Assembly (NCBI RefSeq): GCF_900465055.1
Contig: NZ_LS483250.1
Location: forward strand, 496,001-560,000
Direction: 5' to 3'
DNA: 64,000 nt
Origin: Moritella yayanosii
GTDB taxonomy: Bacteria > Pseudomonadota > Gammaproteobacteria > Enterobacterales > Moritellaceae
The translations under genes and the position numbers were made by a program. Shown here piece by piece: positions 1 through 64,000 of the stretch. The notes beneath the pieces are model-generated. The model was given only the letters and a program-made list of their open reading frames with translations. It was not told the origin of the DNA and ran no database searches. Every line of letters begins with the position of its first letter. The stretch's first letter is position 1.

Positions 1-735
1 CATATAATTACCTCAGCAGGTACTACAGGTAAAGACTATCAGCCTAGAGTAGCGGCCTTGTTAGATGTGGCGCAGATCTCGGGTATCATCAGTGTTGAAT
101 CTGCAGATACCTTTAAACGGCCTATCTATGCGGGCAATGCCATTGCCACGGTACAATCGAGTGATGTGATCAAGGTTTTAACTGTGCGCAGTAGTGCGTT
201 TACCGCAGTGTCATTAACTGCCGATTCGTTTAAAAAAGAGTCGTTAACAACAGAGGCGTTAGCAATAGAATGGCAAGTGCCTGTTGTTGAGTTAGCTGCG
301 CAAGCGGACAGTGGCAAATCAGCGTTTATTAAAGCGGAACTGACGCAATCAACTCGGCCAGAATTAACCACGGCTAAGGTTGTTATTTCGGGTGGACGAG
401 GGATGCAAAATGCCGATAACTTTGAGTTGCTTTACACACTCGCAGATCAGCTAAATGCGGCAGTAGGCGCGAGTCGTGCGGCGGTCGATGCCGGGTTTGT
501 GGCGAATGATTTACAAATAGGGCAAACAGGTAAAATAATTGCCCCCGATCTGTATATTGCCGTGGGTATATCGGGTGCGATCCAACATATCGCGGGTATC
601 ACAGGTAGCAAGGTAATTGTCGCCATCAATAATGATGCCGATGCGCCCATTTTTGATGTTGCTGACTATGGTTTAGTTGCTGACTTATTTGATGTGCTGC
701 CAGAGTTAACTGCTGCCTTGGAGGTGAAAAAATAG
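1..735 (+). CDS. etfA: Electron transfer flavoprotein subunit alpha, C-terminal part (5' end outside window)
   Basis: The frame is open from base 1, so the gene starts before the window; about 244 codons are present. It carries the FAD-binding C-terminal domain of ETF-alpha: the motif [14 protein letters not shown], then [30 protein letters not shown] and [17 protein letters not shown], in the usual family order. ETF is a soluble FAD heterodimer that takes electrons from acyl-CoA dehydrogenases and passes them to ETF:quinone oxidoreductase. Isovaleryl-CoA dehydrogenase (LiuA), encoded about 11 kb away, is a natural donor. etfB would be expected just upstream, outside the window. Identification is firm; only the N-terminal domain is missing from view. 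Confidence 0.95.
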
Positions 736-760
736 CTATCATTTTTATAAACGATAGCTA
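733..760 (+). terminator. Possible hairpin at the etfA stop codon
   Basis: Perfect 8-bp inverted repeat TAGCTATC / GATAGCTA with a 12-nt loop. It begins on the etfA stop codon and is followed by a short AT-rich tract (ATATTTTG). The U-tract is weak, so this is only a candidate terminator. Confidence 0.35.
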
Positions 761-794
761 ATATTTTGATGAACAATAATGGTGGTTACATATG

Positions 795-829
795 AACAAG
801 TGTTGTGGTCAACAGGAATAACACTTGTT
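795..829. terminator. Hairpin between convergent etfA and glgC
   Basis: The 10-bp arms AACAAGTGTT and AACACTTGTT form a hairpin with a 15-nt loop, and ACAT/ATGT outside them can extend the stem imperfectly. It lies between the convergent ends of etfA and glgC and could end transcription either way. There is no clear T-run. Confidence 0.4.
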
Positions 830-844
830 ACTTATGTCATATGA

Positions 845-2062
845 TCACTCGAATTTATAAGATTCTGGTACGACAACAATACCGCGTTCTGAAATGGTGA
901 ATCGCGCTGCGTCTTCTGCTCTGTTCACCCCTATTTTGGTTCTTGGTGGGATCTTCACATGTTTATCGATAATGCAATTCAGCAGCTGGCAGTACTCACC
1001 GACTTCAACATCATCAAACAGGATACTGGCCGAAACCGTTGCGCCGTCGTTGATTTTTACATTCGAAGATAAGACCGAGTTCTGCACAGAACCACCTGCA
1101 ATAAGTACCCCGTTAGAAATAAGTGAATTGATAAATATCCCTTCATTACCGGTATCTGATGACGTTGTTCTTGCTGGTGGTAGTTGTGGCTCGTAGGTTC
1201 TAATGCCCCAGTCGCGTTGATATAAATCGATAGGTGAAACCGGTTGTAGCAAGTCCATATTGGCTTGATATAACGAGTCGATAGTACTCACATCACGCCA
1301 GTAATCATCCACCGACACCCGTCCTGTCGAACCGCCAAATTGATGCGCGTAGACTTTCTGTTTATCAATCAGTTTTGGTATAATATCTTGACCGAAATCA
1401 TGGTTAGAATCTGGGTTGTCAGCGTCTTGTTCTAACGCATCGACTAGCGCATCAGTGGTGAAAATATAGATGCCCATTGACGCTAAACTCTTTTCTGGAT
1501 CATTGGGTAATGGCGAGGGCTGTGTCGGTTTTTCAGTAAATTCGACAATGCGTTGGTTTTCGTCGATGGCCATGACCCCGAAATTTGGCGCTTCTGCAAC
1601 AGGTACTTCCATACAAGCTATGCTTAAGTCTGCGCCTGTTTCCTTATGGCGTTGTAGCATGGGCGCGTAATCCATTCGATAGATATGATCGCCTGAGAGT
1701 ACCACGACATATTTGGCATCACTACGGGATAATAGCCACAGGTTTTGATAAATAGCATCTGCAGTACCACTATACCATTTATCTCCTTTACGCATTTGTG
1801 GTGGAACAACGGTAATGTATTCACCGAGTTCAGGGTTGAAGATAGACCAACCATCGCGTAAATGTTTTTGCAATGAATGCGATTTATACTGGGTAAGTAC
1901 CAGAATACGTCTTAGACCGGAGTGAAGGCAATTGGTTAAGGTAAAGTCGATGATTCGATATTTGCCACCGAAAGGCACCGCAGGTTTGGCTCTGTTATCA
2001 GTGAGCGGGGCAAGGCGGGCGCCCATGCCACCTGCGAGGATTACCGTTATTGTATCTTGCAT
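845..2062 (-). CDS. glgC: Glucose-1-phosphate adenylyltransferase (ADP-glucose pyrophosphorylase)
   Basis: 405 residues, the normal bacterial GlgC length. The enzyme makes ADP-glucose from ATP and glucose-1-phosphate, the committed step of glycogen synthesis in the cytoplasm. The N-terminal nucleotidyltransferase signature is present (ILAGGMGARLAPLTDNRAKP, then PFGGKYRIIDF), as are GTADAIYQN, the sugar-phosphate-contacting FTEKP region and the C-terminal left-handed beta-helix. No other glg gene is adjacent, so here it is a single-gene unit, unlike the glgBXCAP operon of enterics. Vibrionaceae and relatives often carry two glgC copies, so this may be one paralogue; that cannot be judged from this window. 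Confidence 0.95.
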   Translation of the reverse strand: MQDTITVILAGGMGARLAPLTDNRAKPAVPFGGKYRIIDFTLTNCLHSGLRRILVLTQYKSHSLQKHLRDGWSIFNPELGEYITVVPPQMRKGDKWYSGTADAIYQNLWLLSRSDAKYVVVLSGDHIYRMDYAPMLQRHKETGADLSIACMEVPVAEAPNFGVMAIDENQRIVEFTEKPTQPSPLPNDPEKSLASMGIYIFTTDALVDALEQDADNPDSNHDFGQDIIPKLIDKQKVYAHQFGGSTGRVSVDDYWRDVSTIDSLYQANMDLLQPVSPIDLYQRDWGIRTYEPQLPPARTTSSDTGNEGIFINSLISNGVLIAGGSVQNSVLSSNVKINDGATVSASILFDDVEVGEYCQLLNCIIDKHVKIPPRTKIGVNRAEDAARFTISERGIVVVPESYKFE

Positions 2063-2358
2063 ATGTCAATCATTCCCTAATTGTTTTTATTCAAATAGTT
2101 ACGAGATAGGTATGTTGTCTTTATATCAAAACAAGCCAAAAGTTAAATATTTGATTTATAAAATTATTTACAAAGGGGTAGAATAGTATTTCACCAGATT
2201 AATGCACTGTTAATTTAAGTTACACCAAATTGATACCGATGTTTGTTTATCGGGACTTATTGCTTTACTACTAAGACAACACACTGAAGTAATAGATGTA
2301 ATAAAAGTATAGAAGTTCATTTCTAAAATAATAAATAATATTAGAGAAGGAATTTGTG

Positions 2359-2600
2359 ATGAGTAAAAAACTAATGACAGCGGCAGGCTACCCTGTCGCA
2401 CATAATAAAAATGTCCAAACAGCAGGTAAAAAGGTCCTCAACTTCTTCAAAACGTGTGGTTTTTGGAACAGCTCGCCCACTTTGATCGAGAAGTGATCCT
2501 AGAACTAACATGCGCCGTGCGAAAAACAACTAGGATTTTGGACCCATGACCAGAAGCATTACATCAAATCACCATGTACTTTAATGTAGATCAAAATTAA
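2359..2600 (+). pseudogene. Degraded catalase gene (KatA-like, clade 3 type)
   Basis: The ATG at 2359 follows an AGAAGG ribosome site and begins a typical small-subunit catalase N-terminus (MSKKLMTAAGYPVAHN). After GKK one base is missing. Reading on in the next frame gives [20 protein letters not shown], the start of the catalase core. The sequence then jumps, by a large internal deletion, to NMRRAKNN-stop-DF (family: NMRSAKNNWDFW), and after another frameshift to PEALHQITM. The active-site His and Asn regions and the whole C-terminus are gone. At least two frameshifts, one nonsense codon and large deletions make this a non-functional relic. Its promoter and ribosome site look intact. Confidence 0.85.
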
Positions 2601-2681
2601 GAACGTGCAAATTATATTTTTCATTACACCTTGGAGTTCCGATTGGGATCACCAAACTTTTGGGTATAGAGCTGAGTAAAT

Positions 2682-2707
2682 ATCGGGTGCATGTATTTGC
2701 ACCCGAT
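2682..2707 (-). terminator. Terminator-like hairpin after the liu operon
   Basis: Perfect 10-bp stem ATCGGGTGCA / TGCACCCGAT with a 6-nt loop, 26 bases past the stop of the last liu-operon gene (acetoacetyl-CoA synthetase, minus strand). The tract after the stem on the minus strand is AT-rich but not a pure U-run. Confidence 0.6.
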
Positions 2708-2732
2708 TCAGTTGGTGTGTGTTGGACTCTAA

Positions 2733-4928
2733 TTATTTCCATTGTAGTTCAGCTAAGTTAGCAAACAAGGTTAATGCTTCAGGATTGGCGAGTGCATCTT
2801 GATTGGTGACAGGAATGCCATGCACCACGTTACGCACGGCTAATTCGACAATCTTACCGCTGATGGTTTTGGGGATATCTGTCACAGCGATGATTTTAGC
2901 TGGCACGTGTCTGGGTGTGGTGTTGCTGCGAATGACCTGTTTTATTTGGCGGATCAACTGGGTATCTAACTCTACACCCTCTGATAAACGGACAAACAAG
3001 ATCACCCGTACATCATCATGCCACTTTTGACCAATGGCGATAGACTCTTGAATAGCGGTTATTTTTTCTACTTGTCGGTATATTTCGGCGGTACCAATGC
3101 GTACTCCGCCGGGGTTTAATACCGCATCAGAGCGACCGTGGATAATCACCCCTACTTGATTGATACAGATGTTTGTTATGTTATTAATCGCGATATCTGC
3201 TGTTGGTTTACTTTGGGTATCGACAGCGTTGGGCTGGGTATCTGGCGTATTAATATAATGGTAAGTCAGTTCGCCATAATCACCGTGCGCCCAGATATTG
3301 TGGAAGCGCGTAAAGTACGCATTGTGGTATTTCCGATCTCCTGGGTCTTGCCAAAAACCCGTTGGCATAGAGGGGAAGGGTTGTCGGCATACAAGGTCGC
3401 CTTTGCCATGGACAAGTGGGGTTAGCGATTGTGTGCTTGTTGATGCTACATCCTCGCTATTCATAAACGCAACGTCCATGCCTAAACCGATGCATTGCAG
3501 TTCACCACGGTACACAGGTAAGGTTGGCATGCCCAGCATGAAACAGGAAATAATGTCGGTACCGCCACAGATGCTAGATAGACAAATATCTTGTTTAATA
3601 TATTGATAAATATAATCATAGCTTTCATGGGATAAGACAGACCCGGTGGATAACATGGTTTTTAAATTACTGAGTTCATAGGCCTGCGCTGGGCGTAATT
3701 GAGCTTTATCACAGGCTGAATAATACTTGGCACTGGCGCCAAAAATAGACACTTTTTCTGTGTCAGCCAGTTCAAAAAGTATTTGCTTGTGAGGATAAAA
3801 AGGAGAACCGTCGAATAGTACTAAGGTCGCGCCCTGAGATAAACTGCTTATTAACCAATTCCACATCATCCAGCCGCAAGTCGTGTAATAAAAAATACGA
3901 TCATCAACTTGCACATCGGTATGTAATGCCAATTCTTTTACGTGCTGTAATAAGGTACCGCCAACACTGTGCACAATACATTTAGGCATGCCTGTTGTGC
4001 CAGAGGAATAAAGAATATACAGCGGATCCGAAAAGGCCACAGGCTCGAAGGTTAAAGAGCGCGGGATCGCCGCACAAAAATGTCGCCAGTGACAGACTGT
4101 GGCTTTGTTTAATGAAGAGGGTGTCGTGTTTGCTGGTAGTTGTGTATTTAATCTTGTGTCTAATTCTGTGTCTAATTTTAAATAGGGGATGATGACGAGC
4201 GTTGATAAGTCTGGCAGGGCATTCGCAATCGAATTTACTTTTTCGTTAATATCAATTTGCTTACCGGCGTAGTGGTAACCGTTACAGGCGAATAATAATT
4301 TAGGCTGGATCTGGATAAACCTGTCGAGCACGCCTTGATGACCAAAGTCGGGCGAGCAGGATGACCAGATTGCGCCAATGCTGGTGGTCGCTAACATGGC
4401 CACTATTGCCTCGTTGCAGTTGGGTAATAAACCCGCCACACGATCGCCTTTTACAATGCCTAATTCACGCATAGCCGCAGCAATACGGGTGACTTCCTCA
4501 CGTAGTTGTAAATAGCTAAGCTGCGTGCGCCGACCATCTTCGCCACAGCTGATGATGGCAAGCTTGTCTGGATGGGCATTATTGTTGTTATTAGTCGAGA
4601 TATGGTTTTCATCAGCCGAAATATTGTCGGGATAGAGCAGATTCTCGGCAAAATTTAATGTTGAATCTGGAAACCATTGGCAATGATAAAAACAGTCATT
4701 TTCGACAAAAATACGATTAAGGTTGAAGCTGCCTTTGAGTTTGAAAAAACGCACTAACGAGCCCCAGAAAATAGCCGTGTGATTGATACTCCATTGATGT
4801 AATTGCTGATAATGGGCAAATTTAAGGCTGTATTCATCGCGTAAAAACTGTAAATAACGCGCGATGTTACTACCATTAATGCGCGCTTGGCTTGGCGTCC
4901 AAATTGGACCTGTGGACTGTGCTGCCAT
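2733..4928 (-). CDS. aacS: Acetoacetyl-CoA synthetase (acetoacetate-CoA ligase)
   Basis: 731 residues from the ATG at 4928, chosen because GAGG lies 5 bases upstream; an in-frame GTG two codons earlier is less well placed. It is an ANL-superfamily adenylate-forming ligase: the P-loop motif YSSGTTGMPK, the substrate loop CGGTDI and the C-terminal lysine motif KTISGK are present, and the N-terminus (GPIWTPS near residue 8) is typical of acetoacetyl-CoA synthetases. It would activate acetoacetate released by HMG-CoA lyase, encoded just upstream, so that both products of leucine breakdown can be used. Family members are about 650 residues. The extra length lies in Asn/Thr/Asp-rich insertions at roughly residues 110, 240 and 560, one made of short repeats (LDTELDTRLNTQ). 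It ends the liu operon, 7 bases after liuE. Confidence 0.9.
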   Translation of the reverse strand: MAAQSTGPIWTPSQARINGSNIARYLQFLRDEYSLKFAHYQQLHQWSINHTAIFWGSLVRFFKLKGSFNLNRIFVENDCFYHCQWFPDSTLNFAENLLYPDNISADENHISTNNNNNAHPDKLAIISCGEDGRRTQLSYLQLREEVTRIAAAMRELGIVKGDRVAGLLPNCNEAIVAMLATTSIGAIWSSCSPDFGHQGVLDRFIQIQPKLLFACNGYHYAGKQIDINEKVNSIANALPDLSTLVIIPYLKLDTELDTRLNTQLPANTTPSSLNKATVCHWRHFCAAIPRSLTFEPVAFSDPLYILYSSGTTGMPKCIVHSVGGTLLQHVKELALHTDVQVDDRIFYYTTCGWMMWNWLISSLSQGATLVLFDGSPFYPHKQILFELADTEKVSIFGASAKYYSACDKAQLRPAQAYELSNLKTMLSTGSVLSHESYDYIYQYIKQDICLSSICGGTDIISCFMLGMPTLPVYRGELQCIGLGMDVAFMNSEDVASTSTQSLTPLVHGKGDLVCRQPFPSMPTGFWQDPGDRKYHNAYFTRFHNIWAHGDYGELTYHYINTPDTQPNAVDTQSKPTADIAINNITNICINQVGVIIHGRSDAVLNPGGVRIGTAEIYRQVEKITAIQESIAIGQKWHDDVRVILFVRLSEGVELDTQLIRQIKQVIRSNTTPRHVPAKIIAVTDIPKTISGKIVELAVRNVVHGIPVTNQDALANPEALTLFANLAELQWK

Positions 4929-4935
4929 TACCACC

Positions 4936-5904
4936 TCATATTAATGATTGAAACCGCGCTTGTGCGGCAGGGTAGGCTAACGCAACCTTAGAGCCATTCG
5001 GCCGCTTTAAACGTTGGCAAATGAAATTACCCGCGGCAATTAATTCACTTAAATCAACACCGGATTCAATACCTAAGCCATTTAGCATATACACTACGTC
5101 TTCTGTAGCCACATTACCTGACGCACCTTGCGCATAAGGACAGCCCCCCAAACCAGCTACTGCACTGTCTATAACGCTAATCCCCAATTGTAATGCGGCA
5201 TAGATATTCGCCAGTGCTTGACCATAAGTATCATGAAAATGCACGGCTAAATTGTCGATAGGTACATGCTGGCTGACCGCGTTAATCATGGCTTTGGCCG
5301 CTTCCGGTGTGCCGACTCCGACGGTATCGCCGAGGCTTATTTGATAGCAGCCCATGTCGTGTAATTGCTGAGCGACTTTGGCGACTTTGTTAATACTGAT
5401 ATAACCTTCGTACGGGCAGCCAAGCGTACAAGAGACATAACCACGGACAGCGAGGCCTGCTGTGCGAGCTTGTTTGATCACAGGTTCAAATTGACGTAGC
5501 GAGTCGGCGATAGAACAGTTGATATTGTTACGACTAAAGCTTTCGGATGCAGAACCAAATATGGCCACTTCATCGACATTTGCAGCAATGGCGGCATTTA
5601 AACCAATTAAATTAGGTGTCAAAGCAGAGTAGGTGACGCCCGTGGTGCGCTTGATGCGGTTAAATAACTCACCGCTATTTGCCATCTGTGGTACCCATTT
5701 AGGCGAGACAAAACTGCCGGATTCGATGAGGGTTAATCCAGTATGACTCAGTATATTCACCAAGGATATTTTATCACTTAGGCTTATTTCTACTTCATTT
5801 TGCAGGCCGTCGCGCGGACCGACTTCGATAATTTTAACCTTTTCGGGTAATTGGTTAAGTTTGGCTAATACCTGGTTAATTTTGTCAGAGAGTAGAGACG
5901 CCAT
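4936..5904 (-). CDS. liuE: Hydroxymethylglutaryl-CoA lyase
   Basis: 322 residues; a DRE-TIM metallolyase that splits HMG-CoA into acetyl-CoA and acetoacetate, the last step of leucine catabolism. Visible signatures are [11 protein letters not shown] (substrate and metal binding, with the catalytic Arg/Asp), [19 protein letters not shown], the metal-binding HFHDTYGQ, and GLGGCPYA, the catalytic cysteine loop of HMG-CoA lyases. The start codon overlaps the liuD stop codon by one base (TAATG), which indicates translational coupling. Homocitrate and isopropylmalate synthases share the fold but lack this cysteine loop and are longer. Confidence 0.95.
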
Positions 5905-8045
5905 TAGGCTTGTTCCTTGTTATCAAGAATCAGGGACGGGGTTAACTGTATTAATTCAGCACCATCTTCGACCATGTCACCTGCTTGATAAAGCACGGTG
6001 GTAATTGTGCCCGCGATAGGCGCATTTATATTGCATTCCATCTTCATCGCTTCCATCACGACTAACGGTTCGCCAGCGTCGACTATCTGGTCTACTTGGC
6101 AAAGTATGCTGACGATCACGCCATTCATTGGTGCGGTTATTCTTGTTTCGAATTCATTATCAATATTAGATGGTAAGGCCTGGTTTTGCACTGTGGATTG
6201 TACTGTTGATTGCATGATTGATTGGCGAAATAATACGGTACTGTTACCGGCATAAAATACCGTGATGTGTAATGGCGATATAACGACGGTGGCCTTGACT
6301 CTATGATCATCGATAAATGCCGTGAGTTCATCACCATTAAGTTCACCACTAATTAGATAACCTGTACTGAGAGCTGCTTGCTGTAAATGCTGGCCATCAA
6401 TGTGTACTTGGTAACCTTGGATAAGTGTGGTCAACGTAAGCGTGTAGTGCTGGCTGTCGTGATGGTCATTATTCGTTGTTGCTAGTTTTACGGTGTTGGT
6501 TGAAGGCTGATTTAAACGCCAGCCTGTTGTTTGCGACCAAGGGGAGTATGGATCATGATTTTCGCTATTATTGGCGACGTTAAGCGGTCGTGATTGCTCA
6601 TTTTTCAGCTGTAATGCCAGTCCTGCTAAGAGCAACTCGTAGTCAAGGTTGACGTGTGTTGGTGCTAGTACTGCAGCGTGAGTCAGTAAAAAATCAGTGT
6701 TCAAGTTTGCACGTTGTAATGCGGGCACTTGTAACAGTAGCGTTAAAAAACCAATGTTAGTTTTAATGCCCGCTATCTTATACTTTGCTAAGGCGCTTTG
6801 TAGACGAGCGATTGCTAGGTCGCGGGTATGATCCCAGACAATTAACTTGGCAATCATAGGGTCGTAATAGGGGCTAATCTCATCCCCTTGAACCACGCCT
6901 GTATCAATACGTACATGTCGAGATGCGGGTGGTTGACTTAAGTACGCAATATGACCACTGGCAGGCATAAAGTCATTCTCTGTGTCTTCGGCATAAATAC
7001 GTACTTCAATCGCATGGCCGTTGATTTTAACTTGCGTTTGAGTCAGTGGTAATGGCGCGCCGTTGGCAATATGCAGTTGCCATTCGACTAAGTCTAATCC
7101 TGTGATCATCTCGGTGACGGGGTGTTCGACTTGTAAACGGGTATTCATCTCCATGAAATAGAACTGACCTTGTTCATCATACAAAAACTCCACCGTCCCA
7201 GCGCCCTGATAATTGATGGTTTTGGCTGCAGCCACTGCGGCTTCACCCATCGCGATTTGTGTTGCCCGAGGTAATGCCGGCGCTGGGGCTTCTTCCAATA
7301 TTTTTTGATGGCGACGTTGAATCGAACAATCTCGCTGAGATAAGTAAATACAGTTGCCATGATTGTCGCTAAATATTTGAATTTCGACGTGACGAGTATT
7401 GGTTAAGTAACGTTCAATAAGCATGTCGTCATTGCCAAAGCTAGCCATTGCTTCACGCTTAGTTGCGGCGAGTGCTTGGCAAAATTCATCGGCGTGATAG
7501 ATCACTCGCATGCCTTTACCACCGCCGCCGTAGACAGCTTTGAGTAGTTGAGGATAGCCAACTTGTTGTGAGTGATGCTTTAGTGTTTGTTCATCTTGGG
7601 CGTTACCATGATAACCAGGAATAAGGGGTACATCGGCGGTCGCCATCATCGTTTTTGCCGCACTTTTACTGCCCATTGTGGTGATAACGTCAGCACTTGG
7701 GCCGATGAAGATTAGCCCTTGCTGAGCACAGGCTAGGGCAAATGGTGCGTTTTCGGATAGAAACCCATAACCGGGATGAATGGCTTGTACATTGGCTTGC
7801 TGGGCAATGGTGAGTATTCGTTGGCTATTAAGGTAAGATTCTGGCGCGGGTGCAGGTCCTAAATAAAATGCTTCATCAGCCATCTTTACATGACGGGCGT
7901 TAGTGTCTGCTGCAGAATAAACCGCGACACACTTTATACCAAGTCGTTGCGCTGTTGCGATTATGCGGCAAGCTATTTCGCCGCGATTAGCGATAAGTAG
8001 TTTACTAAACAGTGTTGGCTGATTAATGAAGACCTGATGCGACAT
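5904..8045 (-). CDS. liuD: Methylcrotonyl-CoA carboxylase biotin-carrying (alpha) subunit
   Basis: 713 residues. Domains in order: biotin carboxylase N-domain ([10 protein letters not shown] near residue 20), ATP-grasp with the glycine-rich loop [12 protein letters not shown], catalytic segment [15 protein letters not shown], carboxylase C-domain, a long linker, and a C-terminal biotinyl domain whose AMKM motif at about 666-669 puts the biotinylated lysine at about 668. With LiuB it carboxylates 3-methylcrotonyl-CoA to 3-methylglutaconyl-CoA using bicarbonate and ATP. Acetyl- or propionyl-CoA carboxylase alpha subunits look similar; the operon context decides. The linker (about 480-620) is Gln/Thr/Asn-rich and poorly conserved, as in other MCC alpha chains. 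Confidence 0.93.
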
Positions 8046-8050
8046 AGATG

Positions 8051-8866
8051 TTATTCCTTAGTCCAGCTGGGCTTGCGCTTATTCAGGAATGCATCTAGCC
8101 CTTCTTGAGCTTCGTTTGATACCCGAATTGCTGCTATCCGTTGGCTTGTATCTGCGATTAATGAGTCATTGATGACGTGATTAGTGACGCCATGAATTAA
8201 TGATTTAGTGGCCTGCATAGCAGCAGGACTATTCGCCAGTAATGCGTCAGTAAAGGGGGCGGCTAGCGTATCTAAGTTATCACCCAGCTGGTGGATCAAG
8301 CCATAGTCTAGCGCTTGTTCTGCGGTAAACATTTCGCCGGTTAAACAGTAACGCCGTGCTTGCCGTGGTCCGATGGCCGTTATCACATAAGGGCTTATTA
8401 CCGCAGGAATAAGGCCAATTTTCACTTCACTTAAACAAAATTTAGCCGTGGTTGTCGCCAGGGCTATATCGCAACAGGCGACAAGTCCGATCGCCCCGCC
8501 AAAGCAGGCCCCTTGGACGAGTGCTATGGTTGGTTTGGGAAATTGATTGAGATTGTCCATCAATTTGGCTAATTGTGCGGCATCGGTCAGATTTTCTTGA
8601 TAGCCAAGTTTGGCAATATCTTTCATCCAGTTAATGTCAGCGCCCGCTGAAAAGTGCTCACCTTCGGCGCGGAGGAGCAATATTCGTACCGCAGGATCAT
8701 GCTTTAATACTGCTAAGCTCGTCAGCAAGTGACTGATTGTTTCGGCACTAAATGCATTGCGTACTTTGGTCCGAGTGAGGGTAATAGTGGCCACACCCTG
8801 ATTATCAACCGCCGTATGTAAGTGCTCTGCATTGATGATATTTAGTTGGTCTGAATTCATTGTCAT
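8051..8866 (-). CDS. liuC: Methylglutaconyl-CoA hydratase (enoyl-CoA hydratase family)
   Basis: 271 residues; crotonase fold. The first ATG (8866) has AGGA 7 bases upstream, better placed than the ATG two codons later. Oxyanion-hole segments are AEGEHFSAGADINWM and GACFGGAIGLVACCDIALA, followed by the family motif FCLSEVKIGLIPAVISPYV. It hydrates 3-methylglutaconyl-CoA to HMG-CoA between the carboxylase (LiuB/LiuD) and the lyase (LiuE). General fatty-acid hydratases share these motifs; the specific call rests on position inside the liu operon. Confidence 0.9.
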   Translation of the reverse strand: MTMNSDQLNIINAEHLHTAVDNQGVATITLTRTKVRNAFSAETISHLLTSLAVLKHDPAVRILLLRAEGEHFSAGADINWMKDIAKLGYQENLTDAAQLAKLMDNLNQFPKPTIALVQGACFGGAIGLVACCDIALATTTAKFCLSEVKIGLIPAVISPYVITAIGPRQARRYCLTGEMFTAEQALDYGLIHQLGDNLDTLAAPFTDALLANSPAAMQATKSLIHGVTNHVINDSLIADTSQRIAAIRVSNEAQEGLDAFLNKRKPSWTKE

Positions 8867-8947
8867 TCAACGATCCTAACGGTGGTTTTTGATGTGTAAT
8901 TAGGGTTAGCATTGTACAAAAGCAGCTGCACGCAATTGTCAGTACTT

Positions 8948-8983
8948 ATAGCTACATTCTAAAAAATAGCTACATTCTAAAAA
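8948..8983. repeat. 18-bp perfect tandem duplication across the liuB stop codon
   Basis: The unit ATAGCTACATTCTAAAAA occurs twice head to tail (8948-8965 and 8966-8983). On the coding strand it holds the last codons of liuB and its TAG stop, so the final codons plus stop have been duplicated immediately downstream. The protein still ends at the first stop, so the effect is probably neutral. Confidence 0.9.
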
Positions 8984-10577
8984 TACCAAATTGGGTATCT
9001 GCAATCGGCGCATTAAGGGCGGCTGAAATGGCTAACCCAAGTACTTGCCTTGTTTGTAATGGGTCGATAATACCGTCATCCCATAATCGCGCACTGGCAT
9101 AGTAAGGATCACTTTGGGTTTCATATTGCTTAATAATAGGCGCTTTGAATTCTGCTTCTTCTGCTGCGGTCATGGTTTTATTATTACGGGCTAAACCGTC
9201 TTTTTTGACTTGGCTAAGTACACTGGCTGCTTGTTCGCCGCCCATCACTGAAATTCTGGAATTTGGCCATATCCATAACAAGGTGGGATCGTACGCGCGG
9301 CCACACATGCCATAATTACCCGCCCCGTAACTGCCGCCAATAATGACGGTAAACTTAGGCACTTGGGCGCAAGCGACAGCTGCAACCATTTTAGCGCCGT
9401 GTTTCGCGATCCCTTCTGCTTCGTATTTTTTACCCACCATAAAGCCGGTAATATTTTGCAGAAATACCAGGGGGATCTTACGTTTGCAGCACAGCTGAAT
9501 AAAATGCGCGCCTTTTTGCGCCGATTCCGAGAATAAGATCCCATTATTGGCGATGATGCCGACAGGGTAACCGTGAATACGGGCAAAACCGCAAACTAGA
9601 GTTGCGCCGTAGTACTGTTTAAACTCATCCAATTCAGAGTTATCAACAATACGGGCGATGACTTCTTTCACATCGAACTGTTTTTTCAAATCAGTGCCGA
9701 CAATCCCGTATAACTCTAGGCTGTCGAATAATGGTGGGACACTGGGAACCACAGTTAGATTAGGTCGTTTAAGGTGATTAATATTAGCAATGGCTTGGCG
9801 TACAAGCTGCAATGCATGGGCGTCATCTTGGGCGTAATGGTCGGCAACCCCAGATATTTTACAATGTACATCTGCGCCACCGAGTTCTTCTGCACTGACT
9901 TCTTCACCGGTCGCTGCTTTGACCAATGGTGGGCCCGCTAAGAAGATGGTACCTTGTTGTTTTACAATAATTGATTCATCTGCCATGGCCGGAACATAGG
10001 CACCACCTGCGGTACATAAGCCCATGACTGAGGCGATTTGTGGAATGCCTTTGGCAGACATATTGGCTTGATTAAAGAAGATGCGACCAAAGTGTTCACG
10101 GTCGGGAAAGACTTCATCTTGTCGCGGTAAAAATGCCCCACCAGAGTCGACTAAATAAATACAGGGTAGGCAACAACGCTCTGCGATCTCTTGCGCGCGT
10201 AGGTGTTTCTTCACCGTTAACGGGTAATAAGTACCGCCTTTTACAGTCGCATCATTGGCTATGATCATACATTCGATGCCATTAACACGACCGATACCCG
10301 CAACGATACCTGCAGCGGGCACGGAATCGGGATAGTATTGCCAAGCCGCAAATTGTCCGAGCTCTAAGAAGGGCGAACCGGGATCTAATAAGGCATCAAT
10401 ACGGTCACGGGCCAGCATTTTGCCACGGGCTAAATGGCGTTGTTGTGCTATTTCGCCACCCCCTTGTTTTACTTGTTCAATATTACGTTCTAGTTGCTGA
10501 ACAAGATCCTGCATCGCTTGTTGTTTTGCCACAAAAGTAGGGTGGGTGATGTTGAGTGTCGTGCCTATTTGCGCCAT
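8970..10577 (-). CDS. liuB: Methylcrotonyl-CoA carboxylase carboxyltransferase (beta) subunit
   Basis: 535 residues, the standard MCC-beta length; two crotonase-like carboxyltransferase halves. Visible features are the N-terminal [37 protein letters not shown] (acyl-CoA oxyanion region), [16 protein letters not shown], and in the second half [33 protein letters not shown] and [15 protein letters not shown]. These GGSYGAG and MCGRAYDP motifs are typical of MCC beta. It transfers CO2 from carboxybiotin on LiuD to methylcrotonyl-CoA. It starts 5 bases after the liuA stop, with GGAG about 10 bases upstream. Confidence 0.95.
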
Positions 10578-10582
10578 GCTTG

Positions 10583-11755
10583 CTACGCTCCGGACTCATT
10601 AAACAGTTCTCGTCCTATCAATATACGGCGCATTTCTGATGTGCCGGCGCCAATCTCATAGAGTTTGGCATCTCGGAGCAAGCGACCTGCTGGGTATTCG
10701 TTACTGTACCCATTGCCGCCCAATAATTGGATCGTATCCAGTGCCATTTTTGTCGCCAGTTCGGCGCTGTATAAGATCACTCCGGCACAATCCTTACGGC
10801 TGGCGTCACTGTTGTCACAAGCGCGCGCAACCGTATAGGTATAACATTTAGCAGCGTTCATCTGACTATACATATCGGCGATTTTGGCTTGCACAAGTTG
10901 AAATTCACCAATGGCTTTACCGAACTGCTTACGCTGGTGGATATAAGGGACGACCAGATCCATGCAGGCATCCATGATCCCCAGTGGTCCGCCGGTTAGC
11001 ACAAGGCGTTCGTAATCAAGCCCGCTCATGAGTACTTGCACGCCGTGATTGAGCGTGCCAAGGATGTTGGTTTTTGGTACTCGGCAGTGTTGAAATACTA
11101 ACTCGCAAGTATTGGAACCGCGCATACCTAGCTTATCGAGCTTTTGCGCTTGGCTAAATCCAGAAAAACCACGTTCAACGATAAAAGCGGTAATACCGTG
11201 GCTGTTTAATTCCGGTGCGGTTTTGGCATAAACAATATAGGTGCTGGCTTCGGGACCATTGGTGATCCACATTTTATTGCCGTTGAGTACATAGTCGTCA
11301 CCGTCTAATACCGCACTTAATTTCATTGAAACCACGTCAGAACCAGCGTTGGGTTCAGTCATGGCGAGTGCTCCTACGTGTTCGCCACTAATGAGCTTGG
11401 GCAGGTATTGCTGTTTTTGTTGTGCGTTACCATGTCGATAAATTTGATTAACACACAGATTTGAATGTGCGCCATAACTGAGTCCAACCGAGGCCGAAGC
11501 ACGACTTATTTCTTGCATCGCAATGACATGAGCGAGGTAACTCATATTAACTCCGCCATATTCTTCGCTGATGGTGATGCCTAATAATCCCATGTCACCG
11601 AATTTTTTCCACATATCCGCAGGAAACAAATTGTCACGGTCTATTTGCGCCGCGCGTGGTGCTATTTCGTCACAGGCAAAGGCGGTAACACTGTCGCGTA
11701 GTAGATCGATGGTTTCACCAAGGGCGAAGTTTAATGACGAGTAGGCGTTTGGCAT
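10583..11755 (-). CDS. liuA: Isovaleryl-CoA dehydrogenase
   Basis: 390 residues from the ATG at 11755, which has AGGA 6 bases upstream; an in-frame ATG 12 codons earlier lacks a ribosome site. It is an FAD acyl-CoA dehydrogenase that oxidises isovaleryl-CoA to 3-methylcrotonyl-CoA and passes electrons to ETF. Motifs: [13 protein letters not shown] and [10 protein letters not shown] (FAD contact), [12 protein letters not shown], and the C-terminal [20 protein letters not shown] and [14 protein letters not shown]. The catalytic glutamate of isovaleryl-CoA dehydrogenases sits in an internal helix (here in [10 protein letters not shown]) rather than near the C-terminus, and that segment is conserved. 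First gene of the liu operon. The regulator gene liuR, usual directly upstream in Shewanella-type clusters, is not next to it. Confidence 0.93.
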
Positions 11756-11941
11756 TGGCGTTCCTATTCTGGTTGTTAAGTGAACCGTCATGTCAGCTAG
11801 TTTTTGTTAAGTGATTCGGTAAATTAATCTTGGCTTTCATTCATTTGAGTATGGTAGTTAACGACTGGGTTGCCAATTTGAATATCCTTTCCTTTCGGTT
11901 TGCTGATGTAGGGATCCAATTCTTATTTGGTGATTTAGCGA

Positions 11942-12027
11942 CGGGAGGATTTATTTTTGCGATCCGCGTATTACTGTTTTAATGTTCTAGATTGTGTTTA
12001 TTTTATGCTATTTCCTGTATCCTCCCG
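11942..12027. repeat. Separated 9-bp inverted repeat in the liuA/chemoreceptor divergent region
   Basis: CGGGAGGAT (11942-11950) and its exact complement ATCCTCCCG (12019-12027) stand 68 bases apart in the 339-bp region between the divergent liuA and chemoreceptor genes. No gene is visible in the region. The spacing suggests paired operator arms or a long hairpin rather than a terminator. Promoters for both flanking genes must lie here, but I could not place them with confidence. Confidence 0.45.
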
Positions 12028-12094
12028 CCTTTAATTAAACCTAACAAAAATTGATTTAATCAAATTTATTTTAATGTAATAGAAAGGTAATCCG

Positions 12095-14230
12095 TTGAGC
12101 GTTTATAAACAAATCTCCTTAAGAAGTAAGCTACTTATCACTAGCTTTGCAATTATTGTGTTAATGGTGCTATTTATGACTATTAATCTGGGTAATTCGT
12201 TAGCAAGAATGAATAAGGATATTGTTGATAGAACTTCGATGGCGATGGATGAGCAAGTGATTGCCAGACTTAAATCGGAAGCAGATAGCTTTGCGCAAGA
12301 AGTCAGTGGTTTTATGAATGAATCTTACAAAACACCACTCATCGTCAGCAACATAATTCAACAGAGTATGCTGGATGGCAATCAAGCCTTTAATCGCCAA
12401 CTAATGAGTCAATTAGTTGGTTCTGGCCTGGCTGAAAATAATAATTTAAGTTCGATGTATGTGCAGTTTGAAAAAAATGGTTACGATCAAAATGACCACT
12501 TATACTTGAACTCTGAGGCCTTACACAGTGTACCGAAAACGGGTAGCCTAGAAATCTATTGGTTCAGGGAGTCTGCAAATACCTTAAGCCAAGAACAAGT
12601 TGAAGATCCGAACGAGAAATATATCGATACTAAAAATGAATTTGGTATTCGTGAAGCAGAGTGGTTTCTTTGCTCGAAGGAGTCTTTACAACCTTGTGTG
12701 ATGGAACCTTACCTTGCTGAAATCACCAAGGGAAATTCAGAAATGATGACCAGTTTGACGGTGCCTGTGATCAATAATGGTCAGTTTAAAGGCCTTGTTG
12801 GGGTCGATCTGAATTTACCTGTCTTTAGTAAGATGACGACAGATCTGAGCCGAAAATTGTATGATGGTAAAAGCAAAGTCACGCTATTGAGTTCGTTAGG
12901 ACTGATAGTGAGTTCGAGTCATTATCAAAACAAATTAGGCCGCCCCTTAAAAGAAGCCCACAGTGATTTTGATGGTCGATTATTAACCCTGTATAAATCG
13001 GGTGGTTTTTTAGAAAAAAATGGCATTTATTACGTCAGTTTACCGATCTCGATTGCAGCAGTTAACACCACTTGGTCAATATTAATTGAAGTGCCTAAAA
13101 GTGTGGCCTTGTCAGCTCGTGATGAGTTGACAGAGTTAATTGATACCATTGTGGCATCTATCGTTACTCAGCAGATCGTAATTGCCTTAGTCTCATCTGT
13201 GTTCGCGTTATTGGTTATGTATGCGCTAGTTGCATCAATTGTTAAACCTATCTATATGTTAAATACTGCGATTAAACGTTTGGCCAGTGCTGATGGTGAT
13301 TTAACTCAGGAAATCAACATCGATACGCACCAAGAGCTGATTGAGTTAAGCGATAGCGTTAATCAATTTATGTATAAATTGCGGGTAATGATTGATTCGT
13401 TAAAGTCGGTCAACAGCAAGGCGCAGAGTTTGTCGAAAGACGCGATGGTTATCAGCGATAATACTCGTCAAGCAACGGTATCGCAGCAGGCAGAGATAAT
13501 CAGTGTTGTTACCGCGACTAATGAAATGTCGACGGCTGCGCACGAGGTATCTCGATTTGCCTCTGACGCTGCGGATAATACCGCTAAAGTACGTGATGAA
13601 ATTAGAGGCTCAAGCCTGTTATTAGCTGACTCGGTTACTATGGTTAAATCATTGACCGAAGACATGCAAGCCGCGAAGGTTTCTATTTCAGAGGTGGCTT
13701 CTCGCAGTGACGATATCAATAAGATCATTGATGTGATCCGCGCGATTGCACAGCAAACTAATCTATTGGCACTGAATGCTGCAATTGAAGCGGCTCGCGC
13801 CGGTGAGCAAGGCCGTGGATTTGCGGTTGTCGCGGATGAAGTACGTAGCTTGGCGTCTAAAACTTATGCATCAACGGAAGAAATCAATAATATGATTAAT
13901 GCCTTGCAGCTTGGGGTTAACTCATCGGTGACGATTATTGAGCAAGGCGCGGATAAAGCCAAACAAACCATGCTAAAAACGCAATCGTCTTATGATTCAT
14001 TACATACCGCGTTACTGGATGTTGATCTGATCAGTGACGGCATTACCCATGTCGCGACCGCCGCGAGGGAACAGAAAGTGGTCAATGAAGATATTAATCG
14101 CAATTTGACTTCGATTGGTGATGAGTCTTCAGCACTGGCAACAATGGCTGAAAACAGTGCGGAGTTAAGCGATAAACTGCAAGTTGAAATGAACGCAGTA
14201 GCAAATCAGTTAGCGTTATTGAAAACATAA
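12095..14230 (+). CDS. Methyl-accepting chemotaxis protein with large periplasmic sensor domain
   Basis: 711 residues from a TTG start with AGAAAGG 7 bases upstream. Layout: membrane helix 1 at about 13-31, a roughly 320-residue periplasmic domain (the size of a double Cache sensor), helix 2 at about 355-378, HAMP at about 380-430, then the cytoplasmic signalling rod. The invariant hairpin tip ([20 protein letters not shown], then [17 protein letters not shown]) lies at about 548-588. The receptor would pass ligand binding to CheA/CheW. The C-terminus has no pentapeptide tether. It is monocistronic, followed by a terminator. The ligand is unknown; divergence from the liu operon does not prove that it senses leucine-related compounds. 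Confidence 0.92.
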
Positions 14231-14284
14231 TTTTTGGTTATGGATTGTGTTGTTGCAATAACAGCGCACATCGGATTTGAACAC

Positions 14285-14327
14285 AAAAAGGCACACTTTA
14301 ACATTTTGGTTGGAGTGAGCCTTTTTT
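14285..14327. terminator. Bidirectional terminator between the chemoreceptor and ugpC
   Basis: AAAAGGC-A-CACT pairs with AGTG-A-GCCTTTT around a 16-nt loop, with A-run and T-run on either side, so it can work as a Rho-independent terminator on both strands for these convergent genes. Confidence 0.75.
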
Positions 14328-14368
14328 ATGATTGCTGTTTTAGCATTACAGGTTTATAAAGTGAGTGC

Positions 14369-15460
14369 TTAACTTGCTTGTGCTAGCGAGTCGGTAGCGT
14401 TGTTATTGGTAAGCAGGCGTTTACCGTCTTTATCAAACAGGTGTAAATGTTGTTTTGCGACATTTAGCGTTAAGACTTCCTTAGTTGGGAAGTGCCGCTC
14501 GGGTGTTAACGCAGTAAATATTTTTTCATTCACTAAGCCATGCACCAGTTGATTAGGCCCTAAAGGCTCAACCGCTTGTACCGTTAATGAAAAACTTAAG
14601 CCTGAATTTGAAACCTCGAGTAGCGCATGTTCAGGTCTAATACCTAACTGGATCTTCTGCGCAGGTAAATGCGCATACTCAGCGAGGAATAAGCGTTGAT
14701 GTTCAAAATTTATCACGCCATCAGCAATTTCAGCTGGATGAAAATTCATCGCGGGACTGCCAATAAAACTGGCGACAAAGGTACTTGCAGGCTGGTGATA
14801 GACTTCTGCAGGTGTACCTACTTGTTCAATTTCGCCTTGATTCAATACAATAATACGGTCTGCTAATGTCATGGCCTCAACTTGGTCGTGGGTAACATAA
14901 ACACTCGTCACCGCTAATTCACGTTGTAGTTTCTTGATTTCTAAACGCATGTGCGCACGCAATGACGCATCGAGGTTCGACAGTGGCTCATCAAATAAGA
15001 ACAATTGTGGTTCGCGGACAATCGCTCGACCCATCGCCACACGCTGGCGTTGACCACCAGATAATTGAGCGGGTTTACGATCTAAATAATCGGTTATTTT
15101 CAGTGTTTCTGCGACTTTTTCAATTTTTGACTCGATGGTATTTCTATCAACACCGCGGTTCTTCAAACCATAGGCTAAGTTTTCATATACCGTCATGTGC
15201 GGATATAGCGCGTAGTTTTGAAATACCATGGCAATATCGCGGCTTGCTGGTGTTTCAGTATCAATACGACGATTATTCAGCTCTATCTTGCCACTTGTGA
15301 TTGATTCTAAACCGGCGATAGAGCGTAATATAGATGATTTACCACACCCTGATGGGCCCACTAATACAATGAATTCACCTTGTTTAATATCGACTGAAAT
15401 CCCTTTTATTGCTTGGTGGCCGTTGTCATAAGTTTTAACTAAATTTTTAAGTACTAACAT
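14369..15460 (-). CDS. ugpC: sn-Glycerol-3-phosphate ABC transporter, ATP-binding protein
   Basis: 363 residues; MalK/UgpC-type ATPase. Walker A GPSGCGKS at 35-42, signature LSGGQ at 133-137, Walker B LFLFDEPLSNLD at 153-164, and the switch histidine in YVTHDQ. The nucleotide-binding domain is followed by the C-terminal OB-fold (TOBE) regulatory region with GIRPEH. It powers import by the UgpA/UgpE permease pair encoded upstream on the same strand. Last gene of ugpBAEC; ugpQ (glycerophosphodiesterase), which ends the E. coli operon, is absent. Confidence 0.92.
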   Translation of the reverse strand: MLVLKNLVKTYDNGHQAIKGISVDIKQGEFIVLVGPSGCGKSSILRSIAGLESITSGKIELNNRRIDTETPASRDIAMVFQNYALYPHMTVYENLAYGLKNRGVDRNTIESKIEKVAETLKITDYLDRKPAQLSGGQRQRVAMGRAIVREPQLFLFDEPLSNLDASLRAHMRLEIKKLQRELAVTSVYVTHDQVEAMTLADRIIVLNQGEIEQVGTPAEVYHQPASTFVASFIGSPAMNFHPAEIADGVINFEHQRLFLAEYAHLPAQKIQLGIRPEHALLEVSNSGLSFSLTVQAVEPLGPNQLVHGLVNEKIFTALTPERHFPTKEVLTLNVAKQHLHLFDKDGKRLLTNNNATDSLAQAS

Positions 15461-15536
15461 ATTCTATCTCTTTACAAATTTGCTGTGGCGATACTGTTGA
15501 CTGTGCATTTTTTATGAGCACAATATACAACTATGA

Positions 15537-16382
15537 CTACTTTTCTGTTTCAACAAGGCCTTGAACAAACCAACGTTGGAAAATGATGATGACTAAAATA
15601 GGTGGCAGCATGGCGAAGATAACTAACGCAAACGCTTGATCATAACGTGGTTGACTGCTTTGGCTAATGTCGCTCAGTAGTTGCTTAATACCCATGACGA
15701 TGGTGTTATAGCTTTCATCTGTGGTCATCATCATTGGCCATAAATATTGATTCCAACCGACCACAAACATAATGATGAAAATAGCGGCGATCATGGTTTT
15801 TGATAACGGTAATAAAATATCAATAAAGAAGCGGACCGGGCCAGCATTATCGAGTTGTGCCGCTTCCAATAGTTCATTCGGAATGGTGCGGAAAAACTGA
15901 CGGAAGAAGAAGGTTGCCGTTGCCGATGCAATTAATGGCAAGATTAATCCAGAAAAGCTGTTTAACATGCCCAATTTAGCGACAACTTCATAAGAGGGGA
16001 TGATCCGAACCTCAAGCGGCAGTAGTAGGGTGACAAAAATAAGCCAGAACCAAAATGATGCAAACGGCATGCGGAAGTAAACGAGTGCGTAAGCGGCCAT
16101 CATTGAAATGATGATCTTGCCGATAGCAAAACCAAGGCCCATGATCATCGAGTTGATGATCATAGATTTTGCGTTAACATCGCTGCTAAAGCCGAGACTC
16201 TTGTTCCATACTTCACTGTAAACAGTGGTGAAGTTACCACCCGGTAACCACTGTAATCCATCACTGATGATGGTATTTGGATTGTGTGTCGAACTGGCAA
16301 ATATTAGCCAGATAGGTATGATCATAAAGAGTGCGCCGATAATCAGGACCGCATGATCTAACCATTGATTTTTTTTCATCAT
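15537..16382 (-). CDS. ugpE: sn-Glycerol-3-phosphate ABC transporter permease UgpE
   Basis: About 281 residues from the ATG at 16382, preceded by GAGA 5 bases upstream; the open frame extends 16 codons further without a ribosome site. Six membrane helices are expected. The match to E. coli UgpE is strong: LPLEVRIIPSYEV, ASATATFFFRQFF, the EAA loop ELLEAAQLDNAGPVRFFIDI, and GWNQYLWPMM are nearly superimposable on the family. It pairs with UgpA to form the inner-membrane channel. It sits between ugpA and ugpC on the same strand. Confidence 0.92.
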   Translation of the reverse strand: MMKKNQWLDHAVLIIGALFMIIPIWLIFASSTHNPNTIISDGLQWLPGGNFTTVYSEVWNKSLGFSSDVNAKSMIINSMIMGLGFAIGKIIISMMAAYALVYFRMPFASFWFWLIFVTLLLPLEVRIIPSYEVVAKLGMLNSFSGLILPLIASATATFFFRQFFRTIPNELLEAAQLDNAGPVRFFIDILLPLSKTMIAAIFIIMFVVGWNQYLWPMMMTTDESYNTIVMGIKQLLSDISQSSQPRYDQAFALVIFAMLPPILVIIIFQRWFVQGLVETEK

Positions 16383-16439
16383 AAAATTCTCAAAGTTGTA
16401 ATGATTGGCTGCGATTAACGTTGTAACCACAGACTGCGA

Positions 16440-17321
16440 TTAATAGTGCACCCGTTTTTCGATAAACTTAAATTGCATCCAAGTTAATGCCAATACTAAA
16501 ACCAGTAACACCACTGATTGCGCCGCACTGCCACCCAAGTCTGTACCAATAAAACCATCACGGTAAATTTTATACACCAGTGATGTTGTTCCGCCGCCAG
16601 GTCCACCAGACGTCAAGGTATCGATAACCCCGAAGGTATCAAAAAAGGCATAGGTCAAGTTGATGACTAATAAGAAAAAGCCCGTTGGCGCAAGCAGTGG
16701 GAAGGTGATCGTCCAGAATCGGCGGTGATCACTTTCGCAATCCAACATTGCAGCTTCATTCACCGCAAATGAAATTGACTGTAAACCCGCTAAGAAGTAG
16801 ATGAAGTTGACTGAAATTTGTTTCCATACCGAGACTAAAACTAACACTAACGTCGCGTCAAAAGGATTGGTATATAAGCTAAAATCCCAACCGAGGCTGG
16901 CGAAAATTTCGGTGAATACGCCGATATGTGGATTAAAGATAAAACCACCCATAATGCCTGCCACGGCGGGTGCTATTGCATAAACCCAAGTTAAGGTGAT
17001 TTTATATGCACTTTTACCATGTAAGATATTGTTGGCTTTAACGGCGAGCAGCAGGGCAAGGGCTAAAGATAAAAACGATACTACTATTGCAAAACCGAGA
17101 GTGAAAAACACTGATTTTAAGTATTCAGCGGAATTAAAAATGATGCTGTAGTTTTCTAATCCGACAAACGTAGATGACAGCCCCCAAGGGTCTTCTAACA
17201 TAAACGAGAGGTAAACGGCTTCCGCTGCTGGATAGAAAAAAAACACCGCGATAATTGCAATTTGTGGTACTAAAAGAATATAAGGCAATGCTGAATGGGT
17301 AAATTGTTGGCGTTGTTCCAC
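16440..17321 (-). CDS. ugpA: sn-Glycerol-3-phosphate ABC transporter permease UgpA
   Basis: About 293 residues from a GTG at 17321, with AGG 9 bases upstream, which gives an N-terminus aligning with E. coli UgpA (short head, then LPYILLVPQ). The frame stays open to 17381 but the ATG codons there have no ribosome site. Conserved stretches are VGLENY, SVWKQISVNFIYF, the EAA loop NEAAMLDCESDHRRFW, NLTYAFFDTFGVIDTLTSGG and the C-terminal GSAAQSVVL. The EAA loop carries CESDHRR where the family has the glycine-containing DGAGPIRR, which would be worth noting if the importer proves inactive. Confidence 0.9.
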   Translation of the reverse strand: MEQRQQFTHSALPYILLVPQIAIIAVFFFYPAAEAVYLSFMLEDPWGLSSTFVGLENYSIIFNSAEYLKSVFFTLGFAIVVSFLSLALALLLAVKANNILHGKSAYKITLTWVYAIAPAVAGIMGGFIFNPHIGVFTEIFASLGWDFSLYTNPFDATLVLVLVSVWKQISVNFIYFLAGLQSISFAVNEAAMLDCESDHRRFWTITFPLLAPTGFFLLVINLTYAFFDTFGVIDTLTSGGPGGGTTSLVYKIYRDGFIGTDLGGSAAQSVVLLVLVLALTWMQFKFIEKRVHY

Positions 17322-17394
17322 AATAAAAAACCTAATGAATTGAAGTAATAAATTAGCTGTGGCGCACGTCATGTGAACCACAGTCAGTAATAGG

Positions 17395-18687
17395 CTATCG
17401 CACAGTTCGAGCGTAACGATTTAAGATAACCTGACTTTCCTTATCGATGTTGTTAAGCGCATCCTCTACCGACGTGCGGTTAGCAAAAATGTTATCAAAC
17501 TCACGATGCATGACTTCTTGGATTTGTGAGTAGAAACCTAAACGATAACCTCGCGTCCATTCGCCACCCGGTAAGCTTAATTGTTTGATACCTACTTCTG
17601 CATCAGGTTGTTCTTTGTAGTAACCAGATTGCTTAGTTAGCTGGTAAGCGGCTTTGGTTACTGTTACGTAACCCGTTGATTTATGCCAGAACATTTGTGT
17701 TTCAGGACTGGTTAAGAAACTAAAGAATGCGGCAACAGCCTGCTGCTCTTTTTTCGGTTTACCATCAATGGCGAATAAGGCGGCACCACCAATAAAGGTA
17801 CGACCGGCTTTCTCATTTATTGATTTCCAGTACGGCAGGTAGGTTGTGCCTAAATTAAAATCAACGCGATTTCGTAAACCACCAAATGAGCCTGATGAAC
17901 CCATCCACATGGCTACTTGTTCTTTTTCAAATGGTGTTTGGTTGGCGTTCCAATCCGAACCGTAATACTTGTAATAACCTTTGTCAGACCAGTCTTTTAG
18001 CTTGTTAAAGTGCATCTTCATATCGGGCGTATTGATCATGATCTTGGTGGCTGGTGCATCAAAGCCATTATTCTTATCGGCAACCGGTAAGTTATGACGT
18101 GACTTGAAGTTTTCGAACATGATCCAAGGTGTCAGCGATTGTGAGAAAGTTGCATAGCCTTGTGCTTTTAGCTTCTTCGCGACTTGTTCCATGTCTTCAT
18201 AAGTCTTAGGTGCGTCAACACCAACTTTATCGAGAATGTTTTTGTTGTAATACAGAACCGGTGTGGAACTGTTGAAAGGCATGCCAATCATTTTCCCGTT
18301 ACTGTCAGCATAAAAATCACGTACGCCAGCAATATAGTCTTGATTGTTAAATGCATAACCTGATTCAACGAGGATATCTTGCACCGGTTTAGCGACACCG
18401 GGAGCATTAATTATCGTTGCTGCACCGACGTCGGCAACTTGTAGTATGTTTGGTGCTTGATCGGCTCGGTAGGCAGCAATACCTGCTGTCAGCGTTTCAA
18501 CGTATGAACCTTTAAATACCGGTGTAATTTTGTATTCATCTTGTGAAGCATTAAAATCACGAGCAATAGTATTGACTGTTTCACCCAGTTGGCCACTCAT
18601 CGCGTGCCACCAAGTAATGTCTGTTGCAGCCATCGTTGTACTTGATAGTAGTGAAGCAAGAACACCTGTTATCAATTGCTTTTTCAT
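17395..18687 (-). CDS. ugpB: sn-Glycerol-3-phosphate-binding periplasmic protein
   Basis: 430 residues; extracellular solute-binding family 1. A signal peptide of about 20 residues ends at TTMA, and the mature protein begins ATDITWWHAMSG, as in UgpB. Further matches are GSYVETLTAGIAAYRA, QVADVGAATI, PFNSSTPVLYYNKN and the C-terminal GYRLGFYSQIQEVM. It delivers glycerol-3-phosphate or glycerophosphodiesters to UgpAEC. First gene of ugpBAEC. A search of the upstream region for a PhoB box gave only an isolated CTGTCAT half-site, so phosphate control is not demonstrated. Confidence 0.92.
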   Translation of the reverse strand: MKKQLITGVLASLLSSTTMAATDITWWHAMSGQLGETVNTIARDFNASQDEYKITPVFKGSYVETLTAGIAAYRADQAPNILQVADVGAATIINAPGVAKPVQDILVESGYAFNNQDYIAGVRDFYADSNGKMIGMPFNSSTPVLYYNKNILDKVGVDAPKTYEDMEQVAKKLKAQGYATFSQSLTPWIMFENFKSRHNLPVADKNNGFDAPATKIMINTPDMKMHFNKLKDWSDKGYYKYYGSDWNANQTPFEKEQVAMWMGSSGSFGGLRNRVDFNLGTTYLPYWKSINEKAGRTFIGGAALFAIDGKPKKEQQAVAAFFSFLTSPETQMFWHKSTGYVTVTKAAYQLTKQSGYYKEQPDAEVGIKQLSLPGGEWTRGYRLGFYSQIQEVMHREFDNIFANRTSVEDALNNIDKESQVILNRYARTVR

Positions 18688-18816
18688 CTCAATCCTTAAT
18701 GATTTGGTTGTTATTCACAGTAAATGTGCTGCTTATAATAGGGCCGGATGATGACAGTAATGTTTCACTTTTGTTGTGGTAAAGTTAAAGTTAAGTCATC
18801 AATATGGAGTTGTAAT

Positions 18817-19139
18817 ATGTTTGGAGTAACAGAACTGTGGTTATTTGTGCGGGCTCTGTAGGCGCCTTTGGTATTGGTGCAGGCACTTTAGTGCATGTAT
18901 TTGCCGCCGCGTTTGGTTTATCCGCTATGGCGTTTACAGTGGTTAAGGTGATTGGTTGTATCTATCTGTTGTACCACAATTCATTGCGATGGATTACCCA
19001 CATAAAGCGATGTCATTTATCTTCATCCATTGGCGGCAAGCTTAAACATAATCAACGTTTGACTACTTATCTGACCAAGTTCACGGGTGCTTTATTCCTA
19101 TTTTTTGGTATCAAATTAGCGTTAAGTAAACAAAGTTAG
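18817..19139 (+). pseudogene. LysE/RhtB-family exporter remnant
   Basis: The ATG at 18817 has GGAG 7 bases upstream and starts MFGVTELWLFV, the usual start of this amino-acid/homoserine-lactone exporter family, but meets a stop after 14 codons. Reading in another frame gives VGAFGIGAGTLVHVFAAAFGLS and TVVKVIGCIYLLY, the family's second helix region, then a jump to the C-terminal FTGALFLFFGIKLALSK. The N-terminal ITPGPD motif and the middle of the protein (about 80 residues) are missing. A roughly 100-codon open frame survives but is too short to be a working six-helix exporter. Confidence 0.8.
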
Positions 19140-19153
19140 ACTCATCATCAATT

Positions 19154-19180
19154 ATGGGGGGTGTTTCAGCCCTCCATTTT
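19154..19180 (+). terminator. Terminator after the LysE-type remnant
   Basis: ATGGGGGG pairs with CCCTCCAT (one G-T pair) around an 8-nt loop and is followed by TTT. It lies 15 bases past the remnant's stop codon and is probably a leftover of the intact gene. Confidence 0.55.
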
Positions 19181-19275
19181 AAACGCTAATAACCACGATT
19201 TCCCCGAATTTAAACACTATTAATATTGCCACTCTCATTGTAACCGACTAAAAACTTACAAACGCTTACAAAAAT

Positions 19276-19298
19276 CAATTGATAATGATTATCAATTG
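19276..19298 (+). promoter_or_regulatory. Fur box upstream of the TonB-dependent receptor
   Basis: A perfect 23-bp palindrome with 11-bp arms (CAATTGATAAT and its complement around a central G). It contains GATAATGATTATC, very close to the Fur operator consensus. It ends 44 bases before the receptor's ATG, where Fur-iron would block transcription in iron-replete cells. Confidence 0.85.
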
Positions 19299-19342
19299 CA
19301 TTTGAATTTGTTTAAAATGCGCATTTACAACCTTACAGATAA

Positions 19343-21547
19343 ATGAAAATGCGAATTAACACTATATTCAAACTTAATACTTTAGTTTTGGCAATTTTTT
19401 CCAGCTTAAGCGTTTCTGCATCAGAGCAAAATATCACAACGGTAGTTGCCAATAACACTGAACGCGCAATTACGGTTGATCAGCCGGGTAAATCGTTAAT
19501 TACAAGGGAAGAGATTGAAGAGCAACAAGCCAATAACGTTGCTGAAATCTTGGATACTATTCCAGGGATCACTATCGATGGCGGTGCACGTCAAGGTGGG
19601 GAACGTATCAATATTCGTGGTTTCTCTGCGACTGAAGATCTTGCTTTTTATGTTGATGGTGCGCCAATTGGGTTCCAGCAATACCGTTATGGCAGTTTCT
19701 TCTTTGACCCGAGTATGATTGGGGAAGTTGAAGTGACTAAAGGAGCACATGATTATAAAACCGGAAACGGTGGTGCTGGCGGTTCGATCCGCGTTAAAAC
19801 TAAAGATGCTGAAGATCTACTTCGGGAAGGTGAAAGCTTTGGCGTTCGCGTACAAGCTGGTTTTAACAGTGGTGATCATAATCAACGTTACAGTGTCACT
19901 GCTTATGGTAAAACAGGTGGTTTGCAATACTTGGTTAATGGCATCACCCGTAATACCGGAGATATGGCCGACGGTAATGGGAATACGGTTAAATTTTCGG
20001 GTTCAGAGTAAAAAAACTGGTTAGCGAAAATGAGCTATGATGTTGGTGCACATCGTTTTGCACTCAGTCACAGTGAATTTTCTGATGAAGGGCGTAAACC
20101 CTGGGCGACACGTCGCGGTACTATGCCAGAAATAACGGATCGTCATATCGATAAATACGGCTCGGTAGAAAGAGCGCAGCTGGCTTATACTGTTTATAAC
20201 AAATATTCCAATAATGTCACCACGGCAAATTATCGTTATAACCCAATCAATGCGCTGGTTGATGTGGATTTAACATTGTCAGTTTCGGAAAATAAACGCC
20301 ATTGGGAACGCCCCGATTTTACTTGGAACAAGTACAATCCTGATGGTAGCAAGAATAAAAGTTACATGTATGTGAGTGTTGGTGCATACGGGCATGCCTC
20401 GGACTTAAACTATAAGCGTCACTTTGCGGATTTGAATAATACCGCGCAATTGGGCGATCATACGATCACGACAGGCTTACAATATCAGTACCAAGATCGT
20501 GATTCATTGGTCAATAACCGCACTTATGCGACTAAGGCATCGAAAAATTTTGGGATTTATACCCCTTATTATGAGCCATCGGGTACACAATCAACCTATT
20601 CAGCTTATATTGCCGATGCTTATCAAATCACGGATTATTTATTAATCACTCCATCAATTCGTTATGACTATGTGCGTAGCGAAGGTAAAGGTAACTTAGC
20701 AAGCGATTATACTGATCCAACAGTAGGACATGACTATAGCGCAGTATCGCATGATGGCTGGAGCCCTCGTCTTGAATTAGATTATTATATTACCGATAAC
20801 ACCAGTCTAAATATGGCTTATGCCTATGCGTTTCAAGCGCCAACGATTGATGATATTTATTCTGTTCAATATGCAAAAGCAGGTGGTGCGAAAGCGACAA
20901 GCCGAGACATTGATGCTGAGCGTGTACACGCCTTTAGCACCAGTTTAACCAATCATACTGTGGGTGTTTTTACGCATAACGATCAATTTGCAGGACAAAT
21001 TACCGGTTTTTACAATGAAGTCGAAAACGACATTGGTCAGCGCATGAAGGCCAAAAGGATTGATGGTACCCAGCAAGGTTGGCGTGTCAATCTTGATGGG
21101 TTTAAAACCTATGGTATTGAACTTATGGGGCAATATCGCATTAATGGTTTCTATGCCAATAGCTCATTGGTTAAAATGGAAGGTAAGCATAATGGTTCAT
21201 GGAAGGATTCAACTGGAGAAAATGATTATATACCCGGAATTCCGCCGCTAAATATTAACTTTGGACTTGGTTATGAATGGGTTAGAGGATTAACAACAGG
21301 CTGGGACTTACGTTGGTATGATAAACAAGATGATGTACCAACGACTAGTTATGTGGTTAACAATGCAAGCGAGTCGTATACATTGCAAGATATCTATGTG
21401 AAATGGCAACCGTTGGCTGATAAAGAACAACTGACCATGAGATTAACAGTTAAGAATCTGACTGACCGTTATTATAAACCCTACCTATCAAACGGGGTCG
21501 CCGCGGCTGGGCGTGAGATCCGCGCTAATGTGGCGTATCAATTTTAG
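19343..21547 (+). pseudogene. TonB-dependent heme/hemoglobin-type receptor interrupted by one in-frame stop
   Basis: Two stretches (19343-20011 and 20030-21547) are in the same frame and separated only by a TAA at 20009-20011, so the gene is a 735-codon unit with one nonsense codon at about position 223. It starts with a signal peptide (about 26 residues ending SVSA), then the plug domain (ITREEIEEQQANNVAEILD, INIRGF, VEVTKGAHDYKTGNGGAGG) and a beta-barrel ending in the typical KNLTDRYYKPYL and a terminal Phe. The pattern fits the TonB-dependent hemoglobin/transferrin/lactoferrin family. The stop falls in the early barrel, so the product would be a useless plug fragment. No frameshift or other lesion is visible, so the damage looks recent. 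Sequencing error or strain-specific inactivation are alternatives. Confidence 0.85.
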
Positions 21548-21805
21548 TTGTTGGGTGACACAGTATCTGTAGAGATTTTGTGTCTGCGATATTAATCTAA
21601 AATGAGCATCTATATTGGATTAATATCGCCTCTTTTGGGCGTTTACTCGATATTGGCATATAATTATACCCTAGGGAGCAACTGAGTATTATTTCGTCAT
21701 TAACCTTGATAAACCTATTTAATTTTGTGTAGGTTACATAGATTTTAGACTGATATTGATGAGGTACAACTGGTTAATAACTGGTTGGTTAAAGGTAAGA
21801 ATACA

Positions 21806-22792
21806 ATGCAATTTATAAATAATTTTAGAGGCATTGCAATTTTATTAATCATGTTGATCCATGCAATCGGCACGATTAATAATGATGACTCGATGATCTT
21901 GTATGGTATTGGCTTGCTACTTGATAATACAACTATTTTATTTGTCGTTGTGGCAGGTTATTTATTTTCATCATTATCGACTAATTTTAATTATCTTAAG
22001 TATTTAAAACATAAATTTAAAATTATTATTATCCCTTATTTTTTCGTGTCACTTCCGGCTATCTTTATTTATCTGTCGGGGCTTAAAACTACCCATTTCT
22101 GGATTGATATGAATTGGTTTAATAGTTTAGGTCTGGTTTATCAATATGTGTATTTCATGCTATCAGGGGCACATCTTTTGACACTGTGGTTTATTCCCAT
22201 GATCATTCCAATTTATCTTTTCAGTCCGAGTTTTCTTTATATTAAAAATAAGCAGTTGTTAGGTGTTTTTTTTATACTGTCTTTAATACCCGCATTGTGG
22301 TTTGGACGTCCTGAATTTAGTATAAATAACGTAATTTGGACTGTGTATTTTTTACCTACTTATGTATTAGGGATGTTACTTTGGCAACAGCCACGTATTT
22401 ATGAAGCGCTGACAAAGTATAGTGGCGTACTGTTAGTGGGTTATATCGTTGTTTATCTTTGGTTATCATGGGATTCAGCATTTAGTTCATCGGTAGATCT
22501 ATTGTGGAAAATGGTGTTGGCGGTGATCTTAATTGCGGTTACAAAACGTTATTTAGCAAAGAAAAACAAATGTTTAAATATGTTCGCCCGTTTAAGTTTT
22601 TATTTATATTTTGTGCATGGCTATTTTATTTCAACGATCCGAATAGTGTATAACCAATACCTGAGTGTTGAAGTGACAGGATTATTTGCAGCCTGTGCAA
22701 GCTTTGCGCTAACGCTGATCCTATCGTTATCGTCGTTTGTGATAATTAAATTAATTTTAAAGGAGAAATCAAAAATATTTATCGGACTATGA
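21806..22792 (+). CDS. Membrane acyltransferase, acyltransferase-3 family
   Basis: About 328 residues from the ATG at 21806, with AAGG 10 bases upstream. It begins NNFRGIAILLIMLIHAIGT, the family's first helix in which the Arg (of FRGIA) and His (of IHA) match the conserved R and H of acyltransferase-3 proteins such as OafA. About ten hydrophobic helices follow, with a late FARLSFYLYFVHGYF segment typical of the family. Such enzymes move acetyl or other acyl groups onto surface sugars, lipids or peptides. It sits 58 bases before an adenylation-carrier protein on the same strand, suggesting that the acyl donor is made next door. Composition is notably AT-rich. Substrate unknown. Confidence 0.75.
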   Translation: MQFINNFRGIAILLIMLIHAIGTINNDDSMILYGIGLLLDNTTILFVVVAGYLFSSLSTNFNYLKYLKHKFKIIIIPYFFVSLPAIFIYLSGLKTTHFWIDMNWFNSLGLVYQYVYFMLSGAHLLTLWFIPMIIPIYLFSPSFLYIKNKQLLGVFFILSLIPALWFGRPEFSINNVIWTVYFLPTYVLGMLLWQQPRIYEALTKYSGVLLVGYIVVYLWLSWDSAFSSSVDLLWKMVLAVILIAVTKRYLAKKNKCLNMFARLSFYLYFVHGYFISTIRIVYNQYLSVEVTGLFAACASFALTLILSLSSFVIIKLILKEKSKIFIGL

Positions 22793-22850
22793 GCTCATTA
22801 TTTTTACCAGTCCAGTATTTTATAATATTGTTTAGAAGTCGAGGGCGTGT

Positions 22851-24503
22851 ATGTTTTTTGATGATTTAAGCCGGTTTAAAGATAACATTGCGGTAATTGA
22901 CGCAATTAGTGGAGATACGATCACTTATACTAATCTTAATCATCAAGTAGAGATATTATCCCTGCAACTTGGTAATAATAAAGAATTGGTATTTATTGAA
23001 TCAAAAAATACCATTATGTCGGTGGTCTGTTACTTAGCTTGTCTAAACAGTAATAAAGTCATTTATCTTGCGGATGATTTTCACAGTGATAAATCAATCC
23101 AGCTGATTAAAAATTACCAACCCAATTTGCTTATTGATGGTCTTGGTCAGGTGTCCCAGTATGCACAATGCAATTACCCGTTACATCCAAACTTAACCTT
23201 GTTGCTGTCGACATCAGGCACTACGGGTACCCCCAAATTTGTCAAGCTCAGTGCCAGTAATATCCAGTCAAACACGGAGTCGATTGTTGAATACCTGAAT
23301 TTGACTGAACATGATATTGCTTTAGCACATCTAAAATTACATTATGCGTATGGTTTATCTATTTTACACTCCCACTTACAGGCGGGTGCATGTACCGTAT
23401 TTACCGCTTATAGCGTATTAGATAGTGGATTTTGGCATGACTTAGAGACGTATTCTGCGACCAGTTTTGCCGGTGTCCCGTATACTTTTGAGGCTTTGTT
23501 AAAGACCAATTTTGATTTTAAAACATACCCGAGTTTACGTTATGTCACGCAAGCAGGTGGAAAGCTCGAAGGTTTTTTAGTCAAAAAATATGCGTTGCAA
23601 GCGCAAGCGAACGGGGTCGATTTTTTTGTCATGTATGGCCAGACCGAAGCCTCGCCGAGGATCTCTTACCTGCCGCCGCACCTGACTGTCGACTTCCCTA
23701 ATACCATCGGCCGTGCTATTCCGCAGGGGGAATTATATATTGTTGATGACGAAGGAAACGAGATTAAAACGTTAGATAAGTCTGGTGAACTGGTTTATCG
23801 CGGTGACAATGTGATGATGGGTTATGCCAAGTCAGTGACTGGTTTGGCTAACGATGAAACCCCTGAGATGTTACTTACGGGTGATATTGCTTGTCGTACA
23901 CATCATGATCTTTTTTACTTAGTCGGCCGAACCAAACGGTTTGTTAAATTATTTGGATTGCGGATAAATCTTGATGATGTGCAAAGTTTTGTTAAAAGTC
24001 ATTATCCACAAAGTGCAGTAGCAGGTAATGATAATGCTATTATTATCGCCTTGGAATTAAGCCATGATGATGTGGATACAACGCACTTATTGACACTATT
24101 AAGCGACAACTATTCATTACCGCGTGATAAATTTATCATCAACATAGTTAATGCTATACCCTTACTATCTAATGGAAAATATGACTTTAAGGCGATTATA
24201 AATCATGCCTATAAAAAACCGTCGGTTGGATTTTTTAAGCGTACGTTATGCTCTATTTCAAGTATTTTAGAATTAGATGAGAAAGAGTGGGAGAGTATTA
24301 GCCACCTATTCATTGATGCGTTAGATTTAGCCGAGTTATCCCCCGATGAAAATTTCCACAGTTTAAATGCTGATTCATTGTCTTTTGTTTATTTATCAGT
24401 AGAACTAGAGCACTGCTTAAGAAACGAATTGCCCAAGCATTGGCAGCAATGCAGTGTTGCAGAATTAGACCAAATTTATGCAAGCATACGGTTTAATGGA
24501 TAG
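22851..24503 (+). CDS. Adenylation (AMP-binding) protein with fused C-terminal carrier domain
   Basis: 550 residues, GAGGG 5 bases before the ATG. An adenylate-forming domain shows all main core motifs: STSGTTGTPK (120-129), YGQTE, LLTGDIA, VGRTKRFVKLFGLRI and the catalytic-lysine motif NGKYD (Lys about 443). The last 70 residues look like a small acyl-carrier domain, with LNADSLSF placing a candidate phosphopantetheine serine at about 509. The protein could therefore activate a carboxylic or amino acid and load it onto itself. There is no condensation or thioesterase domain. With the upstream membrane acyltransferase it forms a compact unit reminiscent in logic of DltA/DltC or AlmE/AlmF systems, though not the same gene set. 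Substrate specificity cannot be read. Confidence 0.75.
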   Translation: MFFDDLSRFKDNIAVIDAISGDTITYTNLNHQVEILSLQLGNNKELVFIESKNTIMSVVCYLACLNSNKVIYLADDFHSDKSIQLIKNYQPNLLIDGLGQVSQYAQCNYPLHPNLTLLLSTSGTTGTPKFVKLSASNIQSNTESIVEYLNLTEHDIALAHLKLHYAYGLSILHSHLQAGACTVFTAYSVLDSGFWHDLETYSATSFAGVPYTFEALLKTNFDFKTYPSLRYVTQAGGKLEGFLVKKYALQAQANGVDFFVMYGQTEASPRISYLPPHLTVDFPNTIGRAIPQGELYIVDDEGNEIKTLDKSGELVYRGDNVMMGYAKSVTGLANDETPEMLLTGDIACRTHHDLFYLVGRTKRFVKLFGLRINLDDVQSFVKSHYPQSAVAGNDNAIIIALELSHDDVDTTHLLTLLSDNYSLPRDKFIINIVNAIPLLSNGKYDFKAIINHAYKKPSVGFFKRTLCSISSILELDEKEWESISHLFIDALDLAELSPDENFHSLNADSLSFVYLSVELEHCLRNELPKHWQQCSVAELDQIYASIRFNG

Positions 24504-24657
24504 ACTGGTTAGGTTACATAAATAGAAAGTTTACGCTTACTTACATAGATATTCATTCCCTTCTAGCCATCATTATTGTTGCCGAAAGGTTGATCTAAGG
24601 TTAAGGTAAGGTTTAACTCTCGTTAAATGCACCCCTATGGGGTTATATCTGCTCCCA

Positions 24658-24698
24658 TTGATTTAGATCAATTGTTTAGATTTACACTGCGCTAGTAT
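24658..24698 (+). promoter_or_regulatory. FNR box and probable promoter of the DUF1538/PII operon
   Basis: TTGAT-TTAG-ATCAA (24658-24671) is a perfect match to the FNR consensus TTGAT-N4-ATCAA. A possible -10 element TAGTAT lies at 24693-24698; if transcription starts near 24705, the box centre would sit about 41 bases upstream, the class II activator position. CRP can bind related sites, but the TTGAT half-sites favour FNR. Confidence 0.7.
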
Positions 24699-24726
24699 CC
24701 GAGTGATTAATCTAATCAAGGAGGCT

Positions 24727-25467
24727 ATGTTGGTTAACACGTTTAAAACCCTACTTAAATCTATGCTGGGAAGTATCAGGGATCTTGCTCCTATCATTCT
24801 GGTGATTTTATTCTTTCAGTTAGTGGTTATTCAGCAACCGCTACCGAATGTCGGCCAACTTCTTATTGGCGTACTGTTTGTATTATTAGGACTCACCTTC
24901 TTTATTCATGGCCTTGAACAAGGCTTATTTCCCATTGGCGAATCTATGGCTCATGCGTTTGCGCGTAAGGGCAGTGTTGGTTGGCTGTTAACTTTTGCAT
25001 TTTGTCTTGGTTTTGGTACCACGGTGGCGGAACCGGCATTAATTGCCGTTGCAGCAGAGGCTGCGAGGGTTGCAGCCAGTGGTGATCTTATCGGCTCGAC
25101 ACAAACGGCAATTGATGAATATGCCCAAGGCTTAAGAATGAGTGTGGCATTGAGTGTTGGGATTGCGATTGCCATTGGTGTGCTACGTATTATCAAAGGC
25201 TGGCCACTGCAGTGGTTCATTATTGGTGGTTATATATTGGTGGTGATCATGACGATGTTTGCACCCGCTGAGATTATTGGTATTGCTTATGATTCGGGCG
25301 GTGTCACGACATCAACAATCACAGTGCCACTTGTCACCGCGCTAGGTGTGGGACTTGCATCTTCGATTAAAGGTCGAAATCCGATGATTGATGGTTTTGG
25401 TCTTATCGCGTTAGCATCGCTTAACCCGATTATCTTTGTAATGGCTTATGGAATGGTGATGCTATGA
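24727..25467 (+). CDS. DUF1538 integral membrane protein (first copy)
   Basis: About 246 residues from the ATG at 24727, next to a strong AAGGAGG; the TTG one codon later is also possible because of tight spacing. Six to seven hydrophobic segments. Family-type motifs shared with the next gene are LRDLAPI-like N-terminus, [46 protein letters not shown] and [16 protein letters not shown]. The conserved acidic residues (AEPALIA, YDSGG, DGFG) lie within or next to membrane helices, as expected of an ion- or solute-conducting protein. Function is not established to my knowledge. Its stop overlaps the next start by 4 bases (ATGA), and the two copies probably form a heterodimer. Confidence 0.8.
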
Positions 25468-26273
25468 CCGTTGTCGATATGTTAAATCAAATTGGCGCGA
25501 CAATCGTGACGACGTTTCGTGATGTATTGCCGATTGCCGCGATTTTATTTGGTTTCCAGTTTGCTGTGATTCGCAAACCGTTACCTAATTTAGGCCGAGT
25601 ATTAATGGGTTTCTTGTGGGTATTACTTGGCTTGTCACTGTTTTTGATTGGATTGGAGTGGGCGTTATTTCCGCTTGGGCGCTTAATGGCACAACAACTT
25701 ACCGACCCGGCTTTTCTTGCGAGTGTCAACAATGTCGAAACCGTTACTGGCAGCGTACGTGAGCTGGTTTGGACTGATTATTACTGGGTATATCTATTTG
25801 CATTCTTAATCGGTTTTGCTACTACGATTGCGGAACCATCATTGATTGCGGTTGCGCTCAAAGCGAATGAAGTTTCCGGCGGTGCCATTGGTGTTTGGGG
25901 TTTACGTTTATCTGTTGCATTGGGTGTGGCGATTGGTATCTCGCTCGGTTGCTATCGCATTGTTGTCGGCGACCCGATTCATTGGTACATCATGACGGGT
26001 TATGTGGTTGTGGTGTTACAAACACTGGTAGCACCAAAACTGATTATCCCATTGGCTTATGATTCAGGTGGCGTAACGACGTCGACGGTAACCGTACCGT
26101 TAGTTGCTGCACTCGGACTCGGATTAGCAGAAACAGTGCCGGGGCGTAACCCGATAATTGATGGTTTTGGTCTGATTGCGTTTGCGAGTTTGTTTCCGAT
26201 CATGTCGGTAATGGCTTATGCACAAATATCGCAGTGGATCAGTGCTCGTGACAAAAATGTCGCTTCAAACTAA
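25464..26273 (+). CDS. DUF1538 integral membrane protein (second copy)
   Basis: 269 residues, overlapping the first copy by 4 bases. It repeats the same motif order: [62 protein letters not shown] and [16 protein letters not shown]. It has an extra loop of about 30 residues after the third hydrophobic segment. The paired arrangement of two half-proteins resembles transporters built from two related subunits (inference). The downstream PII-like and CBS genes suggest that its activity is gated by nucleotide or nitrogen/carbon signals. Confidence 0.8.
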
Positions 26274-26370
26274 TTAGCGAATGGTCACGAGTCATTACCG
26301 TTTCTATTACAAGAACCGTCTCTATTTCAAGAAAAAGTACAGTTAAAATTATGAATTGTTGGAGAATAAA

Positions 26371-26721
26371 ATGCATTTTAAATTAATCGTCGCCTTTGTC
26401 GATGCTGGTATTACAGACAGTATCATGGATGCTGCTCGCAGTGCGGGTGCTACTGGTGCCACTATTATTAATAATGCGAGAGGTGAAGGCCTTAAGCAAT
26501 CGAAAACCTTTTTTGGTTTAACCCTAGAAACGCAGCGTGATGTTTTATTATTTATTGTTGAAGAACATTTAAGCCGACATATTTTAGAAGAAATCAATAA
26601 AGTCGGTCAATTTGATGAAAAGCCGGGGTCTGGTATTGCGGTTCAAATTGACGTGGAAGATGCGGTCGGTGTGAATCACCAAATTAGTCAATTAACGAAA
26701 ACTGTGGAGAATGAACTGTGA
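26371..26721 (+). CDS. PII-like signalling protein
   Basis: 116 residues from the ATG at 26371 with GGAG 6 bases upstream. It has the small ferredoxin-like PII fold pattern: MHFKLIVAFVD, DAARSAGATGATIINNARG (the B-loop region of PII proteins) and a C-terminal strand with PGSGIAVQIDVEDAVGV. The uridylylated tyrosine and normal T-loop of GlnB/GlnK are missing; the loop region reads GLKQSKTFFGLTLETQ. It is therefore a divergent PII relative that probably binds a nucleotide and controls a membrane partner, as GlnK does with AmtB and SbtB with SbtA. The partner here is most likely the DUF1538 pair encoded just upstream. Confidence 0.8.
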   Translation: MHFKLIVAFVDAGITDSIMDAARSAGATGATIINNARGEGLKQSKTFFGLTLETQRDVLLFIVEEHLSRHILEEINKVGQFDEKPGSGIAVQIDVEDAVGVNHQISQLTKTVENEL

Positions 26722-27113
26722 CCAAAAATCTAATTAAAGCTAATGCTGTTATGACGCAAAATTATATTTGTATGGACGGTATGCAGACCATTCGTGAAGC
26801 GATTGATGCTATGAAACAGAGTGCTTCGAAAGTGATCATTGTGAATAAGCGTGACCAACATGATGCTTACGGTATTTTGGTATTATCAGACATCGCTAAG
26901 CAAGTATTAGCCAAAGATCGTTCACCTGACCGTGTTAACATCTATGAAGTCATGGCAAAACCAATCGTATCGGTACCACCAGAAATGGATATTCGTTACT
27001 GTGCACGTTTATTTGAGCGCTTTGGTTTGTCCTATGCGCCAGTGATCGAAAATGAAGATATTTTAGGTTTGATTGGTTATAGCGAGCTGGTTTTACACGA
27101 GTTAGATAAATAG
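26718..27113 (+). CDS. CBS-domain pair protein
   Basis: 131 residues from a GTG that overlaps the PII-like stop codon (GTGA). Two CBS motifs: residues about 8-65 (ANAVMTQNYICMDGMQTIRE, then YGILVLSDIAKQV) and about 75-130 (VMAKPIVSVPPEMDIRYCAR, then ILGLIGYSELVLHEL). CBS pairs bind adenosine nucleotides and act as energy sensors. Being stand-alone and translationally coupled to a PII-like protein and two DUF1538 proteins, it is probably the second regulatory subunit of that complex. A terminator follows. Confidence 0.85.
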   Translation: MTKNLIKANAVMTQNYICMDGMQTIREAIDAMKQSASKVIIVNKRDQHDAYGILVLSDIAKQVLAKDRSPDRVNIYEVMAKPIVSVPPEMDIRYCARLFERFGLSYAPVIENEDILGLIGYSELVLHELDK

Positions 27114-27147
27114 AGAAGCTATTTTAATATTTGTGACAGATACAGAA

Positions 27148-27191
27148 ATGGCGGTTATGTTCTATTGTAATAATAGTGACATAGCCGCCAT
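27148..27191. terminator. Strong hairpin between convergent CBS and symporter genes
   Basis: ATGGCGG-T-TATGT pairs with ACATA-G-CCGCCAT, a 13-bp stem including one G-T pair. It sits between the convergent ends of the CBS gene and the NSS symporter. T-runs are weak on both sides, so it may terminate with help or stabilise 3' ends. Confidence 0.6.
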
Positions 27192-27266
27192 GTTGTTATC
27201 TTAAAACCGTTCTACATTATATATACCGATACGATACTATGCTATCTGTACTTATTCTACGACCTC

Positions 27267-28601
27267 TTAAGAGATCAGAACTAGGATGATCAACGCAGGG
27301 CATACAACACGTACATACCAAGGCCAAATCTTCCAGAATAAACTATCTTCAATCTCTGGGTTACCTTGTTTGATCTCTGTAAGAAGTTGGTCACGACGCC
27401 ATACCCAACCCACTAATAATGCAAATATCAGTGCAAGAATTGGTTGTGCATACACCGTCGTTGCTGTGATCACCAAGCCGAATAAATCAGCGTAGTTGAA
27501 GATGATCACGGCGGATACTAGTGTAATAATACCGCCAATCCACCATACCACTGTACTACGGTCTTTATTCAATTCTTCCGTGGCACAAGATACAGGTACT
27601 TCTAACATCGAGATTGATGAGGTAAGTGCAGCAATAAGCATTAACACAAAGAACAAGATGCTGATAACAATACCCATGGTGCCCATCGTATCAAACATCG
27701 CAGGTAGTACCGTGAACACTAACGTATCTGAACTCAGTAGTGCACCAGCTGCGTCGTAAATTTCAACACCGTTTTTCTGTGCCACGAACATCGCGGGTAA
27801 AATCAGTAGTCCAGCGCCAAATGCAACACCTGTGTCAAGTAGTGCTACTTGTGCGGCAGTTTTAGGAATATTGGTGTCTTTGCTTAAGTATGAACCGTAT
27901 ACCATCATTGCACATACGCCTAATGATAGTGAGAAGAATGCTTGACCCATCGCACTGATCACTAAGTCTGAACTTAGATGGGAAAAGTCTGGTACTAGGT
28001 ACATCTCAAGCCCTTCACTGGCACCGTCTAAGGTCAGGATATAGACGGTCAGCAAAGCAAATAAGATGAACAGCACTGGCATTAAACGCGACGACCAACG
28101 TTCGATACCGTCTGTAACGCCACTTTTTACAACGCGAACTGTCATTATCATGAAGATAACCATCATCACTAAGTTACGCTCAGTGCCAAAGGTATTAACC
28201 CATTCGGCTGCAGCATCAAGACCGATAAGTGCAAACAATGATGACAGTAATGAACCTAATAACCAACCGGCAACAATCGCGTAAAAGCTTAAGATCATTG
28301 ATACCGCAACCATACCTGCAATACCTAAACCCGCCGCCGCCATTTTTTGTTTTGGCCAAATTGATTGAATTGACTTGATTGGATTAGCTTGACCGTAACG
28401 ACCAATGGTTAGCTCAGCCACTAATAAAGGGTAGGCAAGAATAAACACCATGAATAAGTAAACAAGTAAAAAGACTGCGCCGCCATTACTCGCTGCTTGT
28501 GTAGGGAACCCCCAAATATTACCGACACCGACAGCAGAACCTGCTGCGGCCATGAGGAAGCCGAATCGAGATGAAAATTGTGCTCTTGAACCTGTTGCCA
28601 T
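27267..28601 (-). CDS. Sodium-dependent transporter, NSS (SNF) family
   Basis: 444 residues, about 11 membrane helices, typical of bacterial NSS symporters such as MhsT and TnaT (LeuT-like fold). The N-terminus holds the signature FSSRFGFLMAAAGSAVGVGN followed by IWGFPTQAASNGGAVF, the unwound helix 1 that binds sodium and substrate. Later features are QAFFSLSLGVCAMMVYGSYL (helix 6) and the final helix ending near LALIFALLVGWVW. It imports an amino acid or related solute with sodium. Substrate unknown. It lies between the PII/CBS operon and the leucine dehydrogenase-bkd operon, so branched-chain amino acid uptake is possible but unproven. Confidence 0.9.
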   Translation of the reverse strand: MATGSRAQFSSRFGFLMAAAGSAVGVGNIWGFPTQAASNGGAVFLLVYLFMVFILAYPLLVAELTIGRYGQANPIKSIQSIWPKQKMAAAGLGIAGMVAVSMILSFYAIVAGWLLGSLLSSLFALIGLDAAAEWVNTFGTERNLVMMVIFMIMTVRVVKSGVTDGIERWSSRLMPVLFILFALLTVYILTLDGASEGLEMYLVPDFSHLSSDLVISAMGQAFFSLSLGVCAMMVYGSYLSKDTNIPKTAAQVALLDTGVAFGAGLLILPAMFVAQKNGVEIYDAAGALLSSDTLVFTVLPAMFDTMGTMGIVISILFFVLMLIAALTSSISMLEVPVSCATEELNKDRSTVVWWIGGIITLVSAVIIFNYADLFGLVITATTVYAQPILALIFALLVGWVWRRDQLLTEIKQGNPEIEDSLFWKIWPWYVRVVCPALIILVLIS

Positions 28602-29161
28602 TATTTATTCCAACGTATTTCTGGTCGAGTTAGTGAGTGATTTTGTTTAGTTTATGGAAGCGTTATAACTGCTGTAAACTTACCTGTACACCTAGTTAAA
28701 ATTAGATTTAATTAGATTGGTGACAAGTAGAACAGTTTTATCGTATTATTAAAAGCCGGATGGCATATGTTTCGATTAACACCACGTTAGTAGTGTATAA
28801 TTTGAGCTATCTGGTGGTGTGCAGTTTACTTGATCACTTTAAATCTATTCTTCTAATGCATAACACTACACTCTGGCATTCATTTGCCGCTGTTTATGCT
28901 TTGTTTTTACCTCGCAGTTGCCTTTTGGCACTAATCATCGACCACTTTCATTACTCACGCTCGCGGCTCTGTTGTTTGATCATGTTCTAGGTGCTCACAA
29001 CCGAATGCTTTGTGGCTCACGATAACGTGTTTGGTAATGGGCACTGTTACGTATCGTGTCTATAGTTATCTATAGAGTAACCTCCTTTATACCCAATGAC
29101 TTAAAATGTAATTAACTGTGCGTCTTCAGGGTATTCACAACCCAAGGTTGGAGAACCGTTT
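28602..29161. other. 560-bp intergenic region, no gene seen
   Basis: It separates the divergent NSS symporter and leucine dehydrogenase genes and must hold both promoters. A 76-codon open frame at 28760-28990 has no ribosome site and an implausible composition, so I do not call it. A doubled CTATAG motif (29060-29065 and 29070-29075) lies about 90 bases before the leucine dehydrogenase start. Nothing else is identifiable. Confidence 0.6.
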
Positions 29162-30280
29162 ATGGCAAGCTTCATAGACTCGAGAGAGTCGAAAAGGCCG
29201 GGCACATCGAGAGCATCGACAGATCTATTTGACATGGCTGAACAATATCCATTCAGCGATGTGCACTTCTGGCGTGATCCAGAAACGCAGTTACAAGCCA
29301 TTATCGCTATTCACAGTACCAAGTTAGGCCCTGCTATTGGTGGCTGCCGAATGATTAATTACCCTTCAGCCCATGCTGCTGTTAAAGACGCTTGCTGTTT
29401 AGCGGCTGGCATGAGTTATAAAACAGCAATTAACAGGCTCCCTTTTGGTGGCGGTAAAGCGGTTATCTTAAAACCCAAAAACTTAACGGATCGCAAGGCG
29501 CTATTTGCCTCGTTTGGGCGGTTTGTTGAAAGTTTAGGTGGCCGTTACATTACTGCGATGGACAGCGGTACCACGATTGCTGATATGGATGTAATCGCCA
29601 GTCAAACAAACCATGTTATGTGCACGACAACGGCAGGGCTAGCGTCGGGAGACCCGTCTCCACATACAGCAAAAGGCGTTTATTATGGGATAAAAGCGGC
29701 GGTTAAATTTAAGTTGCAGCAGGAGTCTCTTGCCGGGCTTCATGTGGCAATTCAAGGTGTTGGAAATGTAGGTTATGCTTTGGCGAAGTTACTGCATAAT
29801 GACGGCGCCAAATTAACGATTGCCGACCCCAATCAGCAAGCAACACAACGACTGGTTGATGAATTAGGCGCTGATATTGTCACTGGTGATGACCTTTATG
29901 CTGTTCATTGTGATGTCTTTGCACCGTGTGCATTAGGCCAAGTGATTAATGCACATACTATTGCCCAATTAAACACTGCCATCATTGCTGGTTCTGCTAA
30001 TAATCAATTACAACATCCGAATATGGCGGATGCGTTGGCAGCTAAAGACATTTTATATGCGCCTGACTATGTCATTAATTCTGGGGGGGTATTACAGATC
30101 GCCTATCTAAATAAACCGGATGTTGTGCAGCATAAATTGGCGGCCTTATATGACACGCTATTGGCTATATTTATCCAAGCAGAGCAGCAGAACAGTTCGA
30201 CAGTTGATGTCGCTAATAGCTTAGCTGAAAAAATATTGACGGAACCATTTTCCGGAGCTGATTATGAAGAAAAATACTGA
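29162..30280 (+). CDS. Leucine (Leu/Val/Phe-type) dehydrogenase
   Basis: 372 residues; NAD-dependent amino acid dehydrogenase of the Glu/Leu/Phe/Val family. It deaminates leucine, isoleucine and valine to 2-oxoacids. Catalytic segment: GGCRM, then MSYKTAINRLPFGGGKAVI with the two active-site lysines, and TAMDSGTTIADM. The NAD domain has GVGNVGYALAKLL and a late DYVINSGGVLQI. The ATG at 29162 has GGAG 9 bases upstream; the N-terminus is about 25 residues longer than in Bacillus enzymes, which begin near the QYPFSDVHFW segment. It overlaps the next gene by 17 bases, so deamination and oxidative decarboxylation are expressed together. Confidence 0.92.
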   Translation: MASFIDSRESKRPGTSRASTDLFDMAEQYPFSDVHFWRDPETQLQAIIAIHSTKLGPAIGGCRMINYPSAHAAVKDACCLAAGMSYKTAINRLPFGGGKAVILKPKNLTDRKALFASFGRFVESLGGRYITAMDSGTTIADMDVIASQTNHVMCTTTAGLASGDPSPHTAKGVYYGIKAAVKFKLQQESLAGLHVAIQGVGNVGYALAKLLHNDGAKLTIADPNQQATQRLVDELGADIVTGDDLYAVHCDVFAPCALGQVINAHTIAQLNTAIIAGSANNQLQHPNMADALAAKDILYAPDYVINSGGVLQIAYLNKPDVVQHKLAALYDTLLAIFIQAEQQNSSTVDVANSLAEKILTEPFSGADYEEKY

Positions 30281-31361
30281 GAGTACATTCCGCGTTGGTT
30301 ATACCCAATATCTTGATGAAAAAGGCAGACTGTCAGAACCTTTTAAATATTTATCTGCCGCAGGTGTGAGTAACGAATTACTGGTCGAGTTTTATCGATG
30401 GATGTTATTTACTCGCACTTTTGATTGTAAAGCCATTGCGTTGCAACGTACCGGTCGTCTTGGTACTTATGCCTCTTGCCTAGGTCAAGAAGCGGTAGGG
30501 GCGGCGATAGGTAAAGCGATGCGCGCGGAAGATGTTTTTATTCAAGCTTACCGAGAAACCGCTGCGGTACTGATTCGTGGGGTAACACCCGAAGAGATCT
30601 TAATGTACTGGGGTGGGGATGAACGGGGGATGGATTTTAAGGGGCCGCGAGAAGATATGCCTTGTACCATCCCTATTGCTAGCCAGTGTTGCCATGCCGT
30701 TGGTATCAGTTATGCCATTAAGTTACGTAAAGAGCCTCGTGTTGCCGTTGTTGTTTGCGGCGATGGCGCGACATCCAAGGGTGATTTTTATGAATCGGTC
30801 AATGCCGCAGGGGTATGGCAATTACCACTGGTATTTATTATCAATAATAATCAATGGGCTATTTCTTTACCGCGCGATGAGCAATCGAGTTGTGAAACGT
30901 TAGCGCAAAAAGCCATTGCTGGCGGGGTTAGTTGCGAACAAATTGATGGCAATGATGTGATTGCTTGTTATATCAAAATTAAAGCGGCTATCGACAGAGC
31001 CAGAGAAGGGCAGGGACCGCATCTAATTGAAACCATTTCTTATCGGTTATCCGATCATACCACTGCCGATGATGCTTCTCGTTATCGTGATGAGGATGAT
31101 GTCGGAGAAGCTTGGCAGAAAGAGCCCATTACTCGACTGCGAAATTTACTCATGGATGAATTGATCATTGATAATGCCACTATAGCGCGGCTAGAAAAAG
31201 AGTGCAGTGATGAAATTGATGCCGCGGTAGCGCGCTATCTTGCTATTCCACCAGCGTCACCAACCACCATGTTTGAATATCTGTATGAAACCTTGCCCGA
31301 TCTGTATTTAGACCAGTTAGAGCAAGTTCGAAACGCGGTCTCACAGGAAGGTGAAACATGA
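30264..31361 (+). CDS. bkdA1: Branched-chain 2-oxoacid dehydrogenase E1 component, alpha subunit
   Basis: 365 residues. The thiamine-diphosphate motif GDGATSKGDFYESVNAAGVW ends in the NNNQWAIS segment. The N-terminus contains YRWMLFTRTFDCKAIALQRTGRLGTYASCLGQEA, the usual E1-alpha helix. The phosphorylation-loop equivalent is YRLSDHTTADDASRYR, whose SDHTTADD wording is typical of branched-chain rather than pyruvate E1-alpha. With the beta subunit it decarboxylates 2-oxoisocaproate, 2-oxoisovalerate and 2-oxo-3-methylvalerate. Stop and next start overlap (ATGA). Pyruvate dehydrogenase E1-alpha is the nearest alternative; context with leucine dehydrogenase supports the branched-chain call. Confidence 0.9.
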   Translation: MKKNTESTFRVGYTQYLDEKGRLSEPFKYLSAAGVSNELLVEFYRWMLFTRTFDCKAIALQRTGRLGTYASCLGQEAVGAAIGKAMRAEDVFIQAYRETAAVLIRGVTPEEILMYWGGDERGMDFKGPREDMPCTIPIASQCCHAVGISYAIKLRKEPRVAVVVCGDGATSKGDFYESVNAAGVWQLPLVFIINNNQWAISLPRDEQSSCETLAQKAIAGGVSCEQIDGNDVIACYIKIKAAIDRAREGQGPHLIETISYRLSDHTTADDASRYRDEDDVGEAWQKEPITRLRNLLMDELIIDNATIARLEKECSDEIDAAVARYLAIPPASPTTMFEYLYETLPDLYLDQLEQVRNAVSQEGET

Positions 31362-32335
31362 AGGACATGACACTCATTGATGCAGTTAATAATGCCTTGT
31401 TTGATGCAATGGCAGAAGATAAAAATGTCGTCTTACTGGGTGAGGACATTGGTGTTAATGGTGGTGTGTTCCGTGCGACAGAAGGATTACAGGCAGAGTT
31501 TGGTCGTGAACGCGTCATTGATACCCCATTAGCCGAATCACTTATTTGCGGTATGGCAATTGGTCTTGCAGCGCAGGGGATGAAACCCGTCGTCGAAATT
31601 CAATTTATGGGGTTCATCTATGCTGCATTCGATCAATTCTTATGTCATGCCGGACGCATGCGTAATCGTACGCGAGGCCGTTTAACCTGTCCTATGGTCT
31701 TACGTGCGCCGTATGGTGGTGGTATTCATGCACCTGAACATCACAGTGAAAGTACCGAAGCTATTTTTGCGCATCTTCCCGGTATTCGTGTGGTTATTCC
31801 GTCTTCTCCTGGACGTGCTTACGGTTTGTTGCTAGCGGCTATTCGAGATCCTGATCCTGTGGTGTTTTTAGAACCAAAGCGTATTTACCGGTTACAAACT
31901 GAATCTGTTGATAATAACGGCCAAGCATTACCGTTAGATGTGTGTTTTATCCTGCGAGAAGGGTCTGATGTGACCTTAATTAGTTGGGGAGCAATGTTAT
32001 ATGAAACCTTACAAGCAGCAGATCAGTTGGCGGAACGTAATATATCGGCGGAAGTTATCGATCTTGCTTCGATTAAACCCATCGATAAAACCACGATATT
32101 AAGCTCGATAGCAAAAACGGGTCGCTGTGTGATCGTCTCCGAAGCGGTTAGAAGTGGTGGGGTCGCCTCCGAAATTGCAGCCATTATTGCTGAAGAAGGC
32201 TTGATGACGTTGTTGGCACCGATAATACGCGTGAGCGGTTATGACACCATCATGCCTTTAGCTAAAATGGAAAAATATTATATGCCAAGCGTTGCGCAAA
32301 TTATTACCGCCGTTAACAAAGTCATGGAGTTCTGA
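31358..32335 (+). CDS. bkdA2: Branched-chain 2-oxoacid dehydrogenase E1 component, beta subunit
   Basis: 325 residues, the usual length. It begins MTLIDAVNNALFDAMAED after a two-residue extension and contains VLLGEDIGVNGGVFRATEGL, DTPLAESLICGMAIGLA, EIQFMGFIYAAFDQ, RAPYGGGIHAPEHHSES and the C-terminal domain motif DLASIKPID. The histidines in the APEHHSES segment are the conserved active-site residues of E1-beta. It pairs with the E1-alpha product. The start overlaps the E1-alpha stop, and its own stop overlaps the E2 start (TGATG), so the three subunits are translationally coupled. Confidence 0.92.
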   Translation: MKDMTLIDAVNNALFDAMAEDKNVVLLGEDIGVNGGVFRATEGLQAEFGRERVIDTPLAESLICGMAIGLAAQGMKPVVEIQFMGFIYAAFDQFLCHAGRMRNRTRGRLTCPMVLRAPYGGGIHAPEHHSESTEAIFAHLPGIRVVIPSSPGRAYGLLLAAIRDPDPVVFLEPKRIYRLQTESVDNNGQALPLDVCFILREGSDVTLISWGAMLYETLQAADQLAERNISAEVIDLASIKPIDKTTILSSIAKTGRCVIVSEAVRSGGVASEIAAIIAEEGLMTLLAPIIRVSGYDTIMPLAKMEKYYMPSVAQIITAVNKVMEF

Positions 32336-33525
32336 TGCATATTTTCAAATTACCTGATTTAGGGGAAGGTTTGCCCGAAGCTGAAATTGTTGAATGGTTT
32401 ATTAAACCTGGAGATGTAGTGACGGCAGACCAGTTAATGGTGTCGATGGAAACGGCAAAAGCAATTGTCGAGATCCCGTGTCCTGAAAACGCTATTGTGG
32501 TGAAACTGTATGGCGAAAGCGGTGACATTATTCATACCGGTGATCCGCTTGTTGAGTTCGTGGACGAGGGCGCCGCAATATCGAGCAAAAATGGTGCGGC
32601 TACAACGAATGGCGCAGCAACCCCCGAACCAGTAAAAACCTCGACATCTGTTGTCGGAGAGTTGCATACATCCGAAACTAAGTTAAAAGAAACGCCGCAA
32701 TCGGTATCGGGTAACAGCATTGGCGTAAAAGCAACACCAGCAGTACGGGCATTAGCACATAGATATAATATTGATTTAAGTATTGTCACCCCTTCTGGTC
32801 CACACAGTACCATTACAACTGCAGACGTAGAGCGTGTGGTTAAAATATTTGCCGATGTGGGTGAACTTGTACCATTTAAAGGTGTTCGCCGCAGTATGGC
32901 CAAAGCGATGGCCCAAGCGCATGCTGAAGTTGTTCCTGTGACGCTCCATGATGATGCTGATATTACAGCGTGGTTTGCTCTGGGTGATATCACTGTACGC
33001 TTAATCAGAGCGATGGCACTCGCGTGTGAAGCCGAACCTACATTGAATGCTTGGTATGACAGTCATGCAATTGGTCGTCGTATCATTAAACCCATGCATT
33101 TAGGTTTAGCGGTAGATACCCAAGATGGCTTATTTGTGCCTGTGATCCGCGATGCGCAACGTTACAGTGCACGCGCGATGCGTGACAAAATTAATACCAT
33201 AAAAGAATTAGTCTCACAGCGGAAAATAGCGGCGGACGATTTACGCGGTAATACCATCACCCTGTCTAACTTTGGCAGTATAGTGGGTAAATATACGAAT
33301 CCAATAGTCATGCCTCCTACGGTTGCAATCCTTGGTGCCGGTCGCTTATTTCAGCAACTTGCCTACACTAATTTAAACAAGACTGCGTCGGATGATGGTA
33401 AAGGGACTATTGTCGAACACACCTTGTTACCCTTGTCATTAACCTTTGATCATCGGTCTATCACCGGTGGTGAAGCCGCTCGATTCTTAGCTGTGTTAAT
33501 GGCCGACCTAGCGCTGGATAGTTAA
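32335..33525 (+). CDS. bkdB: Dihydrolipoamide acyltransferase (E2) of branched-chain 2-oxoacid dehydrogenase
   Basis: 396 residues. One lipoyl domain (1-77) with Lys42 in METAKA, where most E2 proteins have ETDKA; a Ala/Thr/Pro-rich linker; an E1/E3-binding domain near 120-155 (ATPAVRALAHRYNIDLS); and the catalytic domain with PVTLHDDADIT and the C-terminal DHRSITGGEAARFL. The catalytic His is present, but the usual Asp of HxxxDG is Gly, as seen in several E2 relatives of this type. No E3 (lipoamide dehydrogenase) gene follows, so the complex probably shares the housekeeping Lpd. Confidence 0.9.
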   Translation: MHIFKLPDLGEGLPEAEIVEWFIKPGDVVTADQLMVSMETAKAIVEIPCPENAIVVKLYGESGDIIHTGDPLVEFVDEGAAISSKNGAATTNGAATPEPVKTSTSVVGELHTSETKLKETPQSVSGNSIGVKATPAVRALAHRYNIDLSIVTPSGPHSTITTADVERVVKIFADVGELVPFKGVRRSMAKAMAQAHAEVVPVTLHDDADITAWFALGDITVRLIRAMALACEAEPTLNAWYDSHAIGRRIIKPMHLGLAVDTQDGLFVPVIRDAQRYSARAMRDKINTIKELVSQRKIAADDLRGNTITLSNFGSIVGKYTNPIVMPPTVAILGAGRLFQQLAYTNLNKTASDDGKGTIVEHTLLPLSLTFDHRSITGGEAARFLAVLMADLALDS

Positions 33526-33603
33526 TACCAGCACCTCGTGATTGCGAGCTTTTATAACAATTTTTTACAACAAGATTTTATAACAAGTATGGAGTGAAGA
33601 GTG

Positions 33604-36600
33604 ATGAAAACGACTTCAACTAAGTATCCTTTGCGAATATTAACAGCGACCTGTCTGTTTGATGGTCACGATGCTGCAATTAATATTGTACGGCGGTTAT
33701 TACAAGCGCGGGGAGTTGAAGTCATCCATTTAGGTATTAATCGTTCAGTTCATGATGTGGTGACGGCTGCATTGCAAGAAGACGTTGACGCGATTGCGAT
33801 GAGCTCTTATCAGGGCGGGCATAATGCCTATTTTGGTTATTTATTATCTAGTCTCGCGGATGTTGGCGCTAAACCTGCTGTGTTTGTTGGTGGTGGTGCA
33901 ACCATCACATCTGACGAAGCTAGGTCGCTGGAAGAGCAAGGGGTTTCCCGTGTATATACCAGTGCCGATGTACTGAGTTTAGATGAGATGATCAGTGATT
34001 TACTCGGGCGTCTAATGGCGATTAAGCCAAAAGGTAAAGCGAAGTTTAAGGTTACAAAACCGGGATTAATCCCTGTAACTGATTTGTATTTTGGACAATT
34101 AATCACGGCGATTGAGCAAAACCGATTACCTAATAGCAGTACTAGTACCAGTAAAGATAAAGTGTCATCGGTATTGTCTTCTGGCTCGCCAGCCAAAAAA
34201 TCGTTGGTGATGGGTATAACAGGGACGGGAGGCGCGGGTAAAAGTACATTTAGTGATGAATTATTACGGGCGTTATTACAGCTTTATCCGGATATCAAGG
34301 TTGCGTATTTAGCCGTCGATCCCAGTGGGCAAAAAACTGGCGGCGCCTTGCTCGGTGATCGTATTCGTATTAATACCTTGCCGCACGAACGATTATTCAT
34401 GCGCTCTATTGCCACACGACAGGCCAATGTGTCAGTCAGCCAATCATTACAAACCTGTGTGCCTATGTTAATTAACCACGGCTTTGACCTGGTATTAATT
34501 GAAACCGCGGGTATCGGTCAAAGTGATAGTGCCATTGTTGATATGGTTGATTTCAGCCTTTATTTAATGACCAAGGATTATGGTGCCAGTAGCCAATTAG
34601 AAAAAATAGAGATGTTACAATATGCCGATGCTGTGGTGCTCAATAAAGCGGATCAGCAAGGTAGTGAAGATGCCTTTAATGATGTGCAGCAGCAATGGCG
34701 TTTTAATCAGCACGAAAGCAATATTGCGAGTGATGAACTTCCCATCTTTGCTATGGTAGCGAGCCATTATAACGATCATGGTTTTGGTCGTTTCATTGCA
34801 TTTTTGATAACCAAGTTACCTTTTACGGCACAGGCCGATGTAAAAAATGCTTACCAACAAACATTAACGACATACCCTCGTTATGATTGGACCCTAACGA
34901 CGAGTCAGTTGCAGTTACAAAACGCTGACTATTTAACCGCAATTTACAATCATTATGTCGATATAACAGCGCAGAACAGCCAGCAAATAGAGCAAGTTAG
35001 AACGCTACATACTTGCTATCAAATGTTAAGCGACTTAGGTGATCCCTGTTTACCTGTTAAACTCGCTCGTTACCCTCAAGCGGATGTCGATAATGAGTCA
35101 GATACGGATAGTTTCTTAGTCACAAATGCCTCACTGAAAGTGTTATTCCCCCCGTTAAGATCACGTTATAACAAGCTTTTGGCTCAGATCTCTGTCCCAC
35201 TTAGGCATGCCTTACTGGCTTGGTTTAGAGACGATGAAGAATTAGCACTTAAACGAATTGAAGAGGGCGTTGATACCATTGCTTGCCATCAATCATATGG
35301 TGAGCATCGCGATCATTTTGTCAGTTTAAGTGGTACCGTGATCCCCCACGTGGCAAAACCAAACGAGAGGCATTGGGATAACATTACCGCTTTTCTACTG
35401 AATGAAAATTGCCCTGGGCAATATCCTTATACCGCGGGCGTTTTTCCAACCAGACACAATGATGAAGACCCGACACGGATGTTTGCCGGAGAAGGTTTGC
35501 CAGAAGACACCAATAAACGCTTTCATTATTTAATTAAAGGCCAAAAATCGATTCGATTGTCTACGGCATTTGACCCAAATACCTTGTATGGACACGATCC
35601 CGCGATCAGTCCAGATGTATTTGCCTGCATTGGTATGTCAGGCGTATCGATCGCCACATTGGATAATATGAAAGTGTTGTATTCCGGCATTGACCTGTGT
35701 GATTCAGGCACGTCGGTTTCGATGACGATTAACGGACCTGCACCAATCCTCATGGCATGGTTTTTACATACCGCTATTGACCAGCAAGTTGAGTTGTATT
35801 TAACGCAAGCGAATCTATGGCGAAAAGCCAACAAACTCATTAAGGTGTATTTGTCGTCTTGTGGCAGTAGCAGTAGCAATAGTAAAAGAGCTAACGAACG
35901 GCCAGTTTATCGTGGCGATTTACCGCAAGGCCATAATGGTTTAGGGCTTAAGTTACTCGGTATCTCAGGGCAGATGCTAATGATTGATTTACTGGGGTTA
36001 GAGGATGAATACATTGCGTTGAAAACCGCGACTTACAACAAGGTCAGAGGGACGTTACAGGCTGATATTTTAAAAGAAGAAATTGCTCAGAATGAATGTA
36101 TCTTCTCGTTAGGTTTTGCCCTTAAATTAATGGCCGACATGCAAGGCTATTTTAGTCGCAACGGGATAGCGAAATTTTATCCTGTATCAGTGAGTGGTTA
36201 TCACATTGGGGAGGCAGGGGCGAATCCGGTCACTCAATTAGCCTTTACACTCGCTAATGGTTTTACCTTATTAGAATATTATTTGGCGCAGGGTCTGGAT
36301 ATAAACGATGTGGCACCACGGCTGAGTTTCTTTTTTAGCAATGGGATGGACCCCGAGTATGCCGTGATTGGGCGGGTTGCACGACGAATATGGGCGCGAA
36401 CCTTAAAGTCGGTATATAACGCTAATGAGCGTAGCCAAAAATTAAAATATCACATCCAAACATCAGGACGTAGCCTGCAATCACAAGAGATTGATTTAAA
36501 CGATATTAGAACCAGTTTACAGGCCTTCTATGCGCTTTGCGATAACTGTAACAGTTTGCATACCAATGCGTATGATGAAACCATTACTACGCCAACGGAA

Positions 36601-37167
36601 AACTCGGTCTACCGTGCACTCTCGATTCAATCCATTATTAATCGTGAGTTTGGGCTGAATAAAAATCAAAACCCGTTGCAAGGGAGTTATGTGATTGGAC
36701 TATTGACCGACCGGGTTGAAGAAGCCGTATATGGCGAGTTTAATCGTTTAGCCCGTCGTGGTGGGGTACTTGGTGCGATTGAAAGCGGCTATCAACGTAC
36801 GCAGATCCAGCTGCAAAGCATGTATTACGAGAAATTAAAAGGCAGCGCAAAACTCGATATGGTCGGGGTTAATTGTATGTCTAGGGACGAGGGCGTCAAT
36901 GATTCGATACCATTGAGCAATAAACAGTTGGTACGCTGCTGTGATAATAAAAAGCAGCAGCAGATAGACGGTGTTTTACAATTTAGACAGCAACATAAAC
37001 AACAGGGTGAGTTGGCATTAGTCGCAATGAAAGTGGCATTATTATCTAATCATGATGTTGAAAGTAATAGCTTTGCTGCGCTTATGTCTGCAGCGCCATT
37101 TGCAAGTCTATCCCAATTGACGGATGTGTTGTATGTAGTTGGTGGTAAATATCGCCGTAATATGTAG
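33604..37167 (+). CDS. icmF: Fused isobutyryl-CoA mutase IcmF
   Basis: 1187 residues from the ATG at 33604; the GTG one codon earlier is also possible after GGAG. Domain order is that of IcmF: B12-binding domain at the N-terminus (FDGHDAA, His22 as the cobalt ligand), a MeaB-like GTPase chaperone (P-loop GTGGAGKST at 207-215), then the mutase barrel. Two residues that separate isobutyryl- from methylmalonyl-CoA mutase read as isobutyryl type: Phe627 in TRMFAGEG, where MCM has Tyr, and Gln829 in AQNECIF, where MCM has Arg. The enzyme interconverts isobutyryl-CoA and n-butyryl-CoA using adenosylcobalamin, linking valine breakdown to beta-oxidation. It is about 100 residues longer than usual, with insertions in linkers such as the Ser/Lys-rich stretch before the GTPase. 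It lies 78 bases after bkdB, probably in the same operon. Confidence 0.93.
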   Translation: MKTTSTKYPLRILTATCLFDGHDAAINIVRRLLQARGVEVIHLGINRSVHDVVTAALQEDVDAIAMSSYQGGHNAYFGYLLSSLADVGAKPAVFVGGGATITSDEARSLEEQGVSRVYTSADVLSLDEMISDLLGRLMAIKPKGKAKFKVTKPGLIPVTDLYFGQLITAIEQNRLPNSSTSTSKDKVSSVLSSGSPAKKSLVMGITGTGGAGKSTFSDELLRALLQLYPDIKVAYLAVDPSGQKTGGALLGDRIRINTLPHERLFMRSIATRQANVSVSQSLQTCVPMLINHGFDLVLIETAGIGQSDSAIVDMVDFSLYLMTKDYGASSQLEKIEMLQYADAVVLNKADQQGSEDAFNDVQQQWRFNQHESNIASDELPIFAMVASHYNDHGFGRFIAFLITKLPFTAQADVKNAYQQTLTTYPRYDWTLTTSQLQLQNADYLTAIYNHYVDITAQNSQQIEQVRTLHTCYQMLSDLGDPCLPVKLARYPQADVDNESDTDSFLVTNASLKVLFPPLRSRYNKLLAQISVPLRHALLAWFRDDEELALKRIEEGVDTIACHQSYGEHRDHFVSLSGTVIPHVAKPNERHWDNITAFLLNENCPGQYPYTAGVFPTRHNDEDPTRMFAGEGLPEDTNKRFHYLIKGQKSIRLSTAFDPNTLYGHDPAISPDVFACIGMSGVSIATLDNMKVLYSGIDLCDSGTSVSMTINGPAPILMAWFLHTAIDQQVELYLTQANLWRKANKLIKVYLSSCGSSSSNSKRANERPVYRGDLPQGHNGLGLKLLGISGQMLMIDLLGLEDEYIALKTATYNKVRGTLQADILKEEIAQNECIFSLGFALKLMADMQGYFSRNGIAKFYPVSVSGYHIGEAGANPVTQLAFTLANGFTLLEYYLAQGLDINDVAPRLSFFFSNGMDPEYAVIGRVARRIWARTLKSVYNANERSQKLKYHIQTSGRSLQSQEIDLNDIRTSLQAFYALCDNCNSLHTNAYDETITTPTENSVYRALSIQSIINREFGLNKNQNPLQGSYVIGLLTDRVEEAVYGEFNRLARRGGVLGAIESGYQRTQIQLQSMYYEKLKGSAKLDMVGVNCMSRDEGVNDSIPLSNKQLVRCCDNKKQQQIDGVLQFRQQHKQQGELALVAMKVALLSNHDVESNSFAALMSAAPFASLSQLTDVLYVVGGKYRRNM

Positions 37168-37277
37168 GTTACGTTGATTAATTGAACCTAGCATGGTTTT
37201 ACGGTTAATATATTGTCTAGTTAATTTGATTGATTATGTGATCGGTTTCAAATGAAAGCTTGCGTAATGAATTTTTT

Positions 37278-37454
37278 ATGTTACATTGGTCACATCTTCT
37301 GAACAAGAAGATAGAAAAATGCTCAAAGGATGAGTCCGTTAAACCGCCTCCAAGGAACCGAGATCAACTGAGCCACGTGGTTCAATTTTTGATTAATGAT
37401 TTAGAAGGTGACCTCTATGAAAAATTCAGTACCTGCAACACCTGTTTTTGGTGA
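37278..37454 (+). CDS. Possible small protein of 58 residues
   Basis: An open frame starting MLHWSHLLNKKIEKCSK and ending NTCFW, containing a charged middle (SVKPPPRNRDQLSH) and an amphipathic stretch (VVQFLINDLEGDLYEKF). No ribosome site is obvious before its ATG. I do not recognise it. It overlaps another small frame (37417-37500) in a different phase, so at most one of the two is likely to be real. Confidence 0.25.
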   Translation: MLHWSHLLNKKIEKCSKDESVKPPPRNRDQLSHVVQFLINDLEGDLYEKFSTCNTCFW

Positions 37455-37500
37455 TTTATATAATACAAAATTCACTTACCCAAGACATTTAGGTTACTAG
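37417..37500 (+). CDS. Possible 27-residue peptide ahead of a strong terminator
   Basis: The ATG at 37417 is preceded by GAAGGTG about 8 bases upstream. The peptide begins MKNSVPATPVFGDLYNTKF and ends in tyrosine. A strong Rho-independent terminator follows 28 bases after the stop, so a short transcript ending there is plausible. No family recognised. Confidence 0.35.
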   Translation: MKNSVPATPVFGDLYNTKFTYPRHLGY

Positions 37501-37527
37501 ATTACTAATTTCTAGGAATTCAGAATT

Positions 37528-37555
37528 AAATGCCATCTATTTATAGATGGCATTT
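37528..37555. terminator. Strong terminator downstream of the bkd-icmF region
   Basis: A near-perfect palindrome: AAATGCCATCTAT pairs with ATAGATGGCATTT, followed on the plus strand by TTAGTTTC. The stem is long and its base A/T-rich, typical of a bidirectional Rho-independent terminator. Confidence 0.75.
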
Positions 37556-37601
37556 TAGTTTCTGGCATATAGAAAACAGCCTACAATCCAGAATCTACAA
37601 G

Positions 37602-37637
37602 CCTCTGATATAGCATCTTCATGCAGTTTGAGTATAC
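37602..37637. repeat. Decayed end of the MITE-like element
   Basis: CTCTGATATAGCATCTT is identical to the right-end interior of the element at 60200-60373. The following bases (CATGCAGTTTGAGTATAC) are a mutated version of its terminal repeat. It is therefore a solo, degraded element end. Confidence 0.6.
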
Positions 37638-37704
37638 TAGGAAATCTAAAAATGGGTAAAGATCAGGAATTGATCGTTTAGTCTTCAAACAGAGGAGTGT
37701 GGTT

Positions 37705-38463
37705 TTGACTCAGTTTCGTCCTTGTATTGATTTACACCAGGGTAAAGTAAAGCAAATTGTTGGCGGTAGTTTGAATGACCAAGGCGCCGCGACGAATTTT
37801 ATTAGCCAATATGATGCTGCATACTATGCCAATATTTATCGTCAACACGATCTACGTGGTGGTCATGTGATTGCATTAGGCCCAGATAACGAAGCCGAAG
37901 TATTAAAAGCTTTACAAGCATGGCCGCATGGTTTGCAGTTTGGTGGTGGTGTAAATTTAACCAATGCCGCTAAGTATATAAAAGCAGGTGCATCGCATGT
38001 CATTGTGACGTCATATTTGTTTGATGGTAATGAATTTAGTTGGGATAAATTAGCGCAATTGAAAGCATCTGTTGGTAAAGAACATTTAATTTTGGATCTG
38101 AGTTGCAGGAAAACAGCACAAGGTTGGAACATTGCGACAAATCGTTGGCAAACAGTAACAAGTACGGTGATTAATGCTGAGACATTACAACAACTGTCTG
38201 AACATTGTGCCGAATTTCTGATTCATGCTGCGGATGTAGAAGGTTTACAAAATGGGATTGATCAAGAACTTGTTAGCCTATTGGGCCAACATACCAACAT
38301 TCCTGTCACTTATGCTGGTGGTGCTCGTAGCATCGAGGATTTGGCTTTAGTAGAGCGCTTATCTAATGGTAACGTTGATTTAACGATTGGCAGTGCGCTG
38401 GATATATTTGGTGGCTCCGGTATAACGTTACAGCAATGCATTGATTGGAATCAGCAACATTAA
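37705..38463 (+). CDS. hisA: HisA-type isomerase of eukaryotic HIS6 class
   Basis: 252 residues from a TTG at 37705, chosen because AGAGGAG lies 7 bases upstream; the GTG two codons earlier is too close to it. A TIM-barrel 5'-ProFAR isomerase (histidine pathway, fourth step). Its wording follows plant and yeast HIS6, not bacterial HisA: FRPCIDLHQGKVKQIVGG, LRGGHVIALG, GLQFGGGVN, GASHVIVTSYLFDG, LILDLSCRK, DVEGLQNGIDQELV, PVTYAGGA and GSALDIFGG. Bacterial HisA normally begins MIIPALDLI and differs in these loops. No other his gene is nearby. Horizontal transfer from a eukaryote, or a rare bacterial branch of this class, is likely. Whether the genome also has a standard hisA cannot be seen. Confidence 0.85.
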   Translation: MTQFRPCIDLHQGKVKQIVGGSLNDQGAATNFISQYDAAYYANIYRQHDLRGGHVIALGPDNEAEVLKALQAWPHGLQFGGGVNLTNAAKYIKAGASHVIVTSYLFDGNEFSWDKLAQLKASVGKEHLILDLSCRKTAQGWNIATNRWQTVTSTVINAETLQQLSEHCAEFLIHAADVEGLQNGIDQELVSLLGQHTNIPVTYAGGARSIEDLALVERLSNGNVDLTIGSALDIFGGSGITLQQCIDWNQQH

Positions 38464-38484
38464 TACTTATTAATCTAACGGGCA

Positions 38485-39121
38485 CTATGCCACTTTGTGG
38501 CTGAAAGACGTATCAAGCGTGCCTTTACAACAGGCGTTAAAACACCTTAACAAAGGTTTTCAGTCCTTTTTTAAGTCAGGGTTTGGTTACCCTAAATTTA
38601 AATCAAAGCATCATTATCAATCAGCCAGCCAGTTACATGAGTAACGGATTCAAATGGGATGCAGATAAACAATCATTATTACTCGCTAAAATGAAGCAAC
38701 CGCTTAAAATAAAGTGGTCGCGCTTAACAAATCGATATGCTAAAAAACTCGCTAAGGCTTCACGAAAATTAGCGAATTCCCGTAGAGACTTTACGCATAA
38801 AATGACGTCGACACTTATAAACGAAAACCAAGTGATAGGGATCGAGTCATTGAAAGTCAAAAATATGGTGAAAAATCGCAAGTTGGCAAAGCATCTCCAT
38901 GATGCTAATTTCGGTGAAATAGCAAGGCAGTTAGAATATAAGGCTGATTGGTACGGGCGTAAATTATCAGCTATTAGCCAGTGGTTTCCTTCGTCTAAAA
39001 TGTGCAGCGAATGTGGTGCGTTATACGCTGGGCAGTGGTCATTAGCGATCAGGACTAGCAGCTTAAATAATTTGTGGCGGTAGGTAGTACCGACACGTTA
39101 AATGCTTGTAAGAGGTTTTAG
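38485..39121 (+). pseudogene. tnpB: IS200/IS605-type TnpB (OrfB) remnant
   Basis: Pieces of TnpB in successive frames: ATLWLKDVSSVPLQQALKHL and GFGYPKFKSKHHYQSAS, a frameshift, SNGFKWDADKQSLLLAKM, an in-frame deletion after IKWSR, LTNRYAKKLAKASRKLANSR, IGIESLKVKNMVKN (the RuvC glutamate segment), WFPSSKMCSECG (first half of the zinc ribbon), another deletion, and the C-terminal AVGSTDTLNAC. The N-terminus, the first catalytic aspartate region and the second Cys pair are lost. A family-typical right end follows at 39173-39192. No TnpA is visible. Confidence 0.85.
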
Positions 39122-39172
39122 AAGACTAACGCAATTTAATATTGCAATGCCTAAACCGTAGACGACAAGAAT

Positions 39173-39192
39173 CCCCTTGCTTCAGCTAGGGG
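39173..39192 (+). mobile_element. Right-end hairpin of the IS605-type remnant
   Basis: CCCCT-T-GCT and AGC-T-AGGGG form the imperfect subterminal hairpin typical of IS200/IS605 right ends, 52 bases after the tnpB remnant. In intact elements the 3' end of tnpB and this region encode the guide (omega) RNA scaffold. Confidence 0.65.
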
Positions 39193-39331
39193 AACTTCAA
39201 GAATATCTAAACCCGAGAAGCCGAATTAGTTATTATTTTGAAAGAACAAAGAGCAATGGTCAATTATGATATATACAATTAGACTGTTTACTCTATAATT
39301 GGTACTTACTTAATATCAAAGGTTTATTATT

Positions 39332-39883
39332 TTGAATACATTACAGCGTGGTTTTACGCTTATCGAGTTGGTTATTGTGATCATTGTACTCGGGGTATTA
39401 TCCGCTACAGCATTACCACGTTTTTTGAACTTAGCGGGTGATGCTGATATTGCAGTTGTCGAAGGTACTGGAGGCGCTTTGCAAAGTGCGGTTAATTTAG
39501 CGCACAGTAAATGGGTGATCATGGGTTCGAGCACCGACTTAGATTTAAATAATGATGTTCAACTATATGGTTCTGGGTCTGAAGGGTTAATCGACTTTAA
39601 TTCCGCTGGCTGGCCAGCACAGAGTTTTGCTGGTAATGATAAAATAATTACCACCGATAACAGGGACGATTGTATTTCTCTCTGGAATACGATTCTGAAT
39701 ACAGGTAGCAATAAAATTGATAAAGAAATCGGTTACAATGATGATTTTACAGTTGTTTATGGCTACTTTAATGACCCAGCTGAACCTGATGGGGTTTGCT
39801 TGTACAAAAGAACAAGTAATTTAGATTTGTATATTCGTTATGATAGTAATAACGGTAGCGTGACGACACATTTTAAAGAATAA
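39332..39883 (+). CDS. Type IV pilin-like protein (MshA-like), orphan
   Basis: 183 residues from a TTG start with AAAGG 9 bases upstream. The N-terminus MNTLQRG-FTLIELVIVIIV is a class-III signal: prepilin peptidase would cut after Gly7 and methylate Phe, and Glu5 of the mature protein is present. A hydrophobic helix follows, then a globular domain with two cysteines spaced as in a disulfide loop (DDCISLW near 114 and GVCLYKR near 155). MSHA-type pilins look like this, but no pilus assembly genes are nearby. It may be a minor or alternative pilin, a substrate of a machine encoded elsewhere. Confidence 0.85.
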   Translation: MNTLQRGFTLIELVIVIIVLGVLSATALPRFLNLAGDADIAVVEGTGGALQSAVNLAHSKWVIMGSSTDLDLNNDVQLYGSGSEGLIDFNSAGWPAQSFAGNDKIITTDNRDDCISLWNTILNTGSNKIDKEIGYNDDFTVVYGYFNDPAEPDGVCLYKRTSNLDLYIRYDSNNGSVTTHFKE

Positions 39884-39914
39884 TAACGATTCCCTGCGAC
39901 AGGGTATCGTTATT
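39882..39914. terminator. Strong hairpin at the pilin stop codon
   Basis: AATAACGAT-T-CCCTG pairs with CAGGG-T-ATCGTTATT around a CGA loop, a 14-bp stem with one mismatch. A T-run (TTTTTT) appears only 6 bases later. It lies between the convergent pilin and DUF547 genes and probably serves both. Confidence 0.6.
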
Positions 39915-39932
39915 CTGGCATTTTTTAACTGA

Positions 39933-40790
39933 TTATTCTGACTGATTTAATCGCCAATCATATTCAAAATCGATATCGCCAGGGTTTTGTTGAAATGACT
40001 GTAGAGCCTGCTTTAGTTGAGGCTTTGCATAACGCTTTAAATGTTCAATTAATGCTTGATCATTATCACCAAAATCCTCTGAATACCATTTGTAGATACT
40101 CGATACTTCCAAGTTATCGCCTTTAACTGTAACACCACGTGGATGATTTATATAGGCATAAGCACCCGCCGTTAATAGCTGTTCCATGTTATTCCCGGTA
40201 AATGCCGTTGCAGCTAAATTCGGACAACCATAACTAGCGCAGTTCACTGCATAATGGATACGTGGGTCTAGCCAAATAGGGCGCAGTATTTCATGTTCAA
40301 TGTCGTTTAAGCTCAGCGTTTTGTCGTTGACCGTGGCAGCATCATCATCCCAAGGACCGAATGAAAAGAAGCGCTTACCTAATTTGGTAATAGATTTTAC
40401 CGGGTAGTTGTCCAATATCAGCTGTATTGTCAGCGCGTTATACAAATTAATCCAATAAGCTTGCTGTTGTGATTTAGTATGCTGTAATGGATTAATCTGT
40501 TGAATTTTGGTTAGGTATTGTTTGAGGATTGCTTTATCGGCATTGGTGACACCGCTGTAATTAAACAAGTTGATGGCAACATTATTTTCTCCCTTTATTA
40601 AATAACGATTTAAAATATATTGCCACTGGCTGTGGTCGATATCTGCAACCATTGACTCATTGCTCTTGTTCCAATATGACGTTGTTGCGGCAATCGCACT
40701 ATTTGAATAAAGCCCACTAAACAATCCGATGAGTAATAACCATAGAGTAATCGTTGAGTTACTTATTAATGATTTTTGATTGTCGTTCAC
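39933..40790 (-). CDS. DUF547 domain exported protein
   Basis: 285 residues. An N-terminal hydrophobic segment (about 14-34) ending SAIAA is a signal peptide or anchor. DUF547 motifs: QAYWINLYNALTIQLILDNY, DIEHEILRP, and DPRIHYAVNCASYGCPNL, a conserved Cys-containing block resembling a papain-like or transglutaminase core. No enzymatic activity is firmly established to my knowledge. It is probably periplasmic. It stands alone between the pilin and the Omp85-like gene. Confidence 0.85.
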   Translation of the reverse strand: MNDNQKSLISNSTITLWLLLIGLFSGLYSNSAIAATTSYWNKSNESMVADIDHSQWQYILNRYLIKGENNVAINLFNYSGVTNADKAILKQYLTKIQQINPLQHTKSQQQAYWINLYNALTIQLILDNYPVKSITKLGKRFFSFGPWDDDAATVNDKTLSLNDIEHEILRPIWLDPRIHYAVNCASYGCPNLAATAFTGNNMEQLLTAGAYAYINHPRGVTVKGDNLEVSSIYKWYSEDFGDNDQALIEHLKRYAKPQLKQALQSFQQNPGDIDFEYDWRLNQSE

Positions 40791-41050
40791 GTCTATCTGC
40801 CTTGTACTAAGTTGTTGAACTTATTATACAACATTGGCCATCGTTTATAGTATTAATCATAGCTCATGGAGAACACTTATTATGGTTTATAAGATACTTA
40901 GTGGTTTGGCTGCTTAAGTCGAGTAATCTAGTATAAATAGCTGTCAGACCTGCTCATTTCTGTATTATCGTATACATATTAAGAGTTATAGGATATCTTT
41001 CTGAGCTCGGATTTTTATTCATATCGATTTTATTACTGTTTGGAGTATGA

Positions 41051-42295
41051 GTGTCTTATAAGAATGTTTGTGTATCGCTGTTATGTTCTGCATTGCTGAT
41101 GACAAGTCCGCTTAGTGCTGAAGAGGTTGCCGAAGAGATGGCAACAGAAATTACAAAAGATAGTGCGACTAACAGGCCTACATTTGATACCGAAGTTACA
41201 GGTGTGCCGTTTATTATTTCAACAGAAACACTGGGTGCTGCGGTGGGTGTATCTGGTATTATAAAGCATGCAGGACAACCACAAGCATCGATATTCGGAC
41301 TTGGCCTATATAGTGATAATGACAGTAACATTGGCTTTATCTCATTCAATAATTATATGCTGCCTGGCGTAACACAATGGTTATTTTCGACTGAATATTA
41401 TCGTGGTTATTTTAGTAATGGTACCTATTATGTACCCGCGCCAAGAGAACCTCGGTCTACCAACGAAATCATTGCTGAGGGTACTGACTCGTCGCTACGT
41501 ATTAAGGCGAAATATGTATTACCCTGGGGCTTAGGTGCCAATGGCGCTGCTCGTAGTCTAATGCAACAACGTGGTGAGATAGCGTTTAATCCACTCGAAT
41601 CTGGCGTTACCAGTGTGAGTGTTACCCCGTTTCAGCAAAAGCGTGATGTGACTGGTTATGTTAATTTACCCGATGTTGCACAGGGGTTAGAACTACAACT
41701 GAATTGGGATAATCGAGACAGTATTGGTGATACAGAAGCGGGCAGTCAAACTCGATTTACGGTGCGTCGCGATTTTGGTAACGATGAACGTAATAGCTGG
41801 ACGACTTGGGAACTTGAGCAAAGTGCGTTTGTGCCTTTGGATGCAAATAGCTTGTTTAAAGAACAAGTCTTAGCATTTAACTATTACCTTGCTGATACGC
41901 CAACATGGGATAGTGGTACAGGCGTTGCTGATAAACATCGTCCGCCCTCTTTTGCTGGTATTAAATTAGGTGGTTTTAATCGTTTACGAGGTTATTCATC
42001 AGGGCAGTTTTACAGCCGAAGTGCAGTCGCTTATAGTGCCGAATACCGCGTGAAGCCACATTGGCAACCATTACATAATTTACCGTTTTACGATGTCCCG
42101 TGGTGGCAATGGTCAGCCTTTGTAGAAACTGGACAGGTTGCTGATAGTTTTGATTTATCGGCTCTGCATGATGACTTGAAATGGACTGCGGGGTTAGGCT
42201 TACGTTTTAATGTTGAAGGTGTGCTGGTGCGTATCGATTATGCGAAAAGTGAACATGATGCACAAATGTGGTTTATGATTAATCAGCCATTCTAG
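41051..42295 (+). CDS. Omp85/BamA-family outer membrane barrel without POTRA domains
   Basis: 414 residues from a GTG with GGAG 6 bases upstream. A signal peptide of about 23 residues ends PLSA. The C-terminal barrel has the Omp85 RGY motif (GGFNRLRGYSSGQF) and the closing strands GLGLRFNVEGVLVRIDYA and a terminal Phe. There is too little sequence before the barrel for POTRA repeats, so it is a short Omp85 relative rather than BamA or TamA. A role as a surface antigen-like transporter is possible; no partner gene is adjacent. It is followed by a strong terminator. Confidence 0.8.
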   Translation: MSYKNVCVSLLCSALLMTSPLSAEEVAEEMATEITKDSATNRPTFDTEVTGVPFIISTETLGAAVGVSGIIKHAGQPQASIFGLGLYSDNDSNIGFISFNNYMLPGVTQWLFSTEYYRGYFSNGTYYVPAPREPRSTNEIIAEGTDSSLRIKAKYVLPWGLGANGAARSLMQQRGEIAFNPLESGVTSVSVTPFQQKRDVTGYVNLPDVAQGLELQLNWDNRDSIGDTEAGSQTRFTVRRDFGNDERNSWTTWELEQSAFVPLDANSLFKEQVLAFNYYLADTPTWDSGTGVADKHRPPSFAGIKLGGFNRLRGYSSGQFYSRSAVAYSAEYRVKPHWQPLHNLPFYDVPWWQWSAFVETGQVADSFDLSALHDDLKWTAGLGLRFNVEGVLVRIDYAKSEHDAQMWFMINQPF

Positions 42296-42336
42296 CGGCA
42301 AAGAAACGATAGAAAAGACATCGATAAGAAACAGAC

Positions 42337-42382
42337 AAGCCGTAATTGTGATCCCTTTAAAGGGTTGCAATTACGGCTTTTT
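42337..42382 (+). terminator. Rho-independent terminator after the Omp85-like gene
   Basis: GCCGTAATTG pairs with CAATTACGGC, with an inner CCCTTTAAAGGG stem, followed by TTTTT. A classic terminator with A-run on the other side, so it may also serve yajD on the minus strand. Confidence 0.85.
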
Positions 42383-42423
42383 GGTATTTGAAATTAAAGT
42401 TGAACTACGGTGAAAATCAATTG

Positions 42424-42768
42424 TTACTTCTTGAACATTGATTTTAAATCAGCGAAAGGATTGTAAGTCGCCGAGTCTTGATTGTTATCACCCGCTTCAA
42501 TTTCTGTCGCGTACTGATCGTGCTCAGTGTATTTTGAATGCTCGTTGTCATGACAATACAAGCAGAGTAATTCCCAGTTACTACCGTCATTCGGGTTGTT
42601 ACTGTGATCATGGTCCATGTGGTGAACCGTTAACTCTCTTAAGTTAGAATAAACAAATTCGCGTGTGCAACGGCCACATATCCATGGGAATAACTTAAGC
42701 GCTTTCTCGCGATAACCTTGCTCCATACGCTTATACGTTACGCTGGAACCTAAAGTATCTGATGACAT
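42424..42768 (-). CDS. yajD: YajD-type HNH nuclease
   Basis: 114 residues. HNH fold: CGRC (about 31-34), then LTVHHMDHDHSNNPNDGSNWELLCLYCHDNEHS with the catalytic HH, the Asn of SNW and the second CxxC. It matches E. coli YajD in length and motif order, with a longer acidic tail. The family is presumed to cut DNA; its cellular role is not settled. It is a single gene here with its own start near the divergent peptidase gene. Confidence 0.88.
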   Translation of the reverse strand: MSSDTLGSSVTYKRMEQGYREKALKLFPWICGRCTREFVYSNLRELTVHHMDHDHSNNPNDGSNWELLCLYCHDNEHSKYTEHDQYATEIEAGDNNQDSATYNPFADLKSMFKK

Positions 42769-42845
42769 GATGGTTCATCCATAATAATAAAAAGGGTATT
42801 GTAAAAGTATATCGAATACTGATCAATAGCTTATTTAAGCCAGTT

Positions 42846-43439
42846 ATGGGTATCAGAACAAAAGTGGATGAGGTAAAATACGCGCTATTCAATTTATCAG
42901 TATTCTCGCTACCTATGTCAGTCTCAAAAATAGATTCAACCGCCCTTAAATACCTGTCAGCCTATTCAGATCAAGTTAAAAGCCAGGTCAAATTGATGTT
43001 AGAGCAGGATAAGCTTAGTCAATTCTTATTAACTAAATACCCGACAACGCATGCAATTACCAATGATAAGAAATTGCGTGAATTTGTGATGGATTTAAAG
43101 AACAATTATCTAAAGAAATCATCGCCGATCAGCAAGATTATTTATGATCCTAAAATTCATGTGGTGAATAACGCACTGGGTTTACATACCTTTGTATCAC
43201 GAGTGCAGGGCAATAAATTAAAGAGTAAAAACGAGATCCGCATCAGCGAGATGTTTAGACGTTGCCCAGAAGCATTTTTACAAATGATAACGGTACACGA
43301 GTTAACACATGTAAAAGAGAAAAACCATGACAAAGCCTTCTATAAGCTTTGCGAGCATATGTTGCCAGATTACCATCAGCTAGAATTTGATATGCGTTTG
43401 TATTTAACCCAAGTCGAATTTCGCGGTGAGATCTACTAG
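42846..43439 (+). CDS. YgjP/DUF45-like zinc metallopeptidase
   Basis: Up to 197 residues; a second in-frame ATG at 42915 would give 174, and neither start has a convincing ribosome site. The zinc site is TVHELTHVKEKNHDKAFY: HExxH with a third histidine seven residues later, followed by LPDYHQLEFDMRLYL. This is the M48-type YgjP/SprT-like pattern. Substrate unknown. It lies divergent to yajD. Confidence 0.8.
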   Translation: MGIRTKVDEVKYALFNLSVFSLPMSVSKIDSTALKYLSAYSDQVKSQVKLMLEQDKLSQFLLTKYPTTHAITNDKKLREFVMDLKNNYLKKSSPISKIIYDPKIHVVNNALGLHTFVSRVQGNKLKSKNEIRISEMFRRCPEAFLQMITVHELTHVKEKNHDKAFYKLCEHMLPDYHQLEFDMRLYLTQVEFRGEIY

Positions 43440-43503
43440 TCATAAATTGAAAAATATAATCAAGGTCGCGATCAAATGTCACACTACTATCCGATTTAGG
43501 GTG

Positions 43504-44403
43504 CTACTTTGCGTACAACGTTATGGTCACTACATCCTCATAATGGCCTGCTCGGGCAAAAGGCTTGGCCGTGTTTTGAAATGACATGGTCATTTTTTGT
43601 CCTCTAAATGAACGATTATTTATATCAAATACTGCTTCATCGGCTAAGTCGACTTGCTGGCCGCGAAAGCGGAGCTGGTAAGGTACCTTATTTTGCTTAT
43701 TTGTCACATTAACGAGGTTTCCATGATTCAAGGACGCCACGGTCATGCTGACAAAACCATTGCTCTCGATATAAACAGGTAAGTCGCGGCGATTTTTTTT
43801 GGTTAAATCCCCTAAGTGAAGTCGCACTGAGGTACCTGTGGACTGGATCCAGCTGTCGCTTACGTTTATGATCTTGGCCCGAACATAGGGATTAACTTGG
43901 TAGTCAAAGGTGTAAGTTTTATGCAGCACCTTGCTAGCCGTATTACTGCTTAGCTCGGCATTGAGTATGCCTTGATACGTTCCTGCGGATAAGTCTCTGC
44001 CGCCTGGGATATACAGCCATAAATCCAGTTGTTGTTTACCGAACACCGGCAGCACATAGTCGCTTCTGTCTATAATAAGCAGTGTTTGACGAGAGCCATT
44101 TTTTAATTCGTAACTATGTTGTGAGCTAACGCCATGCAGCATCGGTGTACCTCCTTGAGGTTGTTTAAGTACGATTTTTTGGGCACATTTCGCCAGCGCT
44201 CTGTCCAGGTAAATTGTGCCAGGGATCCAGACGCCTCGTCGTCCTTTCTGTTCTTCGGTGGATGAGCTAGTTTTAAGTTCAATATGCCAATTACCATTGC
44301 AAGTGGCCTTGTTCTCTTCGTCTTGTGTATAGGCAGCGCTTGAGAACGCGACGGTTAGCAGTACAAATGCGAAGCTTGCTTGCATTGGGTTAAAGGTTTT
44401 CAT
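43504..44403 (-). CDS. Fimbrial tip or minor subunit, two-domain
   Basis: 299 residues from the ATG at 44403 (AAGGAG 7 bases upstream), overlapping the usher by 14 bases. A signal peptide of about 25 residues ends SAAYTQ. Two pilin-like repeats are visible: the first ends GGRDLSAGTYQGILNAELSS, the second ends RAGHYEDVVTITLYAK, both of the pattern AGxYxx…L that closes pilin domains. Two-domain fimbrial proteins of this size are normally tip adhesins or initiators. The first domain would be the receptor-binding lectin-like part and the C-terminal one would take a donor strand. Last gene of the fimbrial cluster. Confidence 0.75.
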   Translation of the reverse strand: MKTFNPMQASFAFVLLTVAFSSAAYTQDEENKATCNGNWHIELKTSSSTEEQKGRRGVWIPGTIYLDRALAKCAQKIVLKQPQGGTPMLHGVSSQHSYELKNGSRQTLLIIDRSDYVLPVFGKQQLDLWLYIPGGRDLSAGTYQGILNAELSSNTASKVLHKTYTFDYQVNPYVRAKIINVSDSWIQSTGTSVRLHLGDLTKKNRRDLPVYIESNGFVSMTVASLNHGNLVNVTNKQNKVPYQLRFRGQQVDLADEAVFDINNRSFRGQKMTMSFQNTAKPFARAGHYEDVVTITLYAK

Positions 44404-46855
44404 CACAATTCTCCTTGATACATTTCATGTTAAGTGTGCCAAGTTCAATTAAATGGCCATCGACTTGCTTAATCACGACGGATAGCGGCTTGTATCTGTC
44501 ATCTGCTACCGTTACTGTGTATTTCCCTGGTCCTACGCCTTGCACGTAGAAACGCCCGGATTTATTAGTGAAGAACGACAATTTCGACGTGTCATCGATA
44601 AATTTACCTTGCAGGTAGGCGATCGGCTTACCAAGCGCATCCTTTAAGACCCCTTTTGCGGTATATGAACGGTCTGAACCAATCATAATGAAATGACCTG
44701 TGGCTGCGCCGGGGGAAATCGTTATTCGGCTTTCTCCCCAATCATATCCAACGGGTGCATTGGGCACGTTCAGGTCGATGGTATTGCTGGCGTAAGCCAC
44801 TTCGAGCGACAATAGGCCCCCAATCATCGCGTTGGCTGCGGCTTTGTAGTCACCTTGTTGACCCGTCCCTAACTGCGCTTCCTGTTCGGACAGTGATGGA
44901 TGAAGATGCGTTACTATAAAAGGGCCTTCTATCGCGCGGCCCCAACCTAACTTGCCATCAACAAGACCGATGGCAGTATGACCTCGAATTGATGCGGAAT
45001 AGGAAGCATCACTGTCATTATTTCGCATTTGGTTACGCTCTACTTCCGCCTGTAATCGCATTCTGTTGGCGGTATAGTTGAGCTGGACATTTTGGCCTTC
45101 TCGATCATCTTCATACTCTGCTTGGGCGCGGTAGCCGACACTGCCGACACTGTCGTTGCCGGTCCGATTGAGCTCAAGGCGGGAGTAGTTATTATTACTG
45201 TTGTAATTGGCACTAAGGTTTATCCCATTATCGATATTGGTCCTGCGCCAGTCAAAGGTGAGAAAATATGCGATCTCCGCATCGCTATGGGCCTCGGTGT
45301 CTTGGTAGGTAACTCCGGAACCTAAGTTCCAATTGCCCGTTTTCCAGTTCAACATCAATGTGGCGTTAGTCTGTTCGGCGTATTGCCTGTCTTTATAATA
45401 GGATCCTGATAACGTGGCATCCCACTGATCATTGAATATCCAGACATAGTTGGCTAAGTAGCGATCGTATGATGTCGCTAACGCCTCTGCATCCCAGGGT
45501 GTTGAAGTAAATGAATTTGAGAAATCAGCGCTTAATCTGAGGTTGGGCATTTGATTGTCAGCAGCACCCAATACGCTACTTTCAAAGGTGAAGGACAAAA
45601 TATTACCTACGTCAGTATTTTCAAGGTTGCTTAAAGAGAACCGACCGGAGAGATTACCCCAATCCGTACCAATTGTTGCTGTGGTACCCAGTACCTGTCC
45701 ATATTTGGCTACTGCGCTGTTGCAGCCCAACGTTAACCAGGATGACATGCCATACTCAGCAAACCCTGCTACTGTCCAAGTGTCTAGATATTCGATACCC
45801 TGGTCGGAAAAAATAGAGGGCACACCGACGGTAAGGCCATAATTGAGCATATCTTCGTTTAGTAAGTTACTGTTGTAGAATTGGCTAAAAACAAGCCGCT
45901 CTGTTTTTCCGGAAAGGTAAGAGACGTTCACTATGATGTCATTTGCTCCATTTGTCATGGGTAAATTGGTTAGGTTAAAGCGTCCCGCCTCTTGGTGGCC
46001 GCTGAAAATGACCTGGCCATTGACACTGATCTCGATCTCTGCACTTTCATTAAGGATCAGTTCTTGGTTGTTATTAGGGCCAATTATGCGCTCGGGTTGT
46101 AGCTCGGCATAATCACTTTTAATTGACAAACCACCTAAGCTCACACTTGATAGATGGCCTGCTAAGCCAGAACCCAAACCGGATTCAACATCACCCATCG
46201 ACAATCTAAATGGTGCTTTGGGGTTATCGTAAAAAGCGGTCCACTCACCACGCAACACATTTGCATCATTGTCGGGAACTTCGAGATAATTGGCTGTCGT
46301 GATGTTTATCCCGCTGGCGCCGCCGAAGTTCATTTGCGCAAGCCAATCGGCTGAAGAGAAACTATCTTTGCTGTTGGATTGCCAACTCTGGCTATGAGTG
46401 ACGTTAATACTGTTTAACCAGCTAAAGGTGCCACTTTCAGAGGGTATAAATGGGTCAAATCCTTCTCCAAAATCGACGTCAGATTGTCCAAATGCCTCGC
46501 TTGATATATCTGCTGTCATTGTCAGCGTCGCAGGGCTAAAAATTAGGTTGACCCCTTGTTCGGCAAGCGTCGTAAGTGGCACCATGGCATCGGTGACATT
46601 ATTCTCTACATTCGTCACTAACAAGGCTTGCCAAACCGAATCAGCTACCCGGGTTCCGAGTAGCGCTTTAAGAGCGGGCAGTGAAACTGCATTGACGTCT
46701 GATCCATCAAGGGAGACGGGAACGGTGCCGACTTCTAATCCGTCAATATCGAGGGGCAGTGAAAAGGTCGTGGCACTCGCATAATAGGACGCCAGTAACA
46801 ATCTCAATACCCATAAAAATTTAAGGGTAAACTGCCGCGAAGCACCGGTTATCAT
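44390..46855 (-). CDS. Fimbrial outer membrane usher
   Basis: 821 residues. After a signal peptide ending YYASA come an N-terminal chaperone-binding domain (to about 110), the 24-strand barrel with the plug (ESAEIEISVNGQVIFSGHQEAGRFNLTNLP, about 275-310, typical of ushers), and two C-terminal domains (GVLKDALGKPIAYLQGKFID, then FFTNKSGRFYVQGVGPGKYTV). The final domain ends with two cysteines (MKCIKENC). It secretes and polymerises pilin subunits delivered by the chaperone. Start adjoins the chaperone stop (TAGATG), so the two are coupled. Confidence 0.92.
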   Translation of the reverse strand: MITGASRQFTLKFLWVLRLLLASYYASATTFSLPLDIDGLEVGTVPVSLDGSDVNAVSLPALKALLGTRVADSVWQALLVTNVENNVTDAMVPLTTLAEQGVNLIFSPATLTMTADISSEAFGQSDVDFGEGFDPFIPSESGTFSWLNSINVTHSQSWQSNSKDSFSSADWLAQMNFGGASGINITTANYLEVPDNDANVLRGEWTAFYDNPKAPFRLSMGDVESGLGSGLAGHLSSVSLGGLSIKSDYAELQPERIIGPNNNQELILNESAEIEISVNGQVIFSGHQEAGRFNLTNLPMTNGANDIIVNVSYLSGKTERLVFSQFYNSNLLNEDMLNYGLTVGVPSIFSDQGIEYLDTWTVAGFAEYGMSSWLTLGCNSAVAKYGQVLGTTATIGTDWGNLSGRFSLSNLENTDVGNILSFTFESSVLGAADNQMPNLRLSADFSNSFTSTPWDAEALATSYDRYLANYVWIFNDQWDATLSGSYYKDRQYAEQTNATLMLNWKTGNWNLGSGVTYQDTEAHSDAEIAYFLTFDWRRTNIDNGINLSANYNSNNNYSRLELNRTGNDSVGSVGYRAQAEYEDDREGQNVQLNYTANRMRLQAEVERNQMRNNDSDASYSASIRGHTAIGLVDGKLGWGRAIEGPFIVTHLHPSLSEQEAQLGTGQQGDYKAAANAMIGGLLSLEVAYASNTIDLNVPNAPVGYDWGESRITISPGAATGHFIMIGSDRSYTAKGVLKDALGKPIAYLQGKFIDDTSKLSFFTNKSGRFYVQGVGPGKYTVTVADDRYKPLSVVIKQVDGHLIELGTLNMKCIKENCDENL

Positions 46856-47551
46856 CTATTCCGCCGTTATAGTCACCGAGGCTGAGTTATCTTGTGAAGA
46901 TAATAAGCTATCCACGGCAATACTGGCAATTTCCCCAGGCACAAGAAATTGTCGATTGAATAAGTGTTTAATGTCTTGCCATTTCCATGTGTGGCTTGCG
47001 TGGTCGCTTGTCACGGAAAAAGAGAGCTTAGGAATAACGATCACCCCTGTGCCTTGATTTGTTACCTGCATTTGAGAAGGTATACCGTCTTGGTAGGTTA
47101 TTTTGGCGGTGACGCTATTTTGCACATGATTAGGTGATACAAACACCAAAGCGCCAATCTGGAATAACATTTTTATGCTGTTTTTGGTGGCATTATCTTT
47201 GATTGGCAACTGGCTAAAAATGATACGGTAAGATTTTGAAATCTTGGCAGGTTCACCAATATATTTCACTTTTACCATTTGCGTTTTTCCCGGCTGGATC
47301 AGCGCCTGAGGCGGAAACACAAAAAAATCATCAGAGTCAATCAGTTGTTCTGATTCTTGGCCCGATATATAGCGTTGTTTAACGAAAATTTCTAAGGGTA
47401 AAGGTTGACCCGAGGTATTGCTGACTTGGTAGAAACGCTCACTTTTGCTGCCTTGGTCTGAAAAAAACGTCACCATGGGGAAAAGTTCAAAAGCATAGCT
47501 AGCGGGAGAGTGCAGCAAAAGCGCTGTTAACAAGATTGCAAATAATCGCAT
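46856..47551 (-). CDS. Fimbrial periplasmic chaperone (PapD-like)
   Basis: 231 residues with a signal peptide ending SYAF. GAGGG lies 4 bases before the ATG. It has the two-domain immunoglobulin-like pattern: FYQVSNTSGQPLPLEIFVKQR in the first strands, FFVFPPQALIQPGKTQMVKVKYIG (the G1/F1 donor-strand region) and the loop SYRIIFSQLP, followed by a second domain. The alternating hydrophobic residues of the donor strand are visible in LFQIGALVFVSP. It holds pilins in the periplasm and passes them to the usher encoded next. Confidence 0.9.
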   Translation of the reverse strand: MRLFAILLTALLLHSPASYAFELFPMVTFFSDQGSKSERFYQVSNTSGQPLPLEIFVKQRYISGQESEQLIDSDDFFVFPPQALIQPGKTQMVKVKYIGEPAKISKSYRIIFSQLPIKDNATKNSIKMLFQIGALVFVSPNHVQNSVTAKITYQDGIPSQMQVTNQGTGVIVIPKLSFSVTSDHASHTWKWQDIKHLFNRQFLVPGEIASIAVDSLLSSQDNSASVTITAE

Positions 47552-47563
47552 ATATCCCTCATA

Positions 47564-47580
47564 AGGGGCGCAACACCCCT
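47564..47580 (-). other. Small hairpin between pilin and chaperone genes
   Basis: AGGGG and CCCCT pair across a 7-nt loop, just before the chaperone's ribosome site. It could stabilise the pilin mRNA or lower read-through so that pilin is made in excess, a common arrangement in fimbrial operons. Confidence 0.4.
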
Positions 47581-47594
47581 GCTTATATAACTAT

Positions 47595-47627
47595 ATTTAC
47601 TGCGTATTTACTGCGTATTTACTGCGT
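47595..47627. repeat. Three tandem copies of an 11-bp unit
   Basis: ATTTACTGCGT is repeated three times without mismatch and followed by a partial fourth copy (ATTTACG), directly after the major-pilin stop codon and before the hairpin at 47564-47580. Confidence 0.9.
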
Positions 47628-47635
47628 ATTTACGC

Positions 47636-48163
47636 TTATCTAGGATAAAGTGCCACATACATATTGGTGCTATAATCGCCGGCTTGTTCATAGCCGTTCA
47701 CAACGGGTTTTATTTTCAGTATGTTGTTGCCCCCCATGTCACCGTTAGTGTCATTGCTAACTTTCATGTCCATTTCGATTGCATGATAGTTTGATGAACT
47801 TGATGCATTATTTATTTCATTAATGATACTACTTGTGCCATTAAACGAGATTTTAAGTGGAATTACGCTACCATTTTCGTTTTTAAATGAATTAGCACCA
47901 ACAACCAATTTTGCGGTTGAGTTATCACCGTTACACCAGGCTTTGAATTTAAATTTACTCGCTTTTGCTTTCTCGTCGTTTACATCTAGAACAATGGAGA
48001 GATCTTGTTTGGTAATCATACGGCAACGTTGGGGAACTTCGCCGGTAAGGTTTATATTAAACTGAGTTTCACCATCAAATCGTGGTTCGGTTGATACATT
48101 GCCTGCACTTGCGCCTGCAGAAAAAAGTAATGCGATCGCGATACTACTTATTAAAAGTTTCAT
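47636..48163 (-). CDS. Fimbrial major subunit
   Basis: 175 residues; signal peptide of about 20 residues ending ASA. AAGGAG lies 6 bases before the ATG. The mature protein has a Cys pair (RCRM near 47 and WCNG near 76) and the polymerisation-type C-terminus QAGDYSTNMYVALYP, with the penultimate tyrosine region seen in chaperone-usher pilins. It begins a chaperone-usher-tip cluster and is separated from the chaperone by 84 bases holding a triple repeat and a hairpin. Probably the shaft subunit. Confidence 0.8.
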   Translation of the reverse strand: MKLLISSIAIALLFSAGASAGNVSTEPRFDGETQFNINLTGEVPQRCRMITKQDLSIVLDVNDEKAKASKFKFKAWCNGDNSTAKLVVGANSFKNENGSVIPLKISFNGTSSIINEINNASSSSNYHAIEMDMKVSNDTNGDMGGNNILKIKPVVNGYEQAGDYSTNMYVALYPR

Positions 48164-48296
48164 ATTATGCTCCTTGTTATTAACAACTGAGCTAAATATA
48201 ACGTTTAATCGCGTAGTTTAGTATCGCCCACTTGGCCAATTATCCGGCTAATATATAACTAATTTCGGCCTAGTTAAGCGACTTGCGCAGTGAGCC

Positions 48297-48977
48297 TCAG
48301 TTGATGCATGGTGTGGTAAGGGGCTCGTCAACATCATTATCGATAAGGAGCATACCTATTTGACATCGGCTATGCTTACCTGTTTTTAATAAAATGCTAG
48401 AAACATGGCACTTGACTGTGCTGGGGCTGAGGTGCAGTTGTATCGCAATATCTTTATTACTTTTACCATGCAAAAGATGTAAAAAAACTTGTTGTTCTCG
48501 GTTAGAAAGGGTGTACTTTGCCCCTAATACATCGATAGAATGGTGCGATGACTCCGCCGAACTTAGTAAATGTTGTAGCGTTTTTGACATGGCTTCTCGG
48601 CTGAACCATAACTGCCCAGATGCAATTGCTCGTAGCGCTCTTGGCAGCATTTCTAAGGTGTAATAGGTGGTGATTAAGCCAGAAAAACCAAGCGCAATAG
48701 TGCCTGTAATACTTTGTTCATCAATTGGACCTCCATTGACGAGCAGCCACTTTCCGCCTCGCTCAATGGGAGAAATACACAATGATGACGGGTTTCCAAG
48801 CGTCGATTTATCGAACACAATAATGGTGTCCGGATTAAATCCCCATAGGCTTTCAACTGACGTTTCTATAATAAATGAGTAGCATTCAAAGGTGGTGGCA
48901 AGACTGGCTACGACCAATTCTGCCCATGCAGTATTTTCCGATACAATATGTACAGTCTGTTTTTTAAGCTTTTTCAC
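48297..48977 (-). CDS. VpsT/CsgD-like LuxR-family regulator
   Basis: 226 residues from a GTG start with AAGGA 7 bases upstream. The first 130 residues form a degenerate receiver-like domain; the helix after it reads WFSR at 124-127, matching the W[F/L/M][T/S]R motif that binds cyclic di-GMP in VpsT. The C-terminal GerE-type helix-turn-helix (LSNREQQVFLHLLHGKSNKD, then IAIQLHLSPSTVKCHVSSIL) is complete. It is located directly before the pilin gene on the same strand, so it probably controls the fimbrial operon in response to cyclic di-GMP (inference from family and position). Confidence 0.82.
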   Translation of the reverse strand: MKKLKKQTVHIVSENTAWAELVVASLATTFECYSFIIETSVESLWGFNPDTIIVFDKSTLGNPSSLCISPIERGGKWLLVNGGPIDEQSITGTIALGFSGLITTYYTLEMLPRALRAIASGQLWFSREAMSKTLQHLLSSAESSHHSIDVLGAKYTLSNREQQVFLHLLHGKSNKDIAIQLHLSPSTVKCHVSSILLKTGKHSRCQIGMLLIDNDVDEPLTTPCIN

Positions 48978-49355
48978 TGTTCAATCCTTGATTTTTGGTT
49001 CTGCGGCTAACTCGTATTGAGTTGCTGTCGATGGGAAAGATTATCCATTTCACTTTTCTGTGACTCGGTTCAGCAATTTGTTATTAAATAGTTTTAAGCG
49101 CTAAATTAACCACAGATATCAGTAGCTTCAAATATAGTATGATACCACACCAGCAAATTTATCGGGTGACTGTGCACACAAATATACACGGTTCCTTTGA
49201 CGATTTTACTCACCAAAGTTTTGCCGAAAGACGATCGCAATAAGGATAATGGCATGACTAAAACAGATTGGATAAATTGAATGTCATGATGAAAACTGAC
49301 TAAACCATGGATATAGAATAACCCTGTATTTTCATTGAACACAGGTATAAACACA
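48978..49355. other. 378-bp intergenic region, no convincing gene
   Basis: It lies between the start of the fimbrial regulator and the 3' end of the zinc-ribbon gene, so it should contain the promoter of the regulator. An 82-codon open frame on the minus strand (49106-49354) begins right after the zinc-ribbon stop. It has no ribosome site, runs through a small CCTGT/ACAGG hairpin and has no recognisable character, so I do not call it a gene. Confidence 0.55.
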
Positions 49356-49607
49356 TTACTTCATTGTCACTTTACCACCGATCATTTTGTAAGCTGGCGT
49401 GCCTCTGATTAGCATGTCTCTTGCAAAGATTTGTCCACATTTAGGGCAAGTGCAAGGCGTTTCACAGTAGTCTGTGACGATACGCTCTTTAAAACATTTA
49501 ACCAGACTGCCTTTACCGCCCTTACGGTACTTAAACAGCTGTGTTTTACATTTACTGCATGAGATCTCAACTGTTTGAGTGGGACCTTTTTTATTCGGTT
49601 TTGCCAT
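49356..49607 (-). CDS. Small zinc-ribbon protein
   Basis: 83 residues with seven cysteines: CSKC at 17-20, Cys38, Cys48 and CTCPKC at 52-57, enough for one zinc ribbon and possibly a second site. The tail GQIFARDMLIRGTPAYKMIGGK is the sort conserved in uncharacterised small proteins of marine gammaproteobacteria. It resembles RNA- or protein-binding zinc ribbons but gives no specific function. The basic N-terminus (MAKPNKKG) is compatible with nucleic-acid contact. Confidence 0.8.
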   Translation of the reverse strand: MAKPNKKGPTQTVEISCSKCKTQLFKYRKGGKGSLVKCFKERIVTDYCETPCTCPKCGQIFARDMLIRGTPAYKMIGGKVTMK

Positions 49608-49728
49608 TAACTTTTCTTATAATAAGTAGTATCAAAAATAGTGTTACAGTTTACACGCTTCTATCCCTTGATTTCACAATGTTTGTAGTTCAGGATAGGA
49701 AATTACACTCGTAAAGGTCAGCACTTCA

Positions 49729-52401
49729 ATGTCGGCGTCGAACAACACCAATAAAACAACAACAATATCATCGAATAAATTCAGAACCTGGAGCTTAAGC
49801 CTGCTAATTCTGATGCTATTAAGTGTCGCTGTCACCTTGGTATATCGTGAACGTATTATCGTTAGCGTCACTAACCATTTCGCAGCCCCTTACGGTGTAA
49901 AAGTCGCGACGTTAAATGGACTCGCGGTTCAATTTGACTTACAGCAACCTTTGTTTATCAAGAATGTCACTCTTGAACAGCTTGTGTTGCATGTCGATTA
50001 CTTACAGTTTGAAAAAACTACGCAAGGCCAAACCGATCAAGCGGCAACGCAATCTGACCTCACGCCGCTTACCTTGCCAGAATTACCGAATTGGATACCC
50101 GATCTTCATATTGCCAACATAACAGTGCAGGGCAGTAGTTTACCTAAGTTTAATTTAGAGCAACTTCACTTCAAGACCCACGTTTTTCAAGTAATAGACT
50201 TCAAGGCTTTGGACTTGAAGTCGATTGCCATCAAAGACATCGACTTTAAATATATGGCGGGTGTTCCTGAGTTTGGGTTTTCAGTGTGGCTGGCCGGACG
50301 AAACCTGTTAGAAGCTAAGTTAAACTATATTGTCGAGAATCAGAATGTTGATAGCAACAATGTCGATATTAATGTTGATAGTGCGGATAACCAAGCGTTC
50401 ATTAAAGTGCAATTAACCACAGATTTAACCAACATCAGCACCATTGTGAATAAGCTGTTGCCCGATCTGAGCACCGCTATAGTAGGTTCTGCAACGCTTG
50501 AAACAAGGTTCAATCCACAGTTGATAGATAATGTGGCCGTCAAATTGTCATTCAGTAACCTTGGAATGAGTCATAACCAGCAAGTCATGATTGCCAATGC
50601 AGATGTTACTGTCGATACCGTACTCGTGCTTGAGGGTATCGATTGGTTACCTGAGCATGTTAATTTAAACATCGCGCATATAGACCCAATCAATCTTACC
50701 GCAGATACATGTGCATCTTATACTCAGCTATTCAATATAGACAACACGGCTTGTCAATCGTTTAACAAAGAAGCGTCACCAACATTAGCACCTATCGTTA
50801 TTACACCTGAGTTACCTTTATCTTTACAGCTTTCAATACAGGAACGTGATATTCAACGCTGGCAAGTACAAGCAAAGCAGCTCGGTATGAAAGTGCAAAT
50901 GCTGGATGAAACAGCTAAAAATAGTGTGGTTGTAAAGGTGCATACATTACAGTTAACCCCGCAATCTTGGCAGGGTGATTGGTCGTTCGCGGTGATCACC
51001 AACAGTCATTATGTCAGTGATATTTATGTACCAGTACAACTAAACTCGCAAGGGCATATCGACGTCAATCCGACCGAGTCAGCAATGAATATTACAGTCA
51101 CTATTAATGAAGCCGCATTCACGGCGCAGAAATTTAATTACATGGATATATCCAGCGAGAATATTCAGATGGCTTTACTCGCACCGATGACCGTGAATAT
51201 CGACAAGGGCGAGGTACAACCGTTTGACTTTACTTTCTCAACAGCGTTGTTCAACAACCGCTATCAACGTGACTATAAGATAGAAAGATTAACGGCGCAG
51301 CATCAGGGGCGTTTTAGCGCTAAAGCTATAAATATAAGTTCTGATTGGCAGTTAGATGATGTGGTATTAAAAACTGAAAATACCATGGCGCTAGCCAACC
51401 TAAATTCGAGCGACTTGTCTTCACATAAAATGTCGTCAAATCAAAAGACGTCAAATAAAGTGACTGTAAATAAGCTGTTTGGTTATGTACTCTTTCCAGA
51501 ACAAAGCATCCCGTCTTTAATCATGGATAAATACCCTTTACCAGTCGGACTAAATTTGCCTGCACGAGTGACAAACAGACTTGATTACCAAGTAATGTTA
51601 AATGAGCCACAAAGGTATCTATCGGCAAGTATGTCGGGTGGACTCACTGCCGAGTACAGTACTTTTAATAAGATCACGGCCACAGATATAACTGCTGCAT
51701 GGACGTGTAGCATTGTTGCGAATAAACCTGATTTAGCCACGTCGTTAAATGCGAAATGTAATATTAATAGTGACATTTCATCCGTTGACATGGGACCTGT
51801 CGCCACTGACATTAATTTCTCTGGTTTGGTATCATTTGCGGATGAAAAGCTACAAGTGATGGTTGATAATGCATCTGCAAAGGCTTTCTCTGGCACTATT
51901 TCGGTATCGCCGTTGTTAATTACTGATTTTGATCATATTGTTGGTCAGTTACAGGTTCGCAATCTATCTTTACCTGAGGTACTTGAATTATATAACGTTC
52001 CGGGTGTGAAAGTGACTGGCTTATTAAAAGCTGATTTACCTTTTATTGTGCAGGGTGCTGCGATATCAATAACCGATGGGTCAATAGAGCAGCAAGGTGC
52101 AGGTGGGGTGATCCAAATAAAGAACAATGTCACGATAGATCAGTTAAAATTAACTCAGCCACAATTACGCTATGCTTTGGAACTGTTAGAAAACTTACAT
52201 TATGATTCGTTACACAGTGATATTGATTATAAGCCCAGCGGAGACACCAAATTAACAATTAATATCAAAGGGCATAACCCGAGTGTGGCGCGGCCAATTG
52301 AATTTAATTATTCCCATGAAGAAAATGTATTGCAGCTATTTCGTAGTTTAAGAATTAATGATGCGCTGTATGATGCGCTTGATAAAATGAATCACCCATA
52401 A
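49729..52401 (+). CDS. ydbH: YdbH-family AsmA-like envelope protein
   Basis: 890 residues. One N-terminal membrane helix (about 22-45) anchors it in the inner membrane. The rest is a long periplasmic beta-rich body, as in AsmA-like bridge proteins. The C-terminal part (GVIQIKNNVTIDQLKLTQPQ, then ALELLENLHYDSL, then DTKLTINIKGHNP) is typical of YdbH. In E. coli, YdbH, with TamB and YhdP, moves phospholipids from inner to outer membrane and works with the lipoprotein YnbE. The next two genes are ynbE and ydbL, the same order as in E. coli, which supports the call. Confidence 0.9.
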   Translation: MSASNNTNKTTTISSNKFRTWSLSLLILMLLSVAVTLVYRERIIVSVTNHFAAPYGVKVATLNGLAVQFDLQQPLFIKNVTLEQLVLHVDYLQFEKTTQGQTDQAATQSDLTPLTLPELPNWIPDLHIANITVQGSSLPKFNLEQLHFKTHVFQVIDFKALDLKSIAIKDIDFKYMAGVPEFGFSVWLAGRNLLEAKLNYIVENQNVDSNNVDINVDSADNQAFIKVQLTTDLTNISTIVNKLLPDLSTAIVGSATLETRFNPQLIDNVAVKLSFSNLGMSHNQQVMIANADVTVDTVLVLEGIDWLPEHVNLNIAHIDPINLTADTCASYTQLFNIDNTACQSFNKEASPTLAPIVITPELPLSLQLSIQERDIQRWQVQAKQLGMKVQMLDETAKNSVVVKVHTLQLTPQSWQGDWSFAVITNSHYVSDIYVPVQLNSQGHIDVNPTESAMNITVTINEAAFTAQKFNYMDISSENIQMALLAPMTVNIDKGEVQPFDFTFSTALFNNRYQRDYKIERLTAQHQGRFSAKAINISSDWQLDDVVLKTENTMALANLNSSDLSSHKMSSNQKTSNKVTVNKLFGYVLFPEQSIPSLIMDKYPLPVGLNLPARVTNRLDYQVMLNEPQRYLSASMSGGLTAEYSTFNKITATDITAAWTCSIVANKPDLATSLNAKCNINSDISSVDMGPVATDINFSGLVSFADEKLQVMVDNASAKAFSGTISVSPLLITDFDHIVGQLQVRNLSLPEVLELYNVPGVKVTGLLKADLPFIVQGAAISITDGSIEQQGAGGVIQIKNNVTIDQLKLTQPQLRYALELLENLHYDSLHSDIDYKPSGDTKLTINIKGHNPSVARPIEFNYSHEENVLQLFRSLRINDALYDALDKMNHP

Positions 52402-52411
52402 GGATATAAAG

Positions 52412-52594
52412 ATGAAAGCACTGTTATTTAGTGCAAGTTTACTTGTACTTATCGCAGGTTGTACGCCAACAATACAGCTTGCTGTTCCCGATAAACCGAT
52501 TGTGATTAATTTAAATGTAAAGATTGATCACGAGATTAAAGTGAAAATAGATAAAGAGCTAGATGATGTATTTAGCGATGATGAGTTATTCTAG
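52412..52594 (+). CDS. ynbE: YnbE-like lipoprotein
   Basis: 60 residues. Lipoprotein signal peptide with lipobox LIAGC (Cys17), then PTIQLAVPDKPIVINLNVKI, the YnbE motif, and an acidic tail. It begins 10 bases after ydbH. In E. coli the outer-membrane lipoprotein YnbE assembles on the C-terminus of YdbH to complete the lipid bridge. The aspartates after the lipobox do not occupy position +2, so outer membrane sorting is expected. Confidence 0.88.
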   Translation: MKALLFSASLLVLIAGCTPTIQLAVPDKPIVINLNVKIDHEIKVKIDKELDDVFSDDELF

Positions 52595-52610
52595 TGAAAT
52601 GGAGATTACA

Positions 52611-52931
52611 ATGAGAAGAATTTTTTCAGCCTTGATTATTTTAATCGCGATGTCATTTTCGGTACAGGCGATGAACCTACAAGACGCGAAACAAGCAGGA
52701 TTAGTCGGTGAGCAAGTTAACGGTTATCTTGGCGCTGTAAAGCCAAGTAACGAAGTGAATACGTTAGTTAAAACGGTTAATAATAAGCGTAAAGCTAAAT
52801 ATCAAGGACTTGCTACAAAGCATAATATTACGGTTAAATCTGTTGCTGCACGCGCGGCTAAAAAAGCCATGTCGATGACAGTAAAAGGTCAGTTTATTGA
52901 ATCTTCACCAGGACGGTGGAAGCAGAAATAG
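52611..52931 (+). CDS. ydbL: YdbL-like (DUF1318) periplasmic protein
   Basis: 106 residues from the ATG at 52611 with GGAG 5 bases upstream. Signal peptide ends SVQA. The mature part (LQDAKQAGLVGEQVNGYLGAV, then VNNKRKAKYQGLATK) is characteristic of DUF1318/YdbL. It is proposed to help YnbE fold or associate correctly with YdbH. Third gene of the conserved ydbH-ynbE-ydbL set and followed by a terminator. Confidence 0.9.
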   Translation: MRRIFSALIILIAMSFSVQAMNLQDAKQAGLVGEQVNGYLGAVKPSNEVNTLVKTVNNKRKAKYQGLATKHNITVKSVAARAAKKAMSMTVKGQFIESSPGRWKQK

Positions 52932-52974
52932 CTATACTATTACGTGTATAAAAACAATAACTTTTAAAAAGCAT

Positions 52975-53016
52975 AAGCCCTGCGGTGATGTATTAATGAC
53001 ATGACCGTGGGGCTTT
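52975..53016 (+). terminator. Terminator after ydbL
   Basis: AAGCCC-TG-CGGT pairs with ACCG-TG-GGGCTT, followed by TT. A Rho-independent terminator with a two-base internal mismatch, about 40 bases after the stop. Confidence 0.75.
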
Positions 53017-53175
53017 TATGTGTCTGTAGATATCCTTAATTTAAATTTTTCTCGAGGTGAGTGTGAATAAAGTGACCATTGATATCACTGGGGCATAAAT
53101 AAGTAAAATTTACGCAACGAGCTATGATTAATATTGTGATAATGGTTTGTTTTAAACAATGTGGTGAATATATCG

Positions 53176-53748
53176 ATGATGACTTGTCGGTTCGGCTTAC
53201 TGTGTTTAATATTATTGATCACTGTTAATTCGGTGAATGCGGCATCAGAAATGGATGATCCTGAAACACGTTTACCGTTTATCGCTGAATTTCGTGTCGG
53301 TATATTAGCGCATAATATTGGCCCAATCGCGTCTAGAGAAGAAAACGGCACTGATGTAAATATGGAAATACATTTTCAACCTCCAAAATTGCTGAGTGCA
53401 CTCGGTGAACCTAAACCTTTTATAGGTACCACCATTAATACGATTGGCGATACCAGTTTTATTTATGCTGGTTTTATGTGGGACTTTGATATTACAGCAT
53501 CTATCTTTGCTAGTTTGGGTCTTGGCATGACAGTGCATAATGGTAATAGTGGCGTGGTAGAGGACGGTGATGGACTGACAACATTAGGGTGCTGGTGGTT
53601 ATTCAGAGAGTCTCTTGAGCTCGGTTATAAAGTGGAAAAACAGATTGCAATTGCCCTGTTTTGGGATCACGTATCACATGGGGACTTTTGTAGCGACCGT
53701 AATAGTGGCATGGATAACACCGGCCTACGGTTACATTTCAAGTTTTAA
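53176..53748 (+). CDS. PagL-like lipid A 3-O-deacylase
   Basis: 190 residues from the ATG at 53176 (the frame opens 5 codons earlier). Signal peptide ends VNAAS. The beta-barrel lipid A deacylase signature is at the C-terminus: WDHVSHGDFCSDRNSGMDNTG, with His165 and Ser167 in HxSxG, the PagL catalytic pair, and a final aromatic Phe. PagL trims a 3-hydroxyacyl chain from lipid A in the outer membrane and so changes endotoxin. The family is called acyloxyacyl hydrolase in annotation. Three cysteines are present, unusual for the family. The third catalytic residue cannot be assigned by eye. Confidence 0.72.
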   Translation: MMTCRFGLLCLILLITVNSVNAASEMDDPETRLPFIAEFRVGILAHNIGPIASREENGTDVNMEIHFQPPKLLSALGEPKPFIGTTINTIGDTSFIYAGFMWDFDITASIFASLGLGMTVHNGNSGVVEDGDGLTTLGCWWLFRESLELGYKVEKQIAIALFWDHVSHGDFCSDRNSGMDNTGLRLHFKF

Positions 53749-53810
53749 ACGTAAACCGCACAACAAAAACATCTTGCTGGGCGGTTTGATATTACTTATT
53801 CAGAATGGTT

Positions 53811-55064
53811 TTAACCAACTGCAGGGATCACGTTCGCCATTTGTAAAAACTGCGATGCGATGATCACGCAACCCATTAAGCTGGCAAGTACTAAACTCAC
53901 ATTACCACCGCTAACTATATAACCACTGGCTTGTGCTTTACGTTGCTTAGAAACCATAGCAACAGGCAAGAATATTGCTAAAATAACCAGTGCAATAGCG
54001 GCATAACCCAACGCCGTAATAAATCCTTGCGGATAAAACAGCGCAAAAGCCAGTGGAGGTAAAAATGTGACAAGCGCTGTTTTTAAACGGTGTGCTTTAC
54101 CGTCTGTGCGAGAGCTATCATTAGCGACGCTGGCATTGCTGTTATTAAGACCAGTGTTAGTGCGTTTCATCATGCCTGATAACAAATCAAACAAACCTAA
54201 GCTCACACCTAAGAATGACGTTGCTAAAGCAAGATCGGCAAACACAGAGACAGACTGGCTCACGTGCGGCTGTTGTAATACATCGCTGAGTGATGCAATA
54301 AAGCTAGTGAGCGAGTTATTTGCCATTAACTCCGCCTGGCTTAATACACCTTGCGTAGCGACTTGCCATAACAAGTAGATAACCAGTGGCGCAGATGCAC
54401 CGCAGACCATCACTTTTTTCAGTGTTTTAATATCAATACCCACATAGCGGACGATTGAGGGGATACTGCCGTGAAAACCAAATGATGTAAAAATAACCGG
54501 TAACGCAGAGAGTAGTAAACCTTGCTGTACTGGCATTTCTAATAAATTAATCGATTTAACGTGTGGAAATAACAGGCTTAGTGTCAGTGCTAAGACCACA
54601 ATTTTCACGCTAAACAATACCCGATTTACGATATCCACAGAGTGCGTACCAATAGATACAACTGTCGCCACTATGATTGTCAGTAATATCGCACCGACCT
54701 GAGGCGTTAATTCTAAACTCATGAAATCATTAATCTTGTTAGTTAATTGCGAACCACCACCAGCGATATATGCAGCACAAAGCGCATAGAATAAGAAAAA
54801 AGAAGCAAACGTTGCGAGATATTGACCGGGTTTACCCAATAAATTTTTAGCCAGTGAGTTAAGCGTTGCATCATGCTCTGCATGTTGGTGTATCTCTAAC
54901 ATAAGTAACGCGGTATACGTCATTAACGCCCAGTTAGTGATGATCAAAAATGCGGAGGGATAGAAACCTAAACCTGCGGATGCAAGGGGTAAAGCTAACA
55001 TACCACCACCAAGAGCGGTGCCAGCAATAATAAGGGTACTACCTACTATTTTATTCACAGTCAT
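53811..55064 (-). CDS. Aromatic amino acid permease (TyrP/Mtr family)
   Basis: 417 residues from the ATG at 55064 (GGA 7 bases upstream); the frame opens four codons earlier. Eleven membrane helices. It begins NKIVGSTLIIAGTALGGGML, the TyrP/TnaB/Mtr start, and carries TSFGFHGSIPSIVRYVG, the central conserved motif of this hydroxy/aromatic amino acid permease family. Two perfect TyrR boxes upstream point to tyrosine or tryptophan as substrate. Unlike TyrP-type proteins of about 400 residues it has a Ser/Asn-rich insertion near 325-345. Confidence 0.88.
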   Translation of the reverse strand: MTVNKIVGSTLIIAGTALGGGMLALPLASAGLGFYPSAFLIITNWALMTYTALLMLEIHQHAEHDATLNSLAKNLLGKPGQYLATFASFFLFYALCAAYIAGGGSQLTNKINDFMSLELTPQVGAILLTIIVATVVSIGTHSVDIVNRVLFSVKIVVLALTLSLLFPHVKSINLLEMPVQQGLLLSALPVIFTSFGFHGSIPSIVRYVGIDIKTLKKVMVCGASAPLVIYLLWQVATQGVLSQAELMANNSLTSFIASLSDVLQQPHVSQSVSVFADLALATSFLGVSLGLFDLLSGMMKRTNTGLNNSNASVANDSSRTDGKAHRLKTALVTFLPPLAFALFYPQGFITALGYAAIALVILAIFLPVAMVSKQRKAQASGYIVSGGNVSLVLASLMGCVIIASQFLQMANVIPAVG

Positions 55065-55097
55065 AAAACATTCCATTACGGATCACGATTGAAAATG

Positions 55098-55115
55098 TGT
55101 AAACTTATGTTTACA
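55098..55115 (-). promoter_or_regulatory. TyrR box 1
   Basis: TGTAAA-N6-TTTACA, an exact match to the strong TyrR operator consensus, 33 bases before the permease start codon. It would overlap the promoter or initial transcribed region. Confidence 0.8.
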
Positions 55116-55215
55116 ATATTCACCTTAAATATGCATAAATCTTTAAGATGTGGCGAGTTTACTTATTTTATATGGTCTCGCGCAATAGACTTGGCGTAAA
55201 ATATTAGATAAATAA

Positions 55216-55233
55216 TGTAAACAAATATTTACA
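55216..55233 (-). promoter_or_regulatory. TyrR box 2
   Basis: A second exact TGTAAA-N6-TTTACA, 118 bases upstream of box 1 (centre to centre). Two perfect strong boxes about eleven helical turns apart would suit TyrR hexamer binding and looping. This box also lies about 130 bases before the divergent ABC exporter start. Confidence 0.75.
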
Positions 55234-55363
55234 CCTGTGTTTTTTCGTTGTGACCAATTTAAATTCCGATGTAATTTGGTTGATCTGCTTGTGCAGACTA
55301 CGAACTTTATCAATTACGTAGTACCATAGCGGGGTCTTTAATTTGCTCAGATAATTATTATTT

Positions 55364-57196
55364 ATGTTTAAGTTTTTTGAAAAATGGTCTTTGGCGTTCC
55401 CCAAGCATCAGCCAGAACAGCCGCCGCAAGATCTCGTCGCTTTCTGTCGTTATTATACCCGAGGTTTTGAATCACCTTTATTAGCGATGGCAATATTAAG
55501 CGCGATGATCGCCATTTTAGAAGTATCGTTATTTGGCTTTATGGGTCAATTGGTGGATTGGTTATCAACGCATGAGCCAGCAAACTTCATGGCAGAAGAA
55601 CGTACTAACTTGATTGGGCTTAGTATACTGGTATTAGTGTTTATGCCATTACTGGTACTATTGCATTCGCTGATCATGCATCAGACATTGTTGGGTAATT
55701 ACCCTATGTCTATTCGGTGGTTAGCACACCGCTATTTATTACGCCAAAGTGTGTCTTTTTTCCAAAGTGACTTTGCCGGACGTATTGCCACCAAAGTAAT
55801 GCAAACTGCCTTGTCGGTACGTGAAACAGTGATGAAGTTACTGGATGTATTGGTCTATATCGCAGTGTATTTTATGGCGATGTTAGTCATGATCGGGCAA
55901 GCAGACATGCGCTTGATGCTGCCGATGCTAGCGTGGTTAATTGGTTTTATTGCTATCCAGTTATACTTTGTGCCGAAGCTTAAGAAGATCTCGACAGAAC
56001 AAGCCAATGCCCGTTCAATGATGACAGGCCGGTTAGTGGATAGTTATACCAACATCACTACGGTTAAGTTGTTCTCGCATAACGCTCGCGAAATGGTGTA
56101 TGCCGAAGAAGGCATGGATGAATTCCTGGTGACGGTACATAAACAGATGCGTTTGGTTACGGGGTTCACTTTCTGTGTCGAGTTATTAAATTACTTATTA
56201 TTATTTGGTGTTGCAGCGATGTCGATCATGCTGTGGTTAGACGCAAGTTTAAGTGTCGGTATTATTGCGGTTGCGATCAGCTTGGCGTTACGTCTAAACA
56301 GTATGTCGAAGTGGATCATGTGGGAAATTGGTGGTCTGTTTGAAAATATGGGCACAGTGATCGATGGTATGAATACCTTAGCCAAACCGATCGAAATTGA
56401 AGATAAACCTAATGCTAAACGGCTGATTGTATCAGCAGGTGAAATCGAATTTGATAACATCAGTTTCCATTATGGCGAATCATCTGGGGTGATAGAGAAG
56501 TTAAATCTGAAGATTAAACCGGGTGAAAAAGTCGGTCTAGTTGGTCGCTCTGGGGCGGGTAAATCGACCTTGGTTAACTTGTTGATGCGCTTTCATGATG
56601 TGGAATCGGGATCAATTAAAATTGATGGTCAAAATATCAGTGATGTCCAGCAAGACAGTTTACGCGGTCAAATTGGGATGGTGACACAAGATACCTCATT
56701 ATTACATCGTACCATTCGCGAAAATATTATGTATGGCAATCCTGATGCTAGCGAAGCACAGTTACTGCAAGCGACTAAGCAAGCCTGTGCCCATGAGTTC
56801 ATTAGTACCTTGACGGACACCTTTGGTAACAAGGGTTATGATGCGCAAGTGGGTGAACGTGGGGTTAAATTGTCGGGTGGTCAACGTCAACGTATTGCCA
56901 TTTCGCGGGTATTATTAAAAGATGCACCAATTCTGGTATTAGATGAAGCGACTTCAGCGTTAGATTCTGAAGTTGAATCGGCCATTCAAGAGAATTTAAA
57001 TGAACTAATGGATGGTAAAACCGTGATTGCGATTGCGCATCGACTATCAACGATAGCGGCAATGGATCGTTTAATTATTCTCGATGAAGGTCGTGTAGTA
57101 GAGCAGGGTTCACACCAAGAGCTGCTTGCGAAAAACGGCATCTATGCCCAACTTTGGGCCCATCAAACCGGTGGTTTCATTGGTGAGAATGCTTAG
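55364..57196 (+). CDS. ABC exporter, fused membrane and ATPase domains
   Basis: 610 residues; MsbA/lipid-drug type homodimeric exporter. Six membrane helices in the first 330 residues, then the ATPase domain with Walker A GRSGAGKST (near 397), Q-loop VTQDTSLLHRTIRENIMYG, signature LSGGQRQRIAISR, Walker B ILVLDEATSALD and switch IAHRLSTI. It is not recognisably MsbA itself (which is shorter), and the N-terminal stretch PKHQPEQPPQDL is family-typical for a group of uncharacterised proteobacterial exporters. Substrate unknown. It shares its upstream region with the TyrR-controlled permease. Confidence 0.88.
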   Translation: MFKFFEKWSLAFPKHQPEQPPQDLVAFCRYYTRGFESPLLAMAILSAMIAILEVSLFGFMGQLVDWLSTHEPANFMAEERTNLIGLSILVLVFMPLLVLLHSLIMHQTLLGNYPMSIRWLAHRYLLRQSVSFFQSDFAGRIATKVMQTALSVRETVMKLLDVLVYIAVYFMAMLVMIGQADMRLMLPMLAWLIGFIAIQLYFVPKLKKISTEQANARSMMTGRLVDSYTNITTVKLFSHNAREMVYAEEGMDEFLVTVHKQMRLVTGFTFCVELLNYLLLFGVAAMSIMLWLDASLSVGIIAVAISLALRLNSMSKWIMWEIGGLFENMGTVIDGMNTLAKPIEIEDKPNAKRLIVSAGEIEFDNISFHYGESSGVIEKLNLKIKPGEKVGLVGRSGAGKSTLVNLLMRFHDVESGSIKIDGQNISDVQQDSLRGQIGMVTQDTSLLHRTIRENIMYGNPDASEAQLLQATKQACAHEFISTLTDTFGNKGYDAQVGERGVKLSGGQRQRIAISRVLLKDAPILVLDEATSALDSEVESAIQENLNELMDGKTVIAIAHRLSTIAAMDRLIILDEGRVVEQGSHQELLAKNGIYAQLWAHQTGGFIGENA

Positions 57197-57268
57197 TCAG
57201 CAGTCATTATACCCATCACAATAAATAGATGCAGCTCGCATATTATTCAATATACTGAGCTGTATATA

Positions 57269-57291
57269 TATATCCAAGTTACTTCAAGATG
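57269..57291. repeat. Solo left end of the MITE-like element
   Basis: 21 of 23 bases match the left terminal repeat of the element at 60200-60373 (…CCAAG then ACTTCAAGATG). It lies 19 bases before the FeoB remnant and may mark a deletion junction. Confidence 0.65.
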
Positions 57292-57309
57292 TATCTTCAT
57301 ATCTAGGCC

Positions 57310-57463
57310 GATAACTGGCAGGCAACAGTCGGTATTATCACTGGTATTTTTGCCAAAGAAGCGGTGATTGGCACCTTGTGCTGCTATGGGCGCTTATGTA
57401 CGTGAATTTGGTCGTCCATTTGCCTTTTGTCAATTACAGACCATCTTTTACCTTATATACTGA
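57310..57463 (+). pseudogene. feoB: FeoB (ferrous iron transporter) C-terminal remnant
   Basis: DNWQATVGIITGIFAKEAVI followed by GTL is the conserved C-terminal membrane segment of FeoB, including the FAKEAV motif. After a frame change and a deletion the next piece, AAMGAYVREFG, is the final FeoB block, ending in a stop at 57461. All of the G domain and most of the membrane domain are absent. Confidence 0.8.
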
Positions 57464-57493
57464 ATACTAATCATTATTCAAAAGGTTAAATCA

Positions 57494-58696
57494 ATGCAAA
57501 TTACAGACTTAGCTGAGGAACAACAAATCCTCCCTGTGTTACGTCTTGGCTTCCGCCCATTCTTCTTAGCTGGTGCTTTGTTTAGCATGGTCGCGTTAGT
57601 ATTGTGGGGGGCGATGTTATCGGGTTATATCACATTCCAACCTTATGGCGGTGGACTATGGTGGCATATTCATGAAATGTTATTTGGTTTTGGTTGCGCT
57701 ATCGTTGCCGGTTTCTTGTTAACGGCGATTCAAAATTGGACCGGGATACGGGGTGTTTCTGGGGCGTCTTTACTTGGTTTATTTCTACTTTGGCTGGCAG
57801 GACGTGTTGTCTTACTGTTGCCAACACTACTCAATGATTACGTTATCATATTGATTGATTTAAGTTTTCTTCCTGCTGTTGCTTATATTTTAGGCAAACC
57901 TTTGTTTAAAATTAAACAGTATCGAAATTTATTTTTTGTCCCGTTATTAGTTTTATTTACGGTTGCCAACATCGAAATGCATTTGGCTAAATTAGGATTA
58001 GTGAATATTACAGTTAGCCAAGCGGCTTATGCTTCGGTAACCTTGATGGCCGTTTTAATGTCGGTGATGGCCGGTCGTGTGGTTCCTATGTTTACCGCCA
58101 ACGGCACTAAAACTGCAAAAGTATTACCCTTGCCTTGGTTAGAAAAATTGGCGACAGGTAGTCTTGCCCTCATTACCGCATTGTTATTGCTTCAGCCCTT
58201 ATTTACTGTGCCAGCATTTGTATTTGGGTCTTTATTTCTGCTCTCTGGTGGTTGCCAAGCAATACGTTGGTTCCGCTGGAAACCTTGGATTACCTTGGGT
58301 GTACCCCTATTATGGTCTATTCATGGTGCTATATTTTTCATCTGGGTGGGACTATTCACTGTGGGCATGAGTTACTTTATTGAGGTCCCATTTGTTAGTC
58401 ATTTGTGGCATTTAATTACTGTTGGTGGCATGGGTGGATTAATTTTAGCGATGATATCTCGAGTTTCACTGGGTCATACAGGTCGTAAGCTGCAACAACC
58501 GAAAGCGATGTTTTGGGGCTTCTTGAGTATTTTTATCGCGGCAATTATACGCGTGATAGGCCCGATATTTTGGATGCAGTATTATATTACTTTCATCAAT
58601 TTGAGCATCGTATTCTGGTTAATTGCGTTTGGATTGTTTGCATATCATTATGCGCCAATGTTGTTTAAAGCACGAGTGGATGGCCGCCCAGGTTAG
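57494..58696 (+). CDS. nnrS: NnrS-family membrane protein
   Basis: 400 residues, about 12 membrane helices. NnrS features are RLGFRPFFLAGALF, WWHIHEMLFGFG (histidines proposed to bind heme or copper), GRVVPMFTANG and a late SHLWHLITVGGMGGLILAMISRVSLGHTGR block. NnrS proteins protect against nitric oxide stress and often accompany denitrification genes. None is nearby, and I saw no clear NorR or FNR site immediately upstream. Confidence 0.9.
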   Translation: MQITDLAEEQQILPVLRLGFRPFFLAGALFSMVALVLWGAMLSGYITFQPYGGGLWWHIHEMLFGFGCAIVAGFLLTAIQNWTGIRGVSGASLLGLFLLWLAGRVVLLLPTLLNDYVIILIDLSFLPAVAYILGKPLFKIKQYRNLFFVPLLVLFTVANIEMHLAKLGLVNITVSQAAYASVTLMAVLMSVMAGRVVPMFTANGTKTAKVLPLPWLEKLATGSLALITALLLLQPLFTVPAFVFGSLFLLSGGCQAIRWFRWKPWITLGVPLLWSIHGAIFFIWVGLFTVGMSYFIEVPFVSHLWHLITVGGMGGLILAMISRVSLGHTGRKLQQPKAMFWGFLSIFIAAIIRVIGPIFWMQYYITFINLSIVFWLIAFGLFAYHYAPMLFKARVDGRPG

Positions 58697-58761
58697 AACT
58701 GTTTGACAGTTAAACGAGGTTTATATAGAGTGGCTTAATATACCTCTAAATGAAGTTAATT

Positions 58762-59106
58762 ATGGATTTACTCCAATTTTACAAGTGCTTAGCGGATGAC
58801 ACTAGATTGAAAAGCCTATTGTTGATCCTGCATGAAACGGAATTATGCGTGTGTGAGTTAACACACGCATTAGCACAAAGCCAACCAAAGATATCGCGCC
58901 ATCTCGCTCTGTTACGTCAAAAAAAACTTGTTATTGATCAACGACAGGGGCAGTGGGTGTATTATCACATTAATCCTGACATCCCTGATTGGGTGCAAAA
59001 AATATTGTCACTCACGTTAGCTAATAACCTTCAGTGCATTCAAGAGGAGCTGCAACGTTTGATGGAAATGCCATGTCGTCCCCCTCGCGCCATCTCATGT
59101 AATTAA
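58762..59106 (+). CDS. arsR: ArsR-family arsenite-type repressor
   Basis: About 114 residues from the ATG at 58762 with a weak GAAG 6 bases upstream; an ATG four codons earlier has no ribosome site. Winged helix-turn-helix QSQPKISRHLALLRQKKLV matches E. coli ArsR closely. The As(III) motif ELCVCEL is intact (Cys29 and Cys31); the third Cys is not aligned but later cysteines occur at the C-terminus. No arsenite pump or reductase is adjacent, so it may control a distant ars locus or its neighbour nnrS. Confidence 0.85.
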   Translation: MDLLQFYKCLADDTRLKSLLLILHETELCVCELTHALAQSQPKISRHLALLRQKKLVIDQRQGQWVYYHINPDIPDWVQKILSLTLANNLQCIQEELQRLMEMPCRPPRAISCN

Positions 59107-59280
59107 TGTCGTTAAATAGAACGCCTTGATGCTTTTATTTTAGATTATTTCTTTAAGTGTACCCCTGCTAGGCTAACTTTCTGTTTTGATTTTTTATTTA
59201 ATGATAGTAACCATAATAAACCGGACTACCTGTCATATTACTGTGCTAGTATAGCAATAGCTCATAAACAGGGATGATTA

Positions 59281-60165
59281 ATGAATAATATTAATAGCAG
59301 CGCACTTGATGTGTATTTCGATGAATTACAGCGGTTTAGCAAGTTATTGTCTAAACAGGAAGAATACGATACAGCGGTTGCTGCAGCCAATGGAGATAAA
59401 GCTGCACGAGATACGATGATCCAATCTAATCTTAGGTTGGTGCTGATGGTGGCAAAGAAATACCAAAATTACTCACTTGGTTGGGACGAGATCATTCAAG
59501 AAGGTAATACGGGTTTAATGCATGCCGTCGATAAATTCGACCCCGCACGTGGCTGTCGATTTTCAACCTATGCAGTTTGGTGGATAAGGAATAACATCGA
59601 ACAGTATATTATGAATCACTCTCGCACGATCCGGATCCCCATTCATGTTACCCGTGTTTATAAACAGATACTGAAAGCGTCTTCTGAGCTCGGTCTCGAT
59701 GTTGATACCAACGAAGGTATTACTAAGATCGCACAAGAGTTAAAGATTTCGCCCCGTAAAGTTTTGAATATATTGGGTCACTATTTCAATGAAGGGTCGC
59801 TGGATAAAGAGATACGCAGTGGTGATAATTTATTAGCGACGTTAAAAGACTTGGTTGCTGCAGCGGTTGATTGCCAGCCGGATATTCGTTATGAAAAATG
59901 CGATTATTACGAGTATATGGATGCTTTATTAGAATATTTACCGGTGCGCAGCCAGAATATCATTCGTTTACGCTTTGGTTTTAAAGGCCAAGATCCGATG
60001 AGTTTACAAGCAATTGCAGAATTGATGGATATTTCCCGCGAACGAGTCCGACAAATTATTCGTAATGGTTTGAGTCAAGTTCGAGAACAATTATGTGCGA
60101 ATGACTTGGTAAAAGAAGATTTTGATTTTGAAGCTGATGCTATTTTACCACAACTATGTGATTAG
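59281..60165 (+). CDS. RpoS-like alternative sigma factor
   Basis: 294 residues, AGGG 7 bases before the ATG. Sigma-70 group 2/3 layout: region 1.2 (ALDVYFDELQRFSKLLSKQEE), region 2 (NLRLVLMVAKKY, EGNTGLMHAVDKFDPARGCR, FSTYAVWWIRNNIEQYIMNH then RTIRIPIHV), region 3, and region 4 with the helix-turn-helix LQAIAELMDISRERVRQI. Regions 2 and 3 read like RpoS, but the protein is shorter and differs in region 4. Vibrionaceae carry a second RpoS-like factor (RpoQ) tied to quorum sensing; this may be its counterpart. The housekeeping rpoS is not in the window. Confidence 0.82.
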   Translation: MNNINSSALDVYFDELQRFSKLLSKQEEYDTAVAAANGDKAARDTMIQSNLRLVLMVAKKYQNYSLGWDEIIQEGNTGLMHAVDKFDPARGCRFSTYAVWWIRNNIEQYIMNHSRTIRIPIHVTRVYKQILKASSELGLDVDTNEGITKIAQELKISPRKVLNILGHYFNEGSLDKEIRSGDNLLATLKDLVAAAVDCQPDIRYEKCDYYEYMDALLEYLPVRSQNIIRLRFGFKGQDPMSLQAIAELMDISRERVRQIIRNGLSQVREQLCANDLVKEDFDFEADAILPQLCD

Positions 60166-60199
60166 CATGATGTAAACTAGCTGACATAAGTTGTATTAT

Positions 60200-60373
60200 T
60201 ATACCCAAGCTACTTCAAGATGCCTTCGTTCGGCTTGCCCCACGGGAGGCGAGCAGAAATAACAGCACTGCGTTGCAATATTTGAAAATGGAATAACCAT
60301 TATCTACATATTGCGCCTTATTCTGATATCCCTGCTCGTCTCTGATATAGCATCTTGAAGTAACTTGGGTATA
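60200..60373. mobile_element. 174-bp MITE-like element with 24-bp terminal inverted repeats
   Basis: Left end TATACCCAAG…CTTCAAGATGC and right end GCATCTTGAAG…CTTGGGTATA are inverted repeats matching at 23 of 24 positions. There is no coding capacity. The outer bases are TATA, compatible with TA target duplication. The interior includes a G+C-richer CGGCTTGCCCCACGGGAGGC hairpin-prone part. Fragments of the same element occur at 37602-37637 and 57269-57291, showing it is a dispersed family. It lies directly after the sigma factor gene. Confidence 0.82.
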
Positions 60374-60395
60374 TACCAATCTAATATTTTAAATA

Positions 60396-61292
60396 TTAGG
60401 CTTTAAATGCCATGTTAAGTAAGGCGATTAACTTAGCTGGATCATGTTGAGCTTGGGTGATCTCACCTAATGTCACTGCTTGTTCTGGATTAATCGAAAT
60501 AGTGATACTTTGCGGATCGTTAATAAATTTAATAAACGCTGCAGCTGCATTTTTTGCAACGTTCACTTCTGCATCACTCAATTCATGACTTGTTTCAAGA
60601 TCAGCCGCTAACATTGCGTTTATTTTATCTGATAAACGCTGTTTTAATTCTTCAACACTTATCGCCGAATTTTCCGCTTCTTGTTTCATCATACGCTTAA
60701 CAAGTGATTGATCAGTATAAGTAAATTCAGCCGAATTAAGTTGATAGTTCGGGTAAGAAAATAATAGCGTTAAGGGCTGTTTAGGATCAAATTCGAAGTT
60801 AGCGATATTAAGCGAGTATTCCATTTTACCCATATCTTGTGCGCTTAAACCAAACTGCCAATCCATCACGTTATCAACGTAAGTATATTTTGTTGATAAG
60901 CTGATAAGCAGATCATCGTTGTAGCCGAGTGCTTTAAGCTTATCTGCTGTTTGTGGTTCAATATCATCAATATTCAGTGAGATCCCGCTTAGTACAAAAT
61001 CTAATGCAGTTGGGAATTCCGATGACGTATCTAGTTCATTCACTGTAATTTCATTGATGGTGATCGGGTGACCACTGCCATCAGCCGGGGTCAGTACTAC
61101 GTTATGCAGTTGGATTCTTTGGGTGATAGGTTCAACACTGAGATCGCCATATTTAACATCAAGCATTGGCTGCATTTCGATGATCTTGGCATCAAGTTGT
61201 TTTTCTACTTTGTCGGTCATGTAAAGCTTACCGCCAACATAGCTTACTGCTAGTCCGGCGATTACCACGCCTGATATTAATTTAATATTCAT
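60396..61292 (-). CDS. Membrane-anchored periplasmic protein of unknown function
   Basis: 298 residues from the ATG at 61292; the frame opens 17 codons earlier without a ribosome site. One N-terminal membrane helix (NIKLISGVVIAGLAVSYVGG) is followed by a soluble periplasmic domain rich in alternating beta patterns: IQLHNVVLTP, ITINEITVNEL, LSGISLNIDDIEP. This recalls the AsmA/YdgA type of anchored lipid- or protein-associated domains but I cannot assign a family. A long helical stretch (VEELKQRLSDKINAMLAADL) follows. Confidence 0.7.
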   Translation of the reverse strand: MNIKLISGVVIAGLAVSYVGGKLYMTDKVEKQLDAKIIEMQPMLDVKYGDLSVEPITQRIQLHNVVLTPADGSGHPITINEITVNELDTSSEFPTALDFVLSGISLNIDDIEPQTADKLKALGYNDDLLISLSTKYTYVDNVMDWQFGLSAQDMGKMEYSLNIANFEFDPKQPLTLLFSYPNYQLNSAEFTYTDQSLVKRMMKQEAENSAISVEELKQRLSDKINAMLAADLETSHELSDAEVNVAKNAAAAFIKFINDPQSITISINPEQAVTLGEITQAQHDPAKLIALLNMAFKA

Positions 61293-61427
61293 GATGTCAC
61301 TTATTGGTTGGATTGATTTTATTAGAGGTAATGAAAAATACACATTACTGAATAGATTATGTATTGGTTATTAAATAATTGGAATAGTTCCGAGCAATTT
61401 AAATAAAAAGTTAAACAAAAATTAAAC

Positions 61428-61465
61428 AAAAAAACCAAGGTTATCACTAAGCTCTGGTTTTTTTA
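61428..61465. terminator. Terminator-like hairpin in a divergent intergenic region
   Basis: AAAAAACCA pairs with TGGTTTTTT around a loop of about 18 bases, with A-run and T-run. It lies between the starts of two divergent genes, where no terminator is expected; a short transcript in either direction could end here. Confidence 0.5.
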
Positions 61466-61573
61466 CATAAATACTAATTCTATTGTTCGATTAAAGACTT
61501 AATCAGGTAACGGGTTATGAGCGTCACTGTTGTTCGTCAAATAGCCGCATAGGCTAGTGAAAATTAATATTGC

Positions 61574-62125
61574 ATGCAGAAAATGAAGCCTTATACTTAC
61601 ACGCTTCATACTTTACACGTTGTTATCACCGCCTTTATGCCAGTATCTCTGCCAATACTCTCATTACAATCCGATTTTCCTTGTTTGCTTATTATCCGCG
61701 GGATCCCGGGTTCGGGTAAATCGACACTCGCCCAGCATTATATGCAATCGATTCCGGATGCCGTGCACTGTGAAGCCGACCATTATTTCATCAACAAGCA
61801 AGGTCAGTATTGCTATGACGGACGTAAAATAAAACGTGCTCATGAGTTTTGCCAGCAAAACATGCGTAACGCACTAAGCCAAGGCAAATCTGTGATTGTC
61901 AGTAATACCAGTATTCGTCTATGGGAGTTAACTGCATTGTTAGACATTGCTGCAAGCTATGATATAACGCCGCACATCATTCATTGTCGTGGTCAGTTCA
62001 CCAGTATGCATAATGTGCCTGCTGATATCGTCGCCAGAATGGCGCTGAGTTATGAAGCGCATCCTGATGAGACCTGCTACAAACCTTCGTTTTTGTCATA
62101 TAACTGCAATAAAACTGAAATATAA
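61574..62125 (+). CDS. P-loop kinase-like protein
   Basis: 183 residues if the first ATG is used; ATG codons at 61583 and 61637 are alternatives and no ribosome site decides. Walker A GIPGSGKST (about 43-51) is followed by DHYFINKQGQYCYDGRKIKRAHEFCQQNMRNAL and VIVSNTSIRLWEL, the pattern of the NEDD4-binding-protein-2-like or T4 polynucleotide-kinase-like P-loop family. The HYFIN and YD segments form the typical substrate region. Nucleotide-end or small-molecule kinase activity is likely; substrate unknown. Confidence 0.72.
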   Translation: MQKMKPYTYTLHTLHVVITAFMPVSLPILSLQSDFPCLLIIRGIPGSGKSTLAQHYMQSIPDAVHCEADHYFINKQGQYCYDGRKIKRAHEFCQQNMRNALSQGKSVIVSNTSIRLWELTALLDIAASYDITPHIIHCRGQFTSMHNVPADIVARMALSYEAHPDETCYKPSFLSYNCNKTEI

Positions 62126-62173
62126 TAACAGGGCGTAAATTTACAGCGCATAACAACTAGAGAAGGCAAAGTA

Positions 62174-63325
62174 ATGAAGCTAGTTTTAGAGGTATTTTGG
62201 CAGTTTTTTACATTGGGGTGGATCAGCTTTGGTGGCCCCGCTGCACATATCGGTTATTTCGAGAAAACATTCGTTCAAAAACTAAAGTGGATAGATACCG
62301 AAAGCTATGCAAGATTAATCTCATTAAGTCAGTTTTTACCAGGTCCGGGTTCGAGCCAGATTGGTTTTGCCATCGGTTTACGTCGCGCCGGTGTTGTCGG
62401 TGGTTTTACCGCGTTTATCGCATTTACATTCCCTTCGGTGTTATTGCTTTATATCCTGGCAACAACCAACGCGATACAAGATGCGGCATGGTTAGTGAAT
62501 ATTACCCACGGATTAAAATTATTAGCGGTTGTGGTTGTTGCTGATGCGACGCTAAATATGTACAAAGGTTTCTGTAAAGAGCGCAGTACGATCACTATCT
62601 GTGTGGCAACGGCTGCGGTATTGTTGATGGTGCCAAGTTTGTTAACGCAAATGCTGGTGCTTATCGCTGCAGCAGTGATTGGCATGCAGCTGAAAAAACC
62701 AAGCGAAGTCACACTTATGTCTACAGTGAAAGGCGGGGTTAATTACTTACCATTAGTGATTTTCGCCGTATTGTTTGCGGGTTTACCGTTATTAACCAAT
62801 TCACCTACATGGTTAACACTGTTTGCTGATTTCTACCAATCGGGTAGCTTAGTATTTGGTGGCGGTCATGTAGTATTACCTATGCTGCAACAAGCGTTAG
62901 GTGATGCGATTGATACGGACCGTTTCCTATTAGGTTATGCCGCAGCGCAAGCTGTACCGGGTCCTATGTTCTCGTTATCTGCATTCTTAGGTGCTGATTT
63001 GTTGGTTAATTCACCATTGATGGGCGCGTTAATTGCCACGGTTGCTATCTTCTTACCGGGTTTCTTATTAGTACTGGGTTTCCATAGTGCGTGGGAGTCG
63101 CTCGCGGCTAAACCGAAAGTAGCGGGTGCGGTATGGGGTATTAATGCGGCGGTCGTTGGTCTACTGATGTCAGCGTTATACCAACCGGTATTTATCTCTG
63201 CGATTGTTGGTCCGGTTGATATGGCCGCGGTTATCGTTGGTTTCTTTGCACTGCGCACACTGAAATTACCGATTATGGCTGTGGTAGCTGGCTTTATTGC
63301 ATTTGGTTATGTGATGGGCCTTTAA
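62174..63325 (+). CDS. chrA: Chromate transporter ChrA
   Basis: 383 residues, about ten membrane helices in two related halves. N-half motifs: FFTLGWISFGGPAAHIGYFE, SLSQFLPGPGSSQIGFAIGL and PSVLLLYILA. C-half: SGSLVFGGGHVVLPMLQQAL, AAAQAVPGPMFSLSAFLG and LPGFLLVLGFHS. The repeated FGGxxHxxxL and PGP motifs are diagnostic for CHR-family two-domain proteins, which expel chromate and possibly related anions. It is a single gene without chrB or chrC. Some CHR proteins in non-exposed bacteria have other anion roles. Confidence 0.92.
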   Translation: MKLVLEVFWQFFTLGWISFGGPAAHIGYFEKTFVQKLKWIDTESYARLISLSQFLPGPGSSQIGFAIGLRRAGVVGGFTAFIAFTFPSVLLLYILATTNAIQDAAWLVNITHGLKLLAVVVVADATLNMYKGFCKERSTITICVATAAVLLMVPSLLTQMLVLIAAAVIGMQLKKPSEVTLMSTVKGGVNYLPLVIFAVLFAGLPLLTNSPTWLTLFADFYQSGSLVFGGGHVVLPMLQQALGDAIDTDRFLLGYAAAQAVPGPMFSLSAFLGADLLVNSPLMGALIATVAIFLPGFLLVLGFHSAWESLAAKPKVAGAVWGINAAVVGLLMSALYQPVFISAIVGPVDMAAVIVGFFALRTLKLPIMAVVAGFIAFGYVMGL

Positions 63326-63415
63326 AGGTGCTATAACCTTATAATTGCTGGGTATTCAGTTTCGACTAAACAAGATATACTTTCGCAAATAGAATCAAAT
63401 TGCGGATTAAATAAA

Positions 63416-63686
63416 ATGAAGGACTATTACCTGAAACGGATGCCGGTATTTCAGGCTATACTGTTCGTCCTCCGCACGCGCGACAAGCGCATCTGAAAGT
63501 ATCAGCATTTACTTCGGCAAAGATAGATAAGCTCCTCGATTTAAAACCTGATTTAGTATTGGGATTTTCTGATATTCAAGCTGATATTGCTGTGTATATT
63601 TTTAATCAGCGCTCGGTTTAGATCAACTAGTTGCTATTATCGAAGCATGGCAACAGCAGTACGCAAACAAAAGTGAGAATGTATAA
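63416..63686 (+). pseudogene. BtuF-like cobalamin-binding ABC protein remnant
   Basis: The piece DAGISGYTVRPPHARQAHLK, then VSAFTSAKIDKLLDLKPDLV, LGFSDIQADIA and IFNQRSV matches the first domain of cytoplasmic/periplasmic cobalamin-binding proteins of the BtuF type (RPP…SAFTSAKIDKILALKPDLVLG…NQRSV). After a stop the next frame gives LGLDQLVAIIEAWQQQYANK and ends. A gap between ADIA and YIFNQ removes several residues, and about two thirds of the protein is missing. N-terminal start region is scrambled. Intact relatives are about 270-300 residues. Confidence 0.78.
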
Positions 63687-64000
63687 CTTGAAAATTGAAA
63701 GTATGACGAAATCAATTGTTGATGAAACAAGTGTGAAAATTGAAGAGAATGTAGAGCCAATTTTAGTTAGAGAGCTAGTTCCTGTGGCTAAGCAATGTTC
63801 AGAATGCCAAGCGGAATTTGGTTGTGGCGTTGCCTCGGCAATAGAGCAGGGTGGTTGTTGGTGTCAAGATTTACCCGCCATTATGCCATTAGGTACGTTG
63901 AGTGATTGTTTGTGTAAAGCATGTTTAGCCAAGGTCATCGGTGTCGAAATCAATAAACAGCTTGATGCGGCTGGTTCACCCAAAGCGCGTCTTGCACTGG
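63679..64000 (+). CDS. Cysteine-rich CWC protein, N-terminal part (runs off the window)
   Basis: It starts at the ATG at 63679 (or at 63703) and is open to the end of the window. The cysteine pattern CSECQAEFGCGVASAIEQGG then CWCQDLPAIMPL and CLCKACL is that of the cysteine-rich CWC family, named for its CWC motif; about 8 cysteines are probably metal ligands. It overlaps the tail of the BtuF-like remnant by 8 bases. Function unknown. No stop codon is seen, so the protein continues beyond residue 107. Confidence 0.78.
   Translation, partial: MYNLKIESMTKSIVDETSVKIEENVEPILVRELVPVAKQCSECQAEFGCGVASAIEQGGCWCQDLPAIMPLGTLSDCLCKACLAKVIGVEINKQLDAAGSPKARLAL

Follow-up and report, generated by a model that had tools for sequence, protein, structure and literature searches.

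A four-gene Moritella operon most likely encoding an UmpAB-type antiporter with its own PII-like switch protein

The four-gene operon of Moritella yayanosii described here most likely encodes an UmpAB-type salt-for-proton exchanger and, dedicated to it, a nucleotide-sensing switch protein. The operon lies in a stretch of 64,000 nucleotides (contig NZ_LS483250.1, positions 496,001 to 560,000 of the forward strand), which was analysed as a whole and is called the window below. The link between the PII-like protein and the DUF1538 membrane proteins is strong, being seen in co-occurrence, in gene adjacency and in natural fusions. By analogy with other PII-controlled transporters, the product is probably a cation/proton antiporter gated by a dedicated adenylate-sensing PII-like regulator, with the CBS protein as an optional component and with expression raised by FNR.

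Open reading frames and Pfam matches place all four genes, umpA-like, umpB-like, PII-like and tandem-CBS, in that order on the + strand (Table 1). They had been predicted to form a tightly coupled operon, and their layout bears this out, with 4-base overlaps at the first junction (25464-25467) and the third (26718-26721) and a gap of 97 bases between umpB and the ATG of the PII-like gene; an inverted repeat was looked for in this umpB-PII intergenic stretch and none was found. The hairpin that follows the operon has arms of 23 nt that are 78% complementary and a folding energy of -30.4 kcal/mol (z -5.84), and a consensus terminator scan of positions 24500-27300 returned 6 terminator-like sites against 2.9 expected, one of them (24639-24655) directly 5' of the FNR box and the remainder within genes. 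The start of umpA is placed at TTG 24730 because, in an alignment of 10 loci from the genus, this codon and the AAGGAGG before it are invariant and the two other possible starts are not: ATG 24727 reads ACG in one locus (L010), and GTG 24703, which is not kept in all 10, was rejected.

Table 1. Positions of the operon's genes and sequence elements in the window
Feature	Position	Strand	Basis and remarks
FNR box TTGATTTAGATCAA	24658..24671	+	Centre 24664.5; perfect match
Putative -10 TAGTAT	24693..24698	+	Invariant in genus alignment; transcription start inferred at ~24705
Ribosome-binding site AAGGAGG	24718..24724	+	Unchanged across genus alignment
umpA-like gene (DUF1538)	24730..25467	+	Start TTG; Pfam PF07556, NCBIfam UmpA, AF2, Lys/Arg bias
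umpB-like gene (DUF1538)	25464..26273	+	Pfam PF07556, NCBIfam UmpB, Lys/Arg bias opposite to UmpA
PII-like gene, 116 aa	26371..26721	+	Start ATG 26371; Pfam P-II, PDB profile matches, alignment, co-occurrence
Tandem CBS-domain gene, 131 aa	26718..27113	+	Pfam CBS, two stretches; relative of PDB 5nmu
Terminator-like hairpin	27138..27201	+	Between the end of the CBS gene and a convergent SNF transporter gene

The membrane pair had been taken for an uncharacterised transporter, a reading that is ruled out by the publication in 2017 of UmpAB from Halomonas zhaodongensis as a heterodimeric Na+(Li+,K+)/H+ antiporter with its optimum at pH 9 (PMC5484666), a name that the NCBIfam models carry. Both window proteins match Pfam DUF1538 (PF07556), with 236.4 bits (E 2.6e-70) for the UmpA-like and 222 bits (E 6.8e-66) for the UmpB-like protein against a gathering score of 22.6. 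The first protein scores 379.8 bits with the NCBIfam UmpA model and 203.6 with the UmpB model, and the second 353.1 bits with UmpB and 203.1 with UmpA; as these scores lie below the curated equivalog cut-offs (490 and 500, respectively; NF041627/NF041628), the genes are named umpA-like and umpB-like. The NCBIfam match to the published UmpAB makes the pair a homologue of a characterised transporter, and it shares with the Halomonas pair an overlapping arrangement of homologous DUF1538 genes, a clear A/B assignment and seven predicted transmembrane segments in each protein, differing from it in scoring under the curated cut-offs.

The one published characterisation on which UmpAB antiport rests was made in E. 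coli KNabc with the PII-like gene absent, and both subunits were needed for activity, in an experiment that covers the Halomonas pair only (PMC5484666). It is unlikely, though conceivable, that the PII-like protein regulates an UmpAB whose natural substrate is bicarbonate, ammonium or some other metabolite, with the relief of KNabc being indirect. Against such a substrate stand the antiport of Na+, Li+ and K+ in everted vesicles, for which K0.5 values were given (PMC5484666), the proposal that UmpAB homologues of cable bacteria are marine adaptations (PMC10030654, PMC12093952), and the presence of DUF1538 among the Pfam families listed in a growth-pH model (PMC13255231).

DUF1538 occurs in 25 of 59 related genomes, with the window genome counted, and in 126 of 398 genomes of the phylum, mostly in two or four copies. 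Among the 59, a PII profile (A5), built partly from PII proteins of the genomes searched, matches all 25 genomes with DUF1538 and none of the 34 without it, and the weakest of the 25 matches is the fused PII of genome G037 (E 4.3e-11). One genome of the same genus, G003, listed as 100% complete, has neither DUF1538 nor the PII-like gene, which suggests that the genes of the set are gained and lost together. Across the phylum, PII is matched at E <= 1e-8 in 129 genomes; the two families occur together in 120 genomes, DUF1538 alone in 6 and PII alone in 9. The six genomes with DUF1538 alone are 56-89% complete, and seven of the nine with PII alone are at least 95% complete, four of the nine coming from one family (f62) with weak matches of 1e-8 to 1e-10.

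The same coupling is seen in gene order. At 59 of 60 chosen loci the PII gene lies 3' of umpB within the ump cluster; these loci were hand-picked among the best-scoring DUF1538 matches listed for the related and phylum genomes (two come from one genome, G164), so that divergent DUF1538 types are under-represented. At the exception, L105, umpAB has no adjoining PII gene and the PII-like gene of the same genome lies elsewhere (L205), and at L082 a second PII gene is 5' of a second umpAB pair rather than 3'. The predicted coupling of DUF1538 to PII is thus exceptionless in the 59 genomes and, at the loci, broken once. Conservation of the whole gene set, which the original prediction had put forward as a check, holds for PII at these 59 of 60 loci and fails for the CBS gene, which is inside the ump cluster at only 43.

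In genome G037, UmpA, UmpB and PII form a single protein of 642 residues. When this protein was used as a query on named genomes and the best 80 of 559 relatives were kept, 79 of these 80 loci carried UmpA, UmpB and PII in a single frame, and the 80th ends at a contig edge; the query itself favours fusions, so that this result shows them to be widespread and is no measure of their frequency. The 80 loci are labelled mostly as Campylobacterota (Sulfurimonas, Sulfuricurvum, Arcobacter and kin) and five as gammaproteobacteria, and individual labels may be wrong because most of the genomes are metagenome-assembled. An UmpA-UmpB fusion with a separate PII gene is found at a further type of locus (L070, L081, L082, L083 and L090). 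In a tree, the UmpA halves of the fusions group together (support 0.975), as do their UmpB halves (0.939), and the fusion of UmpA to UmpB may therefore have arisen once. The fusions set the stoichiometry at 1:1:1 and are a convenient target for structure determination.

Eighteen further stretches were centred on PII matches, and so show whether PII has a DUF1538 neighbour but not the converse. At nine of them a DUF1538 gene lies immediately 5' of the PII gene: eight are divergent DUF1538 fusions of 567-601 residues followed by one or two PII genes (L195-L200, L206, L207), and the ninth is a shorter DUF1538 gene close to a contig end (L208). At four of these loci (L195, L198, L206 and L207) divergent fusions of ~590 aa are followed by two consecutive PII-like genes, one of them a weak match (23-32 bits), and the paired genes possibly specify a heteromeric PII regulator. 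For the divergent fusions, the tree joins the A half with the B half (0.994) instead of placing them with core UmpA and core UmpB; opposed halves could have arisen here by duplication a second time, independently, or the grouping could be an artefact of long branches. The other nine stretches (L201-L205, L209-L212) have no DUF1538 gene next to the PII-like gene, and in L209 and L210 a CBS gene lies 3' of the PII gene as its pair, so that this PII subfamily is tied to DUF1538 closely and not absolutely. The PII-like relatives away from DUF1538 possibly have another target. A membrane-anchored SH3-like protein adjoins the PII-like gene at L205 and L212, and argB-like genes, named by eye, are near it at L202 and L205.

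The two membrane halves appear to be oppositely oriented. AF2 gave a good model of window UmpA with pLDDT 87.4 and pTM 0.81, and a fair model of an UmpA-UmpB-PII fusion (pLDDT 80.0, pTM 0.67). The models have seven spans, with breaks in the third and sixth where the conserved motifs TTxAEP and YDxGGVTTST lie; seven transmembrane segments per protein were also predicted by Meng et al. (PMC5484666). Lys and Arg were counted in the eight segments that lie outside the seven spans of each protein. In 56 separate genes, the N-terminus and loops 2, 4 and 6 of UmpA are richer in Lys+Arg than the other segments (means 9.2 and 3.1), and in UmpB the opposite set is the richer one (means 10.4 and 4.1). 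For both proteins the sign was the same in all rows of the sets of 56, 6 and 75 and in all 9 divergent fusions, 146 of 146 altogether, the rows being related to one another and one gene being counted twice (L064 = L115). Separate pairs were included above 250 bits and fusions above 240 bits per half, and 4 of the 79 triple fusions were dropped as incomplete, leaving 75. In 14 further settings, with span borders moved by as much as 4 residues and spans made wider or narrower by 2, the sign was kept in 141-146 of the 146 UmpA rows and 130-146 of the 146 UmpB rows; in the least favourable setting it was reversed for 6 UmpB rows and tied for 10.

Under the positive-inside rule, this bias predicts that UmpA has its N-terminus inside and its C-terminus outside the cell, and UmpB the reverse. 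From the sequences, UmpA and UmpB would form an antiparallel heterodimer with PII at the cytoplasmic end of UmpB. In the 75 triple fusions the linker is acidic and has no clear membrane span, which fits a position of the linker outside the cell and of PII after the cytoplasmic end of UmpB. The charge pattern is a sharp prediction of how the two proteins are placed in the membrane, and such placement would explain the need for both. A parallel insertion of UmpA and UmpB, with the Lys/Arg bias marking functional surfaces and not orientation, is improbable: the bias reversal is exceptionless in 146 rows of each protein and nearly so with moved borders, and the antiparallel arrangement needs no extra linker helix in the fusions and puts the fused PII in the cytoplasm, although arginines in loops 4 and 6 (R153, R216) are kept in both proteins, on what would be different sides, and the main text of PMC5484666 uses neither the word topology nor the word antiparallel. 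The terms P-II, PII and CBS are absent from that text as well. No statement of opposed UmpA/UmpB orientation was found in the passages on DUF1538 and UmpAB in the papers searched. The closest parallel for the antiparallel arrangement is the DUF606/SMR group, in which homologous, oppositely oriented pairs and fused two-domain versions also occur (PMC3962082), with the differences that each half of UmpAB has seven helices, compared with about four in the examples given in that review, and that UmpAB has a dedicated PII regulator; DUF1538 is not mentioned in the review.

The PII-like protein itself matches Pfam P-II with E 6.1e-8 (33.4 bits against a threshold of 25), its profile matches PII proteins in the PDB (best E 5.1e-5), and PII folds are also matched by the model made of a fused relative. 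In the alignment its T-loop region, GEGLKQSKTFFGLTLETQRD, is short, carries KTFFGL and has no Tyr, and it thus differs from the long T-loop of canonical GlnB/GlnK, in which Tyr51 is the modified residue. Canonical GlnB/GlnK bind ATP and 2-oxoglutarate; in the PDB profile alignment, the basic residues that contact phosphate in GlnB (Lys90, Arg101 and Arg103) do not appear to be retained, and the ligand of the protein is for this reason uncertain. SbtB/CPII-type PII-like proteins are adenylate-binding regulators of an adjacent transporter, and here the PII-like gene is seen adjacent or fused to the transporter genes.

The CBS protein (Pfam CBS, E 9.2e-16, in two stretches) had been predicted to be part of the system, and its distribution demotes it to an accessory. 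In addition to its presence at only some of the 60 chosen loci, no ump-type CBS gene was found near the best 80 of the 559 fusion-query loci, some of which end early and 67 of which have at least 1500 bases 3' of the gene; a single weak CBS match, on the opposite strand, was seen at one of them (L174). These two observations exclude the CBS protein as a core component. Its closest solved relative is the cyanobacterial CBS-CP12 (PDB 5nmu; E 6.6e-24, residues 6-125), which binds AMP (PMC9406205). The window protein differs from CBS-CP12 in its partner and in lacking a CP12 tail, for which there is no space because the 131-residue protein stops after the CBS pair.

It is very unlikely that the PII and CBS proteins act elsewhere, on transcription or on another enzyme, and are merely co-expressed with umpAB, a reading favoured by the PII-like relatives found away from DUF1538, two of them with a CBS gene, and by the frequent lack of a CBS gene in ump clusters, and opposed by the covalent UmpA-UmpB-PII fusions, by the close co-occurrence and by the adjacency of the PII gene to core and divergent DUF1538 types alike.

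PII proteins are well-known direct regulators of transporters. If Na+/H+ or K+/H+ exchange ran unchecked, the cell would lose its proton gradient or its K+, and this risk would presumably be greater without oxygen. In the preferred reading, that of an antiporter gated by the PII-like protein, the homologous seven-helix UmpA and UmpB would be assembled in opposite orientations into one antiparallel transport unit, with the PII-like protein at the cytoplasmic face beside the C-terminus of UmpB. By analogy with SbtB-SbtA and GlnK-AmtB, an adenine nucleotide would cause the PII-like protein to open or close the antiporter, whose activity would thereby be set by the energy state of the cell; both the nucleotide ligand and the contact between PII and UmpAB are inferred here, and it is a guess from the same analogy that PII inhibits rather than activates. 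Where it is present, the CBS protein may serve as a further adenylate sensor by which the UmpAB-PII unit is tuned. UmpAB differs from SbtA and AmtB in belonging to another family and in exchanging cations for protons, and its PII differs from SbtB and GlnK in its short, Tyr-less T-loop and in being fused covalently to the transporter in many genomes. Observations that run against this explanation are the L105 umpAB without an adjacent PII gene, the second PII gene at L082 on the other side of its umpAB pair, the nine PII-like genes without DUF1538 beside them, two of them paired with CBS, the scores of the window proteins under the NCBIfam cut-offs, the dependence of antiport on one characterisation, the pTM of 0.67 of the fusion model and the apparent loss of the phosphate-contacting residues of PII.

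More tentatively, and with the balance of our judgement somewhat against it, these systems may form a new class of nucleotide-gated antiporters, in which antiparallel seven-helix heterodimers are arranged three-fold under a PII trimer and the transport path is closed from the cytoplasmic side by adenylate-dependent insertion of the TFFGL loop. Such a class could have arisen stepwise, by duplication into opposed halves, fusion of the halves and fusion to PII, with an FNR switch and CBS tuning added in some lineages.

The system had been described in advance as an undescribed regulated transport system, and this stands in part: the transporter type is known as UmpAB, and the partnership with PII appears undescribed in the literature searched. 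No paper linking PII to DUF1538 was found in literature searches that had preprints and subscription journals outside their scope, and in PMC7221264, the one paper in which the two terms occur together, the letters PII belong to a printed motif. The PII partnership and the opposed orientation of UmpAB-type antiporters appear to be new in that literature. If the partnership is true, PII control would be extended to a cation/proton antiporter and to pH and salt homeostasis, and the exchanger-switch fusions of other bacteria suggest a form of UmpAB-type regulation that was not found described.

Transcription of the operon was predicted to be driven by a perfect FNR box at a class II position, and the box is indeed centred at about -41 relative to the inferred start at ~24705. 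TTGATTTAGATCAA is the sole perfect FNR box that a pattern scan returned in the window, in which 12 FNR-like boxes that have one mismatch or none compare with a mean of 4.47 and a maximum of 10 in shuffled sequence; genome-wide, the perfect pattern occurs at 29 places and the same pattern reversed at 4. A sigma-70 scan did not return the umpA promoter, which is without a clear -35 of its own. All 10 genus loci have the FNR box, 7 of them perfect and 3 with a single change in the last base. Among loci from other families of the same order, 9 of 25 (L055, L056, L060, L065, L067, L073, L074, L076 and L078) score at least 9 of 10, scores that 0-4% of shuffles attain when each upstream stretch is shuffled 200 times by single bases. 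Outside the order the same score is reached at 1 of 35 loci, and because of this rarity FNR control would be a feature of the lineage and not of the system.

An FNR-like protein that carries a CQNCSISQLC cluster at its N-terminus is encoded in the genome, so that a conserved box, an activating position as reckoned from the inferred transcription start and an FNR protein occur together here. Anaerobic activation by FNR, as originally proposed, is consistent with the conserved box and with the encoded FNR-like protein, and is narrowed by its restriction to the lineage; at low oxygen FNR would raise expression of the operon in this genus. A further perfect FNR box lies 17 bases 5' of the start of the fnr-like gene (L213:981-994), which suggests that this gene may be autoregulated.
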